This document shows, in pieces, positions 1 to 64,000 of a stretch of 64,000 nt of DNA (positions are counted from its first letter, which is position 1; every line of letters begins with the position of its first letter). Position numbers and translations under genes: made by a program. The stretch is from Acidobacteriota bacterium (GTDB lineage: Bacteria; Acidobacteriota; Polarisedimenticolia; J045), in NCBI GenBank assembly GCA_030949985.1, contig JAUZRX010000023.1, positions 124,001 through 188,000 of the forward strand, read 5' to 3'. The notes beneath the pieces are model-generated. The model did no database searches. It saw only the letters and a program-made list of their open reading frames with translations, and was not told the DNA's origin.

Positions 1-2163
1 CAAGTGCCGCCAGGGACTCGAGGGCAGCAGATCCACCTCGCTCAGCCCCCGCCGGGCCTCCACAGCGGCCTGACGCCGCGACCGGAAGCGAGAGCTTCCG
101 GGGACCCCGGCACCGTGGGCCGGCATCACGGGCGCCTCGAGAGCGTCGGGCAGGTCGAGCCAGCTTCGCTGCTCCGCCTTCTCCGCCGGCGGCGGGCGGC
201 CGGCGGGTCCTCGAGCCACGGCCGGCGACGGAGTCGGGCGCGCGACGGCCCGGCCCAGGCCCATGGAAACCGAACGAGCCGTGGCCAGGGCCCTCGAGAA
301 GTCCAGGTCCAGTCCGCCGATGCTCAGGCTGAAGACCCGCAGTTTCTCCCCCGCCTGGTCTCGCGCCAGCAGGCGCTGCCGGGCCGTCTCCCCGACGGTG
401 GCCAGGGAAAGCCGGTGCAGGCGCACCCGCTCGGCTTCGAAGACCAGGCGGTCGAGGGCTTCCTCCCCGTTCGCACCGGCCCCCTGCCGACCGAGCGCCT
501 CGAGCATCCGGGCCTCGCCGCGGTGTCGCCTGTCGAGCACGCCCTGGATCCGCCGGAGCCGGAGCGCCGCGGGCAGACGCTCCCCGGCCCGGGGCAGCAG
601 GTTGTCCATGGCTCGCACCACCGGCAGGCGGGGAAAGAGATCGATCGCGCCGGGGCCCGAAGCGGGGATCGCCGGCACCACCACCATCTGCGGGAAGGTC
701 CGCGGCGTGGGGAAGGCCGGCAACGGCACGGCCAGCAGCAGATCCAGGTCGCCGGTCGCCTGTCCCGCATCCCGCAGGTGACGCAGCCAGGTGAAGAGGG
801 AGAGCAGGCGGGAGAGCTGGTCGAGACCCTCGAGTTCGGGAAAGACCCGGGCCAGTCGGTCGTAGGAGGCGTTGATCTCCCGGGTCAGGGCCCGGGTCCA
901 GGGCGCCACCGACCGGGGACGTCCCGCATCATCGAGGCTCCCCACCTTCTCCGCCGCGGCGGCCATGCGCACCCGCCGCAGGGCCAGCAGGTCTCCCTGG
1001 GAAGAGAGGGTCAGGTCCACCTCGTCGGGATAGAACCACAGCCGGGTCTGCTGCCCCGACGAGCCCACGCTCCGGGGGTCCCGGGCGAAACGCTCCACGT
1101 GGGTCAGAAATCCCGGTACGTGCTGGTGTATCGCCGCCCGGCGGTCGAGCCAGGAGCGCGGACCGAAACCCGTGCTGAAGGTCTTGAAGCGGGCATCGCA
1201 GAGCAGGCTGATCCAGCCCAGGCGGGTATCGGCCAGGCGTCCGCCGAAGTTCACCACCAGGCGATGGGGCCAGGCCGAGCGGTCGAGGCTCATGTAGGGC
1301 GGCGCCAGGGAGCCGTGGAAGACGGCTCGATAGGCCACCGCCACGTCGGCGAGGGTCAGGGGGCCACCGGGAATCGGCTTCGGCTCCGGGGGGCGGCTGC
1401 CCGTCAATACCAGCTCACCCTCACGCAGGCGCGCCCCCTCGATCTGCCAGCCCCCGGCGCCGAGAAAAGGCTCGAAGATCCCCAGGTCCACCTCCGCGGC
1501 CGGCGCGGGGGTCTGGGTGTCCAGAGTCCGGCCATGGGGCACCGTGCCGAGGAAGAAGCGGGAGTGAGCCAGGTCGTGACGGTAGGGATAGACCTCGACT
1601 TTCAGCTGCGGGGGGCGTTTCCCCGCCGCCTGCAACCGCCGCCACTCCGCCGCCAGCGGATGGCGCAATCCCGGCCAGGCTCGCTCGAAGGCCCGCCGGG
1701 CGGCCAGGGCGGAAGGAATACCGTTTTCCGGTGCCGGGAGGAAGACCCGCACGAAGCCCTCCCCGTCGCTTTCGAGCAGCCATTTCCGCGCACGAAGCAA
1801 CTCGACCCATGCGGGAGCCGCCTCACCGGGCTCCCACAGCCAGCCCAACTCCACCAGCTCCCGCCCCGGAACCCCCTGGAGGGTGTCCAGCGCATCGGGC
1901 AGGACGAAGGCCATCGGTTCGAGCAGAGGGTCGAGCAGTGGCAGCGCCAGTTCCCGGGTCCCGCTGTTTCCCGGTTCGGCCGCCAGCCGGTCGAGCCATT
2001 CGCCGACGGCCTGGCCCGAATGGGTCAGCCGCCGCCGGTCCACCAGGCTCGAGTAGTCGACCTCGACCCACTCATCGGCGTCGTCGCCGCCGCTGGCGGC
2101 GCCCACGCCGGCGAGGGCCAGCAGAACGACCAGGACGAGGAGGAACGACCGGCGAGCGATCAC
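1..2163 (-). CDS. Large secreted protein of unknown function (3' end beyond window)
   Basis: An open frame of 721 codons runs from a GTG at 2161-2163 to the window edge without a stop, so the C-terminus is missing. The GTG overlaps the stop of the upstream lipoprotein gene (GTGA overlap), indicating translational coupling. The N-terminus is a clear signal peptide: two Arg, a run of Leu/Val, then GVGAAS before an acidic stretch (residues 1-25). I recognise no domain in the rest. It contains Trp/Pro-rich segments, two Arg-rich helical stretches and a Pro-rich region near residue 640. Lack of further membrane segments suggests a periplasmic or secreted location. Context with a lipoprotein suggests an envelope role, but function is unknown. 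Confidence 0.75.
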   Translation of the reverse strand, partial: MIARRSFLLVLVVLLALAGVGAASGGDDADEWVEVDYSSLVDRRRLTHSGQAVGEWLDRLAAEPGNSGTRELALPLLDPLLEPMAFVLPDALDTLQGVPGRELVELGWLWEPGEAAPAWVELLRARKWLLESDGEGFVRVFLPAPENGIPSALAARRAFERAWPGLRHPLAAEWRRLQAAGKRPPQLKVEVYPYRHDLAHSRFFLGTVPHGRTLDTQTPAPAAEVDLGIFEPFLGAGGWQIEGARLREGELVLTGSRPPEPKPIPGGPLTLADVAVAYRAVFHGSLAPPYMSLDRSAWPHRLVVNFGGRLADTRLGWISLLCDARFKTFSTGFGPRSWLDRRAAIHQHVPGFLTHVERFARDPRSVGSSGQQTRLWFYPDEVDLTLSSQGDLLALRRVRMAAAAEKVGSLDDAGRPRSVAPWTRALTREINASYDRLARVFPELEGLDQLSRLLSLFTWLRHLRDAGQATGDLDLLLAVPLPAFPTPRTFPQMVVVPAIPASGPGAIDLFPRLPVVRAMDNLLPRAGERLPAALRLRRIQGVLDRRHRGEARMLEALGRQGAGANGEEALDRLVFEAERVRLHRLSLATVGETARQRLLARDQAGEKLRVFSLSIGGLDLDFSRALATARSVSMGLGRAVARPTPSPAVARGPAGRPPPAEKAEQRSWLDLPDALEAPVMPAHGAGVPGSSRFRSRRQAAVEARRGLSEVDLLPSSPWRHL

Positions 2164-2882
2164 CGAAGCACCACCGCGTTCTCCCAGATCACCTGTCCGA
2201 TGTCGAGCCCGACGGCGGCCGCCTCCACCGCCGGATCACCGATGGCCCCCCGGGACCGGGCGCTCAACAGGTGCCCGACACCGAGGGCAGCGGCCCGCGG
2301 TGAAGAGGCGGCGATGAGGACATCGGCTTCCCACAGCCCGCCGGCCATCCGCACCTCCCTGAGATCCGCGAAAACCAGCGGCGGCAGCGGGGCGTCGGCA
2401 GCGGTGGAAGCCGCCAGGTCCGGCTGCAGCCGTCCGTCTTCCCAGCGAGGCCGGAGAACCCAGATCCCGGCCCCGGGATCCACCTGGGGGCCCCGTTGGA
2501 CCACCAGCCGCGCCGCCTTCTCGTCACCGAGCGCCAGGCGGATGCGCCTGGCGACAGCCCGGGCCAGGGCTTCTCCGTGCTCGTCGTGGACGATCTCCAC
2601 CCCGGTCGCCGGGTCGACCAGGGCGCTCCAGGCCTCGAACGGCGTGGGGGCCCCCGTCAACACCATCGCGCCGCGGTCGGCCAGATGCTCGAGCACCAAG
2701 GGCTGGTCACTGCTTGCCTCGCCCCGATAGAGTACCTGGGCGATCACCGCAGGGTTCTCGAGGGCTGGGCCGGTTGCGGGAGGCGACGCCACCGGCGGTC
2801 GCGGAGGAGCACAAGCCCCGGTGACCGCCAGCAGCCAGAACAGGAGGAGCCCCTCGGCCCCGGGTACACCACGACGACGCAT
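2160..2882 (-). CDS. Putative lipoprotein, unknown function
   Basis: 240 aa. The N-terminus is a lipoprotein signal peptide: a hydrophobic stretch (about residues 11-21) ends in the lipobox-like VTGAC, so Cys24 is the probable lipidated residue, followed by a Pro/Ala-rich linker. The mature part (about 45-240) is a compact alpha/beta region with an acidic ridge around 95-105 and ends with a segment suggestive of a small periplasmic domain. A good ribosome site (GGGGAGG, 8 nt before ATG) supports the start. It lies 4 bp after the lipoate-ligase-like gene and overlaps the next gene by 4 bp, so the three are one operon. No family recognised. Confidence 0.75.
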   Translation of the reverse strand: MRRRGVPGAEGLLLFWLLAVTGACAPPRPPVASPPATGPALENPAVIAQVLYRGEASSDQPLVLEHLADRGAMVLTGAPTPFEAWSALVDPATGVEIVHDEHGEALARAVARRIRLALGDEKAARLVVQRGPQVDPGAGIWVLRPRWEDGRLQPDLAASTAADAPLPPLVFADLREVRMAGGLWEADVLIAASSPRAAALGVGHLLSARSRGAIGDPAVEAAAVGLDIGQVIWENAVVLR

Positions 2883-2886
2883 CGAT

Positions 2887-3576
2887 CTAACCTCCCCGGC
2901 CGTCCTGCTCGCGAATCGCGCGCAGCAGGCAGCGTGTCAACAGGCTCTCGTCCACCCCCCCGAGGCGCCGCACCGCCGCTTGACGGGCTGGATCCCAGCG
3001 ATCGGCGAAGGCCCTGAGCGCATCCGGCGGGGCGACCAGGGGGATCGCCGACTGGATCAGAACCGCCCCGTGCACCCGGGCGAGGGCCACGCCGGCCGCC
3101 TTGACATCCCCGACCACGACCTCTTCCCGGTCCGCCCGCTGAAAGCAGATCTCCGCACGACCCGGCCCCGGACCGGCGACAGCCTGTCCATCGACGACGC
3201 CGGCGGGAAGCCCGCACGAGGCGAGGGCGACTTCGATCAGCCGACCCACCACTCTCGCGCAGCCCCGAAGATCACCCCGGCCCAGGGGACCGGGAAAAGC
3301 GCCGGTCAGGGCCAGGTCACCGGGCAGGTGGAGCAGCCATCCCCCGCCGGTGGGCCGCCCGACCACCTCCACCCCCCGGCGCTCCGCGTGCTTCAAAAGC
3401 TCGTCGGGGGGGCGCTGGCCGCGACCGAGGGTCAGGGTCGGTCCGACCCAGCCGTGGACCCGGAAGCGCCACCCGCTGCCGGGACGAAAGTCCGGCGCTT
3501 CGAGCAGGGCCCGATCCGCGCCCATCGCAAGGCCGCCGGCTTCGCGGCCGGCATCCACCGACTTCTGAACGAGCAT
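2887..3576 (-). CDS. Lipoate/biotin-protein ligase family protein (LplA-like)
   Basis: 229 aa from the ATG at 3576. It shows the BPL/LplA fold signatures: a central GRPTGGGWLLH motif (about 73-83; family consensus RxTGGGxxxH) and a VVGDVKAAG segment (about 154-162) in which Lys159 aligns with the catalytic lysine of lipoate ligases, followed by a late LIQSAIPL strand matching the family LQHGSIxL. Such enzymes adenylate lipoate (or octanoate/biotin) and transfer it to the lysine of E2/GcvH acceptor domains in the cytosol. I chose the internal ATG because codons upstream of it are GC-rich and unlike a ligase N-terminus. Substrate cannot be told from sequence. It heads an operon with two envelope proteins of unknown role. 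Confidence 0.7.
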   Translation of the reverse strand: MLVQKSVDAGREAGGLAMGADRALLEAPDFRPGSGWRFRVHGWVGPTLTLGRGQRPPDELLKHAERRGVEVVGRPTGGGWLLHLPGDLALTGAFPGPLGRGDLRGCARVVGRLIEVALASCGLPAGVVDGQAVAGPGPGRAEICFQRADREEVVVGDVKAAGVALARVHGAVLIQSAIPLVAPPDALRAFADRWDPARQAAVRRLGGVDESLLTRCLLRAIREQDGRGG

Positions 3577-4135
3577 GGCGGCATTCTGCCCCAGGCCGGA
3601 GCCCGCCGCATGGTGCGGGTGGCCCACCCCGGGGGGATGACGACCTCCGCCTCGGCCCCCCGGCCGGGAGCGCGGACCCGGGGACCCGAGCGCTGGTGGG
3701 CCGTTCCCGGGCTTTCGGGGAGGAGCGCAAGGGCCGGGTCGAGTTCGGCGCCCCCCTGGCCGCCGCTTCAGCGCGGAGTCGGCACCGGGCCTGCGCCCGC
3801 AGGAGGACGTTCGCAGGCGCGATCCGCAACTCTGTTCGCTCTTTGTCGGGTTTGCCTTGCCTTCCCCGAAAACGGCACCCACCTGGTGCCATGGCGGGAA
3901 GTTTGGCGGCGGCCGGCTCTACACTCCAGCGTCAAGGGAAGGGGTTGGGAAGGGGTGTTGGTCAGGCAATCCGCGTCAATCCGCTTCACCGGCCGCCGCG
4001 CCGATGGCGCGCCCCGCGCGCCTTCTTTTGCCCACGTATTAGCACGCACCGTGCCAAACCCGTTCGATCTGGCGCCACCATGCGCCGCACCCCCGCCGAA
4101 GCCCCTGAACTATGGGGGGTTGAAGCTTTCAAAAA

Positions 4136-4176
4136 CATGAACAGGTGGCTCTCCCGACATGAACACAGCATGAACA
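4136..4176. repeat. Three direct repeats CATGAACA, helically phased
   Basis: Exact copies of CATGAACA begin at 4136, 4158 and 4169. The spacings of 22 and 11 bp place all three on the same face of the DNA helix. On the minus strand the unit reads TGTTCATG. Direct repeats with an 11-bp period are typical of OmpR/PhoB-family operator boxes (known for that family). The cognate regulator here is unknown. Confidence 0.45.
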
Positions 4177-4262
4177 CCCGGGAGCCTCGCTTCTTGCCGT
4201 TCCCCATGCAAGACGAGTCTAAGTGCAGATAATAAAAGAACTTGCTATGAAAACAGGGGGAC

Positions 4263-4292
4263 CGGGAATCCGACCCGAAGTGTCGGAATCCC
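4263..4292 (-). terminator. Terminator-like hairpin after the TPR gene
   Basis: The arms CGGGAATCCGAC and GTCGGAATCCCG pair over 12 positions with one mismatch around a short loop, 13 bp after the stop of the TPR gene. On the minus strand a TGTTTTC stretch follows after several bases, so it is a plausible but imperfect intrinsic terminator for the rpsP-rplS operon. Confidence 0.5.
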
Positions 4293-4304
4293 GTCTCCTT
4301 CATG

Positions 4305-6149
4305 TCAAGTTTTTGACGACCCCAGTCGTTCCCGCACGGTGCCCAGCATGGGCGAATCCGGGTGCAGACGCTCGAGTTCACCGAGCCAGGCGGTGGCCTT
4401 CTCGCACCTGCCCACGGCGTGGGCCAGAAGGGCGGCGCGGGCCCGCAACTCGGCCTCACTGTCACCCGGGCCGTCCCCCGGCAGCCCCGCCTCGAGCACT
4501 TCAGCGGCCAGGCCCAGGGCGCGCTCGAGTTCACCCTGATCGGTCCAGGCCCGCACGGCCATCAGTGCCGAGTCCACCGCCCGGGATCCCCGGGTGCGGG
4601 CGATTTCTGCAAAGAGGGCCAGGGCCTGTTCCCTCAGCTCCATTTCCCAGAGCCCCACGGCCATCTGGTAGCGGGTCTCGAGGTCCTCTTCCGGCAAAGC
4701 CTCCTCGAGGCATGCGTCGAGGCCTTCGAGGTCTCCGGGACGGGAGGCACCCCCGGCGGCAGGCGGCCCGGGCTCCGGCGCCGGAGTGGGCCGGGCCGCC
4801 ACGGGCCCCGTCGCCTCGTCGAAGTCGATCACCCACTCCTCGTCGTCGCTCCCGCCACTGTCTTCCCCCGGGCCCATGGCCAGGGGGGGGGGTGGCGGCT
4901 CCTCCGCAGGCGGTGGGGCGACCTTTGGAGGCGGCGGGCGAAGCGCCGCGAGTTCCTGCTCGAGACGCGAAACTTCCGGGTGAGGCCCCGCCGCGCCGGC
5001 CAGCCGAGCCAGGGCCGCCTGGGCACGGGAGTACATGCCATGGGCGATGAAAGACTCCACCTCCAGTACCTGGGCCCGCAGGACCGGGGACAGACCCGGC
5101 GGGTCCGTTGCCTCCGCCGAAGGGGAAACCTCATCATCGTCCGGCACCTTTTCCCCGGCCGGCGGCGGCGAGACGGCCAGCAGCCGCTCCATCACGGCAT
5201 GCTGGCCGGGATCCCGCATCACCAGCTCGCTCAGCGCGTCCCGCAAGGCGTGTTCGCTGACCCCCGCCGGAGAGGTCCCCAGGTCGAGCAGGAGACCGGC
5301 CGCGGCGTCGTAGGCCTCGAGCGCCGTCAGCCGACGGGCCACCGCCAGGCGCGCGGGAGCCGGCCAGTCCGCGGCCGGGGCTTCGAGCAGTTCCCGCCGT
5401 GCCTCGTCCCGCCGATCCAGACACTCGAAGACGGCGGCTCGCAGCAGGGTCCAGTTGGCCATGGCGGCGGAGTCGGCCTGCCGCGGTGGCCGGGGGACCT
5501 CGCCGAGGCGCTGGAAGGCCCGCGCGAAATGCTCGAGCCCTCCCCCGTCGAGCATGGCCGTACCCGCCTCCGCCGCCGCGGCGAAGTTCTCGATCGATTC
5601 TTCCAGCGCCCCCTGTCGCGACAGGCCCAGGGCGAGCGTCGCCCGCTCACGCGGGGACAGGGGATGGGAGCCGTCGGGCGCTCCCAGGCGCAGGATCTGC
5701 CGCAGGGCCTCGAGCCCCCCCGCGGGGCCTTCCGCCAGCCGGCGCCAGACCGCCAGGGCGGCGGCGGCATCGCCGGCGGCCTCATGGAGCCGGGCGGCGT
5801 CCAGAAGGGGCTGGCGGGCATCGGCGGACAACCCCTGCTCGCACAGCCAGCAGCCCAGCTTGTCCAGCAGGTTCCGGTCGTCGGCGAGCCGGCAGGCCCG
5901 GCGCAGCAGCGCCACGGAGCGATGCTGATCACCTTCCGCGCGATAGAGATCGGCCAGGCGGGCGAGCACCTCGCACGCCTCCTCGGCCTCGCCGGAGCGG
6001 GCCAGGGCGTCCCCCAGCCGCTGGAGCAGGACACGATCGTCGGGACGCGCATCCACCAGGGCCCGGTAACAGGCCGCCGCCTTCTGCATGTCACCCCGGC
6101 GTGCCGCCTGCTCGGCGTCGGCCAGCAGCCGGCTGTGATCGACGCCCAC
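4305..6149 (-). CDS. TPR-repeat protein downstream of rplS
   Basis: About 614 aa from a GTG at 6149, chosen because upstream codons overlap rplS. The N-terminal half (about 1-330) is built of tetratricopeptide-like helical repeats rich in Ala, Leu, Asp and Arg. A Pro-rich acidic linker (about 385-470, including PPPP runs and a DDEEW patch) separates a second block of TPR-like helices to the C-terminus. No signal peptide is visible, so it is probably cytosolic and acts as a protein-protein scaffold. It is separated from rplS by only 5 bp and is probably co-transcribed with the ribosomal-protein/tRNA-modification operon. The specific partner is unknown. A hairpin follows the stop. Confidence 0.75.
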   Translation of the reverse strand: MGVDHSRLLADAEQAARRGDMQKAAACYRALVDARPDDRVLLQRLGDALARSGEAEEACEVLARLADLYRAEGDQHRSVALLRRACRLADDRNLLDKLGCWLCEQGLSADARQPLLDAARLHEAAGDAAAALAVWRRLAEGPAGGLEALRQILRLGAPDGSHPLSPRERATLALGLSRQGALEESIENFAAAAEAGTAMLDGGGLEHFARAFQRLGEVPRPPRQADSAAMANWTLLRAAVFECLDRRDEARRELLEAPAADWPAPARLAVARRLTALEAYDAAAGLLLDLGTSPAGVSEHALRDALSELVMRDPGQHAVMERLLAVSPPPAGEKVPDDDEVSPSAEATDPPGLSPVLRAQVLEVESFIAHGMYSRAQAALARLAGAAGPHPEVSRLEQELAALRPPPPKVAPPPAEEPPPPPLAMGPGEDSGGSDDEEWVIDFDEATGPVAARPTPAPEPGPPAAGGASRPGDLEGLDACLEEALPEEDLETRYQMAVGLWEMELREQALALFAEIARTRGSRAVDSALMAVRAWTDQGELERALGLAAEVLEAGLPGDGPGDSEAELRARAALLAHAVGRCEKATAWLGELERLHPDSPMLGTVRERLGSSKT

Positions 6150-6154
6150 CGAAC

Positions 6155-6514
6155 CTAGGCCCGACGACGCTCCTTGATCCTGGCCGCCTTGCCGGAACGT
6201 CCGCGCAGGTAGTAGAGCTTGGCCCGGCGGACCCGGCCGCAACGCACCACCTCGATCTTGGCGATCATCGGCGAGTGAAGGGGGAAAACCCTCTCCACGC
6301 CGATACCGCTCGAGATCTTCCGCACGCGGAAGGTCGAAGCCGTGGAGTTCTTGCCGTGCTTGCGGGAGATGACCACGCCCTGAAAGACCTGGATCCTCTC
6401 TTTCTCGCCCTCTCGCACCCGCACGTGCACCTTGACCGTGTCGCCCGGGGCGAAGTCGGGAATCTCCGACTTGAGGTAGGCCTGTTCGATGCCGCTGATG
6501 ATCTTGTCGCTCAT
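6155..6514 (-). CDS. rplS: 50S ribosomal protein L19
   Basis: 119 aa, the usual length for L19, which sits at the interface of the 30S and 50S subunits. The conserved features are visible: [18 protein letters not shown] near residues 19-36, the [10 protein letters not shown] strand, and the basic C-terminal [21 protein letters not shown] segment region. The start ATG overlaps the stop of trmD (ATGA), the classical gene order rpsP-rimM-trmD-rplS. Expression should be coupled to the upstream genes. Confidence 0.98.
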
Positions 6515-7260
6515 GTCTTCCTCGTTTCCGTTCCGCCGGCTCGATCGGACGGGGCCGCAGCCGCAGTGAACAAATCCGGCCGCCGACGGCGGGTCAGCTC
6601 CAGTGCCGCCCTCCGCCGCCAGCTCTCGATTTCTCCGTGGTGGCCGGAAAGCAGCACCTCCGGCACACGCAGGCCCCGGTATTCCGCGGGCCGAGTATAG
6701 TGGGGGTGGTCGAGGAGCCGGTTTTCGAAGGAGTCCTGCTCCACCGAAGCTCCTTTACCGACCACACCGGGAATCCGCCGGGCGAGAGTGTCGATCAGCA
6801 CCATCGCCGGAAGCTCGCCTCCCGAGAGAACATAATCGCCGATGGAGATCTCCTCGTCGACCACTTCTTCCCGCACCCGCTCGTCAACCCCCTCGTAGCG
6901 ACCGCAGATCAGCAGCAGCCGCGGCTCGGCGCTGAGCCGGGCGATCACCTCGGCATCGAGAGGCCGGCCGGCCGGATCGAGCAGAATCACCTTGCCCGGG
7001 CCCGCCCAGCCGTCACGGATGGCCTCCACCGCACGGAACAGGGGCTCGGGTTTGAAGACCATCCCCGCCCCGCCACCGAAGGGGGCGTCGTCCACCTGGC
7101 GGTGAGGCGGATCGGCCCAGGCCCGCAGGTCGTGCACGCGGAGCCGGAAAATTTCGCGCTCGAGGGCCTTGCCGGTGACCCCGAAGGCCAGGGGACCGGG
7201 AAAGATCCCGGGGAAGATCGACAGCACGTCGAATTCCCGCAGACGGCACGCGGTGCTCAT
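6511..7260 (-). CDS. trmD: tRNA (guanine-N1-)-methyltransferase TrmD
   Basis: 249 aa. It methylates G37 at N1 in tRNAs reading CNN codons, using SAM, and prevents frameshifting. It is a SPOUT-class enzyme; motifs for the trefoil knot are present: [14 protein letters not shown] around residues 110-125 and [19 protein letters not shown] around 132-151. The N-terminal [11 protein letters not shown] is typical. The ATG at 7260 overlaps the rimM stop (ATGA), and the stop overlaps the rplS start, so translation is tightly coupled. A longer open frame exists upstream but lies inside rimM and is not coding. Confidence 0.97.
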
Positions 7261-7826
7261 GGAGCCGACTCTCCCGCCACCTCGGCCGCCTCGGGGTCGA
7301 TCAGGCCCGGGGGGAGGTCCACCTCGATCTTCCCTCCCTCGACGTCGACCACCTTGCAGATCGCCGGCGCCAGGGGGACCAGGGCCTCGCCCCCGCCCTC
7401 GAGATCGACCACCAGCAGGTCGCTGGCGACACCCTCTTCCACCTCGCGCACCCGCCCCACCGCCCGGCCCCGAGTGTCGACCAGCACCAGCCCGGCCAGG
7501 TCCGCCACGCGCACTTCGCCCTCCGGGGTGGGCAGATCCTCGCGGCAGGCGCCCAGCACCGCCCCGGTCAACTCCCGGGCCTGGTCGATGCTGTCCACCG
7601 CTTCGAAAGCGATGACGGCGCCCTTGGGGGTCGCGCGCCAGGCGCGAATACGCCGCGCTTCCCGCCGGCCGTCGTCCCACACCAGTTCCAGTTCCCGCCC
7701 CGCCTCGAGCCGCTGCTCGGGCCAGTCGGTATGGAGTTCGACGTGTACCTCCCCCTTCCGGCCCCAGGGCCGGCCGATACGGGCGATGGCGAGCCATTCG
7801 CCCCTGCTGGCGGGAGAGCCGTCCAT
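7257..7826 (-). CDS. rimM: Ribosome maturation factor RimM
   Basis: 189 aa. RimM binds S19 and assists 30S head assembly. The N-terminal RimM barrel begins with WLAIARIGRPWGRKGEVHV (about 11-29). The C-terminal PRC-barrel-like half has ADLAGLVLVDTRGRAVGRV, VVDLEGGGEALVPLAPAIC and VVDVEGGKIEVDLPPGL signatures. It lies 3 bp downstream of khpA and overlaps trmD by 4 bp. Confidence 0.95.
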   Translation of the reverse strand: MDGSPASRGEWLAIARIGRPWGRKGEVHVELHTDWPEQRLEAGRELELVWDDGRREARRIRAWRATPKGAVIAFEAVDSIDQARELTGAVLGACREDLPTPEGEVRVADLAGLVLVDTRGRAVGRVREVEEGVASDLLVVDLEGGGEALVPLAPAICKVVDVEGGKIEVDLPPGLIDPEAAEVAGESAP

Positions 7827-7829
7827 GAC

Positions 7830-8078
7830 CTAACCCGGAATCTCGATCTCGAAGCGACGCCGGTTCTTGTGTCCCGAAATCGACGCCAGGGTCCGAATCG
7901 AACGGATGGTCATCCCCTCCTTGCCGATCAACTGGCCCCGGCTCTCCGCCGGCGCGTGGATCTCGAAGCGGGTGGCACGCCGTCCGTCGTGCACGGAGAC
8001 CTCGATACCTTCAGGCGAACCGATCAGCCGCGAAGCGACTTCCTGCAGGAAGGCCTTCAACCGCAGATCATCGTTCAT
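7830..8078 (-). CDS. khpA: KH-domain RNA-binding protein KhpA
   Basis: 82 aa, the usual size of KhpA (YlqC). A single type-II KH domain carries the RNA-gripping loop GQLIGKEGMTIR (about residues 47-58). In firmicutes KhpA works with KhpB/Jag in RNA binding and cell-size control; here only KhpA is present. Its start overlaps the rpsP stop, and it sits between rpsP and rimM, the standard place for this gene. Confidence 0.93.
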   Translation of the reverse strand: MNDDLRLKAFLQEVASRLIGSPEGIEVSVHDGRRATRFEIHAPAESRGQLIGKEGMTIRSIRTLASISGHKNRRRFEIEIPG

Positions 8079-8332
8079 TCCGCGCTCGCCACCGCGGCCT
8101 TGGACACACCCTCGGCCAGACTCTTGACCGTCGGCGTCGCGTGGGCGCCCTTGCCGATCCAGTTGTTGTAGCTGTCGAGATCCACTTTCACCTCGGGGGG
8201 ATCCCTGCGCGGATTGTAGAAACCGATGGTGTCCACCACCGGCCCTCCCGGAGTCTTGCGGGAATCGGAAACGACGATTCGATAAAACGGGTGATTGCGG
8301 GATCCCTCCCGGCGAAGCCTGATCTTCAGCAC
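8075..8332 (-). CDS. rpsP: 30S ribosomal protein S16
   Basis: 85 aa. S16 is an assembly protein of the 30S body. The N-terminal MLKIRLRREGSRNHPFYRIVV and the following DSRKTPGG are the family signature, and the central IGFYNPR motif is present. First gene of the rpsP-khpA-rimM-trmD-rplS-TPR cluster, 34 bp after ffh, so it may be transcribed from the ffh promoter. Confidence 0.98.
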   Translation of the reverse strand: MLKIRLRREGSRNHPFYRIVVSDSRKTPGGPVVDTIGFYNPRRDPPEVKVDLDSYNNWIGKGAHATPTVKSLAEGVSKAAVASAE

Positions 8333-8366
8333 TGCTTGCCTCCTCGCGGGCCGCGCCCGCCGGTGC

Positions 8367-9695
8367 TCATCGTCCGAGCAGGCGACCCAGGGAAGGACGC
8401 CCCGGGGACCGGCTCATTTTTTTCATCATCTTCTGCATCTGAACGAACTGTTTGATCAAGCGGTTGATCTCGGGGACGCTGGTCCCCGAACCGCGGGCGA
8501 TCCGCTTGCGGCGCGAACCGTTGAGCAATTTATGGTCCCGGCGCTCGGCCGGAGTCATCGAGTCGATGATCGCCTCGAGGCGGACGAGCTGCTTGCTGTC
8601 GACCTCCACCCCGCGGGGCAGGCGCATCCCCGGAATCATCCCCAGCAGCTGATCGAGGGGCCCCATCCGGCGCAGTTGCCTGAGAGTATCCCGGAACTCG
8701 ACCAGGGTGAAACGTTTGCTCTTGATCGACTGCTCGAACTGGCGGGCCTGCTTTTCGTCGAAGGCCTTCTCCGCCTTCTCGATCAGGCCCAGCACGTCGC
8801 CCATGCCGAGAATGCGCCCGGCCATCCGACCCGGATCGAAGAGTTCGAGGCCGTCGAGTTTTTCACCAATGCCGGCGAAGCGAATCGCCAGCCCGGTCAC
8901 CTCGGCCACCGACAAGGCCGCCCCGCCCCGCGCGTCGCCGTCGATCTTGGTCAGGATCACGCCGGTCAGGCCCACCTTCTCGTGGAACGCCTCGGCCGAT
9001 CGCACGGCGTCCTGCCCGGTCATCCCGTCGGCGACGTAGAGAATCTCCCGCGGGCGGACGGCCTGCTCGATCCGGGCCAGTTCGTCCATCAACGCATCGT
9101 CCACGTGCAGACGACCCGCGGTGTCGAGGAGCACCACGTCGAAGCCTCGTGCCCGGGCGTAGTCCACCGCCTCCCGGGCCCGTTCCACCGGCGTGCCGCT
9201 GCCGTCGTGCTCGAAGGCGGCCACCTCGGCCTGCCGAGCCACCTGCACCGCCTGCAACACGGCCGCGGGACGGGCCAGATCCACCGGCGCGATCAGCGGC
9301 GAGTGGCCCTGGCTCTTGAGCCACAGGCCCAGCTTGCCGCAGGTGGTGGTTTTTCCCGATCCCTGGAGGCCGGCCAGCATCACCACCGCGGGAGCCGGCC
9401 CCGACAGGTCCAGGGGCTTGCCGGCGGACTCGCCGCCGAGCAGGGTGACCAATTCGTCCCGGACGATGCGCACCACCGCCTGGCCCGGGCTGAGGCTTTC
9501 GAGTACCGCCTCTCCCAGGGCCTTCTCACGAATCCGGGCGAGAAAGCGTTTGACCACCTTGAAGGCCACGTCCGCCTCGAGCAAGGCCAGACGGATCTCC
9601 CGGAGGGCCGCATCGAGTTCCGCCTCGGTGATCCGGCCCCCGCCTTTGATCCTGTCCAGGATCTTTCCCAGGCGTTCGTTCAGCGCGTCAAACAC
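8367..9695 (-). CDS. ffh: Signal recognition particle protein Ffh (SRP54)
   Basis: 442 aa from a GTG at 9695 preceded by AGAGGG at good spacing; the track-style longer frame from 9764 starts in the promoter. SRP GTPase that recognises signal peptides on translating ribosomes and docks with FtsY. N-domain helices occupy about 1-85. The G domain carries GLQGSGKTTTCGKL (G1), DTAGRLHVD (G3) and TKIDGDARGGAALS (G4 and G5). The Met-rich M domain covers about 300-442, including MGPLDQLLGMIPGM and the GSGTSVPEINRLIKQF helix. A sigma-70-like promoter lies about 40 bp upstream. Confidence 0.97.
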   Translation of the reverse strand: MFDALNERLGKILDRIKGGGRITEAELDAALREIRLALLEADVAFKVVKRFLARIREKALGEAVLESLSPGQAVVRIVRDELVTLLGGESAGKPLDLSGPAPAVVMLAGLQGSGKTTTCGKLGLWLKSQGHSPLIAPVDLARPAAVLQAVQVARQAEVAAFEHDGSGTPVERAREAVDYARARGFDVVLLDTAGRLHVDDALMDELARIEQAVRPREILYVADGMTGQDAVRSAEAFHEKVGLTGVILTKIDGDARGGAALSVAEVTGLAIRFAGIGEKLDGLELFDPGRMAGRILGMGDVLGLIEKAEKAFDEKQARQFEQSIKSKRFTLVEFRDTLRQLRRMGPLDQLLGMIPGMRLPRGVEVDSKQLVRLEAIIDSMTPAERRDHKLLNGSRRKRIARGSGTSVPEINRLIKQFVQMQKMMKKMSRSPGRPSLGRLLGR

Positions 9696-9736
9696 AACAA
9701 ACCCTCTGCCTTCCGCGGGAAGGCGCAAGACGCCGC

Positions 9737-9764
9737 AATCTACCAGAATCTCCTTCCCCGTCAA
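9737..9764 (-). promoter_or_regulatory. Sigma-70-type promoter for ffh
   Basis: Reading the minus strand, TTGACG (9764-9759) and TAGATT (9742-9737) are separated by 16 bp, 5/6 and 4/6 matches to the -35 and -10 consensus. The predicted start lies near 9730, about 35 nt before the ffh GTG. It may also drive the rpsP operon. Confidence 0.55.
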
Positions 9765-9794
9765 GCAGATGAGCTGCGACGAGGATGGCGGGAC

Positions 9795-11009
9795 TCATTC
9801 TCCGCCATCGAGATTCTGCAGCAGGTGGCCGAGTTTTTCCTTCTTGGTCCGCAGGTAGCGACGATTCTCGTCGGTGGGGGGGATCTCGAGGGGCACCCGC
9901 TCGATGATCTCCAGCCCGTAGCCCTTGAGCGCCACGAATTTCCGCGGGTTGTTGGTCAGCAGGCGAATCCGCCGCACCCCCAGTTCGAAGAGGATCTGGG
10001 CCCCCAGGCCATAGTCCCGCTGATCGGCCCCGAAACCCAGGGCCTGGTTGGCCTCCACCGTGTCCTGGCCCGCCTCCTGTAACTCGTAGGCCTTGAGCTT
10101 GGCCACCAGGCCGATGCCACGACCCTCCTGGCGCAGGTAGAGCACCACGCCCTTGCCCTCGGCGGCGATCCGGGCCATGGCCGTATCGAGCTGCCGCCCA
10201 CAATCGCAACGCCGCGAACCGAACACGTCGCCGGTCAGGCACTCGCTGTGCACCCGGACGAGTACCGGCTCGTCGGATCGAATCTCTCCCATCACCAGGG
10301 CCAGGTGGGCCTCGCCATCGACCTCGTTTTCGAAGACGTGGGCGCGGAAAGTGCCGTGCTCGGTGGGCAACGCCGGCGCCGCGGCCTCGGTGACCAGCCG
10401 CTCGTGCTGCATGCGATAGCGGATCAGTTCCGCGATGGTGATCATCTTCAGCCCGTGTTCCCGGCAGAAGACCTCCAGATCGGGCACCCGGGCCATGGTG
10501 CCGTCCTCGTTCATCACCTCGCAGATCACCCCGGCGGGATACATCCCGGCCAACCGGGCCAGGTCCACCGCCGCCTCGGTCTGCCCGGCCCTCCGCAGCA
10601 CCCCACCCGGCGCCGCCCGCAGGGGAAACATGTGCCCCGGCCGGGCCAGATCCTCGGGCCGGGTCGCCGGATCGATAGCTGCCAGCACCGTCGCCGCCCG
10701 ATCGGCGGCGCTGATCCCGGTGGTCGTACCCCGACTGGCCTCGATGGAGACGCAGAAAGCCGTGCCGAAGCGCGAGGAATTCTCGTTGACCATCATCGGG
10801 ATCTGCAGTTCGTCCAGCCGCCGGCCGGTCATCGGCAGACAGATCAGGCCCCGCCCATGGCGCGCCATGAAGTTGATCGCCTCGGGAGTCACCTTCTCGG
10901 CCGCGAGGGTCAGGTCTCCCTCGTTCTCCCGGTCCTCGTCATCGACGACGACGATCATTCGACCCTTCCGGAAGTCTTCGAGCGCTTCGGGAATGGTTGC
11001 AAAAGGCAT
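9795..11009 (-). CDS. ribBA: Bifunctional RibBA: DHBP synthase / GTP cyclohydrolase II
   Basis: 404 aa from the ATG at 11009, which has AAGGAG 10 nt upstream. The N-terminal half (about 1-200) is a RibB domain (ribulose-5-P to 3,4-dihydroxy-2-butanone-4-P) with [12 protein letters not shown] and [18 protein letters not shown]. The C-terminal half is RibA (GTP to the diaminopyrimidine) with the zinc cysteines in [26 protein letters not shown] and DYGLGAQIL. Oddity: the RibB motif normally reading GHTEA reads GQTEA here, so the conserved metal-binding His is replaced by Gln and DHBP-synthase activity is doubtful. It is 31 bp after ribE; ribH is not in the cluster. Confidence 0.93.
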
Positions 11010-11040
11010 CTGCTCGCGCTCCTTGGCCGGCGTCACCCCG

Positions 11041-11664
11041 TCACCACGGGACTCCACTCCGCCGAATAGCCCCGGAATCCAGGGCCGCCTGGACATACTT
11101 GCCGAGTACGTCGTACTCCACGGTCACCTCGTCGCCGACCTCGCGTTCGCCGAGGGTCGTCGCCGCCAGCGTGGCGGGGATCAGGGCGACCTCGAAGCGG
11201 CGCGGGTCGAGTCCGGCGATGGTCAGGCTGACCCCGTCGAGGGTCACCGAGCCCTTTTCCACCAGCAACCCGCCGGCGGAAGCGGGTCTTTCCACGCCCA
11301 GCCGCACCGAGCCGTCTCCTTCCCGGCCCAGGGAGACGATCCGCGCCAGGGTGTCGACGTGCCCCTGGACCAGGTGGCCGTGGAGGCGGTCACCCACCTT
11401 CAGCGCCCGCTCCAAGTTGACCCGGCGGCCGGAACGCCAGCGCCGCCGGCCTCCCGTACGGTCGAGGGTTTCCGGCGAGAGCTCCGCTTCGAACACCGGT
11501 CCCGAGCTTGCCACGACCGTCAGGCAGCAGCCATCGACGGCGACACTTTCTCCCAGGGCCGGCGGCTCGCCGGCCAGGTGGTGTTCGATGGCCAGGGCAA
11601 GCCCCCGCCCCCGCGGAACGGAGCGGACCAGCCGGCCGATTCCCGCGACGAGACCCGTAAACAA
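11041..11664 (-). CDS. ribE: Riboflavin synthase alpha subunit
   Basis: 207 aa. Dismutates two 6,7-dimethyl-8-ribityllumazine molecules to riboflavin. A TTG start at 11664 gives the canonical MFTG N-terminus; GGAG sits 6 nt upstream, and the TTG lies 2 nt after the ribD stop. Two lumazine-synthase-barrel repeats are visible: the first with [14 protein letters not shown] (about 38-51), the second beginning near [18 protein letters not shown] and including [13 protein letters not shown]. Longer in-frame upstream sequence is ribD read in another frame. Confidence 0.93.
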
Positions 11665-11666
11665 CG

Positions 11667-12782
11667 CTACTCCGATCGCCTGGGATAAACGGTCAAGAGC
11701 ACATCGTCCCCCAGGGGCAGGGTTTGCGCAACGCGGCCCTGCCAGGCCTGCCCGAGCCGCCGCTCGCCGCCATGGGCCGCCGGGCGGGCACCGGCGTCCA
11801 CCAGCAACTTGGGGGCGAGGTACCAGTGGATCTTGTCCACCAGGCCCGCAGCCAGGAAAGCCGCCGCTGTTCGTCCCCCGCCCTCGACGATCACCCCGAG
11901 GACCTCGCGCCGACCCAGATCCCGGAGGATCTCGAGCACCGGCAAGACCTCCGCCTCCGCTCCGAGCGGTACGACCGTGGCGCCGGCGCTCTCCAGCGCC
12001 CGCCGCCGCCCGGCGGGGGCGCGATCGCTGGCGTAGACGATCACCGGCGACCAGCGGTCGGCGGGGGCCAGCAGCCGGCAAGCCGGATCGAGACGCAGGG
12101 TGGGATCGATCACGCAGCGGACGAAGGCTCCCGCCTGGGGACCGTCAGGCGGCAAAAGCCGCGGATCGTCGGCCGCGATGGTGCCCACGCCCACCAGGAT
12201 CGCCCCGTAACGGCAGCGTAGGCGGCGCCCGTGCTCGCGGGCCTCGGGACCGGTGATCCAACGGGAGTCGCCCCGGCGGTCGGCGATGCGTCCATCGAGG
12301 CTGGCGGCGACCTTGAGCACGACGTAGCTGCGGGACTGCTCCCGGTGAACCAGGTACTCCTCCACCGCCTGGCGAGCCCGGTCGGCCATCGTGTCACGGG
12401 CCAGGCTCACCTCGATGCCTGCGCGCCGCAGTTCTTCGATCCCTCGCCCCCGGACCCGCGGATCCGGATCCACCGCCCCCACCACCACCCGCCGCACCCC
12501 GGCCGCCACCAGGGCCTCCACGCAGGCAGGGGTTCGTCCGTGGTGGGCGCAGGGTTCGAGGGAGACGTAGGCCGTCGCTCCCCGGGCCGCCTCCCCGGCC
12601 CGGGCCAGGGCCAGCGCCTCGGCATGGGCCTCCCCCGCCCGCTGGTGCCAGCCCTCCCCTACCACCCGGTCACCGGCGACCAGCACCGCACCGACCCGGG
12701 GATTGGGAGCCGTGGCCCGGCCCGCCCGCAAGGCCAGTTCCACAGCCCGCTCGAGCCAGCTCCGGTCGGACTTGCGCATCAC
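11667..12782 (-). CDS. ribD: Bifunctional riboflavin deaminase/reductase RibD
   Basis: 371 aa. The N-terminal deaminase domain (about 1-145) has the zinc site HAEALAL and [14 protein letters not shown]; it deaminates the diaminopyrimidine from RibA. The C-terminal reductase domain (about 150-365) reduces the ribose chain with NADPH; it shows [11 protein letters not shown], the [12 protein letters not shown] motif and [20 protein letters not shown] near the end. The start overlaps the ftsY stop (ATGA), and the stop is followed 2 nt later by ribE. Confidence 0.96.
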
Positions 12783-13729
12783 GCGCTGCCGGGGGCCCCG
12801 GAATGGAACTCGGCACCCGAAACCAGGCCCCGGGCATACTCCGCCGGGTCGTAGTCCAGCAGGTCCGCCGCATCCTCGCCCATGCCCACGTATCGCACGG
12901 GCAGGCCCAGCTCCCGGCCAATACTCACCGCGACACCGCCCCGCGCCGTACCGTCGAGCTTGGTCAACACGAGGCCGGTGACCCCGACCGCCTGGGAGAA
13001 TTCCCGCGCCTGGGCGATGCCGTTACGGCCGGTGGTGCCATCGACCACCAGCAGGGTCTCGTGGGGCGCCGCCTCGATTTCCTTGGCCACGGCCCGGGAG
13101 ATCTTGGTCAGTTCGTCCATCAACGGCTTTTTGGTGTGCAACCGGCCGGCGGTGTCCACCAGCACCTCGTCGTAGTCACCAGCCTTGGCCGCCCGGACGG
13201 CGTCGAAGGCGACCGCGGCCGGATCGCTGCCCGGCCGCGCTCGAATCACCCGCGCCCCGGCACGCTCGGCCCACACCACCAGTTGCTCGACGGCCGCCGC
13301 CCGAAAGGTGTCCGCCGCGGCGACGATCACCCGCCGTCCCTCCCCCGCCAGCCGCGCGGCCAGCTTGCCGGTGGTGGTGGTCTTGCCCGAACCGTTGACG
13401 CCCACCATCAGGGTCACCCGCGGTCCGGCAGCCGGGCGCAGCTCGGCGGCACGCTCGGGCATCCGTGCCAGCAGGCCCTCTTCCAGCAGTTCCATCAATT
13501 CCGCCGTGGAACTCAGCTCCCGGCCTCGAGCGGCGTGACGCAGGTGCTCGCAGAGCTCTTCCGCCAGTTCGTAGCCCAGGTCGGCGGTGACGAGGATCTC
13601 CTCGACTTCTTCGATCAGGGCCTCGTCCACCTTGCGCCCCGCCAGCCCCAGCTGCGCCACTTTGTCCGCCAGGGCCTGGCGGGTCTTGCGCAACCCCTTT
13701 TGCAGCCGCTCCCGCAGTCTTCCGAACAT
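12779..13729 (-). CDS. ftsY: SRP receptor GTPase FtsY
   Basis: 316 aa from the ATG at 13729. Membrane-associated receptor for the SRP-ribosome complex. It starts with a basic amphipathic helix and an N-domain (about 1-95), with no long acidic A-domain. The G domain follows: GVNGSGKTTTTGKLA, AADTFRAAAVEQL, DTAGRLHTKKPLMDEL and TKLDGTARGGVAVS. The C-terminal GLPVRYVGMGEDAADL matches the family. The start overlaps the TPR lipoprotein stop and the stop overlaps the ribD start, so these genes are one operon. Confidence 0.97.
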   Translation of the reverse strand: MFGRLRERLQKGLRKTRQALADKVAQLGLAGRKVDEALIEEVEEILVTADLGYELAEELCEHLRHAARGRELSSTAELMELLEEGLLARMPERAAELRPAAGPRVTLMVGVNGSGKTTTTGKLAARLAGEGRRVIVAAADTFRAAAVEQLVVWAERAGARVIRARPGSDPAAVAFDAVRAAKAGDYDEVLVDTAGRLHTKKPLMDELTKISRAVAKEIEAAPHETLLVVDGTTGRNGIAQAREFSQAVGVTGLVLTKLDGTARGGVAVSIGRELGLPVRYVGMGEDAADLLDYDPAEYARGLVSGAEFHSGAPGSA

Positions 13730-14508
13730 CAGTCGATCAACTCCAGCAGACGGCTCGCCTGCTCCGCCGCGGGGCTTCCCGGCGAGAGCGCCACCACGCG
13801 GCGCAACATCGGGCCGGCCTCGTCGACACGCCCGGCACGCAGCAAGGCGCCGCCCCGGGCGAGCAGAAACTCGGGATCCTTGGAAAAGCCCGGCGCAGCC
13901 GTGCGGTAGGCCTCGAGGGCCTCGCCGAGGCGCGAGAGTTCTTCGAGAATCTTGGCCATCTCGAAATGGGCCCTGTAGTAGCGCGGCTGGGCTTCCACCG
14001 CCAGGCGCAAGGCAGCCAACGCATCGTCCAGGCGCCCGGAGCGGAGGTAGATCATCGCCCGGTTGTAGTGGATTTTCTCCGGGTAGGGAAAACGGCCGTC
14101 CCGCAGGGCGTCGCCCAGCACGGCCAACGCCTCGTCGGGATGCCCCAGCCGCTCCAGGCAGTCCGCCAGATACATCCTGGCCTCGGTGTAGTGCGGATTG
14201 ATCGTCAGCGCCCGGCGAAAATCCGCCACGGCCTGAGAGCAGCGGTCCTCCGCGCTGTAGATCTGCCCCCGGAAGAACCATGTCCGCGGCAGGGAATCGT
14301 CGAGGGCCAGGGAACGCGCGAGCTGCTCGAGAGCCTCGTCCACCTTGCCCTGTTCATAGAAGAGCTGGGCGAGGCGGAAGAAGTGGAGCGGACCCTTTTT
14401 CTGCTTTTCGGCGATGCGGGCCCCGCCGGAAGCGCAGCCCCAGCCGACGAGCAGCGCGGCCGCCAGCAACAGGGCAGGCCTGCAGGTTGTCATCCAGCCG
14501 GCTCTCAT
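13729..14508 (-). CDS. TPR-repeat lipoprotein
   Basis: 259 aa. The signal peptide ends in the lipobox-like VGWGC (Cys at about residue 25), so it is probably anchored in the inner or outer membrane. The mature protein is a string of about six TPR-like helical pairs, with typical Ala/Leu/Tyr positions, resembling PilF/PilW or BamD-like adaptor lipoproteins, but no specific family can be assigned. The gene overlaps the ftsY start by one base and is the first gene of the ftsY-rib operon. A sigma-70-like promoter is upstream. Confidence 0.8.
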   Translation of the reverse strand: MRAGWMTTCRPALLLAAALLVGWGCASGGARIAEKQKKGPLHFFRLAQLFYEQGKVDEALEQLARSLALDDSLPRTWFFRGQIYSAEDRCSQAVADFRRALTINPHYTEARMYLADCLERLGHPDEALAVLGDALRDGRFPYPEKIHYNRAMIYLRSGRLDDALAALRLAVEAQPRYYRAHFEMAKILEELSRLGEALEAYRTAAPGFSKDPEFLLARGGALLRAGRVDEAGPMLRRVVALSPGSPAAEQASRLLELID

Positions 14509-14540
14509 CGTCTTTTCTCCATGGTCGTCGCGCGGCCGCG

Positions 14541-14570
14541 AGAATACGGCCCAAGGCCCGCGGGGGTCAA
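14541..14570 (-). promoter_or_regulatory. Sigma-70-type promoter for the TPR lipoprotein-ftsY-rib operon
   Basis: On the minus strand TTGACC (14570-14565) and TATTCT (14546-14541) are 18 bp apart. The site lies about 35 bp upstream of the lipoprotein start, in an otherwise GC-rich gap that also holds a GGGGC/GCCCC hairpin just after the preceding gene. Confidence 0.5.
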
Positions 14571-14613
14571 ACCTGAACCCGGGGCCGGCGCCCCCGCCGG
14601 GGCGCGGCGAGGG

Positions 14614-15411
14614 TTACACCAGGCCCGACCGGCGGCCGAAGAGACGGGCCATCAGGCCGCGCTTCTCCGGTTCCGGCGCGGGGGGCGGCGGATCGATCGC
14701 CTCCCCGGCCAGCAAGGCCCGCGGATAGTCCTCGACGGCACGACGGGCCGCCTCCTCGCCGGCCAGCTCCGCCCAGCGCCGGACCGCCGAACGCAGGCGG
14801 GGCGGGCGGTACTCGGTGTCGTGGGCGTCCGACCCCAGGACATGCACCAGGCCCCGACGGACCAGCTTTTCGGAAAGCGCCTGGATCGGCTTGCCGAACA
14901 CCCCGAGCAGGCTCGAGGACGTCATCTGCCCCAGGCTGCCCAGGCGCACCATCTCTTCGTAGCGCGAGAGATCTTCCTGGAAGTAGCGAATCCGCTCAGG
15001 GTGCGCCAGGACCGGCGTGACACCGGCCACCTTCAGTTCGAAAATCGTCTCTTCCAGGCGTACCGGCCGCGTGCGGTAGGGGCATTCCAGCAACAGGTGC
15101 CGCCGCCGATCCCCGTAGGTCAGAAGACGCCCTTCGGCGATGCGTTCCGGCAGCCGCGGGCCGAGATGCACCTCCGAGCCGGGCTCGACCCGCAGCTCGA
15201 TACCTTCTCGGGCCAGCACGGCCCGGAAGGCGTCGACCGCCTCGAGAACCCGGGGCCGCTCGTTGAGGTAGTCGCCCTCCCGCATGTGGGGAGTCGCGAT
15301 GATGGTCTTCACGCCGCCTTCCACCGCGCAGCGGGCCATGGCCAGAGCGGCCTCCTCGTCGGCGGCGCCGTCGTCGAGAGCGGGAAGAATATGGCAGTGG
15401 GTATCGATCAC
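14614..15411 (-). CDS. PHP-domain phosphatase of the CpsB/CapC type
   Basis: 265 aa from a GTG at 15411 that overlaps the plsY stop. The polymerase-and-histidinol-phosphatase metal sites are all visible: MIDTHCHILPALDDGA at the N-terminus, ATPHMREG, EPGSEVHL, LAHPERI and LGSDAHD. This is the CpsB/YwqE pattern of manganese-dependent protein tyrosine phosphatases that act on bacterial tyrosine kinases of exopolysaccharide synthesis. No kinase or capsule gene is nearby, so the substrate is open. The C-terminus carries a short Pro-rich tail followed by a basic end. Confidence 0.85.
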   Translation of the reverse strand: MIDTHCHILPALDDGAADEEAALAMARCAVEGGVKTIIATPHMREGDYLNERPRVLEAVDAFRAVLAREGIELRVEPGSEVHLGPRLPERIAEGRLLTYGDRRRHLLLECPYRTRPVRLEETIFELKVAGVTPVLAHPERIRYFQEDLSRYEEMVRLGSLGQMTSSSLLGVFGKPIQALSEKLVRRGLVHVLGSDAHDTEYRPPRLRSAVRRWAELAGEEAARRAVEDYPRALLAGEAIDPPPPAPEPEKRGLMARLFGRRSGLV

Positions 15412-16040
15412 GGCCCTGATTTTCCTTTCTTCGCGGCCCGCCGGCCCACCCGGGCCTCGGTACCGGCCAGCAGGCGGCTGATGTTCTCGCGGTGCCGCAA
15501 GAAGATCACCGCCGCCAGCGCCAGAACGCCCCAGCTGGTCCCTGCCGGGCCCAGCAACCAGAAGGCCGCGGCCGCGGCGGCCGCCGCGGCACCGAGGGAG
15601 CCCAGGGAAACGTAGCCACTGGGCAGGGCCAGCGCCAGAAAGCAGACCGCGCTGACCGGCAACAGCCGGGGTTCGGCCACCGCCAGCACGCCGAGGGCCG
15701 TCGCCACGCCCTTGCCCCCGCGAAAGCGCAACCAGAGAGGGTAGCAGTGCCCGACCACCGGGGCGAGCAGAAGGGCCGTCTCCCAGCCGCCGCCGACCGT
15801 CCCGACCGAGCGCAGCAGCCATCCCCCCGCCAGGTAGCCGGCCACTCCCTTCGCCCCGTCGAGGAGCAAGGTGGCCACGCCCAGCCCTACCCCACCGGTA
15901 CGCAGCGCGTTGGTCGCGCCGATGTTTCCCGATCCTTTCCGGCGCAGATCCTCGCCCCGCAGCAGCAGCGAGAGCAGCAGGCCGAAAGGGATCGATCCCG
16001 CCAGGTAGGCCAGCCCCACGCCCAGAGCTTCACGAATCAT
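15408..16040 (-). CDS. plsY: Glycerol-3-phosphate acyltransferase PlsY
   Basis: 210 aa from the ATG at 16040 (GGAGG 7 nt upstream), overlapping thpR by 11 bp. Multi-pass inner-membrane enzyme that acylates glycerol-3-phosphate from acyl-phosphate, the first step of phospholipid synthesis. Motifs: GSIPFGLLLS, GSGNIGATNALRTGG (phosphate binding) and GHCYPLWLRFRGGKGVAT. An Ala-rich transmembrane helix occurs around 150-165. Together with pgsA upstream it makes this a lipid-synthesis neighbourhood. Confidence 0.95.
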   Translation of the reverse strand: MIREALGVGLAYLAGSIPFGLLLSLLLRGEDLRRKGSGNIGATNALRTGGVGLGVATLLLDGAKGVAGYLAGGWLLRSVGTVGGGWETALLLAPVVGHCYPLWLRFRGGKGVATALGVLAVAEPRLLPVSAVCFLALALPSGYVSLGSLGAAAAAAAAAFWLLGPAGTSWGVLALAAVIFLRHRENISRLLAGTEARVGRRAAKKGKSGP

Positions 16041-16614
16041 CGGCCGCCTCCAGGTCAAAACGGTGGCGTGCGGTGTAGACCGGTCCGCCCGGCCCGAGCG
16101 CCGACTCGTAGAGCGCCACTTCCTTACCCGTGAAACGCGCGGGCTCGGGCGTCGGACAGGAGGCCGCCGGCAGGTGGAGACGCTCGCCCCGCCGCGGTCG
16201 GGCCACCGTCAGGTGCGGTTTCAGCGGCCGCGTCTCGGGGGGAAAGCCCCAGCGCCGCACACACTGTTCCACCCGTTCCCCCAGGGCCCGCAGACTCTCG
16301 ACCTGGCCACCGACACCGACCCAGATCACCCGCGGCTTCCCGCGGGGTCCGAAGCTGCCCCACGACTCGAGGACCAGCCGCGGCGCCCGCAGCCCCCGAG
16401 TGACGCGCTCGAGGTCCGGCCCCAGCTCTTCGGCCACCTTCGTGCTGCCATCCCCCAAAAAACGCAGAGTCAGGTGCAGGTTCTCGTCTCGCACCAGCCG
16501 CCAACCCCGCCGGCCCAGGCGGGCCGCCGCGCACCAGCGATGGACGGCCTGGCGGACGTCCGGGGGCAGGGCCAGGGCCACGAAAAGGCGATGGCTGGAC
16601 CGCGCCGCCATCAT
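16030..16614 (-). CDS. thpR: RNA 2',3'-cyclic phosphodiesterase ThpR (2H family)
   Basis: 194 aa. Two-histidine phosphoesterase signatures HLTL (about 47-50) and HLTV (about 134-137) mark the active site. Family members hydrolyse 2',3'-cyclic phosphate ends of RNA. The N-terminal RLFVALALPPDV strand is typical. It overlaps the cinA stop at its start and plsY at its end, a common arrangement with cinA. Confidence 0.93.
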   Translation of the reverse strand: MMAARSSHRLFVALALPPDVRQAVHRWCAAARLGRRGWRLVRDENLHLTLRFLGDGSTKVAEELGPDLERVTRGLRAPRLVLESWGSFGPRGKPRVIWVGVGGQVESLRALGERVEQCVRRWGFPPETRPLKPHLTVARPRRGERLHLPAASCPTPEPARFTGKEVALYESALGPGGPVYTARHRFDLEAADDS

Positions 16615-17948
16615 GGCGTCGTGCCGCCACCCTTGTCGGGGGTTCCCGCCGGTGGCAAGCCCGCCATCACCCGCCGGACCTCGTCGAGGGCCGCGGCCAC
16701 GGCCTTTTCCCGGATGATCCAGCGATCGCCGGAAAACAGGTGCCGGCTGACCCTTTCCCCCCCGGGGGAAACCACGGCGATGTAGACCAGGCCCACCGGC
16801 TTGTCCGCCGATCCCCCGGAGGGGCCGGCGATGCCGGTGGTGGAAACGGCCACCTCGGCTCCGAGTCGGTCCCGCGCCCCGCGCGCCATCGCCTCCGCAC
16901 AGCTTCCACTGACCGCACCCCGGGAGGCGAGAACGGCGGCCGGCACCCCGAGCTGCGCGCGCTTGAGCGTGTTGTCGTAGGCCACCACGCCGCCCACGTA
17001 GAAGGCGCTCGATCCGGGCAGATCGGTGATGCGCCGGGCCAGCAGCCCCCCCGTGCAGGACTCGGCCGTTGCCAGCCGCCAGTGCCGTTCCTCGAGCACG
17101 GCGCCGACCACCTGGGGCAGGGCCGCGGCCTTGGGAAGCCGCAGGGGCGAGTTCTCGCCGTCTTCCCCGCCGCCGGTGCGCACGACCTGGTAGAGCGGAG
17201 TGCCGATCGCTTCCTCGATGCGTCCGAGCAGGGCCTCCGCCCGCGAGGGGGCACCTTCGTCGTCCAGGCGTTCGTGCAGCGAGATCTCCACTTCGCCGGG
17301 ACTGGCCAGAAAACCCACTTCCAGCGGCTCGCCGTCGAGCAGGCCGTCGAGGCGGCGGGCCAGTTCTTCCTCTCCGACGCCCACCGTGCGCAGCAGGAGT
17401 CCGCGCTGGATCGTGCGGGGCGAGCGTCGCAGCAACCGGGGCCGCACCTCCCGGGAAATCATCGACTCCAGTTCCCGGGGAACCCCCGGCAGGGCGAAGA
17501 TCATCGAAGAGCCCGCCTCGATGTAGATCCCGGCGGCCGACCCCAACGCGTTGGGAAGGACCTCGCTGCCTTCGGGGAACAGGGCCTGTCGCCGCAGCCC
17601 GGGGGCCGGTTCCCCTCCCCGCTCCCGGGCCCGCTTCTCTAGCCGTCGAAGCTCGTCATCCCGCACTTCGAGGGGCAGGCCCAAGGCTTGCGCAAGAGCC
17701 TGGCGGGTCCGATCGTCGGTGGTCGGGCCGAGTCCTCCGCAGAGCAGCACGAGGGGGACTTCCGCACTGACCGAAGACCCTATTGCCCGGGCGATTTCCG
17801 TTTCTTCGTCGGCCACCCAACCCAGGTGCATCACTGTGTAGCCGGCCGATTCCGCCAGGTAGCGCAGGCGCGGGCCGTTGAGATCGACCTGGGTGCCCCC
17901 GGTCAACTCGCTGCCCACGACCCAGACGTCGGCCGGCAACGTGCTCAC
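16611..17948 (-). CDS. cinA: CinA-like competence/damage-inducible protein, nicotinamide-nucleotide amidase
   Basis: 445 aa from the GTG at 17948. The N-terminal MoCF-like domain (about 1-170) has GSELTGGTQVDLNG and LCGGLGPTTDDRTRQALA and acts as ADP-ribose pyrophosphatase in characterised homologues. The C-terminal CinA domain (about 285-430) has ATAESCTGGLLARRI and AVSTTGIAGPSGGS and deamidates nicotinamide mononucleotide in pyridine-nucleotide recycling. The GTG overlaps the pgsA stop. An open frame upstream of it is pgsA in another register. Confidence 0.95.
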   Translation of the reverse strand: MSTLPADVWVVGSELTGGTQVDLNGPRLRYLAESAGYTVMHLGWVADEETEIARAIGSSVSAEVPLVLLCGGLGPTTDDRTRQALAQALGLPLEVRDDELRRLEKRARERGGEPAPGLRRQALFPEGSEVLPNALGSAAGIYIEAGSSMIFALPGVPRELESMISREVRPRLLRRSPRTIQRGLLLRTVGVGEEELARRLDGLLDGEPLEVGFLASPGEVEISLHERLDDEGAPSRAEALLGRIEEAIGTPLYQVVRTGGGEDGENSPLRLPKAAALPQVVGAVLEERHWRLATAESCTGGLLARRITDLPGSSAFYVGGVVAYDNTLKRAQLGVPAAVLASRGAVSGSCAEAMARGARDRLGAEVAVSTTGIAGPSGGSADKPVGLVYIAVVSPGGERVSRHLFSGDRWIIREKAVAAALDEVRRVMAGLPPAGTPDKGGGTTP

Positions 17949-18574
17949 GAGGAAACTCTCCTCGCCGTGTCGCTCTTGCCGCCCCCTTCGTCGGCCAGGG
18001 GCAGCATGCGGAAGAAGCGGTGCAGGTACTCTGCGGCCGAACCCAGCGCCAGGAACATCGAGATCCACAGGGCGACCACGCCCGCCGCCTCCAGTGAGCC
18101 CCAGCGCTCGAAGGTCGGGTAGAAGATCAACAGCACGATGGCCACGGCCTGGCTGATGGTTTTCAGCTTGCCCAGCTGCGAGGCCCCCATCACCACGCCC
18201 TGGGACGCCATCACGGAACGCAGTCCCGAGACGATAAACTCCCGGCCAATGATGATCACGACCATCCACGCCGGCGCGGAGCCCACCTGCACGAAGGAGA
18301 TGAAGGCGCCGCTCATCAGCAGCTTGTCCGCGATGGGATCGAGCAGGGTACCGAGGGTCGTGACCTGGTTGCGACGCCGGGCCAGATAGCCGTCCATGAT
18401 GTCGCTGAGCATGGCCAGGAGGAAGATCGCCGCCGCGATCAACTCCCGCGGCGCCGGCGACTCGACACCGAAAAACGGGCTGTCGGCCAATTTCCAGGGG
18501 GGGGCCAGCAGAACGACCACCAGGATGGGGACGAGGAAGATGCGGAGGACGGTGATCATGGTGGGGAGGTTCAT
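17945..18574 (-). CDS. pgsA: CDP-diacylglycerol-glycerol-3-phosphate 3-phosphatidyltransferase
   Basis: 209 aa. Makes phosphatidylglycerophosphate in the inner membrane. The CDP-alcohol phosphotransferase motif D-x3-D-G-x2-A-R ... G-x3-D-x3-D is complete (SDIMDGYLARR then GTLLDPIADK, about 60-88). Several hydrophobic helices surround it. First gene of the pgsA-cinA-thpR-plsY-PHP operon, and divergent from the AraC-type regulator. Confidence 0.95.
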   Translation of the reverse strand: MNLPTMITVLRIFLVPILVVVLLAPPWKLADSPFFGVESPAPRELIAAAIFLLAMLSDIMDGYLARRRNQVTTLGTLLDPIADKLLMSGAFISFVQVGSAPAWMVVIIIGREFIVSGLRSVMASQGVVMGASQLGKLKTISQAVAIVLLIFYPTFERWGSLEAAGVVALWISMFLALGSAAEYLHRFFRMLPLADEGGGKSDTARRVSS

Positions 18575-18947
18575 GGCCTGTCTCCGCCCTGCACGAGCGC
18601 CGTGCCGCCCCGGGCCGCGGCGAACGCGTCCATCCCGGCTGCGCCTCCGGGGAGGCTGTCCAACCTCGGCGAGGCTAGCACGCCCCCTTCGGCCCGGGCA
18701 ATACGGGCCTCTTCGGGAGCGTTCGCCACGGCCCGCCGGAAAGCCGGTGCGGCTGGTTGGCCGATCCCCAAAGGCCCGGGGCGATTGTCCGTGCTTGGCC
18801 GGGCGCGGTCGCAGAAAGCCTCGGGCCTTGCACGGCCAGGGTCTTCGGTGTATGTGCAGGGGGCTTGTTCCCCGCATTGTGGCAACCGATTCCCCGGAAA
18901 CGGCCGGGTCGATCGTAGATGCGGAACGAGAAGGGCTGGAAACATCC
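18575..18947. other. Divergent intergenic region between pgsA and the AraC regulator, with a weak pgsA promoter
   Basis: No gene seen in these 373 bp. A possible pgsA promoter on the minus strand pairs TTGCCC (18701-18696) with TAGCCT (18677-18672) at 18-bp spacing; both are weak matches. The side facing the regulator has no obvious promoter or operator. Confidence 0.35.
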
Positions 18948-19733
18948 ATGACCTCATCCGAAAGGCTCGGCGCCGACGCCGTCAACCCTGGCGATCCGCA
19001 ACTCTGGATCTCCTCGCATCCGGCATTGACCGCTCTCGAGAAGATGGACCTGCAGGCCTTCGACGAAGGCGTCGAGCAGCTGCTCTCCAGCCTCGGGCAG
19101 CTCTCCACCTTCGCCCTGCCCCCCGTGCTGCTCTTCCATTATGACCTGCTGCGCTCGGTGGCCGAGCGGCTTTCTCTCGACGGCCGACCGCCCGCGGAAG
19201 AGCAGCGGCTGATCTGGATCAATACCCTTGGAGCCTTCGACACCGCCGCCTCTGCAGCGAACTATGTGCGCGGCGAGATTGCGCGGATGGTCGAACCGTT
19301 CCACGACGCCCGCTCCCGGATCAACCCCATCGTGGTACGCGCCCGACGCTACATCGAGGAACACGCCAACGAGCGGATTTCCCTCTCCCGGGTCGCCTCC
19401 GCCGTCGGCGTGGCGCGCAACTACCTCTCTTCCCTCTTCCGCAAGGAATGCGGCATCACCCTCACCGAGTACATTCACCAGGTGCGTATCGACAAGGCCC
19501 GGCGCCTGTTGCAGCGCGACGGGGGAAGCCTCGGCGAGGTGGCCGAGCAGGTGGGCTACCAGAACTACCGGCATTTTTATCGTTCCTTCCTGCGGGTTTG
19601 TTCGGTCTCCCCCACGACCTACCTCAAATCGTTGCGGGCCCGAGTCGATTCCTCCCCTCCGGCGTCCGGTGGAGGGATTGCCTTTTCCGCTCTGCGGGAT
19701 TCCGGCTCCCAGGCCCCGCCTCCCGGAGCCTGA
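18948..19733 (+). CDS. AraC-family transcriptional regulator with YesN-like helical region, no receiver domain
   Basis: 261 aa from the ATG at 18948. The C-terminal AraC/XylS DNA-binding domain (about 130-225) is clear: two helix-turn-helix units, SLSRVASAVGVARNYLSSLFRKE and the second with LGEVAEQVGYQNYRHFYRSF. The N-terminal 120 residues are helical and resemble the linker of YesN-type response regulators, but the phosphoacceptor receiver domain is absent. The ligand is unknown. It is transcribed away from pgsA and followed by the HEAT gene after 206 bp. Target genes cannot be inferred. Confidence 0.85.
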   Translation: MTSSERLGADAVNPGDPQLWISSHPALTALEKMDLQAFDEGVEQLLSSLGQLSTFALPPVLLFHYDLLRSVAERLSLDGRPPAEEQRLIWINTLGAFDTAASAANYVRGEIARMVEPFHDARSRINPIVVRARRYIEEHANERISLSRVASAVGVARNYLSSLFRKECGITLTEYIHQVRIDKARRLLQRDGGSLGEVAEQVGYQNYRHFYRSFLRVCSVSPTTYLKSLRARVDSSPPASGGGIAFSALRDSGSQAPPPGA

Positions 19734-19939
19734 AACGCCCGCTGCCGACCCGGGACCGGATTGGCGGGAAAGCCCTTCCGTCATTAACCTTGAACCTCGA
19801 TGCTTTCCCTCTCTGCTTCGACGACCCGGACCCAGGCAGGCTCCCTGCCACCGGGAAGGTCCCCGGCACCCCGCGCCCACGCGGCGCCCGGCGGGCGGAA
19901 CGGGAAAATGCCCAGGCCCTGTGGCCGGAGGTGAATTCG

Positions 19940-21481
19940 ATGCATGCCCACCTGCTCTCCCGATCCTTTCTCGTACTGGCCACCGTGGCCCTGGCACTGG
20001 CCCCCGCCGGCGCGGCCGACAAGGGCAAAGACCTGGCCCCGATCGTCGAGCGACTCGGCGCCTCCGACATCAGCACACGCGTCCTGGCCCTGCGCGACAT
20101 GATGCGCCTGGCGCCGCCGGCCAAGGATGCCGCGCCGATCCTCCAGAAGATGCTCGACGATCCCTCCGAGACCGTGCGCAGCGAGCTGGTCTGGGCTGTC
20201 GAGGAATTGCTCGGTGAGTCGGGGACCCCCATGCTCGAGAAGCTCTACGCCGACCCGGAGCGCAGCGTCCGCGATGCCGCGATCCAGGCCGCCTGCCGGA
20301 TGTTCGATAAATCCCGCCCGCGGGATCTCTGCCGCGCCGCTTTCGATGATCCCGACGCCAATGCCCGCATCGAAGTCCTGCGTACCCTCAAGGAGCGGCA
20401 TCCCCGCCACCCTGAAGCGGCGGCGATCTTCCGGCGCGGACTGAAGGACGACTCGGAGCTGGCCCAGCGCGCCGCGGTCTTCGGTGCGCAGGCGGCGCGC
20501 GATCCCAAGGCCGTCGACCTGCTCTACAGCGCGGCCCTCGAATCGTCCCCCATGGTGGGCGTTCCCGCCGCCGCCGAGGCCCTGGCCACCATCGCCACCA
20601 AGGAAGCCGTCGACGCCCTGATCGCGCTGCTTCCCAAGCCGAAGGGTGAACCGGGCAAACCGGCCCGGCCCGAAGATCCGGTGCGCGCCGCCGCGGCGCG
20701 CGCCCTCGCGCGGGTCAAGGACACCCGCGCACTGCCCGCCCTGCGCAAGCTGATCACCGATCCCGACGTACCGGTGCGTCTCGGAGCGATGGAAGCCCTG
20801 ATGGAAATGAAGGACCGCGATTCGGTGCCGCTGATCGCCACCCAGCTCCAGGATCCGGAAGAGCGCCTGCGCCGCTTCGCCCTGCGCGCCCTGCGAGTCA
20901 TCGGCGACCCCTCCGCCGCTCCCGCGGTTCGCAAGACGCTGCACTCGGACAAGCTGGCCATCGTCCGCGCCACGGCGGTCTCGACCCTGACCGACCTGCT
21001 GGGCGACGACGCCATCGCCGATCTGAAGAAGGCGGCGGCCGATCTCGACGCCAGCGTCCGGCTCGAGGTGGCCGGCTCGCTGGCCGCCCTGGGGGGGAAG
21101 GCCGCCCCGACGCTGGCCGACATGGTCGGTGACGAGGCTCCCGAAGTGCGGGCCATGGCCATCGTCGGCCTGGGACAGATCGGCGGACCGGAGCAGATTC
21201 CGGTGCTCGACAAGGCCGCCCTGTCCACCGATCGCCGCAACAAGCAGGTTCGCGCCTCGGTGGCCGAGGCCCTCGGCGCCATCGGCTCGGCCAAGGGGCT
21301 TCCCACGCTCACGCGCCTGGCTTCCGACCCTGAACCCAGCGTCCGCCAGGCCAGCGCCGACGCCCTCGGGCGCATCGGCGGCGGCCAGGCCCAGAGCCTC
21401 CTCGCCGAGTTGGCCAAGGACAAGGTGGGCCGGGTCCGCCAGGCCGCCCGCCGCGCGCTGGCCGCCCTGAAAAACCCTTGA
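19940..21481 (+). CDS. Secreted HEAT-repeat protein
   Basis: 513 aa with GGAGG 8 nt before the ATG. The N-terminal signal peptide (about 1-26) ends with APAGAA. The whole mature protein consists of HEAT/PBS-lyase-like helical repeats of about 30 residues, many with the pattern D-x-x-x-x-V-R-x-x-A and Ala-Leu-x-x-L-x, giving at least 12 units. Such solenoids bind other proteins. Its location is periplasmic or extracellular. The role is unknown, and neither neighbour suggests a pathway. A GC-rich hairpin follows the stop. Confidence 0.85.
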   Translation: MHAHLLSRSFLVLATVALALAPAGAADKGKDLAPIVERLGASDISTRVLALRDMMRLAPPAKDAAPILQKMLDDPSETVRSELVWAVEELLGESGTPMLEKLYADPERSVRDAAIQAACRMFDKSRPRDLCRAAFDDPDANARIEVLRTLKERHPRHPEAAAIFRRGLKDDSELAQRAAVFGAQAARDPKAVDLLYSAALESSPMVGVPAAAEALATIATKEAVDALIALLPKPKGEPGKPARPEDPVRAAAARALARVKDTRALPALRKLITDPDVPVRLGAMEALMEMKDRDSVPLIATQLQDPEERLRRFALRALRVIGDPSAAPAVRKTLHSDKLAIVRATAVSTLTDLLGDDAIADLKKAAADLDASVRLEVAGSLAALGGKAAPTLADMVGDEAPEVRAMAIVGLGQIGGPEQIPVLDKAALSTDRRNKQVRASVAEALGAIGSAKGLPTLTRLASDPEPSVRQASADALGRIGGGQAQSLLAELAKDKVGRVRQAARRALAALKNP

Positions 21482-21485
21482 ATCC

Positions 21486-21503
21486 GGCGGGGTGGGCCCC
21501 GCC
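21486..21503 (+). terminator. GC hairpin after the HEAT gene
   Basis: Arms GGCGGGG and CCCCGCC pair perfectly around a 4-nt loop 5 bp after the stop. No U-tract follows, so termination is plausible but unproven. It lies between converging genes. Confidence 0.35.
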
Positions 21504-21572
21504 CCCCCGGCGCCCACCCCACCCTGCCACCCGCACCAAGCCGCCACGTGCCGTGCCGGGGTCGCGGCGGAG

Positions 21573-22484
21573 CTACCGCTCCACTGCGGCGTCCTCCAAA
21601 ACAGCTCGTTGACGGCGGATCCGGCGCAACGCCCGCGCACACCGATGCCAGTTCGCGACGGCCTCGTCCGCCGTACGGCCGGCCACTTTCAGTCGAACCA
21701 CGGGCTCGCCCTCATACGGAGCCGCATTCCATCGCCCTCCCTTCGGCAGGTGCTGGTAGAGCGTCAGGAGGCTGGAGTCCGTTTCAAGCTCCCAGGGGAA
21801 CGTTCCCTGCACCTTTTCACGCAACTCCGGCCCGTTCAGGCCGCGTCGGGAAAGCGGCCAATCGACGTACCACGGAAGCATCGGAATCACGCCGTGGGCC
21901 TCGAGCGAGTAGCCGAAAAGCAGGCCGGGCCAGCGGGGGCTGCAGACCACATCGATGACCCCTTCCAGCGAATCGCGCGCGTACTCCTGGAAGATCTCCC
22001 TGTACAGGCAGGCACCGGCCGACAGGCCGATGCGGAGGACGAACTCGGTGGGAATCTCGTGCCATGCTTCCGGCAATTCCGCCAAAAGCTGCCCCGCCGA
22101 GCGGTATTCGGGAAACGACACCGCGTCCATGATCGCCTGGCGGGCCGCTTCATCGGGCCTGGAACCGGCATCCGCCTCGAAGGCCCGGACCAGGATTTCC
22201 GCAATCGGCTCCCGCTCCCGTTGCGGCGGATCGAACAGGTACGCGACGATCTGCAGCCATTCCTCCGCCTCCTGGCCGTCGGCGTCGGGGCCGCGGTCGC
22301 GGGGCGCGACGGCCAGCGCCCAGGTCTTGCCGTCCCGCGTCGAGCCCAGCCAATAATCCCACGGGGAGAGGCTCGAGTCCCGCGACCGTGAATCAAGCGG
22401 ATCGACGACGTAGCCCCAATCATCGATGGTCCCGACTACAGTGGAAAACTCCTGATGCACTTCGTCTGCATAGCGGATCTTCAT
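21573..22484 (-). CDS. Uncharacterised protein co-transcribed with metK
   Basis: 303 aa, starting at the ATG at 22484, where AAGGAG lies 7 nt upstream; an ATG at 22490 overlaps the metK stop (ATGA) but is too close to that site. No signal peptide or membrane helix. The sequence is Trp- and acidic-residue-rich (e.g. SPWDYWLGSTRDGKTW near 40-55, PMLPWYVDWPLSRRG near 210) and ends in a basic Arg-rich tail. I do not recognise the family. Its base composition is slightly less GC-biased than neighbouring housekeeping genes. Position in the metK transcript places it under the SAM riboswitch region upstream, suggesting a role tied to methionine/SAM metabolism (inference). Confidence 0.75.
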   Translation of the reverse strand: MKIRYADEVHQEFSTVVGTIDDWGYVVDPLDSRSRDSSLSPWDYWLGSTRDGKTWALAVAPRDRGPDADGQEAEEWLQIVAYLFDPPQREREPIAEILVRAFEADAGSRPDEAARQAIMDAVSFPEYRSAGQLLAELPEAWHEIPTEFVLRIGLSAGACLYREIFQEYARDSLEGVIDVVCSPRWPGLLFGYSLEAHGVIPMLPWYVDWPLSRRGLNGPELREKVQGTFPWELETDSSLLTLYQHLPKGGRWNAAPYEGEPVVRLKVAGRTADEAVANWHRCARALRRIRRQRAVLEDAAVER

Positions 22485-22486
22485 CG

Positions 22487-23674
22487 TCATTCTCCTTGCC
22501 TGCCGGTGGCGACGGTTCGCAGTTCCGTGACATGGGAAAGTTGTTCCCAGGGAAATTCCGGCCGTCCGAAATGACCGTAGGCCGCTGTTTTCCCGTAGAT
22601 CGGGCGGCGCAGGTCCAGCGTCTCGATGATGCCCGTCGGCGTCAGGTCGAAGACTCGCCTGACAGCGGTTTCGAGTTTGCCCGCGGCCACCGAGCCGGTC
22701 CCGTGGGTGTCGATGTCCATCGATACCGGCTCGGCGACACCGATCGCGTAGGCGAAGTGGACCGTGCAACGACGCGCCAGGCCGGCGGCGACGATGTGCT
22801 TGGCCACATGGCGGGCCATGTAGGCCGCCGATCGGTCCACTTTGGTCGGATCTTTTCCAGAGAAGGCACCACCACCATGGGGGCAGACGGTGCCGTAAGT
22901 GTCGACGATGATCTTGCGCCCCGTCAGGCCCGTGTCACCACACGGTCCGCCGATCACGAAGCTGCCCGCCGGATTGACGAGGAAGCGCGGGGCGCCCGGG
23001 CCGAGCGACTCGGGCAGCAGCGGCTCGATGATCGATCCCACCACGGCGGTCCGTAGCGCATCGATCCCGACTTGAGGCGCATGCTGGGTCGAGAAGACCA
23101 CGGTCTCGACGGCGACAGGCGCGCCATCGCTGTACCGCACGGTGACCTGGGATTTGGCGTCGGGTCGCAACCAGTGCCATCGGCCGAATCGACGCAATCG
23201 AGCCTGTCGTTCCATCAGCCGGTGGGCGAGCACCAGCGGCAGGGGCAGGAACTCCGGCGTCTCGTCGCACGCGTAGCCGAAAACCAGCCCCTGGTCACCG
23301 GCGCCGGGGCGGCCGTCCCCGTGACTCACACCCCGGTCGATGTCCAACGACTGACGGTTCCAGGCGATTCGAACTTCACACCCGTCGGGATCGATACCGG
23401 GGAAATCGGCCCGGTAACCGATACCGCGCAGCGTCTCGCGGACGATGGACGGCGCGCGCCTTTCGATGTCTTCGAACAGACCGGGCTTGCCGGAGCCGAA
23501 CTCGCCCGCGACCACCACCAGGTTGTGCGCGACGAAAGTTTCGGCGGCGACCCGCGCGTGCGGATCTTCGGCGAGGAAGGCGTCGAGGATGGCATCCGAG
23601 ATGCGGTCGGCGATCTTGTCCGGATGCCCCTCGGAGACGGACTCCGAGGTGATGAGATGACTGCTGCCTGCCAT
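22487..23674 (-). CDS. metK: S-adenosylmethionine synthetase
   Basis: 395 aa from the ATG at 23674 (GGAG 8 nt upstream). Condenses methionine and ATP to SAM with loss of PPi and Pi. Hallmarks: [20 protein letters not shown] (about 8-27), [12 protein letters not shown] (about 118-129), [12 protein letters not shown], and the phosphate-binding [16 protein letters not shown] (about 258-273). The gene is read from a long leader with two SAM-II-like aptamers and a terminator, so feedback by the product SAM is the likely regulation. The stop overlaps the start region of the downstream 303-aa gene. Confidence 0.97.
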
Positions 23675-23734
23675 ATGGCACACTCCGCGCCCCCATGGAC
23701 GAAAACGAAGGCGATCCCGGGGAGCATGCAGGCG

Positions 23735-23791
23735 CCAACGCTTTAGCGGAATTTGTGAATCGCCCCGCAAGTTGTTGATTAAATCGGCGAT
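23735..23791 (-). promoter_or_regulatory. Second SAM-II/SAM-V-like riboswitch aptamer in the metK leader
   Basis: On the transcript, a P1 helix AUCGCC/GGCGAU encloses GAUUUAAUCAACAACUUGC, followed by UCACAAAUUCCGCUAAAGCGUUGG. GAUUUAA, UUGC and GCUAAA are the conserved islands of the SAM-II family. The loop CAAC pairs with GUUG in the tail to form the pseudoknot. The ATAAAT block of classical SAM-II is CACAAAT here, so it may be closer to the SAM-V variant, which in marine bacteria lies downstream of SAM-II (known). It ends about 60 nt before the metK ATG. A second copy of AUCGCC at 23715-23710 could compete for the P1 3' arm. Confidence 0.7.
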
Positions 23792-23801
23792 GGTCAGGCA
23801 C

Positions 23802-23836
23802 GAAAAAACCCGCTCAGCTTGCGCCAAAGCGGGTTT
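23802..23836 (-). terminator. Intrinsic terminator between the two aptamers
   Basis: On the minus strand AACCCGCT and AGCGGGTT form an 8-bp stem around a 13-nt loop, directly followed by six U residues. This is a classical Rho-independent terminator, about 20 nt after the first aptamer and well before metK. It can therefore act only on the metK transcript, as a switchable attenuator. Confidence 0.85.
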
Positions 23837-23854
23837 CGAAAAATTGGATCTCGG

Positions 23855-23907
23855 CCCCGTTTTAGCTGCATTTATAAAGCGCCCGCAAGCTGAGTCAAAT
23901 CGGCGCT
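23855..23907 (-). promoter_or_regulatory. SAM-II riboswitch aptamer (metK leader)
   Basis: On the transcript, P1 is AGCGCC/GGCGCU, enclosing GAUUUGACUCAGCUUGCG, and the 3' part reads UUAUAAAUGCAGCUAAAACGGGG. This matches the SAM-II consensus islands GAUUUAA, UUGC, AUAAAU and AGCUAAA-A-GGG in order and spacing. The aptamer starts at the predicted transcription start. The segment CUCAGCUUGCG within it is perfectly complementary over 11 nt to CGCAAGCUGAG in the terminator loop, a candidate antiterminator. Confidence 0.88.
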
Positions 23908-23913
23908 GCAGTG

Positions 23914-23942
23914 TTTATACAACCGCGTATGGAAGCTGTCAA
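23914..23942 (-). promoter_or_regulatory. Sigma-70 promoter for the metK operon
   Basis: On the minus strand TTGACA (23942-23937, perfect -35) and TATAAA (23919-23914, 5/6 of -10) are exactly 17 bp apart. The predicted transcription start is near 23907, so the RNA begins at the P1 helix of the first riboswitch. This is the strongest promoter visible in the window. Confidence 0.88.
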
Positions 23943-23971
23943 CCCCCTTTCCACGATCCGCGGCCGGGGCG

Positions 23972-26386
23972 CTACTGCACCGGGAGATCCTTGAAGGTCA
24001 GCGCGGCTCCCGCCCCGTCCACAGCCCGGATCCAGGGGGAGGCGGGATTGCGGGAATAGCCGTAGGTCACGAAGGTGCTGCCGAAAGCCGAGCGCTGGAG
24101 TTGCAGGATCACCCGGGGCCCGGCGACGCTCATGCTGGTGATGGTCACCGGTCCGTCGGCCTGGACCCGGTAGAGCCCGGTAGCCCCCCCGGTGACGTCC
24201 TTGTCGTAGGTGATCACGATCCGGTCCCGCGCTCCCTGGTCGAAAGCCACCGAAACGAGCTGTGGCCCGAGAGGCCTGGACTGGCCGTAAGAGCCGGCCA
24301 GCACCGCCCGCCCGAGACGCCGCCCCGCCTCCTTGTAGCCTTCCACGTTGAGATGGATCGTATCGCTGCGAGGCTGGTCCACCAGGGCCACTACGTCGGA
24401 GAGCGGGTCCGCCTCGGCCTGCTGGCGCTGGGCCTCCTGGATCGCGATCCAGGCGTCGAGGTCCTGGGCGGCCAGGTGGGTCGCCAGCTGGCAGTTGCCG
24501 AAGAAGGCGTCGGGGGCCGCCAGGTCGGCACGATAGTCGGCCACCAGGGCCTCCAGGTCGGCGCGGTAGGCCGGCGTTCCCCGCCCCACGTCGGATTCAC
24601 CCTGGTACCAGATCACACCCCTTATCGGCGCGCCGTAGTTCTGGCTCAGCACCCGGTAGATCGACGAGCCGTAGAGGGTGCCCCGATTGTCCGGATCGTC
24701 GTCCCGTCGCTGCCACTGGGCATAGAGATTGGTTCCGCCCAGGGGCGCGGGAATCACCGCCACGGGCAGGCCGATCCCCTCGGAGACGGTCTTGGCGAAG
24801 GCCAGCATCAAGGAGTGGGCCGGGCTCTCGGCGCTCACCCGATCCACCTGCTCGACGCCGGAGTCCATCGGCTCGGAGGCCCGCTTCCAGCGATAGTCGT
24901 TACCGAACAGATGCACGGCGTCCACCGGGGGCTCGGCCGCCCCGGCGCCACTGTAGCCGGCCATGTTCGACTGGCCCACGGCCAGGAAGACATCGCCCAC
25001 CGCCACCTGGGCGACCCGGGCCTCGCCCAGGGTTTGACCGTCGCTCTCCTGCAGCAAGCGCACTTCCACGTCGTAGTTCCCCCCCGCGGGGACTCCCGCC
25101 AGGGTCAGGTCCTCGTCCCGGCCCTGGGGTGCGGCCGGCAAGGTCCAGCGGTGGTCGGCGAAATCGTGCCCCGCCAGCGGCAGCCCGCTGGCGCTGTCGA
25201 CGACCCGCGCTTCGAGGCGCACGACCTGGCCGGAAGTCCAGCTCACCGGCAGAGGCAGGTCCGCCTGGTCGGCGCTGTTCCGCTGGAACAGCTTCCAACC
25301 GGTCAGGGAGCCGGCCGTCGTGCGCAGCACCAGCGCCTCGGCGCCACCCGGCGCGTTGGCGGTCAGCCGCAACACCGGGCGACGCCCGCCGTCCCGGTCG
25401 TCGAGCAGCAGGCCGTGGCCCAGGAGGAGATGATCGTCGTCGATGCTGAACGTGCCGATTTCCTGCCACACGGCACCATCGAATTCGTCGACGTGGAGCC
25501 GGGAGGCGTCCCCCGCGAGCTTTCTCAGGCGCAGGCGGAGGCGTTCCGGATGGGTTGGTGTCAGCCGTCCCAGGTCTTCGTACTCCCGACCCAGTCGGCG
25601 CACCCGCGAGGACAGGCTGCCGTCCGCCTCCAGGCGCAACTCCCAGCCGGAGCCCGCGTTCTCGGCGTAACTGCCGTCGGACCACAGGGTCAGGGTCAGC
25701 ACCTGGTCCGAAGGAGTCGGGGTATCGAGGTAGACGTCGAGATCCCGCCGGGTCATCGCCCCGTCGAGACGGTCGAAGAGATCGCCCACGCCCCCCGCCG
25801 AACCGTCGTAGCTCACCCCCTGGTCACCGCCGTGATCGGCCACCCGGAAAGTGTCGTTGACCCCGCCGATCTGGGTCATCGCCGCCGGGCGCTGGCCCGG
25901 CGTGTCCCCCTCGAAGTCGTAGGTCGAACTGTCGCAGGGATCCCCCTCGCCGTCCAGATCCTGGTCTTCCTGGCCGGGGTTGGCCAGACCCGGACAATTG
26001 TCGCGGTCGTCGCGCACCGCATCGCCGTCATCGTCGGTGCAGGCCACCGCCGCGGTCCGTGGGGCACCATCGCTGGCCTGCCCCAGGCTGCCTTCACCCT
26101 CACTGTTCCAGCCGGCCACCAGGTACGTCCAGAGAGTGACGGGCACCGCGGGATCGACGCTGGACGTCTCCGGGGTGCGGAAATCGAAGCAGGCCAGGTC
26201 GTCGGCCAGCGGGCTGGTGCCCCGATAGACGTTGTAGGCCGTCGAGCCGCCCTCGGCCGCCCAGCGCAGGGTCTGCCCATCGCTGTCGAAGCGCAGGCTG
26301 CTCGAGACCTCTCCCGGCGCGGCCGCCAGGCAGGACAGGGTGGACAACAGCAGCAACAGACCCCGGCAAAGATGACGCGCAATCAC
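23972..26386 (-). CDS. Secreted SGNH-type esterase (SASA/sialate O-acetylesterase family) with calcium-binding TSP3-like repeat
   Basis: 804 aa. Signal peptide at about 1-22. A beta-rich domain (about 25-110, FnIII-like) is followed by a thrombospondin-type-3-like Asp-rich segment with DDDGDAVRDDRDNC and DLDGEGDPC (about 115-152). A concanavalin-like beta region spans about 155-370. The C-terminal catalytic domain starts with VGQSNMAGYS (about 485-494; nucleophile Ser in GQSNM) and includes GVIWYQGESDVG and the late DTIHLNVEGYKEAG with the Asp/His pair. Homologues deacetylate sialic acid or xylan-type sugars; the true substrate is unknown. A C-terminal beta domain (about 700-804) may mediate sorting. 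Confidence 0.85.
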   Translation of the reverse strand: MIARHLCRGLLLLLSTLSCLAAAPGEVSSSLRFDSDGQTLRWAAEGGSTAYNVYRGTSPLADDLACFDFRTPETSSVDPAVPVTLWTYLVAGWNSEGEGSLGQASDGAPRTAAVACTDDDGDAVRDDRDNCPGLANPGQEDQDLDGEGDPCDSSTYDFEGDTPGQRPAAMTQIGGVNDTFRVADHGGDQGVSYDGSAGGVGDLFDRLDGAMTRRDLDVYLDTPTPSDQVLTLTLWSDGSYAENAGSGWELRLEADGSLSSRVRRLGREYEDLGRLTPTHPERLRLRLRKLAGDASRLHVDEFDGAVWQEIGTFSIDDDHLLLGHGLLLDDRDGGRRPVLRLTANAPGGAEALVLRTTAGSLTGWKLFQRNSADQADLPLPVSWTSGQVVRLEARVVDSASGLPLAGHDFADHRWTLPAAPQGRDEDLTLAGVPAGGNYDVEVRLLQESDGQTLGEARVAQVAVGDVFLAVGQSNMAGYSGAGAAEPPVDAVHLFGNDYRWKRASEPMDSGVEQVDRVSAESPAHSLMLAFAKTVSEGIGLPVAVIPAPLGGTNLYAQWQRRDDDPDNRGTLYGSSIYRVLSQNYGAPIRGVIWYQGESDVGRGTPAYRADLEALVADYRADLAAPDAFFGNCQLATHLAAQDLDAWIAIQEAQRQQAEADPLSDVVALVDQPRSDTIHLNVEGYKEAGRRLGRAVLAGSYGQSRPLGPQLVSVAFDQGARDRIVITYDKDVTGGATGLYRVQADGPVTITSMSVAGPRVILQLQRSAFGSTFVTYGYSRNPASPWIRAVDGAGAALTFKDLPVQ

Positions 26387-26478
26387 CGTGCACCTCCGCC
26401 TTGGGTATACGGCGAAGCCCTCGACCGCACCACCGGGAAACGAAGCGGCGTCGGGAGCCCGTCATCCTCCAGCCGGAC

Positions 26479-29004
26479 TCAATGGCCGTAACCGAGGGAC
26501 TCCAGCCTGCGAATCGTCTCCTCGTCCAGCGCCCCGCTGCCCGAACCCAGGAGCTTGCGCACTTCGGCCGAACGCTGCAGGTGCTCGTCGAGCAGGGCCA
26601 GAAGCCGGTCGACCTTCCCAGGGTGCCGGGAGGCCAGGTCGTGTCGTTCTCCCGGATCGCGACCGAGATCGTAGAGTTCCACCCGGGCGGCGGAACCCTC
26701 TCCCCGGCGGATCAGCTTTAGGTCGCCAAGCCAGACGGCGGCCAGTGGCCGACCCGCAAGATCGATGGCCTCGGCGAACAAGGGCCGCGGACGCGCCTGG
26801 CCGCCGTTCTCCTCCCACAGCGGACGCAGGGAGCGGGAAGTGCCCAGGGGCGCGTCCACCCCCGCCAGATCGAGAATCGTGGCCGCCAGATCGACCAGGG
26901 AGACGGGGTGATCGACCCGACGGCCGGAGGGCAGCTGCCGGGGGCCCCAGATCAGCAACGGTACGTGCGTCACTTCCTCGTAGAGGGTATCCCCGTGATC
27001 GAACTGCCCCCTCTCGAAGATCTCCTCGCCGTGATCGGAAGTGACCACGATCACCGTCTGCTGGAGCAGGCCCCGGCTCTCGAGGTGATCGACCAGGCGG
27101 CCCACCAGTGAGTCGGCCCATCGCACCTGGCCGTCATAGAGATCGCGGTAGGCCAGCACGTCGCTGGGGGCCGGAGGAAAGAAGGGCGCCCGGAAGCGGT
27201 AGTAGTCGGCGATCGGCACCCGGGCCCGGGGCCAGGCGAAGCCCACGTGGGAGGGGTCGGCCCATTTCAGGCGAAACTCGTCGGGGGCGTGATAGGGCTG
27301 GTGCGGCGTATAGGTGTGCACGAACAGGAACCAGGGCCCCCGTTCCCCGGTCGCTTCCAGTTCAGCCAGGGCCGCCGCGGCCGTGCGCTCGAGATTACCC
27401 CGCAGGTCGGAGCGGTAGAGGTCGAAGCCCCGGTCGAATCCGAAACGCCCCGAGATCCAGCCGTTTTCGGTCACGGCGGCGGTACGGTAGCCGGCCTCCG
27501 CCAGAAGCTGGGGAAAGGTGCGCAGGCCCTCGGGAGCGCTGACCGGAAGCTGCCGGTCCGGATGCAGATAGCCCCGCACCTGCCCCATGTCGGGCAACAC
27601 GCCGTGGGCGCGGGGCGACAGGCCCGAAAAGATCGTCATGTGACTCGGCAGGGTCCAGTTGTTCGCGGCCTCCGCCCGCTGGAAGACCACCGCCTGCCCG
27701 GCAAGGGCGCTCAACCGCGGAGTGGTCTCTCGTTCGGCGCCGTAGAGTTCCATCCGGTCCGCACGCAGCGTGTCGAGGGAGATCAGCAGGATATTCGGCC
27801 GCGGATCGGCCGAACGCCGACGGGCGTCCCCCAGGGCCCGGGGTCGCGAAAAGCCGGAACCCTCCGGGGCCCGACCGCCGAAGAGGCCGGCGGGAAAACC
27901 CGCCGCCGTGACGCGGAAGACGAGCCTGACGGCACCGGGACCCTCCGGCAGGGCGACCTGGTGGGGAACCCAGCGGCCCCGCTCACCCGTCGCCTGGTGC
28001 ACCATGTCGAGCAGGCTTTCCCCGCCTGCCGTCTCGATCCGAAACCGGGCCCGCTCGCCGGCGGGAACCCAGGCGGCCACCTCCACCACCGAGCCGGGCG
28101 CGAAGGACTCCTCGAATCGCGGTCGCGAGTCCAGCGGGCGCCACTCGATGTCACCGCCGCGCTCAACGGCCACCTCGCCCGCCGGCGGCGGATCGAGGGC
28201 TCCCTGAGCCGCCAGCCTGTCGCCGTAGAGCGCGGCGAAAGCCTGCCGGGGCTTGTGAGCGTCACGCCCCAGCCTCTCCCGGGTCGCCACCAGCAGATAC
28301 TGGGCCTCCAGGTGCCGCGGGTTGATCTCCACCGCCTGCTGGAACTGGGCCTCGGCCGCCTCCAACTCACCACGGCCGAGAAAGTAGCGGCCCAAGTGGT
28401 AGTGGGCCACCGCGTAGGGCCGCCCCAGCCGCTCGGCCTCTTCGATGCTGCGCTCGAGATAGGCCCGCGCCGGCTCGAGCCGGCCTGCGAGCATCTCTCC
28501 GAAACCCAGCAGGTTGAGCACCCTGGGATCGTCCCCCGCCAGCGGCCGGAGCAGGGCCACCGATTCCTCGTAGCGGCCCATGCGCGCCAGCAGCTTGGCC
28601 CGTTCGACGAAGAGTTCCGTGAAGCGGGGATGGGCCCGGCAGCCCGCTTCGAGCCATTCGAGAGCCGTTCCCAGGCGGTCGGCCCCGGCCACCGCGCGAG
28701 CCGCCAGCAACACCAGCGCCGGGTCGGTGCCGGTCGCCGCCGCGCTGAAGACCCGCACCACCTCGCGGGGATCGGCCTCGACCTGGGCATAGGCCTGGGC
28801 CAGCAGGTCGTAGGCCTCGGTTCCCTTGCCCTCCCGGGGAGCGAGGCGAGTGATCACCTCGGTCGCCCGTCCCCGGCGCAGGTCCTCCCGCGCCGTGGCC
28901 AGATCCGCCGGCGTGATGGCCTTCGGGCCGCAAGCCACGGCTCCGACCCCCACCAGCAACAGGGCGAGGATTCCCAGTTCCCAGGCTCGACGGCGTCCTC
29001 TCAT
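26479..29004 (-). CDS. TPR lipoprotein fused to a sulfatase-fold hydrolase
   Basis: 841 aa from the ATG at 29004, overlapping the prmA stop. A lipoprotein signal (VGAVAC, Cys about 25) is followed by TPR-like helices (about 35-255), a beta region (about 280-395) and an alkaline-phosphatase-superfamily sulfatase domain (about 400-760): NILLISLDTLRADRMELYG with the metal Asp, TSDHGEEIFERGQFDHG as second metal site. At the nucleophile position the usual C/S-x-P-S-R reads TLPSH, so Thr451 replaces the formylglycine Cys and His replaces Arg. A classical sulfatase is therefore unlikely; a phosphodiesterase or phospho-transferase is possible. It is the last gene of the heat-shock operon. Confidence 0.85.
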   Translation of the reverse strand: MRGRRRAWELGILALLLVGVGAVACGPKAITPADLATAREDLRRGRATEVITRLAPREGKGTEAYDLLAQAYAQVEADPREVVRVFSAAATGTDPALVLLAARAVAGADRLGTALEWLEAGCRAHPRFTELFVERAKLLARMGRYEESVALLRPLAGDDPRVLNLLGFGEMLAGRLEPARAYLERSIEEAERLGRPYAVAHYHLGRYFLGRGELEAAEAQFQQAVEINPRHLEAQYLLVATRERLGRDAHKPRQAFAALYGDRLAAQGALDPPPAGEVAVERGGDIEWRPLDSRPRFEESFAPGSVVEVAAWVPAGERARFRIETAGGESLLDMVHQATGERGRWVPHQVALPEGPGAVRLVFRVTAAGFPAGLFGGRAPEGSGFSRPRALGDARRRSADPRPNILLISLDTLRADRMELYGAERETTPRLSALAGQAVVFQRAEAANNWTLPSHMTIFSGLSPRAHGVLPDMGQVRGYLHPDRQLPVSAPEGLRTFPQLLAEAGYRTAAVTENGWISGRFGFDRGFDLYRSDLRGNLERTAAAALAELEATGERGPWFLFVHTYTPHQPYHAPDEFRLKWADPSHVGFAWPRARVPIADYYRFRAPFFPPAPSDVLAYRDLYDGQVRWADSLVGRLVDHLESRGLLQQTVIVVTSDHGEEIFERGQFDHGDTLYEEVTHVPLLIWGPRQLPSGRRVDHPVSLVDLAATILDLAGVDAPLGTSRSLRPLWEENGGQARPRPLFAEAIDLAGRPLAAVWLGDLKLIRRGEGSAARVELYDLGRDPGERHDLASRHPGKVDRLLALLDEHLQRSAEVRKLLGSGSGALDEETIRRLESLGYGH

Positions 29005-29867
29005 GTTTTTCTCCACATGCGCAGGGCCCCCCACTCGCCGGCCGTCCGGCATTCCGGCCCCTCCAGGCCGACCGCACGCCAGGCCTGCGCCACACGCCGG
29101 CACTCGCTCGCCATGAACCCGGAAAGGACCACGCTGGCCCCCGGCGCCAGTCGTCCGCCCAGGCCCCGCGCCGCCCGCTCACAGGCGCTGCGGTGAATGT
29201 TGGCCACCACCAGGTCGAAGGGGCCTTCGCCATCGGCCCGGCCCCATGAACCGGCCACCACGCGCACGCGCTCCGCGACACCGTTGAGAGCCACGTTCTC
29301 TTCGGCCACTTCCAGCACGGAGGGATCGTTGTCCAGGGCCAGCACCTCGGCGCCGCGGAGGGCCGCGGCGATCGCCAGCACCGCCGAACCGGTACCCAGA
29401 TCGAGCACCCGGCAGCCGTCGAGATCCAGCGCACCGATGCATTCCAGGCAAAGCCGGGTCGTCTCGTGCTCGCCGGTCCCGAAGGCCCGCCCCCGGGGAA
29501 TCCGCAGCTGGAGCAGGGAGCCGTCGGGCCCGGCCACCGGCTCGCAGCCGTCCACCAGCAGGAACGGTCCCACCACCAGGGGCTCGCGAGGCTCGAGACT
29601 CTGTTCGAGCCAGCCCTCGTCCTGCCGGGCCTGGGGCTCGGCGCCGGTCTCCGCTCCCTCCAGCCCCTGCCACCGGGCCAGGCAGGCCTCGGCGGCGGGG
29701 AGGGTGGCGAACCAGGCTTCCACCTCGATCCGGCCGGGCCCCGCCGGACGCACCTCAACCCCCAGCGAGCCGTGAATCCCCGCCAGAGCGACCGCCTGAT
29801 CCTCGCCCGGCGCGCCCAGGCGCACGTCGACCCGGTACCACGTCCCGGGAAGCCGGGTTCTATCCAC
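29001..29867 (-). CDS. prmA: Ribosomal protein L11 methyltransferase
   Basis: 288 aa from a GTG at 29867, overlapping the dnaJ end by 8 bp. SAM-dependent trimethylation of L11. N-terminal substrate-binding domain about 1-90 (the typical GTWYRVDV beginning). The methyltransferase domain shows [30 protein letters not shown] (motif I), LALDNDP and VVANIH. A prmA gene after dnaJ is common in several phyla. It is coupled by overlap to the sulfatase-fold gene. Confidence 0.93.
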
Positions 29868-31029
29868 CGATGAATTCCTTGAGCCGGTCGAAGAAGGAAC
29901 GTCCCCCGTCGCTTTCCCGCTTGAGGTGCCCCTCGGCTCCCCCGCCATCGGTCTGAATCGAACGGAGCTGTTCCCAGAGCTTGCGTTCTTCGGCGCCCAG
30001 GCGGCGGGGAGGCAGGGCCTCGAGATGCACGATGTGATCACCGCGTCCCTTGCGATCGAGGAGCGGCGCCCCTTCTCCTCTCAGGCGCACGGTCGCGCCC
30101 GGCACGGTACCCGGGGGAAGCTCCACGCTGCGTTCGCCGTGAACCGTCTCCACGACGAACTCGCCTCCCAGGACCAGGTCGGGAAAACCGACCACCAGCG
30201 CCGAGTGGATATCCGCCCCCCGACGTACGAAACGGGGATGGGGACGCACCGAGATGTCCACGTAGAGATCGCCGGCACCGGCGCCGCTGCTGCCGCCGTC
30301 TCCCTCGCCGGCGACACGAAGCCGTACACCGTCGTCCACGCCGGGAGGGACCCGCACCTTCACCGTGCGTTCCGCACGCACCCGGCCCTGCCCCCGACAC
30401 TCCCGACACGGGTTTCGAATCACCTGCCCGGCCCCCTGGCAGGTCGGGCAGGTCCGCGCGATCTGGACGAAGCCATGGCGATAGGCCACCTGTCCCCGCC
30501 CGCCGCAGGACTCGCAGTTCGCCACGCCGCCGTCTTCCGCGCCGCTGCCCCGGCAGGCGGGGCAGTTTTCGTGGCGCGGGATGCGCAGCTTGACCTCGGT
30601 GCCGCCGATCGCCTCCTCGAAGTCGATCTCGAGTTGGTAGCGCAGGTCGGCCCCTCGTCTCGGCCCCCGGCGGGAGGAACGACCGCCCCCGGCGAACCCG
30701 CCTCCAAACATCGAGGCGAAGAGATCCTCGATGCCGCCGAAACCGCCGCCGCCGAAGAGGTCTTCGAAATCGCGGAAGATGGAGGGATCCACCGACGGGC
30801 CGCCGCTGCCGAAGGCCGCGGAGCCAAAGCGGTCGTACCGCGCCCGTTTCTCCGGGTCGCCGAGCACCGAGTAGGCCTCGGCTGCCTGCTTGAAGCGCTC
30901 TTCCGCGTCGGCCCGATCTGGATTCCGGTCAGGATGGTACTTCAAGGCCAGCTTGCGGTAGGCCTTTTTGATCTCGTCCTGGCTGGCGTCCCGTTCGACG
31001 CCCAGAATCTGGTAGTAGTCCTGGCTCAA
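29860..31029 (-). CDS. dnaJ: Chaperone protein DnaJ (Hsp40)
   Basis: 389 aa. The J-domain (1-70) has the HPD tripeptide in [11 protein letters not shown] Gly/Phe-rich region follows (about 75-120), then four CxxCxGxG zinc repeats ([32 protein letters not shown]; about 150-220) and the C-terminal substrate domains. It stimulates DnaK ATPase and delivers substrates. It is 78 bp after dnaK, with a stem-loop at that junction, and overlaps prmA. Confidence 0.97.
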
Positions 31030-31070
31030 GGTATCCGTCCGCCCACTGTTGGAGCCCGATTGGCCTCAAA

Positions 31071-31113
31071 GGCTAACCGGCGGCGGCGGAAACATCCACC
31101 TGCCGGGTTAGCC
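31071..31113 (-). repeat. Stem-loop spanning the dnaK stop codon
   Basis: GGCTAACC (31071-31078) and GGTTAGCC (31106-31113) are perfect inverted repeats that enclose the dnaK-dnaJ junction; the dnaK stop lies inside the right arm. No U-tract follows. It may tune the dnaK/dnaJ ratio by mRNA processing, partial termination or protection of the dnaK 3' end (inference). Confidence 0.5.
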
Positions 31114-32922
31114 GGGCTCGAAGAGCGCCGCGTCGGCCAGCGCCCGGGAGACCTCGGTCAGGCGTTCGAGGGCCTTGCGAATCTCCCCCGCATCCTCGGT
31201 GGCCAGGGTCGCCTTGGCCTCGTCGATGGCCTGCCGCACTTTCTCCTGTTCGGCCGCGGGCAGGCTGCCGCCGAACTCCTTGTAGCTCTTCTGGCAGGTC
31301 TCCACCAGCCCGGTCAGCTTTTGCCGGGCCCGGGCCGCCGCGATACGCTGCCGATCTTCTTCGGCATAGGCCTCGGCCTCCTCGATGGCCCGCTCGATCT
31401 CCTCCGGAGACAGACCGGAGGCCGGCGTCACCACCACCTGTTGCTCGAGACCCGTCGACAGGTCCGTCGCGGAAACCGAGGCGATGCCGTTGGAGTCGAT
31501 ATCGAAGGCCACCTCGATCTGCGGAGTTCCCCGGGGGGCCGGCGGAATGCCCACCAGTTCGAAGCGCGCCAGGCTCTTGTTGGCACTGGCCAGTTCCCGC
31601 TCACCCTGGAGCACGTGGACTTCGACCTTGCTCTGGTTGTCCGCGGTGGTCGTGAAGACCCGGGTGCGGCGACACGGGACGGTGGCGCCGCGCTCGATCA
31701 TTTTGACGAATCCGCCGCCGCGGATCTCGACACCGAGGGACAGGGGTGTCACGTCCAGCAGGACGATCTCTTTGACGTCGCCGCAGAGGATGCCGGCCTG
31801 GATGGCGGCTCCCTTGGCCACCACCTCGTCCGGGTTGACTTCCCGATTCGGCTCCCGGCCGAAGATCTCCTGGACGTGGGCATGCACCAGCGGCATCCGG
31901 GTCTGGCCGCCGACCAGCAGCACATCGGAAACGGCGCTCGGCTCGAGGCCCGCCATCTCGAGCGCCTCCTCGCACGGCCCCCGGGTCCGCTCCACCAGGT
32001 CCCCGACCAGTTCCTCGAGCTTTTCCCGGCTCAGCGTGCGGTTCAGGTGCAGGGGCCCCTTTTCGGAGGTGGCCAGGAAGGGGAGCTGTATGTCCGTCGC
32101 CACTTCGCGCGACAGCTCGCACTTGGCCTTCTCCGCCGCTTCCTTCAAGCGCTGGAGGGCCAGCCGGTCCTCCCGCACATCGACTCCGCTTTCGGCCTGG
32201 AACTCGGCGGCCAGCCACTCGATGATCCGACGATCGAAATCCTCGCCGCCGAGGAAGGTGTCTCCCGCCGTGGCCAGGACCTCGAACACGCCCTCGCTGA
32301 GCCGGAGAATGGATACGTCGAAAGTGCCGCCGCCGAGATCGTAGACCGCGACCACTCTTTCACTGTCGTCATCACCCAGCACCCCATAGGCGAGGCTCGC
32401 CGCGGTAGGTTCGTTGAGGATCCGCAGCACGTTCAGTCCCGCGATGCGACCCGCGTCGCGGGTGGCCTGGCGCTGGGCGTCATCGAAGTAGGCGGGCACG
32501 GTGATCACCGCGTCGGTCACTTTCTCCTCGAGATACTCCTCGGCGATTTCCTTGAGGGCGCCGAGAATGGCACCGGAGATCTCCTGCGGGGAAAGGACCC
32601 GTTCACCGATCTGCACCTGGGCGTCGCCGTTGGGCGCCGCTACGATCTTGTAGGGCGAGTGGCGGGAAGCGGCGTCCACGTTGGGATCGTTGCGTTTACG
32701 CCCGATCAGTCGCTTGATGGCATAGAACGTCCCTTCCGGGTTGGTCGCCGCCTGACGTTTGGCCAGGGCTCCGACCAGGCGCTCCTCCCGCCGGGTGAAG
32801 GCCACCATGGAAGGCATGGTGTGTGATCCTTCTCGCGCCGGGATCACCACCGGCTGATCATCCTCCATGACCGCGACAACGGAGTTGGTGGTACCCAGGT
32901 CGATGCCGACGATACGCGTCAT
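31108..32922 (-). CDS. dnaK: Chaperone protein DnaK (Hsp70)
   Basis: 604 aa. The ATPase domain (about 1-365) carries GIDLGTTNSVVAVME, the phosphate-2 loop VYDLGGGTFDVSIL and the adenosine motif LLVGGQTRMPLV. The linker VLLDVTPLSLGVE is followed by the substrate-binding beta domain (ASANKSLARFELVGIPPAPRG) and a helical lid. The C-terminus ends after the lid without the usual acidic disordered tail, so the protein is slightly short. Order hrcA-grpE-dnaK-dnaJ gives a full Hsp70 cycle. Whether this is the only DnaK in the genome cannot be told. Confidence 0.96.
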   Translation of the reverse strand: MTRIVGIDLGTTNSVVAVMEDDQPVVIPAREGSHTMPSMVAFTRREERLVGALAKRQAATNPEGTFYAIKRLIGRKRNDPNVDAASRHSPYKIVAAPNGDAQVQIGERVLSPQEISGAILGALKEIAEEYLEEKVTDAVITVPAYFDDAQRQATRDAGRIAGLNVLRILNEPTAASLAYGVLGDDDSERVVAVYDLGGGTFDVSILRLSEGVFEVLATAGDTFLGGEDFDRRIIEWLAAEFQAESGVDVREDRLALQRLKEAAEKAKCELSREVATDIQLPFLATSEKGPLHLNRTLSREKLEELVGDLVERTRGPCEEALEMAGLEPSAVSDVLLVGGQTRMPLVHAHVQEIFGREPNREVNPDEVVAKGAAIQAGILCGDVKEIVLLDVTPLSLGVEIRGGGFVKMIERGATVPCRRTRVFTTTADNQSKVEVHVLQGERELASANKSLARFELVGIPPAPRGTPQIEVAFDIDSNGIASVSATDLSTGLEQQVVVTPASGLSPEEIERAIEEAEAYAEEDRQRIAAARARQKLTGLVETCQKSYKEFGGSLPAAEQEKVRQAIDEAKATLATEDAGEIRKALERLTEVSRALADAALFEPG

Positions 32923-32938
32923 GATTTCCGTTCCTTCC

Positions 32939-33400
32939 TCAAGATCCGTTCCGCCGGCCGGTGGGTGGACCGGAGACCCTCACCAGTGCCGGACGCACCA
33001 GCTCCCCGGCCAGGATGTACCCCACTCGCAAGGTTTCGAGGACGACTCCGGGCGCCACGCGATCGCTGGCGGTCACCACCGCAGCCTCGTGGATCGCGGG
33101 GTCGAATTCCATGCCCTCTCCATCGATGCGCTCGAGTTCGTGGCGGCGAAAGACGTCCCACAGGTGACGCAAGGCGAGCCTCACCCCTTCTTCGAGGGTC
33201 GCGGCATCCGGCTTCTGCCGCACGCAGCGCTCGAGATCATCGAGGGGATTGAGCAATTCCCTGAGTACCTGACGCATGCCGTCACGCCGGCCCTCGTCCA
33301 GCAGCACCCCGCGGGAGGGGACGCGCTCGGCGGGTGGTTCGGTTTCGTCGAGGCCGACGATCTCCAGGATCTCGATATCCGGTTCCTTGTCCCGACTCAA
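32939..33400 (-). CDS. grpE: Short GrpE nucleotide exchange factor
   Basis: 153 aa from a TTG at 33400 that overlaps the hrcA stop and has GGAGGAG upstream. GrpE exchanges ADP for ATP on DnaK. The C-terminal beta-wing signature is recognisable: GEGMEFDPAIHEAAVV then LRVGYILAGELVRPALVRVS. Typical GrpE proteins are 180-220 aa; here the long N-terminal coiled-coil is cut to about 50 residues and the family DFENYRKR stretch is missing. Only a helical LNPLDDLERCV segment remains before the wing. Dimerisation or thermosensing may therefore differ. Confidence 0.85.
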   Translation of the reverse strand: MSRDKEPDIEILEIVGLDETEPPAERVPSRGVLLDEGRRDGMRQVLRELLNPLDDLERCVRQKPDAATLEEGVRLALRHLWDVFRRHELERIDGEGMEFDPAIHEAAVVTASDRVAPGVVLETLRVGYILAGELVRPALVRVSGPPTGRRNGS

Positions 33401-34476
33401 CTCTCGTCTCCTCCCTCGGAACCGCCCAGGGCGCGACTCAGGGTCCGGGCAAAGTGATCGACAAGAGCCACGGCGCGGGCATATTCCATACGCCGCGGGC
33501 CGATGACTCCCACCAGACCCCGCATCGAACCGCCGGCACAGTAACGCCGACCAACGAAAGAGACCTCGGAGAGTTCGGGCTCCATGGACTCTCGGCCGAT
33601 GATCACTTGAACACCGGGGGCTTTCAGGCAACGCTCGATCAGGCGCAGCAGGGTGGTGCGCTCCTCGAGGGCCCGGAGGACGTCACGCAGTCTTTCGACG
33701 TCGGTGAACTCAGGCGCGTCGAGCAGGCGCGAGGCACCTTCCACTATGATTCCGCCGCTTTCTTCGGGGAAGGGTTCCTCGAGCAGGGCGATCACCGAAC
33801 CGGTGACCGAACGGCCCAGGCGCCGGGCCCAGCGCTCATCCTCACGCAGGGCCTCCATCATGCGCTGCCGCATCTCCGGAAAGCTCAGACCCGCGAACTG
33901 TTCCCGGAGGCCGACTGAAAGCCTGTCCAGTTCTTCCTGAGGCAGATCCTCGTCCACCTCCACGACTCGGTGACTGACGATGCCCGAACGGCTGACGAAA
34001 ATCGCGACGATGCGCCGGGGCGCGACCCGAACGAATTCGATGTACTCGAGAATCGCCTGCTCCAGGTCGGGAGCCAGGACCATCCCCACCTGCTGGGAGA
34101 GATCGGCCAGCAGCCGTCCGGCCCGCGCGAGCACCTCCTCGATCTCCTGCGAGGACTCCATGACCGCCTGGATCTTCCGGGCGTCCTGCACGGCCACCTT
34201 GCGTCGACGCCGTTTGAGCACTTCGTCGACGACACGACGATAGCCGAGGTCGGTGGGCACCCGGCCGGCGGAGGTATAGGGCTGGGAGAGCAGGCCGGCT
34301 TCTGAAAGGCCGGCCATCAAGTTGCGGATGCTGGCGGGGGAAAGCTTCTCGGGATGCAGGCGAGCCACCTGGGAAGAGCTGACGGGCTGCCCCGTCCGCA
34401 CGTGCTCGCGCACCACGATCCGCAAAGTCTCCTGGGACCGCGGACACTCCCCCGGGCCCGGGGCGGCAGCTGGCAT
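33397..34476 (-). CDS. hrcA: Heat-inducible transcription repressor HrcA
   Basis: 359 aa from the ATG at 34476 (GGAGGAG 7 nt upstream). N-terminal winged helix (about 10-85) includes SSSQVARLHPEKLSPASIRNLMAGLSEAGLL. The GAF-like and dimerisation domains follow (IGRESMEPELSEVSFVGRRYCAGGSMRGLVGVIGPRRMEYARA near the C-terminus). HrcA binds CIRCE inverted repeats; I find no CIRCE sequence upstream of this operon or elsewhere in the window, so its target here is unclear. First gene of the heat-shock operon. Confidence 0.94.
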   Translation of the reverse strand: MPAAAPGPGECPRSQETLRIVVREHVRTGQPVSSSQVARLHPEKLSPASIRNLMAGLSEAGLLSQPYTSAGRVPTDLGYRRVVDEVLKRRRRKVAVQDARKIQAVMESSQEIEEVLARAGRLLADLSQQVGMVLAPDLEQAILEYIEFVRVAPRRIVAIFVSRSGIVSHRVVEVDEDLPQEELDRLSVGLREQFAGLSFPEMRQRMMEALREDERWARRLGRSVTGSVIALLEEPFPEESGGIIVEGASRLLDAPEFTDVERLRDVLRALEERTTLLRLIERCLKAPGVQVIIGRESMEPELSEVSFVGRRYCAGGSMRGLVGVIGPRRMEYARAVALVDHFARTLSRALGGSEGGDES

Positions 34477-34556
34477 CCGCTCTCTCCTCCCGCGGCGTTG
34501 CGCACGCGAAAACCGGGACGGTGCTCCTGCAATCCGGAGGTTGCGTCCCACAAGGA

Positions 34557-34585
34557 TTTATAGGGACCCGCCGGACCCCCTTCAA
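34557..34585 (-). promoter_or_regulatory. Promoter for the hrcA-grpE-dnaK-dnaJ operon
   Basis: On the minus strand TTGAAG (34585-34580) and TATAAA (34562-34557) are 17 bp apart; the predicted start is near 34550, about 75 nt before hrcA. The preceding C gives CTTGAA, also a match to the sigma-32 -35 element, but the -10 side resembles sigma-70. The 8-residue T-run at about 34650 upstream may belong to a terminator of prfB. Confidence 0.6.
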
Positions 34586-34681
34586 GCCGGGATGCGGAGA
34601 GCCGACATGCGCCCCACCTCGAGGCGCTGGCGCGATCGCCGTAATGCCCTAAAAAAAAGCCACTTAGAAGCGTCCGAAGAC

Positions 34682-35777
34682 TCAGGCGTGGGCATCCCGG
34701 AGCAGCCACGCCTTCATCAGGGGGGTCAGATCACCGTCGAGGACACGATCCACGTCCCCGATCTCCATCTTGGTCCGCATGTCCTTGACCATGCGGTAGG
34801 GCGCGAGAACATAGGAGCGGATCTGGGAGCCGAAACCGATTTCCATCTTCGCCCCGGCTTCTTCCCGCTGCTTTTCTTCCCGCTCGCGGACCTGCAGTTC
34901 ATAGAGCCGCGCCCTGAGCACCTTCATCGCCTTGTCCTTGTTGCGGTGCTGGCTGCGCTCGTCCTGGCAGGCGACGACGAGGCCCGAGGGCAGGTGGGTG
35001 ATGCGCACCGCCGAATCCGTGACGTTGACATGCTGCCCACCGGCGCCCGAGGAGCGGTAGGTGTCGATCCGCAGATCCTTGTCCTCGATCACGATCTCGA
35101 TGTCGTCGTCCACCTCGGGCGCCACGTCCACCGAAGCGAAGGCCGTGTGGCGCCGCCGCTGGGCATCGAAGGGAGAGATCCGCACCAGGCGGTGGACTCC
35201 CCGCTCGGCTTTCAGCCAGCCATAGGCCGCCTCGCCCGAGACGAGCAGCGTGGCGGCCTTGATCCCGGCTTCGTCACCTTCGAGGCGTTCGATCAAATCC
35301 ACCTTGTAGCCGTTGCGTTCGCCCCAGCGCAGGTACATGCGCAGCAGCATTTCGGCCCAGTCCTGGGCATCGACGCCGCCGGCGCCGGGATGGATCGAGA
35401 GGAAGGCGTTTCGATGATCGTCCCGACCGGAAAGCATGGTCGAGACCTCGATATCGGTCAGCAGATCGTCGAGGGCGTCGAGGGTCTGCTCGAGTTCCTC
35501 GTCGACACTCTCACCCTCGCGACCCAGTTCGATCAGGGTTTCGGTGTCGTCCAGCAGGCTGCGGAACTTCTCGCCCCGGGCGATCCGCCCGCTGAGCACG
35601 GAGCGGCGACGATTGAGTTCGGCGGCCTTCGCCGGGTTGGAGTAGAGGTCTCCCGCCGACAGGGCACCATCGACCTCCGCCGCCTCGGCTTCCAGGCGCG
35701 AGGTGTCAAAGAAACCCCCTGAGGGGTTCGATCCGATTTTGCAGGGACTGCCAACGATCGACAAGCTCGTCACGCAT
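34682..35777 (-). CDS. prfB: Peptide chain release factor RF2 (programmed +1 frameshift)
   Basis: 364 aa, encoded as 35777-35709 joined to 35707-34682 after skipping one base. The first 23 codons end at an in-frame UGA (35708-35706); after a +1 shift the frame continues to the GGQ-containing body. RF2 features: RISPFDAQRRRHTAFAS (the SPF tripeptide reading UGA/UAA) and GAGGQHVNVTDSAVRI (the GGQ catalytic motif). The shift is autoregulatory: low RF2 lets ribosomes pause at UGA and slip. The start overlaps the lnt stop. Confidence 0.95.
35705..35720 (-). promoter_or_regulatory. prfB programmed +1 frameshift site
   Basis: On the mRNA the order is AGGGGG, three bases, CUU, UGA, C: an internal Shine-Dalgarno at the canonical spacing, the slippery CUU codon, the in-frame UGA stop and the favoured following C. 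This matches the well-known RF2 recoding signal. Confidence 0.95.
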
Positions 35778-37305
35778 CGCCGTCTCCGGCCCGAACGACG
35801 GCCCCAACGACGGGTCGCCTCCGGGTCTTTCGCGGCGGCACCACCGCCAGCAAGAGCAAAAGGATGGAGAGTGTAGCACACAGCCACGCCACCATCCGGC
35901 CCACCGCGACGCCGGCGACCGGACTCGCTCCGACCCGAATGCTGCGCACCAGGACACCGCGCTGACCGACCTCCAGCCGACCCAGCAACTCGCCCCGCCT
36001 CGAAAAGATCGCGGAGATGCCGGAGTTGGCCGCGCGCACCAACGGCAGGCCGGTTTCCGCCGCGCGCAGGCGGGCGTGCCGCAGGTGCTGGCCGGGGCCG
36101 CGGGTCCAGCCGAACCAGCGGTCGTTGGTGATGTTGATCAGGATCCGCCCGCCGGCGCGGGCGAGTTGCCGGGCGAGGGAAGGAAAGACCGCCTCGTAGC
36201 AGACCAGGACCCCGGCCCGGCCGACCCGCGTGGGGTGGAGGAGGATCTCCCGGCCGGGGGTGAAGTCTCCCGCTTCCGCGGCCAGCGCCGGCAGCGTCCC
36301 GAATACGAAGCGCAGGGGAAGGTACTCGCCGAAGGGAACCAGCGTGCGCTTGGCCGATACCGTCATCAGCCCGACATCCCCGCGCACCAGGGCCGCCGCG
36401 TTCAATCGCTCGCCGGCGTCGCCGGCGACCACCGAGCCGACCACCAGGTCGACCCCCTCGGCGGCGGCCAGGCCTTCGAGGCGAGAGCGGTATCCCTCGT
36501 GCCGGTCCACCCGGTAACGCACCGCGGATTCCGGCCAGACCACCAGCTGCGCTCCTTGCCGCGCAGCCTGTCGCGTGAGGGCCTCGTAGAGTTCCAGGCG
36601 CTGGAGGTCGGAGGCCTGGGACGACGCCGAACCCTGCACGGCGGCGACCCGCACCTCGCGCGAGCCCTCGCCGGGAACCGCCGCCGAGGGAATCGCCGCC
36701 CCTCCCGCCACCATCAGCAACAGGGGCAGTCCCGCCCGAAACCGGCCGAGCAGCACGAGCGCTCCGGTGGCCACGCCCAGAGCGACCAGCAGAGAAAGAC
36801 CTTCCGTCCCGACCCACGAGGCCAGGCGGGCGGCCCAGGGGCGGGGCGCGACCAGGGCCGCGAAAGATCCCCACGGAAAGGGCACCGGGTAGCGGGTCCG
36901 AAACAGCTCCAACCCGACCCATCCCACGGCCAGCGCCAGCGCCCCCCCTCCCCTCCCCAGTCGCCCGCGCCAGCGAGCCGCGCACCAGCCCAGCACCGCC
37001 CCCCCCGCGGCGAGCAGCCCTGCCGCGGCGGCCACCGCTCCGCCCGCCAACCAGGGCGAGAGCGTCGAGAAATCCAGGATCGCCGCTGCGAACCAGCGCA
37101 AGACCAGCACGTAGTAGACCCACACGGCGACCAGGGCTTCGAAGGCGGCGCGCCGCGGCTCGGCGCTCAGCAGCAAGGCGAAGAACACGGCGAAACCGGC
37201 CAGGGAGATCACGACGCCCCCGGCGGCGACGAAAGTCCAGGCCATCGCGACACCGGCCAGAGGCGGCAGCGCCGAGCGCAGGAGCCGGGGCCGCCCCACG
37301 GTCAC
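35770..37305 (-). CDS. lnt: Apolipoprotein N-acyltransferase
   Basis: 511 aa. Transfers the third acyl chain to the N-terminal Cys of lipoproteins in the inner membrane. Six or more hydrophobic helices occupy about 1-210, and the nitrilase domain follows with the Glu-Lys-Cys triad: VVWPESAVRY (Glu), SAKRTLVPFGEYLP (Lys) and VLVCYEAVFPSL (Cys). It ends with a C-terminal transmembrane helix. It overlaps the prfB start and the SPOR gene stop. It fits the many lipoproteins in this window. Confidence 0.95.
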   Translation of the reverse strand: MTVGRPRLLRSALPPLAGVAMAWTFVAAGGVVISLAGFAVFFALLLSAEPRRAAFEALVAVWVYYVLVLRWFAAAILDFSTLSPWLAGGAVAAAAGLLAAGGAVLGWCAARWRGRLGRGGGALALAVGWVGLELFRTRYPVPFPWGSFAALVAPRPWAARLASWVGTEGLSLLVALGVATGALVLLGRFRAGLPLLLMVAGGAAIPSAAVPGEGSREVRVAAVQGSASSQASDLQRLELYEALTRQAARQGAQLVVWPESAVRYRVDRHEGYRSRLEGLAAAEGVDLVVGSVVAGDAGERLNAAALVRGDVGLMTVSAKRTLVPFGEYLPLRFVFGTLPALAAEAGDFTPGREILLHPTRVGRAGVLVCYEAVFPSLARQLARAGGRILINITNDRWFGWTRGPGQHLRHARLRAAETGLPLVRAANSGISAIFSRRGELLGRLEVGQRGVLVRSIRVGASPVAGVAVGRMVAWLCATLSILLLLLAVVPPRKTRRRPVVGAVVRAGDGDA

Positions 37306-37805
37306 TCGGCGCTCCGGGCCACGCTCACTTTCCGCCCGAGCACGCGGCCGAGCCTGTCTGCCGCCCGGCGGGCCTCACGCTGACTCTGGTAGGGGCCGCC
37401 GATGACCCCGTACGTACCGTCCGGATGACGTACCAGGAGCGCGGGCACGCCCGCCTGCCGACAAGCCCGCTGCAAGGCCTCGGCCCCCCGGCGACCGGCG
37501 GAGCGCCCGACCTGCACTTCCCAGCGGCCCCGCCGGGAGGGCTCGGCGGTGACCTGCCGGCCGGGTTCGCGAACCGCTCCACCCTCTCCTGCCGCGTCGA
37601 AGAGAGTCTCACCGGCCAGGGCTTCGGCCCCGGCCGCCCCCGTCTCGGCGTGCGTCACACCCGCCGACTCCACCCGCGCCGGCCGGGGAGCCGTCCAGCG
37701 GCCGAGCCAGAAAGCCCCCGCCAGGGCGGCCAGGGCCAGCGCCGCCAGGGCCAGCAGGCGCAGGGTGTCGAGTTCCACGTCGATGCTCGATTGAGGCTTG
37801 ATCAT
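37302..37805 (-). CDS. SPOR-domain membrane protein
   Basis: 167 aa. One N-terminal transmembrane helix (about 17-36, Ala/Leu-rich) places the rest in the periplasm. A Glu/Gly/Ala-rich linker leads to a C-terminal SPOR domain (about 92-165: WEVQVGRSAGRRGAEALQRA, then VIGGPYQSQREARRAADRL). SPOR domains bind denuded peptidoglycan at division sites. Its start touches the GGDEF gene stop and its stop overlaps lnt. Confidence 0.85.
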   Translation of the reverse strand: MIKPQSSIDVELDTLRLLALAALALAALAGAFWLGRWTAPRPARVESAGVTHAETGAAGAEALAGETLFDAAGEGGAVREPGRQVTAEPSRRGRWEVQVGRSAGRRGAEALQRACRQAGVPALLVRHPDGTYGVIGGPYQSQREARRAADRLGRVLGRKVSVARSAE

Positions 37806-38836
37806 CAGCGGGCCTCGTCCTCCCCGAGGGCGCCATCACACCGGGCCACCGCGACAGCGTCTTTTCCCCTGGCCTTGATCCCGCGCATCACCCGGTCGGC
37901 CGCTTCCACCACTTCCCGCGCCCGCGCGCCGTGATCGGGCCAGGCGGCGACCCCCAGTGAGGCGGTCAGTTGCACCAGGGCCCCGGGGGCCACCTCGAAG
38001 GGCGTGCTGGAAAGCTCGAGACGGATCCGCTCGGCGACCTCCGCCGCACCATCGAGCAGCGTGCCGGGAAGAAGGACCACGAATTCGTCTCCACCGTAGC
38101 GGAAGAGCCGGTCGATGCTGCGGATCGAACGCGAAATCCGTACCGACGCCTCGTAGAGCACCCGCGAGCCCGCCGCGTGACCGTGACGGGTGTTGATCTC
38201 CTTGAGATTGTCCATGTCGAGAAAGATCAACGCGAAACGGCCGCCGAAGCGCCGGCATCGCTCCGTCTCGTCTTCCAGCGTCTGATCGAGGAAACGGCGA
38301 TTGAAGCAGTCCGCCGTATCGTCGCGAATCACCAGTTCGCGCAGGGAGGCGACCGTCCGCAGATTGTCCAGCGCCGGCGCCAGCTCGGCGGCCAGAGCCG
38401 CGGCCCGTTCCAGGGCCGAGGCGGGGAAAACCTCGTCCGGGGCGGTCAGGGAAAGCAGGAGCCCCGCCCGACCCGCCCCGGAAGACAAGGGCGTCAACAG
38501 GGCGGCCCCCAGTTCGGGAACTTCACCGTCACGGACGGCGCCGGCCTCGAGCAGAGCGGAAGCACTTTCCAGGATCGCCGGTCCCGATGGGGCCAGCACC
38601 CGAATCAGGCCTTCATCGAGCAGGTTCAGGCGACGGGCCAGCGCCTGCAGACCCTTGGGCCCCGAACCGGCCACCCGCCGCAGGTCGTTGCCGTCTTCGC
38701 TGACCAGGTAGGCCAGCGTCCAGCGCCCGCCGAGCAGCGCACCGGAACCTTCCGAAAGCACCGCCAGGCAACTCTCTTCCACCAGTTGCCGGGTCGCCGC
38801 CAGGGCCAGGCGGACGATGGCCAAGACGTCGCTCAC
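37805..38836 (-). CDS. GAF-GGDEF diguanylate cyclase
   Basis: 343 aa, no signal peptide or transmembrane helix. An N-terminal GAF-like sensor (about 10-155) precedes a GGDEF domain (about 165-330): [20 protein letters not shown] and the intact active site [13 protein letters not shown], so it is likely to make cyclic-di-GMP from GTP. No RxxD inhibitory site is obvious just upstream. It overlaps the slipin gene stop by 4 bp. The signal sensed is unknown. Confidence 0.9.
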
Positions 38837-39609
38837 GCGTCTTTCTGCCCGCCGAGATAGCGCATGATCCGGTCGAGAATCTGGATCGGGATCGGGAACA
38901 CGATGGTGGAGTTCTGTTCCGCAGCGATCTCCGTCAGGGTTTGCAGATAGCGAAGCTGGATCGTGATCGGATTCTTGGCCAGGGTCTGGGCCGCCTGGAA
39001 GAGGGCCTCGGCGGCCTGCTGTTCACCCGCGGCGTGGATGATCTTGGCCCGTTTCTCCCGCTCGGCCTCCGCCTGCTTGGCCATCGCCCGGCGCATCTCC
39101 TCGGGGAGATCCACGTGCTTGAGCTCCACCGCGGAGATCTTGATCCCCCAGGGATCGGTCTGGCGGTCGAGGATCGACTGCATCTTGTGACCCAGCGAAT
39201 CCCGTTCGGAGAGCAACGAGTCGAGTTCCACGCCGCCAAGCACCGAACGCAGGGTGGTCTGGGCCAACTGGCTGGTGGCGTAGTGGAAATTTTCGACTTC
39301 GACGATGGCCTTGCGCGGCTCGAAGACCCGGAAATAAACCACCGCGTTGACCTTGACCGAGACGTTGTCCTTCGTGATCACGTCCTGGGACGGCACGTCA
39401 TGGACCACGGTCCGCAAAGAAACCCGCTCGAGCTTGTCGACGAAGGGAATGATGATCGTCAATCCGGGGCCAAAGTCCCTGGGCACGAGCTTGCCCAGCC
39501 GGAAGACCACGCCACGCTCGTACTGGCGCAGGATCTTGACCGACTGGCTCAGCAGGAAGAACGCCATGATGGCGATCGCGACAAAAGGGATACCCAGCAG
39601 TTCGATCAC
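38833..39609 (-). CDS. SPFH/stomatin-family protein (slipin)
   Basis: 258 aa. An N-terminal hydrophobic hairpin (about 5-22) is followed by the PHB/SPFH domain: [34 protein letters not shown] and [25 protein letters not shown], characteristic of slipin-2. A coiled-coil segment occurs near 175-215 ([20 protein letters not shown]). Slipins form membrane microdomain scaffolds and are typically encoded beside NfeD proteases, as here (nfeD ends 75 bp upstream). Confidence 0.93.
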
Positions 39610-39684
39610 TTCAGCATCCTCCTCGCCCCGCGGGGCGCTTGCGGCGGGGCGCGTCGGCGGGACGGGCGCAACGCGACGGCAGCC

Positions 39685-41046
39685 TCATTCTTCCACCTGC
39701 GGCGCCGCGGCGGCGGAGCCGGTCGGGGTATCGTCCGCAAGCGGCTCCACCCGAAGCGTCAGTCCCTCGACGCCGGTGACGCGCACCTTGCCGCCCACGG
39801 CCACCGGCCGACCGCTGCGGGCCGTCCAGTACTCACCCCGCACCCACACGGTGCCCTGGGGTGCGAGTTCCGTCCTCGCCTCGCCCACCAGGCCCAGCAT
39901 ACCCTCACGGCCGGTATCCACAGGCGATCGTTGAGCGGCGATGACGAAGTACATCACACCTCCGATACAGACCAGCAGGAAGGCCAGGATCATCACCAGG
40001 GAGAGCATCGGAAACTCCAGACCGACCACACCCCGGGGGAAGAGCAGCCACAGACCGAGGGCCAGGCAGGCGGTCCCCCCCACGCTGAGCAGGCCATAGG
40101 AAACGACTTTCACTTCCAGCAGAAACATCACGCCCGCCACGGCGATCAGCGCCACGGCGAAGTAGTTCACGGGCAGCATCTGGCTGCCGTAGAGGAAGAT
40201 CAGCAGTCCGAGGACACCCACCGCCCCGGGCAGGATCAGCCCCGGATGGGTCAGCTCGATGTAGATCCCCAGCATCGCGATGGACAGGATCAACGCCATC
40301 ACTTCCGGCCGCAACAGTACGTTCTTGAACTCCTCCTTCCAGTTCAGTCGATGCTCGACGAGGCGGGGGCCGTCGAGCCGCAGGACCAGGGCGCTGGCGT
40401 CGGCCCGGCGCACCTCCCGCCCATCGAGAGCCGCGATCAACTCGCCCCGGTCCTGGGCCACCACGTCGATCAGGCCCACCTCGAGGGCTTCCTCGGCGGA
40501 CCAGCTCTTCGCTTCGGTGACGGCCTTCTCGGCCAGTTCGGCCGGACGTCCCCGGGCCCGGGCGGCGGAGCGGATCAGCGCCGACAGGTCCTCCGCCACT
40601 TTTTTGAGCAGAATGTCGCCTTCCTTGTTCTCGCCCCCGGCGGTGATCGGGTGGGCCGCCCCGGTGGTGGTCACCGGGGCCATGGCGGCGACGTCGGCCG
40701 CCTGGAGCAGAAAGAAACCGGCCGAGGCGGCGTGGGCGCCGCTGGGCGTCACGTAGACACAGACCGGCACCGGGCTGGCGAGGATTTCCTGGACCATGTC
40801 CGTCGCCGACGAAACCAGGCCTCCCGGGGTATCGACCTCCAGCACGAAGAGCGCCGCTCGCTGCTCTCGAGCCCTCTCGAGCGCGCGGGAGAAAGCGGCC
40901 GAGGAGGCAGGGTGGATCACCCCGTCGAGGCGGTGGACGAAAACCAGAGGCCCGGCCTCGGCTTCCACGGCGGCAAGACCCGGGCCGACGCAAAGCAGCC
41001 CCAGCACCGCCACCAAGAGCGGAAGACTCCGAATCCGTCTGAACAT
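39685..41046 (-). CDS. nfeD: NfeD1b membrane-bound ClpP-class serine protease
   Basis: 453 aa. Signal peptide about 1-25, then a ClpP-like protease domain (about 35-235) with catalytic Ser in HAASAGFFLL and Lys in EGDILLKK. Four to five transmembrane helices (about 265-380) and a C-terminal OB-fold NfeD domain (about 390-440) follow. Long NfeD proteins cleave stomatin partners, and the slipin gene next to it is the expected partner. No Shine-Dalgarno is visible; a -10 element sits so close to ATG that the mRNA may be leaderless. Confidence 0.92.
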   Translation of the reverse strand: MFRRIRSLPLLVAVLGLLCVGPGLAAVEAEAGPLVFVHRLDGVIHPASSAAFSRALERAREQRAALFVLEVDTPGGLVSSATDMVQEILASPVPVCVYVTPSGAHAASAGFFLLQAADVAAMAPVTTTGAAHPITAGGENKEGDILLKKVAEDLSALIRSAARARGRPAELAEKAVTEAKSWSAEEALEVGLIDVVAQDRGELIAALDGREVRRADASALVLRLDGPRLVEHRLNWKEEFKNVLLRPEVMALILSIAMLGIYIELTHPGLILPGAVGVLGLLIFLYGSQMLPVNYFAVALIAVAGVMFLLEVKVVSYGLLSVGGTACLALGLWLLFPRGVVGLEFPMLSLVMILAFLLVCIGGVMYFVIAAQRSPVDTGREGMLGLVGEARTELAPQGTVWVRGEYWTARSGRPVAVGGKVRVTGVEGLTLRVEPLADDTPTGSAAAAPQVEE

Positions 41047-41053
41047 GAGCCGG

Positions 41054-41059
41054 ATTGTA
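41054..41059 (-). promoter_or_regulatory. TACAAT -10 element just before nfeD
   Basis: On the minus strand TACAAT (5/6 of consensus) ends 7 nt before the nfeD ATG, so transcription would begin within 1-2 nt of the start codon. No good -35 is present at 16-18 bp. Confidence 0.4.
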
Positions 41060-41171
41060 GCCCCTCATTCGCGTCGCAGGAAGCGAGCGTACCCCCCCAT
41101 CTGTCGCGGCCGGCGCCCGCGACGCCGGGATCGGAGTCCCTCGCGCGAACATGGGCCCTGGCAGCGGGCTG

Positions 41172-42353
41172 TTAGGCTCCGGCGAAACGCGCCAGGCGGA
41201 TCAGCCCTTCATCGATCACCGCCTCGGCCGCCGCGTAGGACAGGCGCAGGTGGCCGGGCGTGCCAAAGGCTTCGCCGGGGACCGTGGCCACGGCCTCCTC
41301 CTGGATCAGCGCCCGGGCGAGGGCCGCGGAGGATTCCAGGCCCCGCGCCGCGATCAGGCCGCGCACGTCCGGGTAGGCGTAGAACGCGCCCTTCGGCTCG
41401 GGACAGACGACTCCCGGTACCCGGGCCAGCCCGTCGACCAGGCGGCGGCGGCGGCGACGGTAAACCTCCAGGGTCTGCCGGGGAGCCGCCGCGGCCTTCT
41501 CGAGGGCGGCCAGAGCGGCCCGCTGGGAGATCGACGACGGATGGGTCGTATCGTGACTCTGTACGGTCAGCAGGGCCCGGATCACTTCCGGATCGGCGAC
41601 GGCGTAGCCGATGCGCCAGCCCGTCATGGCCCAGGTCTTCGAGAACGCCGAGACGAAGACCAGGCGCGAAGCCAACTCCTCTCGCAGGGAGAGGAAGGAA
41701 AAGGCATCGGCCGGATCGTAGACGAAGCTCTCGTAGGTCTCGTCGGAAACCAGCCACAGGTCGTGCTCGACGACCAGTTCCGCGATCGCCGCCGCCTCCT
41801 GCCTGGGGATCACGCTCCCGGAGGGATTGCAGGGAGAATTGACGATCACCATCCGCGTGGCGGGCGTCAGCGCCTTCTCGAGGGCGGCGGCGCGGATCGT
41901 AAAGCCGTCGCCGGCGGAAAGGGAGGCGAAGACCGGCACCCCCCCGGCCAGACGCACCTGCTCGGGAAAGGAAACCCAGTACGGGCTGAAGATCACGGCC
42001 TCGTCCCCGGGGTTGAGCAGGGCCATCATGGCGGCGAAGAGCAGCGATTTGCCTCCCACACCCACCAGAACCTCGGCGGGATCGACCGGCCGCCCCCCCA
42101 CCTCGCTGTAGTGCCGGGCCAAAGCCTCCCGCAGGGCGTGTATACCGCCGGCCGCCGTGTAGTGAGTGAAGTCTTCCTCGATGGCCAGGATGCCCGCCTG
42201 CTTGACGGCGTCCGGAGAAGGCAGGTCCGGCTCTCCCGGCCCGAAGTCCACCACCTCCACCCCCTCCCGGCGCAGCCGGTCGGCTTCCATCTTCACCGCG
42301 ATGGTCGGTGACGTTCCCACCAGGGACAATCTCGAAGCCATCCTCCGAATCAT
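41172..42353 (-). CDS. Class I pyridoxal-phosphate aminotransferase (aspartate-type)
   Basis: 393 aa. The PLP-Lys motif SAFSKTWAMTGWRIGYA (about 231-247) and NSPCNPSG (about 170-177) are present, as is FGPGEPDLPSPDAV near the N-terminus, typical of aspartate/tyrosine/aromatic aminotransferases of the AspC/PatA type. It transfers an amino group from a substrate such as aspartate to 2-oxoglutarate in the cytosol. Substrate choice cannot be fixed from sequence. It lies 4 bp after coaD, at the end of the recN-coaD operon. Confidence 0.92.
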   Translation of the reverse strand: MIRRMASRLSLVGTSPTIAVKMEADRLRREGVEVVDFGPGEPDLPSPDAVKQAGILAIEEDFTHYTAAGGIHALREALARHYSEVGGRPVDPAEVLVGVGGKSLLFAAMMALLNPGDEAVIFSPYWVSFPEQVRLAGGVPVFASLSAGDGFTIRAAALEKALTPATRMVIVNSPCNPSGSVIPRQEAAAIAELVVEHDLWLVSDETYESFVYDPADAFSFLSLREELASRLVFVSAFSKTWAMTGWRIGYAVADPEVIRALLTVQSHDTTHPSSISQRAALAALEKAAAAPRQTLEVYRRRRRRLVDGLARVPGVVCPEPKGAFYAYPDVRGLIAARGLESSAALARALIQEEAVATVPGEAFGTPGHLRLSYAAAEAVIDEGLIRLARFAGA

Positions 42354-42357
42354 CGGT

Positions 42358-42864
42358 TCAGCCTTTCTCGGCGACGTAGCGCCGGGCCAGTTCGGCGGCG
42401 ACGCGCGGGTGGACCAGGCTGCTCACGTCCCCGCCCAGCTGGGCGATTTCGCGGACCAGCCCGGAGGAGATGAAGGAGACCTCCTCCCCCGGGGTGAGAA
42501 AGACCGTCTCCAGGCCCGGCGCCAGGCGGCGGTTCATCTGGGCCATCTGCAGTTCGTATTCGAAATCACTGATCGCCCGCAGACCGCGTATCACGACCCG
42601 CGCCCCGATCTTCCGGGCGAAGTCGCAGAGCAACCCCTCGAAGTGGACGACCTCCACACCCTCGAGTCCCTCGTCCGTGATCACCGCCTCGAACATCGCC
42701 CGGCGCTGCTCCGCCGAAAAGGCGGGCTTCTTCCGCGTGTTGCGCAACACCGCGATGGTCAACCCCCCGTAGAGCCGACACGCCCGGCGGACGATGTCCA
42801 GGTGTCCAAGGGTGACGGGATCGAAGCTGCCGGGGTAGACGGCGCAGATCGCGGGGCGGGTCAT
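42358..42864 (-). CDS. coaD: Phosphopantetheine adenylyltransferase
   Basis: 168 aa. Fourth step of coenzyme A synthesis: 4'-phosphopantetheine + ATP to dephospho-CoA. Nucleotidyltransferase motif YPGSFDPVTLGHLDIVRRA (about 9-27; HxGH-like GHLD) and VVIRGLRAISDFEYELQMA (about 92-110) are diagnostic. The ATG overlaps the recN stop. A longer frame upstream is recN in another register. Confidence 0.96.
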   Translation of the reverse strand: MTRPAICAVYPGSFDPVTLGHLDIVRRACRLYGGLTIAVLRNTRKKPAFSAEQRRAMFEAVITDEGLEGVEVVHFEGLLCDFARKIGARVVIRGLRAISDFEYELQMAQMNRRLAPGLETVFLTPGEEVSFISSGLVREIAQLGGDVSSLVHPRVAAELARRYVAEKG

Positions 42865-44570
42865 GGAGTCTCCTTGAACGAGGTGGCGCTGGCCAGCATG
42901 GCCTCCGCGTGACGGCGCGCAGTGTCGGTCACCATCTTGCCACCGATCATCCGCGCCAGTTCCTCGACGCGGTCTTCTTCGTCTTCCAGGCTGCGGACCA
43001 CCGCGACCGTGCGCCCCGCGCGTACCTTCTTGGACACGTGGATGTGCCGTGCGGCGCACGCGGCCACCTGGGGCAGGTGGGTGATGGAGATCACCTGGTG
43101 GGACTCGGCCACCCTTTGGAGAAAGGACGCCAGTCGATCCGCGGCTTCCCCGCCGAGCCCCTGGTCCACCTCGTCGAAGAGCAGCGTCCGGCGGGCCAGC
43201 CTGCCTTCGAGGGCGATATCGAGGGCCAGCATCACGCGGCTGAGTTCGCCACCGGAAGCCACCTTGCGCAGCGGCCGCGCCGGCTCGCCCGGATTGGCCT
43301 GCAGCAGGAACTCGACCTTGTCCCGTCCGGCGGGAAGGGCCTCGGACGCCTGGCCCGGTCGTGGGGGCTCGTATTCCACCTCGATGCGGACCCGGGCCTT
43401 TTCCATCGCCAGACCCGCCAAAAGCTCGCCCACCGAGCGGGCCAGCCTTTCGGCCGACCGGACCCGGGCCTGGTGCAGCTTGTCCGCCGCGCGGGCGTAG
43501 GCTTCGAGCTGCGAGTCGAGATCGGCCGCCAGCACGGCCGCTTCTTCATCCTGGCCGGAGAGTTCCTCCAGTTCCCGCCGCATGGCTTCGGCGCTGGCGA
43601 TGATGTCCTCGGTGGGAGCCCCGTCGAAGCGTCGCCGCAGCCGCTCGAGCGCGTGCAGCCGCTCTTCGACCTGCTCGAGACGCGCCGGGTCGGGCGCCAG
43701 CGCCTCGGCCTGGGCCCTCAGGTCGCCGGTGATCTCCGCGATCTGGGCCCGCACGTCGTCGAGCCGTTCCGCCAGCTCGATGAACTCTTCGTCCCGGCTG
43801 CCCTGGGCTCGAATCCGCCGGGCGGCCGCGTGGATCCGGTCGTGAGCGGCCTCGTCCCCCTCGTAGATGGCCTCGATGGCGGCCTGGATGGCCGTGCCGA
43901 TCTCCTCGGCGTGACGCAGCCGCTCCCGCTCGACCCGCAAGCGCTCCTCGTCGCCGGCTTCGGGCCGTACCCGGTCGAACTCCGCCAGCCGGAACTGGAG
44001 GATCTCGATCCGGCTTTCCCGAGCCCTGGCGCGCTCGCGCAAATCGCTCAGTCGCGCGTCCAACTCCCGGACGAGGGCCGCCGTGCGGCGCACGTCTGTC
44101 AGCAACCGGTCGTGGTCGCCCGCCCGATCGAGCAGATCGCGCTGGGTCTCCGGCTGGAAGAGGGCCTGGGGTTCGTGCTGACCGTGAACCTCCACCAGAT
44201 CTCCGGTGATCTCCCGCAACAGGGCGACGGTCACCGGGCTGCCCCCGAGCAGCGCCTTCGAACGCCCGTCGCTGCCGATCTCCCGGCGGATCAGCATTTC
44301 GTCCCCGGAAGCCGAATAGCCGGAGCGATGGAGTTTCTCCACCAGGTCAGGGCGCCGCGAAAGATCGAAGAGAGCCTCGACCACGGCGCGACGGGTGCCC
44401 TGCCGGACGAGGGCCGCCTCGCCCCGGGCGCCGCAGGCCAGGGCCAACGCTCCTGTGATCAGGGATTTGCCCGCCCCGGTCTCGCCCGTGATCAGGTTCA
44501 ATCCCGGCGCAAAGTCGAGCAGCACATCCCTTGCGAGAACCAGATTCTCGATCCGTAGCTGCCGCAGCAT
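42861..44570 (-). CDS. recN: DNA repair protein RecN
   Basis: 569 aa, normal length. SMC-like ATPase in double-strand-break repair. Walker A ITGETGAGKSLITGALAL (about 29-46) at the N-terminus, long coiled-coil arms (about 165-360), and the C-terminal ABC signature with KVASGGELSRVMLAL and Walker B TLLFDEVDQGLGGEAADRLA. RecN is SOS-induced in other bacteria; I see no LexA box upstream. It leads the recN-coaD-aminotransferase operon. Confidence 0.96.
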   Translation of the reverse strand: MLRQLRIENLVLARDVLLDFAPGLNLITGETGAGKSLITGALALACGARGEAALVRQGTRRAVVEALFDLSRRPDLVEKLHRSGYSASGDEMLIRREIGSDGRSKALLGGSPVTVALLREITGDLVEVHGQHEPQALFQPETQRDLLDRAGDHDRLLTDVRRTAALVRELDARLSDLRERARARESRIEILQFRLAEFDRVRPEAGDEERLRVERERLRHAEEIGTAIQAAIEAIYEGDEAAHDRIHAAARRIRAQGSRDEEFIELAERLDDVRAQIAEITGDLRAQAEALAPDPARLEQVEERLHALERLRRRFDGAPTEDIIASAEAMRRELEELSGQDEEAAVLAADLDSQLEAYARAADKLHQARVRSAERLARSVGELLAGLAMEKARVRIEVEYEPPRPGQASEALPAGRDKVEFLLQANPGEPARPLRKVASGGELSRVMLALDIALEGRLARRTLLFDEVDQGLGGEAADRLASFLQRVAESHQVISITHLPQVAACAARHIHVSKKVRAGRTVAVVRSLEDEEDRVEELARMIGGKMVTDTARRHAEAMLASATSFKETP

Positions 44571-44624
44571 GATGCGCGTGTCTCCCGCTCGTCGTTTTCT
44601 GACAAATCAAAGGAAAACCGGAAC

Positions 44625-45020
44625 TTAGCACTCGTCGCGGGAAGCGACAACAGGTCCTTCCCGCCGTCCCTCCCATCCCCGGAAAGCCAACGTGATCCAC
44701 CCTCCCACCAGGCACAGTCCGCCCAGGGGGGTCAACGGTCCCAGCCAGCTTCCGCCCCCCAACGCCAGTGCGTAGAGCGAGCCGCTGAACAGCACGACCC
44801 CCACCACGAAAAGGCCGAGGGGCCAGCGGCCCGCCCGGGGCCCGACAAGCAGGGAGAGACTCACCAGGGCCAGGGCATGCCAGAAGTGGTAGCGCACGGC
44901 CGTGTGCCACACGGCGAGGGATTCTTCCCCCAGTTGGTCCCGCAACGCGTGGGCCCCGAAAGCCCCCGCCAGAATCGCCGTGGCCGCCAACAAGGCTCCG
45001 ATCACGAAGTAGACGCGCAC
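44625..45020 (-). CDS. DUF423 (YgdD-type) membrane protein
   Basis: 131 aa with four hydrophobic helices. The signature ATAILAGAFGAHALRDQL (about 13-30), WHTAVRYHFWHALALVSL (about 38-55), GIVLFSGSLYAL-like third helix and TPLGGLCLVGGW are typical of DUF423. Inner-membrane protein of unknown function. It is 54 bp upstream of recN, same strand. Confidence 0.9.
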   Translation of the reverse strand: MRVYFVIGALLAATAILAGAFGAHALRDQLGEESLAVWHTAVRYHFWHALALVSLSLLVGPRAGRWPLGLFVVGVVLFSGSLYALALGGGSWLGPLTPLGGLCLVGGWITLAFRGWEGRREGPVVASRDEC

Positions 45021-45152
45021 ATCGTCCTCCCGCCGCTGATTCTAGCAGCCCGCTCCGAGAGCCTCCGCCGCGCCGGCAAACGAGTCTCCGGCGGCCGGCC
45101 CAGGCCACGAGGGGGAAACCCGCCGCGTCCCCCGCGGAGGCGGGAAGACGAT

Positions 45153-45195
45153 CCCGGCCCTCAGCCCGCGCCACAGGCGCAGCCTGAGGGCCGGG
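45153..45195 (-). terminator. Long perfect stem-loop after the DHOD-like gene
   Basis: CCCGGCCCTCAG and CTGAGGGCCGGG form a perfect 12-bp stem, inside which GCGCC and GGCGC pair around ACA. It lies about 17 bp after the stop of the PFOR/DHOD-like operon. No U-tract follows, so it may act as a transcript-end stabiliser or a Rho-dependent end rather than a strict intrinsic terminator. Confidence 0.5.
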
Positions 45196-45211
45196 GAGGG
45201 CGGTCCGCCTG

Positions 45212-46201
45212 CTAGTGGAAGCTATGGAGCACCTTGATGTAGTTGGCCCGCTCGAAGGCGGAGGGATCCGGGCAGCACTTCTGGCTCATCGTGCCGATCA
45301 ACTCCCTGACCGAGCCATACTCGTTCTCCTCGAGCCAGGCGCCGAGATCACTCTCGATGCGCCGGAGATGCGGCACTCCCTGCTTGAGCAACGCCGAACA
45401 CAGGTGCACCACCCGGGCGCCGGCCATCAGCATCTTGACGGCGTCACGCCCCGAGTGAACGCCGCCGGTGGCCGCCAGATCGGCCCCGATCCGGCCATGG
45501 AGAATCCCGATCCAGCGCAGGGGCAGCCGGGCGTCGTCCGGCGTGCTGAGCTGAAGGTCGGTGATCACCTCGAGCTGTTCGGGATCGATGTCGGGTTCGT
45601 AGAAGCGGTTGAAGAGCGACAGCCCCCGGGCGCCGGCGTCCGTCAGGCGGCGCGCCATGATCGGCACGGATGTCAGGAACGGATGCATCTTCACCGCCAC
45701 CGGGAGGCCCACGGCTCCGACGACTTCCCGGGTCAGGTCGACATAGGTGTCTTCGACTTCCCCCAGCGGCTGCTGCGGATCGGTGGGCAGGAAGTAGATG
45801 TTCAGCTCCAGGGCGTCGGCCCCGGCCTGCTCGATCTTCCGGGCGTATTCCGTCCAGCCGCCGGGAGAAGCCCCGTTGAGCGAGGCGATGACGGGGATCT
45901 CCATCGCCTCCTTGGCCCGGCGGATCAGATCGAGGTATGCCTCGGGTCCGCGCGCGAAATCACCGGGCGCCGGGTAGTAGGAAATGGCTTCCGCCGTGCT
46001 CTCGCTGCCGTACTCCAGGTAGTGATCGAGTTCCAGGCCCTCGAATTCGATCTGCTCTTCGAAGAGCGAATAGAGAACGACGGCACCGGCACCCATGTCT
46101 TCGAGAGCGCGCAGCGAGTCGAGCTGCCGGGTCAGTGGCGACGAGGAGGGTACGAGGGGGCTGCGCAACTCGAGACCCATGTATTGCGTGGTCAGATCCA
46201 T
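45212..46201 (-). CDS. Dihydroorotate-dehydrogenase-like FMN oxidoreductase
   Basis: 329 aa. TIM-barrel of the DHOD family with LRSPLVPSSSPLTRQLDSLRALEDMGAGAVVLYSLFEE at the N-terminus, VIASLNGASPGGWTEYARKIEQAGADALELNIY in the middle and the phosphate-binding AATGGVHSGRDAVKMLMAGARVV. Gene order directly behind PFOR, 37 bp apart, is a recurrent pattern for this DHOD-like group (known from genome annotation) and argues against pyrimidine synthesis; a redox partner of PFOR or ferredoxin is likely. The reaction is unproven. Confidence 0.85.
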   Translation of the reverse strand: MDLTTQYMGLELRSPLVPSSSPLTRQLDSLRALEDMGAGAVVLYSLFEEQIEFEGLELDHYLEYGSESTAEAISYYPAPGDFARGPEAYLDLIRRAKEAMEIPVIASLNGASPGGWTEYARKIEQAGADALELNIYFLPTDPQQPLGEVEDTYVDLTREVVGAVGLPVAVKMHPFLTSVPIMARRLTDAGARGLSLFNRFYEPDIDPEQLEVITDLQLSTPDDARLPLRWIGILHGRIGADLAATGGVHSGRDAVKMLMAGARVVHLCSALLKQGVPHLRRIESDLGAWLEENEYGSVRELIGTMSQKCCPDPSAFERANYIKVLHSFH

Positions 46202-46238
46202 GACGTGTCTCCCTGCTCTGGGGGGCGCGAGAGCCGCG

Positions 46239-49811
<3,573 letters not shown>

Positions 49812-50031
49812 CTTCGCGGCCCTCCCAGCCCCCGGCGTGCACCTGCCGATCGCGGATCGCGGCCCCGCCTCCGGTCCTCAGCAGCCCGCACGCGGAGGCG
49901 CCAGCCGCGCCGCGTCGCGCTTGGGGGCAGGGACAAGGGGCAGTCTCGCCTGATCTCGAGCCAATCTCCGCAGCCTGGCCGGCCTTCCGGTGCTGTTACG
50001 CAAAGGAAACGGTAGGTCAGTGACAAACTAA

Positions 50032-50060
50032 ACAGTAATGCAACTGCCCTGCCCCGTCAA
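50032..50060 (-). promoter_or_regulatory. Possible promoter for nifJ (in 278-bp intergenic region)
   Basis: On the minus strand TTGACG (50060-50055) and TACTGT (50037-50032) are 17 bp apart; the -10 is poor (3/6). It sits in a locally AT-rich stretch 220 bp upstream of nifJ. The remaining 200 bp to nifJ is GC-rich with nothing recognisable, so a long leader would result. Confidence 0.35.
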
Positions 50061-50089
50061 ACGCCCGGAGGGCATCATTTAGCGCCCGG

Positions 50090-50389
50090 CTACCCCGGCG
50101 TTCGCCGCACCGCCCTGACCTGTTCTTCCTCTTCCGCCGTGATCCGCGCCAGTTCTTCCTCCAGTTCGCGGCTGCGCCGCTCGAGGACCTCGGCGTCGCC
50201 GTCCTTGCCCAGTTCGGCCAGTTCCCGCTGTCCCTGGAAACGCACCTCGTCACGGCGGGCCGCAGCCTGCCTGCGGATGCGCTGGATCTCTTCCTTCTGG
50301 GCCCGGCTCAGGCGGGCTCCCTCGTCGCCCCCGGCTCCCAGGCGTTCGAGGGCCAGTTCGTAGGCCGATTTCAGCTTCTTCTTCGCCAT
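50090..50389 (-). CDS. Small coiled-coil protein, unknown function
   Basis: 99 aa. A basic N-terminus (MAKKKLKS) is followed by a highly charged, Glu/Arg/Ala-rich sequence predicted to form one long alpha-helix or coiled coil (about 25-95). GAGGAG precedes the ATG at 10 nt. No known family recognised. It is transcribed as a single gene between nifJ and a divergent SRAP gene. Confidence 0.65.
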   Translation of the reverse strand: MAKKKLKSAYELALERLGAGGDEGARLSRAQKEEIQRIRRQAAARRDEVRFQGQRELAELGKDGDAEVLERRSRELEEELARITAEEEEQVRAVRRTPG

Positions 50390-50688
50390 CGCGTACGTTT
50401 CTCCTCTGGAACTCCCGTCTGGGACTCCCGGATCGCGTATTCTAACCGGCGAGATTCATGAGCCCCGCGGCCGCAACGTCGCCAGCGCGCGCTGGCCGGA
50501 CCCGCCCGGACGCGATACCGAGGGTCGGGCGGAGCCCGGGTTCGGTCGCGTCCCGGCGTTGGCCTCTGCCCGCAGGCCTCCAGCATGCGACGTCGGCCTC
50601 GGCAGCTCGAAAGGTTCAGGAATCCCGCGGGGCGACCTGCCGGCGGCGTCGCCTCGCCGACGCGCCCCGCCCCGGAGGGAACACTCTC

Positions 50689-51369
50689 GTGTGCGGCCGC
50701 TTCGTCCAGTCCTCTTCCGCCCGGTTGCTGGCCCGGTTGCTGGGCCTCGACCCCCCGGCCCACCTCGCCCCGCGCTACAACCTGGCCCCGACGGAAACGG
50801 CCGCCGTGATTCTCTGGGAGGAAACCGGACCCGCCTTCGCGCACCTGCGCTGGGGATGGCCCGCCGGCGGGGAACGCCCGCGAATCCTGCACCAGGCCCG
50901 GGCCGAGACGGTGGCCCGGCTCCCGGCTTTCCGGCAGGCCTTGGCCCGTCGGCGGGCCCTGGTCCCCGCCGACGGCTTCTACGAATGGAGTGGCCGCCGG
51001 GGTCGGCGCCAGCCCTGGTGGATCCATCCGCCCCGGCCGGGCACCTCCCTCTGCTTCGCCGCCATCTGGGCCGACCGACCGGGGTCCGGCGGCAGCTTCG
51101 CCCTGCTCACCCGACCGGCCGCCGGCCCCCTCCGCCGCCTTCATCACCGGATGCCGCTGATCCTCCCGACCTCCCGCCTCAACGCCTGGATCAACCCCCG
51201 GAGCGATCCGCAGGCCCTCGTCGACAGGATCTGCCGGGAGGATCCGCCGCCCCTGGAGTTCTACCGGGTATCGCCGGAAGTCAACCGGGCCGGCCCCGAC
51301 CACCCGGGTCTGACGGCGCCGATCGCCCCCCACCACCCTTCCCTCTTCGACGCCCCCCCGGGCGGATGA
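50689..51369 (+). CDS. SRAP-family protein (HMCES/YedK), abasic-site DNA-protein crosslinker
   Basis: 226 aa from a GTG at 50689, giving Cys as residue 2, the active residue after Met removal, which crosslinks to abasic sites in single-stranded DNA. The motifs CGRF, PRYNLAPT, PADGFYEWS (catalytic Glu) and HHRMPLIL (catalytic His) are all present. The GTG is preceded by CCCGGAGGGAACACTCTC. An upstream ATG at 50458 would add a GC-rich non-family extension; the 299 bp from the divergent gene to this start shows no other gene. Confidence 0.9.
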   Translation: MCGRFVQSSSARLLARLLGLDPPAHLAPRYNLAPTETAAVILWEETGPAFAHLRWGWPAGGERPRILHQARAETVARLPAFRQALARRRALVPADGFYEWSGRRGRRQPWWIHPPRPGTSLCFAAIWADRPGSGGSFALLTRPAAGPLRRLHHRMPLILPTSRLNAWINPRSDPQALVDRICREDPPPLEFYRVSPEVNRAGPDHPGLTAPIAPHHPSLFDAPPGG

Positions 51370-51408
51370 AGCCGCGCCCCCCGCGCGAAGGAGCTTTTCA
51401 ACGGGCTG

Positions 51409-52197
51409 CTAGCCGCCGGAGGAGGACAGGAGACGTCGCGCCAACGCCAGCTGGAGGCCCACGGGAAGCACTCTCGGCCCCCAGGTCAGGACCTTGTTCA
51501 CCAGACCGGGAACCACCTCCCGCCGTCCCCTGGCGTAGGCCCCGAGCGCGGCTCCCACCACGCGCTCGACCGCCATGAAGGGCTTGGGGTAGTCGAAGCT
51601 CATGCGGGCATGTTCACCGAACTCGGTGGCCACCGGACCGGGGCTCAGGCACAGCACCCGGGTTCCGTTCTCGCGGCCCTCGGCCGAGAGCGCCAGCGAC
51701 CAGCTCCGAACGAAAGCCTTGGTGGCGGCGTAGACGGCGAAGTGGGGCAAGGGCTGGAAACCGGCGACACTCGCCACGTGGATCACCCCCCTCCCCGGCA
51801 CCCGGCCCAGGTCGGGCCACAGGGCGTAGGTCAACCCCGCCATGGCCGTCACGTTGAGTTGGATCATCTGCTCGTAGTCGTTCCAGGGGAAGCGCTCGAT
51901 CGGCCCGAAGCGACCGAAACCGGCGTTGTTCACCAGCAGGTCGACCTCCCCTTCGACCCGTCCGATCAATCTCTCCACGCCGTCCGGAGCGAGCAGATCG
52001 CAGTCTATGGTGGCCACGCGCACCGGGCCTCGCGCCTCGAGCGCTTCGGCCAGCCGGCGCAACCGATCGCCCCGCCGGGCGGTGATCGTCAAGCGCCGGG
52101 CGCGGGGAGCCAGAGCCCGGGCGAAGGCCTCCCCGATCCCCGCGGAAGCTCCCGTGACCAGGCAATGTTCGTACCGGGGTGCGGGCCACTGGCTCAA
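51409..52197 (-). CDS. Short-chain dehydrogenase/reductase
   Basis: 262 aa from a TTG at 52197, with AGGAGG 7 nt upstream; the track ATG/GTG alternatives lie in a non-coding upstream frame. Rossmann motifs: CLVTGASAGIGEAFA (NAD(P) binding), LLVNNAGFGRFG, and the catalytic VASVAG Ser with YAATK (Tyr/Lys). The variant is classical SDR, close to DltE/YqjQ-like subfamilies. Substrate unknown. It is divergent from the EVE gene. Confidence 0.88.
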   Translation of the reverse strand: MSQWPAPRYEHCLVTGASAGIGEAFARALAPRARRLTITARRGDRLRRLAEALEARGPVRVATIDCDLLAPDGVERLIGRVEGEVDLLVNNAGFGRFGPIERFPWNDYEQMIQLNVTAMAGLTYALWPDLGRVPGRGVIHVASVAGFQPLPHFAVYAATKAFVRSWSLALSAEGRENGTRVLCLSPGPVATEFGEHARMSFDYPKPFMAVERVVGAALGAYARGRREVVPGLVNKVLTWGPRVLPVGLQLALARRLLSSSGG

Positions 52198-52281
52198 GGC
52201 TGTTCCTCCTGCATGATCGTCTCCGCGCGGTAGTATGCGCCCTGGCGTCGGCGGCGTCCGCCGCCGGAAAGGGAGGAAAGC

Positions 52282-52785
52282 GTGGCTCGCGCCCGACATT
52301 ACTGGCTTGTCAAGTCCGAACCGGCCAAGTACTCCATCGACGACCTGGCCGCCGAGGCGGGTCGCCGAGCCTGCTGGGACGGCGTACGTAACTACCAGGC
52401 GCGCAATTTCATGCGCGACGGCATGCGGCTGGGAGACCAAGTGCTGTTCTACCACTCGGCTGTGCAGCCTCCCGGGGTCGCCGGCTGCGCCCGGGTCGTC
52501 CGCGAGGCCTACCCCGACCCGACTCAGTTCGACCCCGCCTCCCCGGCCTACGATCCCCGATCCCGGCCCGAAGACCCGCGGTGGCTGATGGTGGACCTGG
52601 AACTGACCTGCCGCTTCGACCGCCTGATCCCCCTGGCGGAACTGCGCGCGACCCCCGGCCTCGAGGAGATGTTGCTGCTGCGTCGGGGCCAGCGTCTGTC
52701 GGTGATGCCGGTGACCCCCGCCCAGTGGCGCATCATCCTGGGCCTGGCCCGGCCCGCGCCCGGCAGCACGTTGCCCCCCGTCTAG
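52282..52785 (+). CDS. EVE-domain protein (modified-base/RNA-binding type)
   Basis: 167 aa from a GTG at 52282 with GGGAGG upstream. The whole protein is an EVE (PUA-like) domain: HYWLVKSEPAKYSIDDLAA at the start, WDGVRNYQARNFMRDGMRLGDQVLFYHS, then PRWLMVDLELTCRF. EVE proteins bind modified bases in DNA or RNA (thymocyte nuclear protein family, often in defence or restriction contexts). No nuclease or defence genes are adjacent, so a housekeeping role is more likely here. Confidence 0.9.
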   Translation: MARARHYWLVKSEPAKYSIDDLAAEAGRRACWDGVRNYQARNFMRDGMRLGDQVLFYHSAVQPPGVAGCARVVREAYPDPTQFDPASPAYDPRSRPEDPRWLMVDLELTCRFDRLIPLAELRATPGLEEMLLLRRGQRLSVMPVTPAQWRIILGLARPAPGSTLPPV

Positions 52786-52902
52786 CAGCTTGCAGGCAAA
52801 CATCAAGCGAAAGCACCGCGCCCCCCCACACCCCCGGCCGATTCGGTTAGAATGACCGAGGAAGAGCCCATCCGGGCGGCGTCCAGCTTCAGGGGGAGCC
52901 TC

Positions 52903-53295
52903 GTGGAACCCACGACCCTCAGCCTGGTTCTCGTTACGCCCCGCCAGCACCTCTTCGAACGCACTCTCGATCTGCTGGCGGAGGCGCGGGACGCGTGTTT
53001 CCGCCTCTCCTGGGTCCGCGACCTGACAGAGGCCGAAAAGGCCCTGACCCACGGCTGCGATCTCTGCCTGGTGGACGCCTACTGCTTCGACGCCGGCCCC
53101 GGCCCGCGGATGGCCATTCAGCGGCGGCAGGTCCCGATCGTCGCCCTGGTCACCGGTGAAGACCACCGCCGTCCCATTCCGCCGGACCTGCCCCGCCTCG
53201 AACTCGACGGGCTGACCCCCGTCGACGCGGCCCGGCGGCTACGGCAGGTGGCCCGCCCCGCCCCGCCCATGGCGGGCCTCGCCTCGGCGGAGTAA
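52903..53295 (+). CDS. Degenerate receiver-like protein
   Basis: 130 aa from a GTG at 52903 preceded by GGGGGAG; an ATG at 52852 is in frame but overlaps a TAGAAT -10-like element and is probably not the start. The fold pattern resembles a response-regulator receiver: a first strand LSLVLVTPRQHLF, DLCLVDAY with the phosphoacceptor-like Asp, and PIVALVTGED with the conserved Thr. The conserved C-terminal Lys is replaced (LELDGLTP), so phosphorylation signalling is doubtful. No output domain. Confidence 0.6.
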   Translation: MEPTTLSLVLVTPRQHLFERTLDLLAEARDACFRLSWVRDLTEAEKALTHGCDLCLVDAYCFDAGPGPRMAIQRRQVPIVALVTGEDHRRPIPPDLPRLELDGLTPVDAARRLRQVARPAPPMAGLASAE

Positions 53296-53358
53296 ACGGG
53301 CCCGGTCGCCCCCCCCCGGCCCCTCTCCGAACCCACCGCCCGCCGGCATGGACCCCGC

Positions 53359-53907
53359 TCAGTCGACGATGTAGTGGTTGTTGGGCCGGGTCTGCGCCTC
53401 GGGCTTGGGGACCACCGTCCTGCGGGTCGCCAGCAGCCTGGCCGCCGCGCTGGAGGGGTCGTTCAGGTCGCCGAAGACCCGGACCTTGGTCGGGCAGGTC
53501 ACCACGCAGGCCGGCTCGAGCCCCTGCTCGACCCGGTGCCGGCAGAAGGAGCACTTGTCGACCTTCTCGGCCTGTTCGTCGTAGTAGCGCGCCCCGTAGG
53601 GACAGGCCTCCATGCAGAGCTGGCAGCCGATGCACTCTTCCCGCGTGATCTGAACCATGCCCCCCTCGGCGAAATGGCTCGCACCGGTGGGGCAGACATC
53701 GACACAGGGAGCCTCGCTGCAATGGTTGCACTGGCCGGGCTCGATCACGGCCCGCAACTCGGGGAACACACCCTCCAGGGTGTGATGGACCCAATCCCGG
53801 CTCGCTCCCGGGGGAACACCGTTTTCCGCCTTGCAGGCGACCACGCAGGCCTTGCAGTCCAGGCAGGAGCGGGCGTCGATCACCATACCGTATTGCGTTT
53901 TCGCCAT
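53359..53907 (-). CDS. Four-cluster ferredoxin subunit (DmsB/PsrB/NrfC type)
   Basis: 182 aa from the ATG at 53907. Four Cys clusters bind [4Fe-4S] centres: CLDCKACVVAC, CNHCSEAPCVDVC, CIGCQLCMEAC and CSFCRHRVEQG...CVVTC. This is the electron-transfer partner of DMSO-reductase-family molybdoenzymes and is expected beside the catalytic subunit in the periplasm, moved by the Tat pathway with it (no signal of its own is seen). Last gene of the operon, 16 bp after the molybdoenzyme. Confidence 0.93.
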   Translation of the reverse strand: MAKTQYGMVIDARSCLDCKACVVACKAENGVPPGASRDWVHHTLEGVFPELRAVIEPGQCNHCSEAPCVDVCPTGASHFAEGGMVQITREECIGCQLCMEACPYGARYYDEQAEKVDKCSFCRHRVEQGLEPACVVTCPTKVRVFGDLNDPSSAAARLLATRRTVVPKPEAQTRPNNHYIVD

Positions 53908-53923
53908 GGTCCCTGCTCCTCTC

Positions 53924-56188
53924 TCAGGCCTTCTCGACGGTGACGAAAGTCTCGTGCAGCGCCGCGTTCCCCGTGATCGCATCGGTGGCCGAGGCGATCA
54001 GGTCCTGATCCGAGGCTCCCTTCCCCACGGCCTGGTGCAAACCGGCAGAACGCTGACCGAAACCATGGGGCAGGTGGACGCAGTCTTCACGAATCCCCTC
54101 GGTCACGTGGGCCTTGACCCGCACCTGGCCGACGGAACTCTTGACCAGCACCTCGTCGCCCTCGGCGATACCCCGACGTCCGGCCACCTTCGCGTTGATC
54201 CACAAGGCGTTTTCCGGACACAGCTCGTGGAGCCAGAGGTTGTTCTGGTTCGCCGCGTGGGTGAAGTAGGACTGCTTGGCCGGGAGGAGCCGGAAATGCC
54301 CCTCCGGTGGCTGTGCCGGCGGAACGTAGACCGGCAGGGGGGCGTAGCCCCGGCGGCGGAAACGCTCGTTGGCCAGCTCGATCTTCCCGCTCGGCGTGCG
54401 GAAGCGATAGTCCGGGGACAGGGTCTTGCCGTAACTTCTCGCGCTGCGGTCGCTCCAGACGCCCGTCTCGTCGAAGACCTCCCGACTCAGCCCCGGCTTG
54501 GCGAGCTGGATCGAGACGTACTCGTCGATGTCGTAGTCGAAGTACTTCTCGATGCCCAGCCTTCCCGCCAGGCCTTGCATGATTTCGAGGCAGGAGCGGG
54601 TCGCGAACCGGGGCCGGACCACCTGCCGGCGCCAGGCCAGGAAGGCATAGGGCTGGTGAAAGCCCTCGACGGGATCGGTACGTTCGAGATAGGTCGACTC
54701 GGGCAGGATCACGTCGGCCATCCAGGCCGTGTCGCTGGGCACGATGTCGATCACCGCCACGAATTCCATCTGCTCGAGCATCTTGCGGGTCCTGGCCCGA
54801 TCCGGCAGCGCATGCAGCGGGTTCTGCTTGTAGATCATCCACCCCTTGACCGGGTAGGGCTGGCCGGCGAGCACCTGCTCGCGCAAATCCACGTAGACAC
54901 CGTCCTCGATTCGGGCCAGGGGGTGTCGCTCTTCGATACCGTCGACCCGCTCCTCGTCGGGCCAGGGCAACTCGGGGATTTCGGGCTTGCCCAGCGCGAT
55001 GGACTCCTTGGGCACCACGCCGCCCTCACGGTCCCAGTTGCCGACCAGGGCATTGACCAGCGCCATCGCCTGGCGCATGTGGGTATCGTTGCCGTACCAC
55101 GAGGAGCGACGACCTCGATAGACCACGGCCCGCGGCGCCGCGGCGGCGAATTCCCGCGTGATGCGGCGAATCTCACCCGCGGGAATCTCGGTTTCCCGCT
55201 CCGCCCATGCAGGCGTGAAGGGCTTGACATGCTCCACCAGCTCGTCGAAACCGTGGGTGTAGGCCGCGACGAATGCCGCGTCGTAGAGCTTCTCGTCGAT
55301 CAGCACGTGCAGCATGGCCAGGTAGAAAGCCATGTCGGTGCCGGGCCGGATCGGCAGCCATGTGCCGGCCCGGGCCGCGGTCACGCTGAACCGGGGGTCG
55401 AGGTAGACCAGTCGCATCTGGCCCCGGCGCGCTCGAGTCATCATGTCGATGGTGTCGGGAGTGATGAAGGCCTCGGCCCGATTGGCCCCCGAGACGATCA
55501 CATACTCGCAGTGCTCGAGGTCGTACTCGGGAACCGTGCCGAAGGTGGCGAAAAAGGCCACGTTGCCCGAGGCCAGGCAGAGACTCGGATGCCGGACCAC
55601 GTTCGGCGAACCCCAGGCCGCGCCGAAGGTGCGGAAGAAGCGTTCCTGGAAGCCCTCGGTGGAACTGAAGAGCATCCCGTGGGGACCATACTTCTCCTTG
55701 ATCTCCATCATCCTCCGGGCGGTGAAATCCAGCGCCTCGTCCCACCCGGCCTTGCGCCACTGGCCCGAACCCCGCGGCCCGGTGCGGATCAACGGATGCT
55801 TGAGCCGGTCCGGATCGTGGACCACCTTCACCCCGGCATTCCCCTTGGCGCAGAGCATGTTGCGCGACTTCGGGAAGTGCGGATTCGGCTCGAGCTTGAC
55901 GACGCGCTCTCCCTCGACCCGCGCGATGAAGCCGCACTTGTTGACACAATTGCCGCAGATGCTGGCCACCTGCCGAACCGCGGCCGGAGAGACGCTCTCC
56001 GACGCCGGATCGGCGACTTCGAGCAGCCGCTGACGCCCGGCGCAGCCGTAGAGCGTGGTCCCGAGAATCCCGGCGCCGAAGACGCCCAGGAAACCCCGCC
56101 GATCCAGCGTCAACGTCTCCCGGCGCCGCCGGGGATGGGGCCCCCTTCCGACAGGCATTCGCGGACTCGATGACATCTCGCCTCCCAT
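53924..56188 (-). CDS. Tat-exported molybdopterin oxidoreductase, PsrA/PhsA-like
   Basis: 754 aa. N-terminal twin-arginine signal DRRGFLGVFGAG (about 29-40) leads to LYGCAG, which may be a lipobox. An FeS site C78-x2-C81-x3-C85-x27-C113 is followed by the Mo-bis-MGD body; Cys204 in PSLCLASGN is the likely molybdenum ligand. MIYKQNPLHALPD, ILPESTYLERTDP and LPHGFG are shared with polysulfide/thiosulfate reductases. It should reduce (or oxidise) a small anion in the periplasm. Arsenate, tetrathionate or selenate cannot be excluded. No NrfD-type membrane subunit is encoded in the operon, unlike PsrABC. Confidence 0.9.
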   Translation of the reverse strand: MGGEMSSSPRMPVGRGPHPRRRRETLTLDRRGFLGVFGAGILGTTLYGCAGRQRLLEVADPASESVSPAAVRQVASICGNCVNKCGFIARVEGERVVKLEPNPHFPKSRNMLCAKGNAGVKVVHDPDRLKHPLIRTGPRGSGQWRKAGWDEALDFTARRMMEIKEKYGPHGMLFSSTEGFQERFFRTFGAAWGSPNVVRHPSLCLASGNVAFFATFGTVPEYDLEHCEYVIVSGANRAEAFITPDTIDMMTRARRGQMRLVYLDPRFSVTAARAGTWLPIRPGTDMAFYLAMLHVLIDEKLYDAAFVAAYTHGFDELVEHVKPFTPAWAERETEIPAGEIRRITREFAAAAPRAVVYRGRRSSWYGNDTHMRQAMALVNALVGNWDREGGVVPKESIALGKPEIPELPWPDEERVDGIEERHPLARIEDGVYVDLREQVLAGQPYPVKGWMIYKQNPLHALPDRARTRKMLEQMEFVAVIDIVPSDTAWMADVILPESTYLERTDPVEGFHQPYAFLAWRRQVVRPRFATRSCLEIMQGLAGRLGIEKYFDYDIDEYVSIQLAKPGLSREVFDETGVWSDRSARSYGKTLSPDYRFRTPSGKIELANERFRRRGYAPLPVYVPPAQPPEGHFRLLPAKQSYFTHAANQNNLWLHELCPENALWINAKVAGRRGIAEGDEVLVKSSVGQVRVKAHVTEGIREDCVHLPHGFGQRSAGLHQAVGKGASDQDLIASATDAITGNAALHETFVTVEKA

Positions 56189-56245
56189 TTTTCACGGACC
56201 CGGCATTCAGGCGGGGAGGCGGCAGCCGCCGCCTCCCCGACGCCG

Positions 56246-57967
56246 CTAGTATTTGATGGTCAGCGCCAGCCGGACGTTGAGCACATCGTCGTACGTGGGA
56301 AAACCCAGTATCGGCGTGGCCGAAAGATCCTTCGGAGCGCCCACGTGCCAGCCGGAGCCGGAATAGTCGTACTTGTAGTCGAGCACCGACAATCGCAGCC
56401 GGGCCCGGCTTGCCAGCTCCTGGTTCCAGTAGAACTCCCAGACATCGCCGCGGGTGGCCAGCTTGGAAAGCACGATGTCGTCCGCGGCGTGGGTGAAGTT
56501 GAACCAGTACTTGGAACCGTGGTTGTACTCCACACCGAGCTGGGTCGAACCGTTGGGCAGATCCCAGCGGAAACCGGCATAGACCGACGAACCGCTATGA
56601 CTTTGCGGCGTCTCGAAGGGGTCGCTGAAAAGACCACCGAAGGGCGTCGTGACGTTCTTCGGATCGGAAGAGACGCTGGCCATGGAAACGAACCAGTGCA
56701 CGGGGCCGTCGTGGCGCTCGACGAGCAGGGCCAGCAGATCCAGATCACCCAGGTTGGCACTGGGAGTCATGCGCATCACGGCCGGACCGGGAGCCGGGTT
56801 GCCGGTGACCGGATCGACCGGCATGACGATCAGGGCGTTGAAACCGTCGGTGACGTCGAACGCCCGAAACGCCGTGGCCTGGACGAACATCCGCGGCGAG
56901 CTGAACACGTCGATGTTGAGTCCACCGAGGTTGACATCCTTGAGCCTGTCGGCCGGGGCCTGGAGTTGCTCACCGTTGCCGAAACCGCTCTCGTAACCCA
57001 CGCCGTAGCAGAAGCGCAGAACGCTGTTCCACTTGTTGCCGACCACCCAGCCGAGGGTAGCCCCGTCGAACTGGTAATCCACCACGTGGCCGGTCGGTGT
57101 GCCACCCCGCAGCCGGCCCTCTCGAATTTCCAGCGGCGGGCCCGCCGTGGAAGGCCGCCTGCCCAGGGAAAGATAGAACCCGGTGCCCCCGATGTGGTTC
57201 CAGGAGAAGAAGGCCCGGTCCACGTGCACCAGGTCGCTTCCCGGAACCCCGACGGTGGTGCCATCCACGTTCATCGTGTTGGGCTGGCCGTTGAAGACCT
57301 GCACCCCGGTGCTGTCACCCCAGACCTTGTACATGGTCAGCCGGCCGTGGAACTTGAGATTCGGGCTGATTTCGGCCTGCATGTTCATCCGCAGGCGGGT
57401 GGTGTACATGATGTCATTGGTGTAGTCCCGAGCCGGGACGTAGGTCCCCGGAGTCAGAAGCTCCATCAGCGCGGCGACCTCGTCGGGCGGAAAACCGCCC
57501 ACCGCCTGCTTGAGGTCATCGAAACCCAGGCGGCTGGTGAAGTAGAGATACTCGCCATAGTTGGCGGCGACATTCTGTTCGAGCAGTTGGTAGATCGACT
57601 GGGGATCGGCGGGATCCCAGGCCGGGTCGTAGACCGGCGATCCGTAGGGGCTGGTCTGGGTGTAGAACAGGGTATCCACCAGCCCCTTCTGCAGCATCAT
57701 GCCGTTGTAATAGGCCGGCTGAGTGCCGTCGATGGAATCGGCGGCGATGCGCAGTTCGCCCGTGAAGAGCAGGCGATCCATGGCGCTCTTCCGCTCCACC
57801 TGGTCCAGGCGCGCCGGGATTTCCTCGTCCTCGATCAACTCCTTGAGCTGCTGAATCTGCTTTTCCAGTTCCTCGATCTTGCGGGCCGTCCCGTCTTCGG
57901 CGGCGAGACTCGGGCCGAAGCCCCATGGCAGGGCCAGTGCGAGCAGCAGAGATACGCTTCGTTTCAT
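56246..57967 (-). CDS. Porin-like outer-membrane beta-barrel protein (DUF3373-like)
   Basis: 573 aa from the ATG at 57967, strong GGAGGG site upstream. Signal peptide about 1-22 (ends SLAAED). A short coiled-coil (about 27-60, EELEKQIQQLKELIEDEE) precedes a long alternating-polar beta region with many Tyr/Trp/Gly and a C-terminal Tyr (LALTIKY), typical of outer-membrane barrels. The resemblance to DUF3373 porin-like proteins is by memory. It probably lets the respiratory substrate or product cross the outer membrane. It sits 29 bp after the cytochrome c gene and 57 bp before the molybdoenzyme. Confidence 0.8.
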   Translation of the reverse strand: MKRSVSLLLALALPWGFGPSLAAEDGTARKIEELEKQIQQLKELIEDEEIPARLDQVERKSAMDRLLFTGELRIAADSIDGTQPAYYNGMMLQKGLVDTLFYTQTSPYGSPVYDPAWDPADPQSIYQLLEQNVAANYGEYLYFTSRLGFDDLKQAVGGFPPDEVAALMELLTPGTYVPARDYTNDIMYTTRLRMNMQAEISPNLKFHGRLTMYKVWGDSTGVQVFNGQPNTMNVDGTTVGVPGSDLVHVDRAFFSWNHIGGTGFYLSLGRRPSTAGPPLEIREGRLRGGTPTGHVVDYQFDGATLGWVVGNKWNSVLRFCYGVGYESGFGNGEQLQAPADRLKDVNLGGLNIDVFSSPRMFVQATAFRAFDVTDGFNALIVMPVDPVTGNPAPGPAVMRMTPSANLGDLDLLALLVERHDGPVHWFVSMASVSSDPKNVTTPFGGLFSDPFETPQSHSGSSVYAGFRWDLPNGSTQLGVEYNHGSKYWFNFTHAADDIVLSKLATRGDVWEFYWNQELASRARLRLSVLDYKYDYSGSGWHVGAPKDLSATPILGFPTYDDVLNVRLALTIKY

Positions 57968-57995
57968 GCTTGCCTCCCTCCTTACTTCTGCCGGG

Positions 57996-58349
57996 CTACT
58001 CTCCGCAGGTCTCTGGCTGGTCCGAATCGGCGGCATGGGAAACCAGGAAGAACGACATGTTCCTCAGGTCCTCTTCACTGAGCTTGGTCCCGCTTTTCTG
58101 CTCCACCCGCTCGACACAGGCGCCGATCTTCTTGGAGTTCTTGAAGAAGCGTTCCCACTGGGCCTGGGTCTTGCTCAGGGGCGCGAGGTTCTTCGCCTCG
58201 CCGCCCTCCACGTGGCAGAGCTTGCAGGTGGCCTTGTAGACCGATTTGCCGCGATAGGGATTGGGGCGCTTGCCGGCCCAGGCAGTGGTGGTCGCCAGGG
58301 CGAGGGAGGCCAGGAAAAGGACTCCCACGACAAAGGGCTTGGTCTTCAT
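57996..58349 (-). CDS. Monohaem cytochrome c, periplasmic
   Basis: 117 aa. Signal peptide about 1-25 (ends TTAWAG). One haem-binding motif CKLCH (42-46) with a Met candidate in RNMSFF (about 91) as sixth ligand. Extra Cys residues occur near the C-terminus (GACVERVEQ and PETCGE). As first gene of the operon, it likely delivers or receives electrons for the molybdoenzyme in the periplasm. GGAGAGCC lies just before the ATG. Confidence 0.9.
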   Translation of the reverse strand: MKTKPFVVGVLFLASLALATTTAWAGKRPNPYRGKSVYKATCKLCHVEGGEAKNLAPLSKTQAQWERFFKNSKKIGACVERVEQKSGTKLSEEDLRNMSFFLVSHAADSDQPETCGE

Positions 58350-58362
58350 GGTGGCTCTCCTT

Positions 58363-58394
58363 GGGCCTTCGGGCCCACGGCCCCGTCTTGGGGC
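58363..58394 (-). other. Two stable hairpins in the cytochrome c mRNA leader
   Basis: Stem GGGCC/GGCCC with a 4-nt loop (58363-58376) and stem GCCCC/GGGGC with a 5-nt loop (58380-58394) lie within the 50-nt untranslated leader predicted from the sigma-54 promoter. They may protect the 5' end or set translation. Confidence 0.45.
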
Positions 58395-58407
58395 GGGCCA
58401 GCTTGAG

Positions 58408-58424
58408 AGCAAGGGCCATGCCAA
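58408..58424 (-). promoter_or_regulatory. Sigma-54 promoter of the respiratory operon
   Basis: On the minus strand TTGGCATGGCCCTTGCT fits the YTGGCACG-N4-TTGCW consensus with a single C-to-T change, with exact spacing of GG and GC elements. The predicted start is about 12 nt downstream near 58398, about 50 nt before the cytochrome ATG. The presence of an enhancer-binding protein gene immediately upstream supports it. Confidence 0.85.
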
Positions 58425-58527
58425 TCAGGAGAACCGGCACGATAACCTAGAAGCTACTGAAAACAAAAAACTTGATATTCTGGCACGGGTCCCGGGCGGA
58501 GGCCCCGGCGAGCCGGGAAACAAACCG

Positions 58528-58542
58528 TTCAGTAAGTCTGAA
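58528..58542. promoter_or_regulatory. Inverted repeat TTCAG-N5-CTGAA, candidate activator site
   Basis: A perfect 5-bp inverted repeat lies just after the end of the enhancer-binding protein gene, about 120 bp upstream of the sigma-54 promoter, the usual distance for an upstream activating sequence. Short arms make it only suggestive. Confidence 0.4.
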
Positions 58543-58545
58543 ACA

Positions 58546-60333
58546 TCACATTTCACAGCCCGGGTCGTAACGCCGGACCCCGTAGCGCTTCATCCGGCGC
58601 CACAGGGTGGTGCGGGAAATGCCCAGTTCACGAGCGGTGCGGCCCACGTTCCACCGATTGCGCTCGAGAGCCTCCACCAGGGCCGCCGCGCCGTTCCCCG
58701 GGCCCGAGGCCACCCCGCCCCCCGCTCTTCGAGGACCACCGACGCCGCGGATCACGGCGGGCAGAAAGGCCCGCTCGATACGATCCTCCCGAGCGGAGAT
58801 CAACGCGTATTCGATAGCGTGCTCGAGTTCACGCACGTTCCCCGGCCAGGGATACTCCAGCAGCATCGCCAGCGCACGGTTCGAGATGCCGCGAAACGCC
58901 CGGGAGCGTTCACCCAGGTAACGCGGGGCGTACTTCGCGATGAAGTGATCGACCAGCAGGGGAATATCGTCCCGCCGCTCCCGGAGCGGCGGGACCCGGA
59001 TCGGCACCACGGCCAGCCGGTAGTAGAGATCTTCCCGGAAGCACCCGGCGGCGACCCGTTCCCGCAGATCCCGGTGAGTCGCCGCCAGAACCCGCACATC
59101 CGCCTTCCGGGTGCGGGCGTCACCAACCCGCTCGAAGGTCTTCTCCTGGAGGACCCGCAAAAGCTTGGCCTGCATGGCCGGCGAGGTGTCGCCGATCTCA
59201 TCGAGGAAGACCGTCCCCCCTTCCGCCATCTCGAAGCGACCGACCTTGTCCCGCACCGCCCCCGTGAAGGCGCCCTGCACATGACCGAAGAGTTCGCTCT
59301 CGAGCAGGGTCTCGCTGAGCGCCGCACAGTTGATCACCACGAAGGGGGCCTGGCGCCGGGAGGAACCGTAGTGAATGGCCCGGGCCACCAGTTCCTTGCC
59401 CGTGCCCGACTCTCCGCTGATCAGCACGGTGGCATCCGTCCCGGAGACGGCCTCCACCACCTGGAAGAGTTCCTGCATCGCCCGCGAGCGCCCGATGATC
59501 TTGCGGAACGAATAGCGTTCTTCCAGTTCGCGGTGCAAACGCTCCACTTCGCTGCGATCGCTGACGACACCGGTCAGGCCGACCCGCCCCCCCTCGTCGT
59601 CGAGAAGAAAGGCCGTGGTGATCGCCACCGGAAGATCGCGTCCACCGACCCGCAACACCTCCCGGCAGCCATCGACCACCCGGCCGTGCTCGATCGACCA
59701 GGTCAGGGGACAGTCGCTCTCGCACTTGGTGCCACGCAGAACTTCCCGGCAGGGCCGGCCCACGGCGGCCTCCCGCGGAATGCCCGTGATCTCTTCCATC
59801 TTGCGCGAGAAGGAGAGAATGTTGCGCTCTTCGTCGACGGTAAAGATCCCGTCGCCGATGGAGTTGACGATCTGCTCGGTCCGCCTGCGCTCGGATTCGA
59901 CGGCGGCGTTGACCTCTCGCAGGCCCAGGATCACGTCGCGCAAGCGGTCCATGCCGCGGAAATTCTCGAGCAGAGCCACCAGCCGGCCCTGGTCGTCCCG
60001 CACCGGGCAGGCGGTAAAGCAATACGAGCCCTGGCCACCGTCGGGCCGGGAGAGGCCCACGTTGAAGTGCGCGACGGGCTCGTCGCCCAGGGGCAGGAGA
60101 TTCCGGGGAGTCACCTGCCGGACCTCGCTCCGGGGAAACAGGTCGGCCAGGCGAAGCCCGGGCAACGCCTGCCGGCTTCGGCCGACCATTTGCCCGAAGG
60201 CCTCGTTGGCGTAGAGAATCTTGCCGTCGAGGTCGACGAGAACCAGGCCATCGCTGATATGGCGCAGAATCAGATCCGCGGAAAGGAGCAGGTTTTCCAC
60301 GCCCAAGACCGGCCTCCCGCCCCGGGGTTTCAC
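58546..60333 (-). CDS. Sigma-54-dependent transcriptional activator with two PAS domains
   Basis: 595 aa from a GTG at 60333; a TTG at 60306 with GGAGG 6 nt upstream could be the real start. PAS 1 about 17-120. PAS 2 (about 150-265) contains four Cys at 195, 204, 208 and 223 ([17 protein letters not shown]...), a pattern seen in redox-sensing PAS activators. The AAA+ domain (about 285-520) has GESGTGKE (Walker A) and GAFTGA, essential for sigma-54 contact. C-terminal Fis-type helix-turn-helix (about 545-590). It precedes the operon on the same strand and is its probable activator. Confidence 0.93.
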
Positions 60334-60423
60334 CGGGGGCCGGGATCATGCTATCAATGGAAGCTTTCCCGGGCACGGGCTCCGGTCGGCATCCCGCCGG
60401 CCAGGGTCCCCAAAGGAGCAGGC

Positions 60424-61095
60424 ATGAACGATCGAACGGCGGCGGAGCTGCCGCCGGACCTGGAATTCGACCTGAGGATCCGCATCTGGGTCTACGAAAA
60501 CGTGGGTCCCCTCTTCCACGAGCTTCCCGAACCGACGGACGACGACGCGGAGAGCCCCGGGGAGCGCTATCGCCAGTCCAAGTTCGATCGCCGGATGACG
60601 GCCTACTCCGGGACCCTCGAGGCGGTCGAGAGCCTGCTCGAACTGTTTCCGATCCGCGACCTGACCAAGGCCCGCAACGAACAGGTTCGACTGTTCGTCA
60701 ACACCCGCAAGGGTGTACCGGCCCCGCCCTACGCTTCGTGGTACATCGACGGCAAGCTGCTCGGCCCCTCGACGGAATGGGTCCAGGAGCGCTACAGGGA
60801 GCAGGGCCTCGACGCCTCCGGCGCGGACGAGCCCGTGGACTTCATCACCACCGAGTTCGAGTTCATGGAGCACCTCTGCCGTCACGAGCTGGCCGCCCGT
60901 CAAACCCAGGACCGCCAGGCCCTCCAGCAGGTCCTGGACGCCCAGGGCCACTTCGTCGGGGAGCATCTCGCCCGCTGGCTGCCCCTCTTCGCCCGGGCGA
61001 TCCGCAAGGGGGAGCCGATTCCACTCTTCGCCCGCCTGGCACGCATTCTCGAGGTCTTCGCCGAAGAAGAAGCCGCCCGTTCCTTCTCTCCCTGA
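60424..61095 (+). CDS. TorD/DmsD-family molybdoenzyme chaperone
   Basis: 223 aa with AAAGGAG 6 nt before the ATG. The helical region (about 60-220) matches the TorD/DmsD family: YSGTLEAVESLLELFPI, TEFEFMEHLCRHELAARQT and HFVGEHLARWLPLFARAI. Such chaperones bind the Tat signal of the apo-molybdoenzyme and support cofactor loading. It is divergent from the sigma-54 activator, consistent with service to the PsrA-like enzyme nearby. Confidence 0.85.
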   Translation: MNDRTAAELPPDLEFDLRIRIWVYENVGPLFHELPEPTDDDAESPGERYRQSKFDRRMTAYSGTLEAVESLLELFPIRDLTKARNEQVRLFVNTRKGVPAPPYASWYIDGKLLGPSTEWVQERYREQGLDASGADEPVDFITTEFEFMEHLCRHELAARQTQDRQALQQVLDAQGHFVGEHLARWLPLFARAIRKGEPIPLFARLARILEVFAEEEAARSFSP

Positions 61096-61216
61096 GAGCC
61101 GGCCCGGGGCTGTTCCGGTTTGCCCGATTCCCGGCGGCCATGCTAGCTTCCGAACGGTCCGGGTGGCTTCGCCCCATGAGCGCGAAGATGGCACCTGCGG
61201 CTCGTGGAGAGGCAAC

Positions 61217-61927
61217 GTGCTGAGTGCATTTCCCCTCGCCCAGGCGGGTCCCAGTGTGCTCGACCTGGTACTCGACGCGGGCATCGTGGCCAAGTTCGTC
61301 CTGCTGCTGCTGCTGGCGGCCTCGATCGCCAGTTGGGGCATCATCGTCGCCCGGGCGCGGGTCTTCCGGGCCGCAGCCCGCGAAACCCGTTCCTTCCTCG
61401 GCCGCTTCCACGGCGGCGCGCGCCTGGCGGAGTTGCGGGACCTCGCGGAGAAGTGGCCCCATTCCCCCGTCGTGGCCCTGTTCAAGGCCGCCTTCCACGA
61501 AGTCAGCCAGCTCTCCCTCGAGTCTCCCCAGGGGGGCGGCAGGGTCCTCGACGAAGAAGCCATCGCCGACGTGGAGCGCATGATCGCCCGCACGGCCGCG
61601 GCCAACACTCGCGACATGGAGCGTTCACTGACCTTCCTGGCCACCACCGCGAGCACCGCCCCGTTCGTCGGCCTGTTCGGCACGGTGTGGGGCATCATGA
61701 GTTCGTTCCAGAGTATCGGCATGACCGGGGCGGCGAGTCTCGAAACCTACGCTCCAGGCATCGCCGAGGCCCTGATCGCCACCGCCGCGGGACTGGTCGC
61801 CGCCGTCCCCGCCGCCGTGGCCTACAACTACTTTCTCCGCCAGGTCCGCGTACTCGGCATCGAGATGGAGGAGTTCCAGTACGACTTCACCCATCTGCTG
61901 CAGAAGCGGCGGCGGCGGGTGGGCTGA
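61217..61927 (+). CDS. tolQ: Tol-Pal system protein TolQ
   Basis: 236 aa from a GTG at 61217 with GGAGAGG 5 nt upstream. Three transmembrane helices: about 20-40 (FVLLLLLAASIASWGI), about 140-160 and about 170-195. The conserved TASTAPFVGLFGTVWGIMSSF and GIAEALIATAAGLVAAVPAAVAYN are diagnostic of TolQ/ExbB proton-motive motors. With tolR, a TolA-like gene and tolB following, it is assigned to Tol. Confidence 0.95.
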   Translation: MLSAFPLAQAGPSVLDLVLDAGIVAKFVLLLLLAASIASWGIIVARARVFRAAARETRSFLGRFHGGARLAELRDLAEKWPHSPVVALFKAAFHEVSQLSLESPQGGGRVLDEEAIADVERMIARTAAANTRDMERSLTFLATTASTAPFVGLFGTVWGIMSSFQSIGMTGAASLETYAPGIAEALIATAAGLVAAVPAAVAYNYFLRQVRVLGIEMEEFQYDFTHLLQKRRRRVG

Positions 61928-62386
61928 ATGATGGCCGGCCCCGGCCGATCGGGCCCCCGAACCGCACTGGCCGAAATCAATGTCACCCCGCTGGTGGACG
62001 TGATGCTGGTGCTGCTGATCATCTTCATGGTCTCGGCGCCCATGCTGACCCGCGGTATCGACATCAGCCTGCCCCAGGCCGTCTCCGCCGAAGCCATCGA
62101 AGAAGAGCGGGTGACGATCCAGATCGACCGGGCCGGCCAATACTACGTGGCGGGCTCTCCGGTGGTGGACGACCTGCTGATCGAGGAAGTCCGCCGGCGG
62201 GGCGGTGACCGCCCGAACGCCGCCGTCTTCCTCGAGGCGGATGCGGCCGTGGCCTACGGACGCGTGCTCGCCGCGATGGACGCTCTGCGCACGGCGGGCA
62301 TCTCCCGGGTCTCGATGGTCACCGAGCCGATCGTGGGCCCGCCGGCCGCCAATCCCTCTCGAGGAAGCGCCGCCGGTCGCCGATGA
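61928..62386 (+). CDS. tolR: Tol-Pal system protein TolR
   Basis: 152 aa, starting 0 bp after tolQ. One N-terminal transmembrane helix (about 22-42, with the proton-path Asp in LVDVMLVLLIIFMV, Asp24), then a periplasmic ExbD/TolR domain (about 50-135). It forms the channel partner of TolQ. The final 20 residues are Gly/Ala/Arg-rich. It overlaps the next gene by 4 bp. Confidence 0.94.
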   Translation: MMAGPGRSGPRTALAEINVTPLVDVMLVLLIIFMVSAPMLTRGIDISLPQAVSAEAIEEERVTIQIDRAGQYYVAGSPVVDDLLIEEVRRRGGDRPNAAVFLEADAAVAYGRVLAAMDALRTAGISRVSMVTEPIVGPPAANPSRGSAAGRR

Positions 62387-63147
62387 GGGTTCGCCTGCGA
62401 ATCCTGCTGCCCTCGCCGATGGAGGCCGGCTCCGTCGGGATCTCCCTCGCGGCCCACCTGCTGCTGATCACAGCGGTCTTCGTCGCCGGGTCCCGCCAGG
62501 GCCTGACCGGACCGCCTCCCCCGGCGATGGTGGTGCGCCTGGCCGCCGCCCGGCCCGCGACCCCGGCCAAGCCCCGGGCCGCCAGGCCGGCGGCGGCGAC
62601 CCGGGCTGCCCGCCCCGTCCCCAAGCCCAGAACCCCACCCCGGAAGGCCCCCCGGCGGCGCCAGGCCGACGCGCCCCGGACGGTGGTGAAAAAACCCCGG
62701 GGCGTCACCGCCCAGCCGGAGACCTTGCCGGTGGAGAAGGAAACGCCCCCCCCGCCGAGCCCCGAGCCCGCGCCGGAGACGCCGCCCCCCGGACCGACGG
62801 ACGGCACGCCGATCCCCGGTGGTGTCGCCGGCCTGGAGACCGACGAGCCCTTCACCGCGGACTGGTACGTGGGATTGATCACCGCCCGCCTGGGCGAGGC
62901 CTGGCGCGACCGCCCCGTGCTGCCGTCCACCTCGGCACCCCGGCGGGTGGTCATCGCCTTTACCATCGACCGCAGCGGAACCGTCAGCGGCGCGCGCGTC
63001 CACGTGCCCAGCGGCTACGCCCCCCTCGATTTCTCCGCCCTCCGCGCGGTTCGCTCCCTCGGCCGCTTGCCGCCCCTGCCCCGCAGCTACGAGAGAGAGT
63101 CCCTCTCCGCCCGCTTCGTCTTCGAGTTGATTCCCTCCGGACCGTGA
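62383..63147 (+). CDS. tolA: TolA/TonB-like energy-transducing protein
   Basis: 254 aa. Transmembrane helix about 16-36, then a Pro/Ala/Arg-rich periplasmic linker (about 45-145) and a C-terminal TonB/TolA-like domain (about 155-250: WYVGLITARLGEAWRDRPVLP, VVIAFTIDRSGTVSGARVHVPSG). Position between tolR and tolB argues for TolA function, connecting the motor to the outer membrane. Sequence alone does not distinguish it from TonB. Confidence 0.8.
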   Translation: MRVRLRILLPSPMEAGSVGISLAAHLLLITAVFVAGSRQGLTGPPPPAMVVRLAAARPATPAKPRAARPAAATRAARPVPKPRTPPRKAPRRRQADAPRTVVKKPRGVTAQPETLPVEKETPPPPSPEPAPETPPPGPTDGTPIPGGVAGLETDEPFTADWYVGLITARLGEAWRDRPVLPSTSAPRRVVIAFTIDRSGTVSGARVHVPSGYAPLDFSALRAVRSLGRLPPLPRSYERESLSARFVFELIPSGP

Positions 63148-63161
63148 CCGGGAGACCCACG

Positions 63162-64000
63162 ATGCCCCCACTGCGCCACATGCCCCGCCCCCTTCCTGGA
63201 TGGATCGTCGTCGGCCTGCTCTGGTTTCTCCCGCCCTGGATGCTGGCCCAGGGTGATCCCGGCGAGCTGACCGGAGTGATCTCCGGCCGCGCCGCCGCGA
63301 AGATCTCCATCGCGGTTCCTCCCACCACGGTGACCGGTGGAGCCCGCGCCGCCGACGCCGCGGAAATGGGCCAGGTGCTCAGGGACGACCTGGATTTCTC
63401 CGGCTGGTTCGGCCTGCTCGACCCCCGGGGAGAAGGGCGCATTCCCGCCACCCGTCTCGACGACGCGGCGGCCTGGAAGGAGGTTGGCGCCGCCTACCTG
63501 CTCAGCAGCACCCTGCGCCAGCGGGAAGGGCGGGCGGTGTTCGAGGTTCGACTGCTGGAGACCGGCGGCGGTGAGAAGCTCCTCCACCGCCAGTGGGGCG
63601 GCCTTCTGCCCGACGATCTGCGCCGGCTGGCCCACGCGGCCTCGGACGCGGTGGTGACGGCCCTGACCGGCCAACCGGGGCTGGCGAGCACCAAGATCGC
63701 CTTCGTCTCCCGCCATGGAGAGGGCAAGGAGGTCTACCTGATGGACTACGACGGCGCCCGGGTCCGCCGCCTGACCACCACCGGGGCGATCAACCTCTCC
63801 CCGTCGTGGTCCGCCGATGCCCGCCGGCTGACCTTTCTTTCGTACCTGGGCCGCAAGCCATCGATCTACCTCCTCTCCGAAAAGGGCGAGGTGACCACGC
63901 TCCATCCCAAGGGCGGCGACCTCAACGCGGCTCCCGACTTTTCTCCCGACGGACGCCAACTGGTTTTTTCCTCGGACCGGGACGGCAACACGGAGATCTA
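63162..64000 (+). CDS. tolB: Tol-Pal system protein TolB (5' part; continues beyond window)
   Basis: The first 279 codons are visible. The signal peptide (about 1-30) ends with MLAQG. The N-terminal TolB domain (about 40-155) has AEMGQVLRDDLDFSGWFGLLDP, followed by beta-propeller blades: KIAFVSRHGEGKEVYLMDYDGARVRRLT and NLSPSWSADARRLTFLS. Periplasmic partner of Pal. The gene runs off the right edge without a stop. Confidence 0.95.
   Translation, partial: MPPLRHMPRPLPGWIVVGLLWFLPPWMLAQGDPGELTGVISGRAAAKISIAVPPTTVTGGARAADAAEMGQVLRDDLDFSGWFGLLDPRGEGRIPATRLDDAAAWKEVGAAYLLSSTLRQREGRAVFEVRLLETGGGEKLLHRQWGGLLPDDLRRLAHAASDAVVTALTGQPGLASTKIAFVSRHGEGKEVYLMDYDGARVRRLTTTGAINLSPSWSADARRLTFLSYLGRKPSIYLLSEKGEVTTLHPKGGDLNAAPDFSPDGRQLVFSSDRDGNTEI

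Follow-up and report, generated by a model that had tools for sequence, protein, structure and literature searches.

The window analyzed here is the whole 64,000-nt stretch taken from contig JAUZRX010000023.1 of an Acidobacteriota bacterium (assembly GCA_030949985.1). It carries a gene for a second S-adenosylmethionine synthetase, designated metK2, and on the same strand a long leader that begins with a promoter and contains two SAM-II aptamers, the first of which is followed by an intrinsic terminator (Table 1). A gene for a 303-aa protein begins at the metK2 stop codon and probably shares an operon with metK2; its product gave no Pfam match and no homologue in the plasmids or loci examined. 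A preliminary description of this DNA had placed the element at 23855-23942, which takes in the promoter and aptamer 1, but the leader runs on to the start codon of metK2 and holds a second aptamer that was overlooked. The same description correctly surmised a phylum other than Proteobacteria, and its naming of the controlled gene is supported by Pfam and PDB homologues. The gene is an extra copy: the ordinary metK of the same genome lies elsewhere (G000:C15) and is 57% identical to metK2.

Table 1. Features of the metK2 locus (positions in the window) and of related betaproteobacterial metK leaders.
Feature	Position	Strand	Basis or remark
-35 box TTGACA	23942-23937	-	pattern search
-10 box TATAAA	23919-23914	-	17-nt spacer to -35; pattern search
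Predicted transcript start	~23908-23906	-	position from sequence only
SAM-II aptamer 1	23849-23909	-	RF00521 39.4 bits; model R1 62.9 bits, E 7e-17
Putative antiterminator strand 1, CTCAGCTTGCG	23884-23894	-	within aptamer 1; 11/11 complement of 23823-23813
Putative antiterminator strand 2, GCTAAAACGGGG	23855-23866	-	in free MFE fold pairs with terminator 5' arm CCCGCTTTGGC, 23833-23823
Intrinsic terminator, AAACCCGCT...AGCGGGTTTTTT	23836-23803	-	folding/pattern search
SAM-II aptamer 2	23730-23793	-	model R1 73.5 bits, E 5.9e-20; covariation in relatives
Predicted hairpin, Shine-Dalgarno GGAG (23686-23683) with CUCC strand (~23731-23728)	23683-23735	-	folding
metK2, second S-adenosylmethionine synthetase gene	22487-23674 (start 23674)	-	Pfam and PDB homologues
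Gene of 303-aa protein, begins at metK2 stop	21573-22484	-	no Pfam match
~2.5-kb block (303-aa gene, metK2, tandem leader)	21482-23971		absent at orthologous site of G001
SAM-II-like element, GAGUUAA...GACAACUUGC...variable hairpin...GCUAAAGCGUC	~60-190 nt upstream of metK		Betaproteobacteria; no Rfam family at cut-off
Loci of SAM-II-like metK element (1)	L034, L036, L037, L039, L040, L041, L043, L044, L045, L046		
Loci of SAM-II-like metK element (2)	L048, L051, L053, L054, L057, L058, L060, L062, L101		

The near-perfect sigma-70 promoter reported upstream of the leader (TTGACA-N17-TATAAA, minus strand, 23942-23914) is present, and is the sole match with fewer than two mismatches in the 64 kb, where 0.07 matches would be expected at up to two mismatches. 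It was located by pattern search because the automatic promoter scan requires a T at the final position of the -10 box and left TATAAA unlisted. The Rfam SAM-II model (RF00521, SAM_alpha) matched positions 23916-23839 of the minus strand at 39.4 bits (gathering cut-off 36, E 2.3e-5 in the window search), and this was its single match in the 3.7-Mb genome; that the threshold is cleared by 3 bits only was counted against the explanation given below. All four conserved islands of the preliminary description (GAUUUGA, UUGC within CUUGC, AUAAAU and GCUAAAA) are found in aptamer 1, together with a P1 helix of 6 bp (AGCGCC 23907-23902 / GGCGCT 23883-23878) and a P2 of 3 bp. The SAM-V model, which had been proposed as a parallel check, gave no match at E <= 10 in 23600-23990, and the SAM-II long loop model (RF01726) reached 16.4 bits against a cut-off of 44. 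PyrR, Leu_leader, RybB and other weak Rfam matches in the leader were rejected as absent or far under their thresholds. The terminator that had been noted after the aptamer is also there, and was passed over by the automatic scan, which is limited to loops of 3-8 nt; at 29 of 33 nt it agrees with the terminator that belongs to a SAM-II leader from a proteobacterium (L215). SAM-II riboswitches typically have a near-consensus promoter a few nt 5' of P1 and often a terminator 3' of P2 (Corbino 2005, PMC1273637). The leader shares this arrangement, as well as the H-type pseudoknot of P1 and P2, the GAUUUG/A, UUGC and GCUAAA motifs, and a methionine/SAM gene downstream, and differs in carrying two consecutive copies, in controlling an extra metK, in its acidobacterial host, and in a second aptamer that lies under Rfam detection.

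Aptamer 2 sits between the terminator and metK2. It was not reported in the search of the leader with RF00521 and the rest of Rfam, and was detected with R1, a covariance model trained on 17 related aptamers that include neither copy from the window; R1 matches aptamers 1 and 2 and nothing else, whether the window or the whole genome is searched. Its sequence, AUCGCC-GAUUUAAUCAACAACUUGCGG-GGCGAU-UCACAAAUUCC-GCUAAAGCGUUGG, provides a P1 of 6 bp (ATCGCC 23791-23786 / GGCGAT 23764-23759) and a P2 of 4-5 bp (CAAC 23777-23774 / GUUG 23739-23736), and the conserved GAUUU(G/A), UUGC and GCUAAA core is present in both aptamers, which belong to the proteobacterial metZ/metK subtype of SAM-II. Across P1 and P2 of the 17 relatives, 89.8% of cells are paired (72.4% when shuffled), with 27 double-sided changes against 8.2. 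In this alignment of the subtype, made without the window, 6 of 10 pairs vary on both sides and the covariation score is 0.405, a value reached by 0 of 500 shuffles (0.118 when shuffled), while a fixed P2 register gives 56 stacked pairs where 36 are expected (0 of 10,000 permutations), counts that are not strict probabilities, since the relatives share ancestry, so that the double-sided changes are the direct evidence. Sliding the partners of P1 and P2 abolishes the covariation signal. Two genomes of the same family, G002 and G005, have near-identical second copies in which the P2 pairing CAAC/GUUG has become CUGAC/GUCAG, a compensating change. With two SAM-II aptamers in one leader and a terminator after the first, as in published doublets, the leader is, judged by sequence and covariation, a real and well-supported tandem SAM-II riboswitch of a kind already known.

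In the metK tree, metK2 groups with copies from Gallionella (L031) and Thiobacillus MAGs (support 98/90), whereas the ordinary metK groups with that of its own family (100/98). The wider metK2 clade has six members (100/99) and includes the Acidobacteriota families f49 and f66, a placement that was counted against regarding the direction of transfer as settled; in f66, metK is preceded by a single SAM-II. The Gallionella genome likewise possesses an ordinary metK and, in addition, the sister metK2 with a tandem SAM-II leader, whose second aptamer overlaps the ribosome site. The genes around this metK2 in Gallionella (L031, 523-6003) look accessory, being phage-like and HD hydrolase-like by eye, and suggest a mobile region. 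Among 396 Acidobacteriota genomes, no other metK resembled metK2 closely enough to imply a recent common origin, the best reaching 62% identity. The HEAT-repeat and SASA esterase genes that flank the block are 65-90 nt apart in G001, a genome of the same genus, while in the window about 2.5 kb stand between them, so that G001 presents a clean empty site. Taken together, these comparisons suggest that metK2 was probably acquired horizontally together with its leader. The alternative, that metK2 is a fast-diverged duplicate of the ordinary metK arisen within the lineage, is not rejected by the AU test (p 0.119, delta lnL 47) and would be in keeping with the long branch of metK2 and the similar GC of the two genes (0.662 and 0.664). 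It would leave to be explained the well-supported grouping with the Gallionella and Thiobacillus copies and the six-member clade, the tandem leader held in common with Gallionella, a terminator of proteobacterial type, and the empty site in the same genus; duplication within the family is therefore considered unlikely, and less likely than acquisition with the leader.

A plausible switch can be drawn for aptamer 1. The sequence CUCAGCUUGCG (23894-23884) belongs to the SAM-binding core. At 11 of 11 nt it is complementary to CGCAAGCUGAG, which lies in the loop and 3' arm of the terminator, a degree of complementarity reached by 0.08% of dinucleotide shuffles (P 0.0008). In the free MFE fold the helix of strand 1 extends across the 3' arm of the terminator and GCUAAAACGGGG takes the 5' arm. 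This antiterminated fold has a predicted energy of -39.8 kcal/mol, against -35.5 kcal/mol for a fold constrained to contain P1 and the terminator, values that come from nested folding and exclude the contributions of SAM and the pseudoknot. In the absence of SAM, GAUUUGACUCAGCUUGCG would bind the 3' arm of the terminator and GCUAAAACGGGG its 5' arm, and polymerase would read through; with SAM bound, both conserved strands would be held in the pseudoknot and the terminator would form. The close energy balance, together with SAM and pseudoknot contributions that the program does not count and that would favor the terminator, fits a textbook OFF switch. The motif GCUUUAGC of the terminator arm, complementary to GCUAAAGC of the aptamer, often recurs in proteobacterial relatives. 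Over 33 leaders, complementarity of strand 1 is not general (mean 4.8 nt, 4.3 nt when shuffled) and that of strand 2 is commoner (6.3 versus 4.9 nt); this test clipped the downstream region of the window at an earlier run of T, and the dinucleotide-shuffle test is the one valid for the window. The strands of aptamer 1 and the terminator arms make a credible antiterminator by folding, while the binding of SAM and the OFF direction are inferred, SAM being taken as the driver from family membership.

Aptamer 2, lying past the terminator and adjoining the ribosome site, would most likely act as a second SAM-dependent check, this time on translation. In every predicted state a CUCC strand directly 3' of aptamer 2 pairs with most of the Shine-Dalgarno sequence, and a P2 strand of the aptamer overlaps the foot of this hairpin by 2-3 nt. 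A similar CUCC/GGAG arrangement was recognized by eye in betaproteobacterial metK leaders. On this basis aptamer 2 is likely to control translation, which agrees with published doublets (PMC9481103); its effect and sign are uncertain because the hairpin is predicted in all states, with no clear SAM-free fold that frees the ribosome site among those examined. That last result, and the silence of Rfam, are what might be expected if aptamer 1 worked alone and aptamer 2 were a decayed, functionless duplicate. Decay would have cost it the core, however, and aptamer 2 outscores aptamer 1 with R1 (73.5 versus 62.9 bits), has P1 and P2 intact, has counterparts with compensating P2 changes in G002 and G005, and corresponds to an element that precedes metK singly in many betaproteobacteria, all of which makes this reading improbable. 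It is more improbable still that both elements sense a ligand other than SAM: the subtype does show small changes near the core (GAGUUAA in betaproteobacteria), as a variant of altered specificity might, but GAUUU..UUGC..GCUAAA is intact and the genes downstream are metK, metX, metZ and other methionine genes. Proteobacterial contamination, which the look of metK2 and its leader might bring to mind, is excluded by the clean empty site and by flank synteny, several genes on both sides aligning at 76-80% to one contig of G001, and the contig that contains the window is 301 kb long and comes from a genome whose contamination is 0.8%. The reading preferred here, with a probability of roughly 0.8, is that a tandem SAM-II leader would place an accessory, probably acquired SAM synthetase gene under feedback control by SAM.

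Tandem arrangements of this type are documented: 44 SAM-II doublets with mixed platforms have been published, and a two-level logic has been proposed for these and for SAM-II/SAM-V pairs (PMC9481103). Like the doublets, the leader of metK2 has its first aptamer coupled to a terminator and its second close to the ribosome site of a single gene; it differs in that the controlled gene is a mobile-looking metK2 and in its host, Acidobacteriota being unmentioned in the main text of that paper. It resembles the SAM-II/SAM-V tandem in having a transcription switch upstream of another SAM aptamer, which here is a SAM-II (3' P2) and not a SAM-V. Further acidobacterial tandems were seen at L006 (G094, reverse strand, 713-960), before a gene resembling PLP enzymes of Cys/Met metabolism, and at L008, L011 and L012, before threonine synthase (thrC). 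One genome of the Gallionella class (G660, L209) has ten R1 matches in five close pairs, equivalent to five tandem SAM-II leaders. SAM-II aptamers also precede an operon with a MoxR-type AAA ATPase and a DUF2201-like protein (putative metallopeptidase) at L139 (10-4868, G002), L140 (3881-4270, G005) and L202 (G531); the G005 copy is a full tandem, the G002 operon also encodes a divergent MetK homologue (34%), and a similar MoxR gene is found behind a tandem SAM-II in one Gallionella-class genome.

The occurrence of SAM-II outside Alphaproteobacteria was already known. The preliminary description had suggested that the locus may widen the range of this riboswitch, which is modestly true, since the Rfam model already reaches Acidobacteriota, clearing its cut-off in 34 of the 396 sampled genomes, mostly of one family (f30). 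The carriers include what appears to be Pyrinomonas methylaliphatogenes, a member of a different class from the window, judged by SAM-II matches that share their coordinates between G119, of the same phylum as the window, and G120, the genome of locus L050 (P. methylaliphatogenes); where the genes downstream could be read (named by eye) they were metH, thrC and other methionine/threonine genes. The novelty first seen in the locus is modest, given that SAM-II had been met outside Alphaproteobacteria before and that mixed-platform doublets of it have been published.

Two entries of the literature and of Rfam can be reconsidered in this light. A 'metXZ' pseudoknot with a terminator/antiterminator, found before metX and metZ in Betaproteobacteria, was published as a new element with no ligand assigned (Leyn 2014, PMC4239095). 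In the genomes examined, RF00521 and R1 matches stand exactly before these genes, with the same layout, so that metXZ, compared by description and layout, is very probably SAM-II; no paper equating the two was found in the literature searched, though others may exist. Proteobacterial SAM-II matches fitting the description of metXZ occur at L114 and L115 (metX), and at L119, L204, L206, L207, L208 and others (metZ). The second entry is the Burkholderia sRNA family Bp2_287 (RF02424), whose model matches the opposite, plus strand of the leader (23803-23930) at 38.3 bits, under its cut-off of 70. An sRNA on that strand was rejected here, since the match is below cut-off and can be put down to its lying antisense to the SAM-II leader; the family itself, annotated as an sRNA, may have been modelled on the wrong strand and so describe a SAM-II leader in reverse complement.

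When R1 was run over 80 metK loci (528 kb), all 20 matches lay directly upstream of betaproteobacterial metK genes and none elsewhere. They represent 20 of about 28 betaproteobacterial loci, the matched ones coming either from named records or from entries with the label Proteobacteria, and 12 of the 20 are outside the model. Rfam 15 assigned no family at its cut-off to these leaders, many of which carry GAGUUAA together with a variable insert ahead of AAAUnCyGCUAAAGCGUC; GAGUUA is also found in acidobacterial matches that clear the Rfam cut-off. The comparison reveals a gap in the sensitivity of the Rfam SAM-II model, R1 finding a SAM-II-like leader at the majority of the metK loci from Betaproteobacteria that were examined. 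We lean, with some reserve, towards the view that aptamer 2 represents an unlabelled SAM-II subtype, often with GAGUUAA in place of GAUUUGA and a variable hairpin insert, that serves throughout Betaproteobacteria as the usual means of feedback on metK and passes from phylum to phylum together with metK2, the two forming a cassette with tandem riboswitches.

Two parts most merit follow-up: the metK leader of Betaproteobacteria, which has gone unlabelled, and the metK2 unit, which looks mobile. The latter would be a whole SAM-feedback unit in which a tandem riboswitch is joined to a SAM synthetase of its own; one genome has it and the nearest relative compared lacks it at the corresponding position, so that gene and regulator probably move together. 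The former, if confirmed, would fill a gap in the control of metK in beta-proteobacteria, for which no regulator was known (Leyn 2014, PMC4239095).
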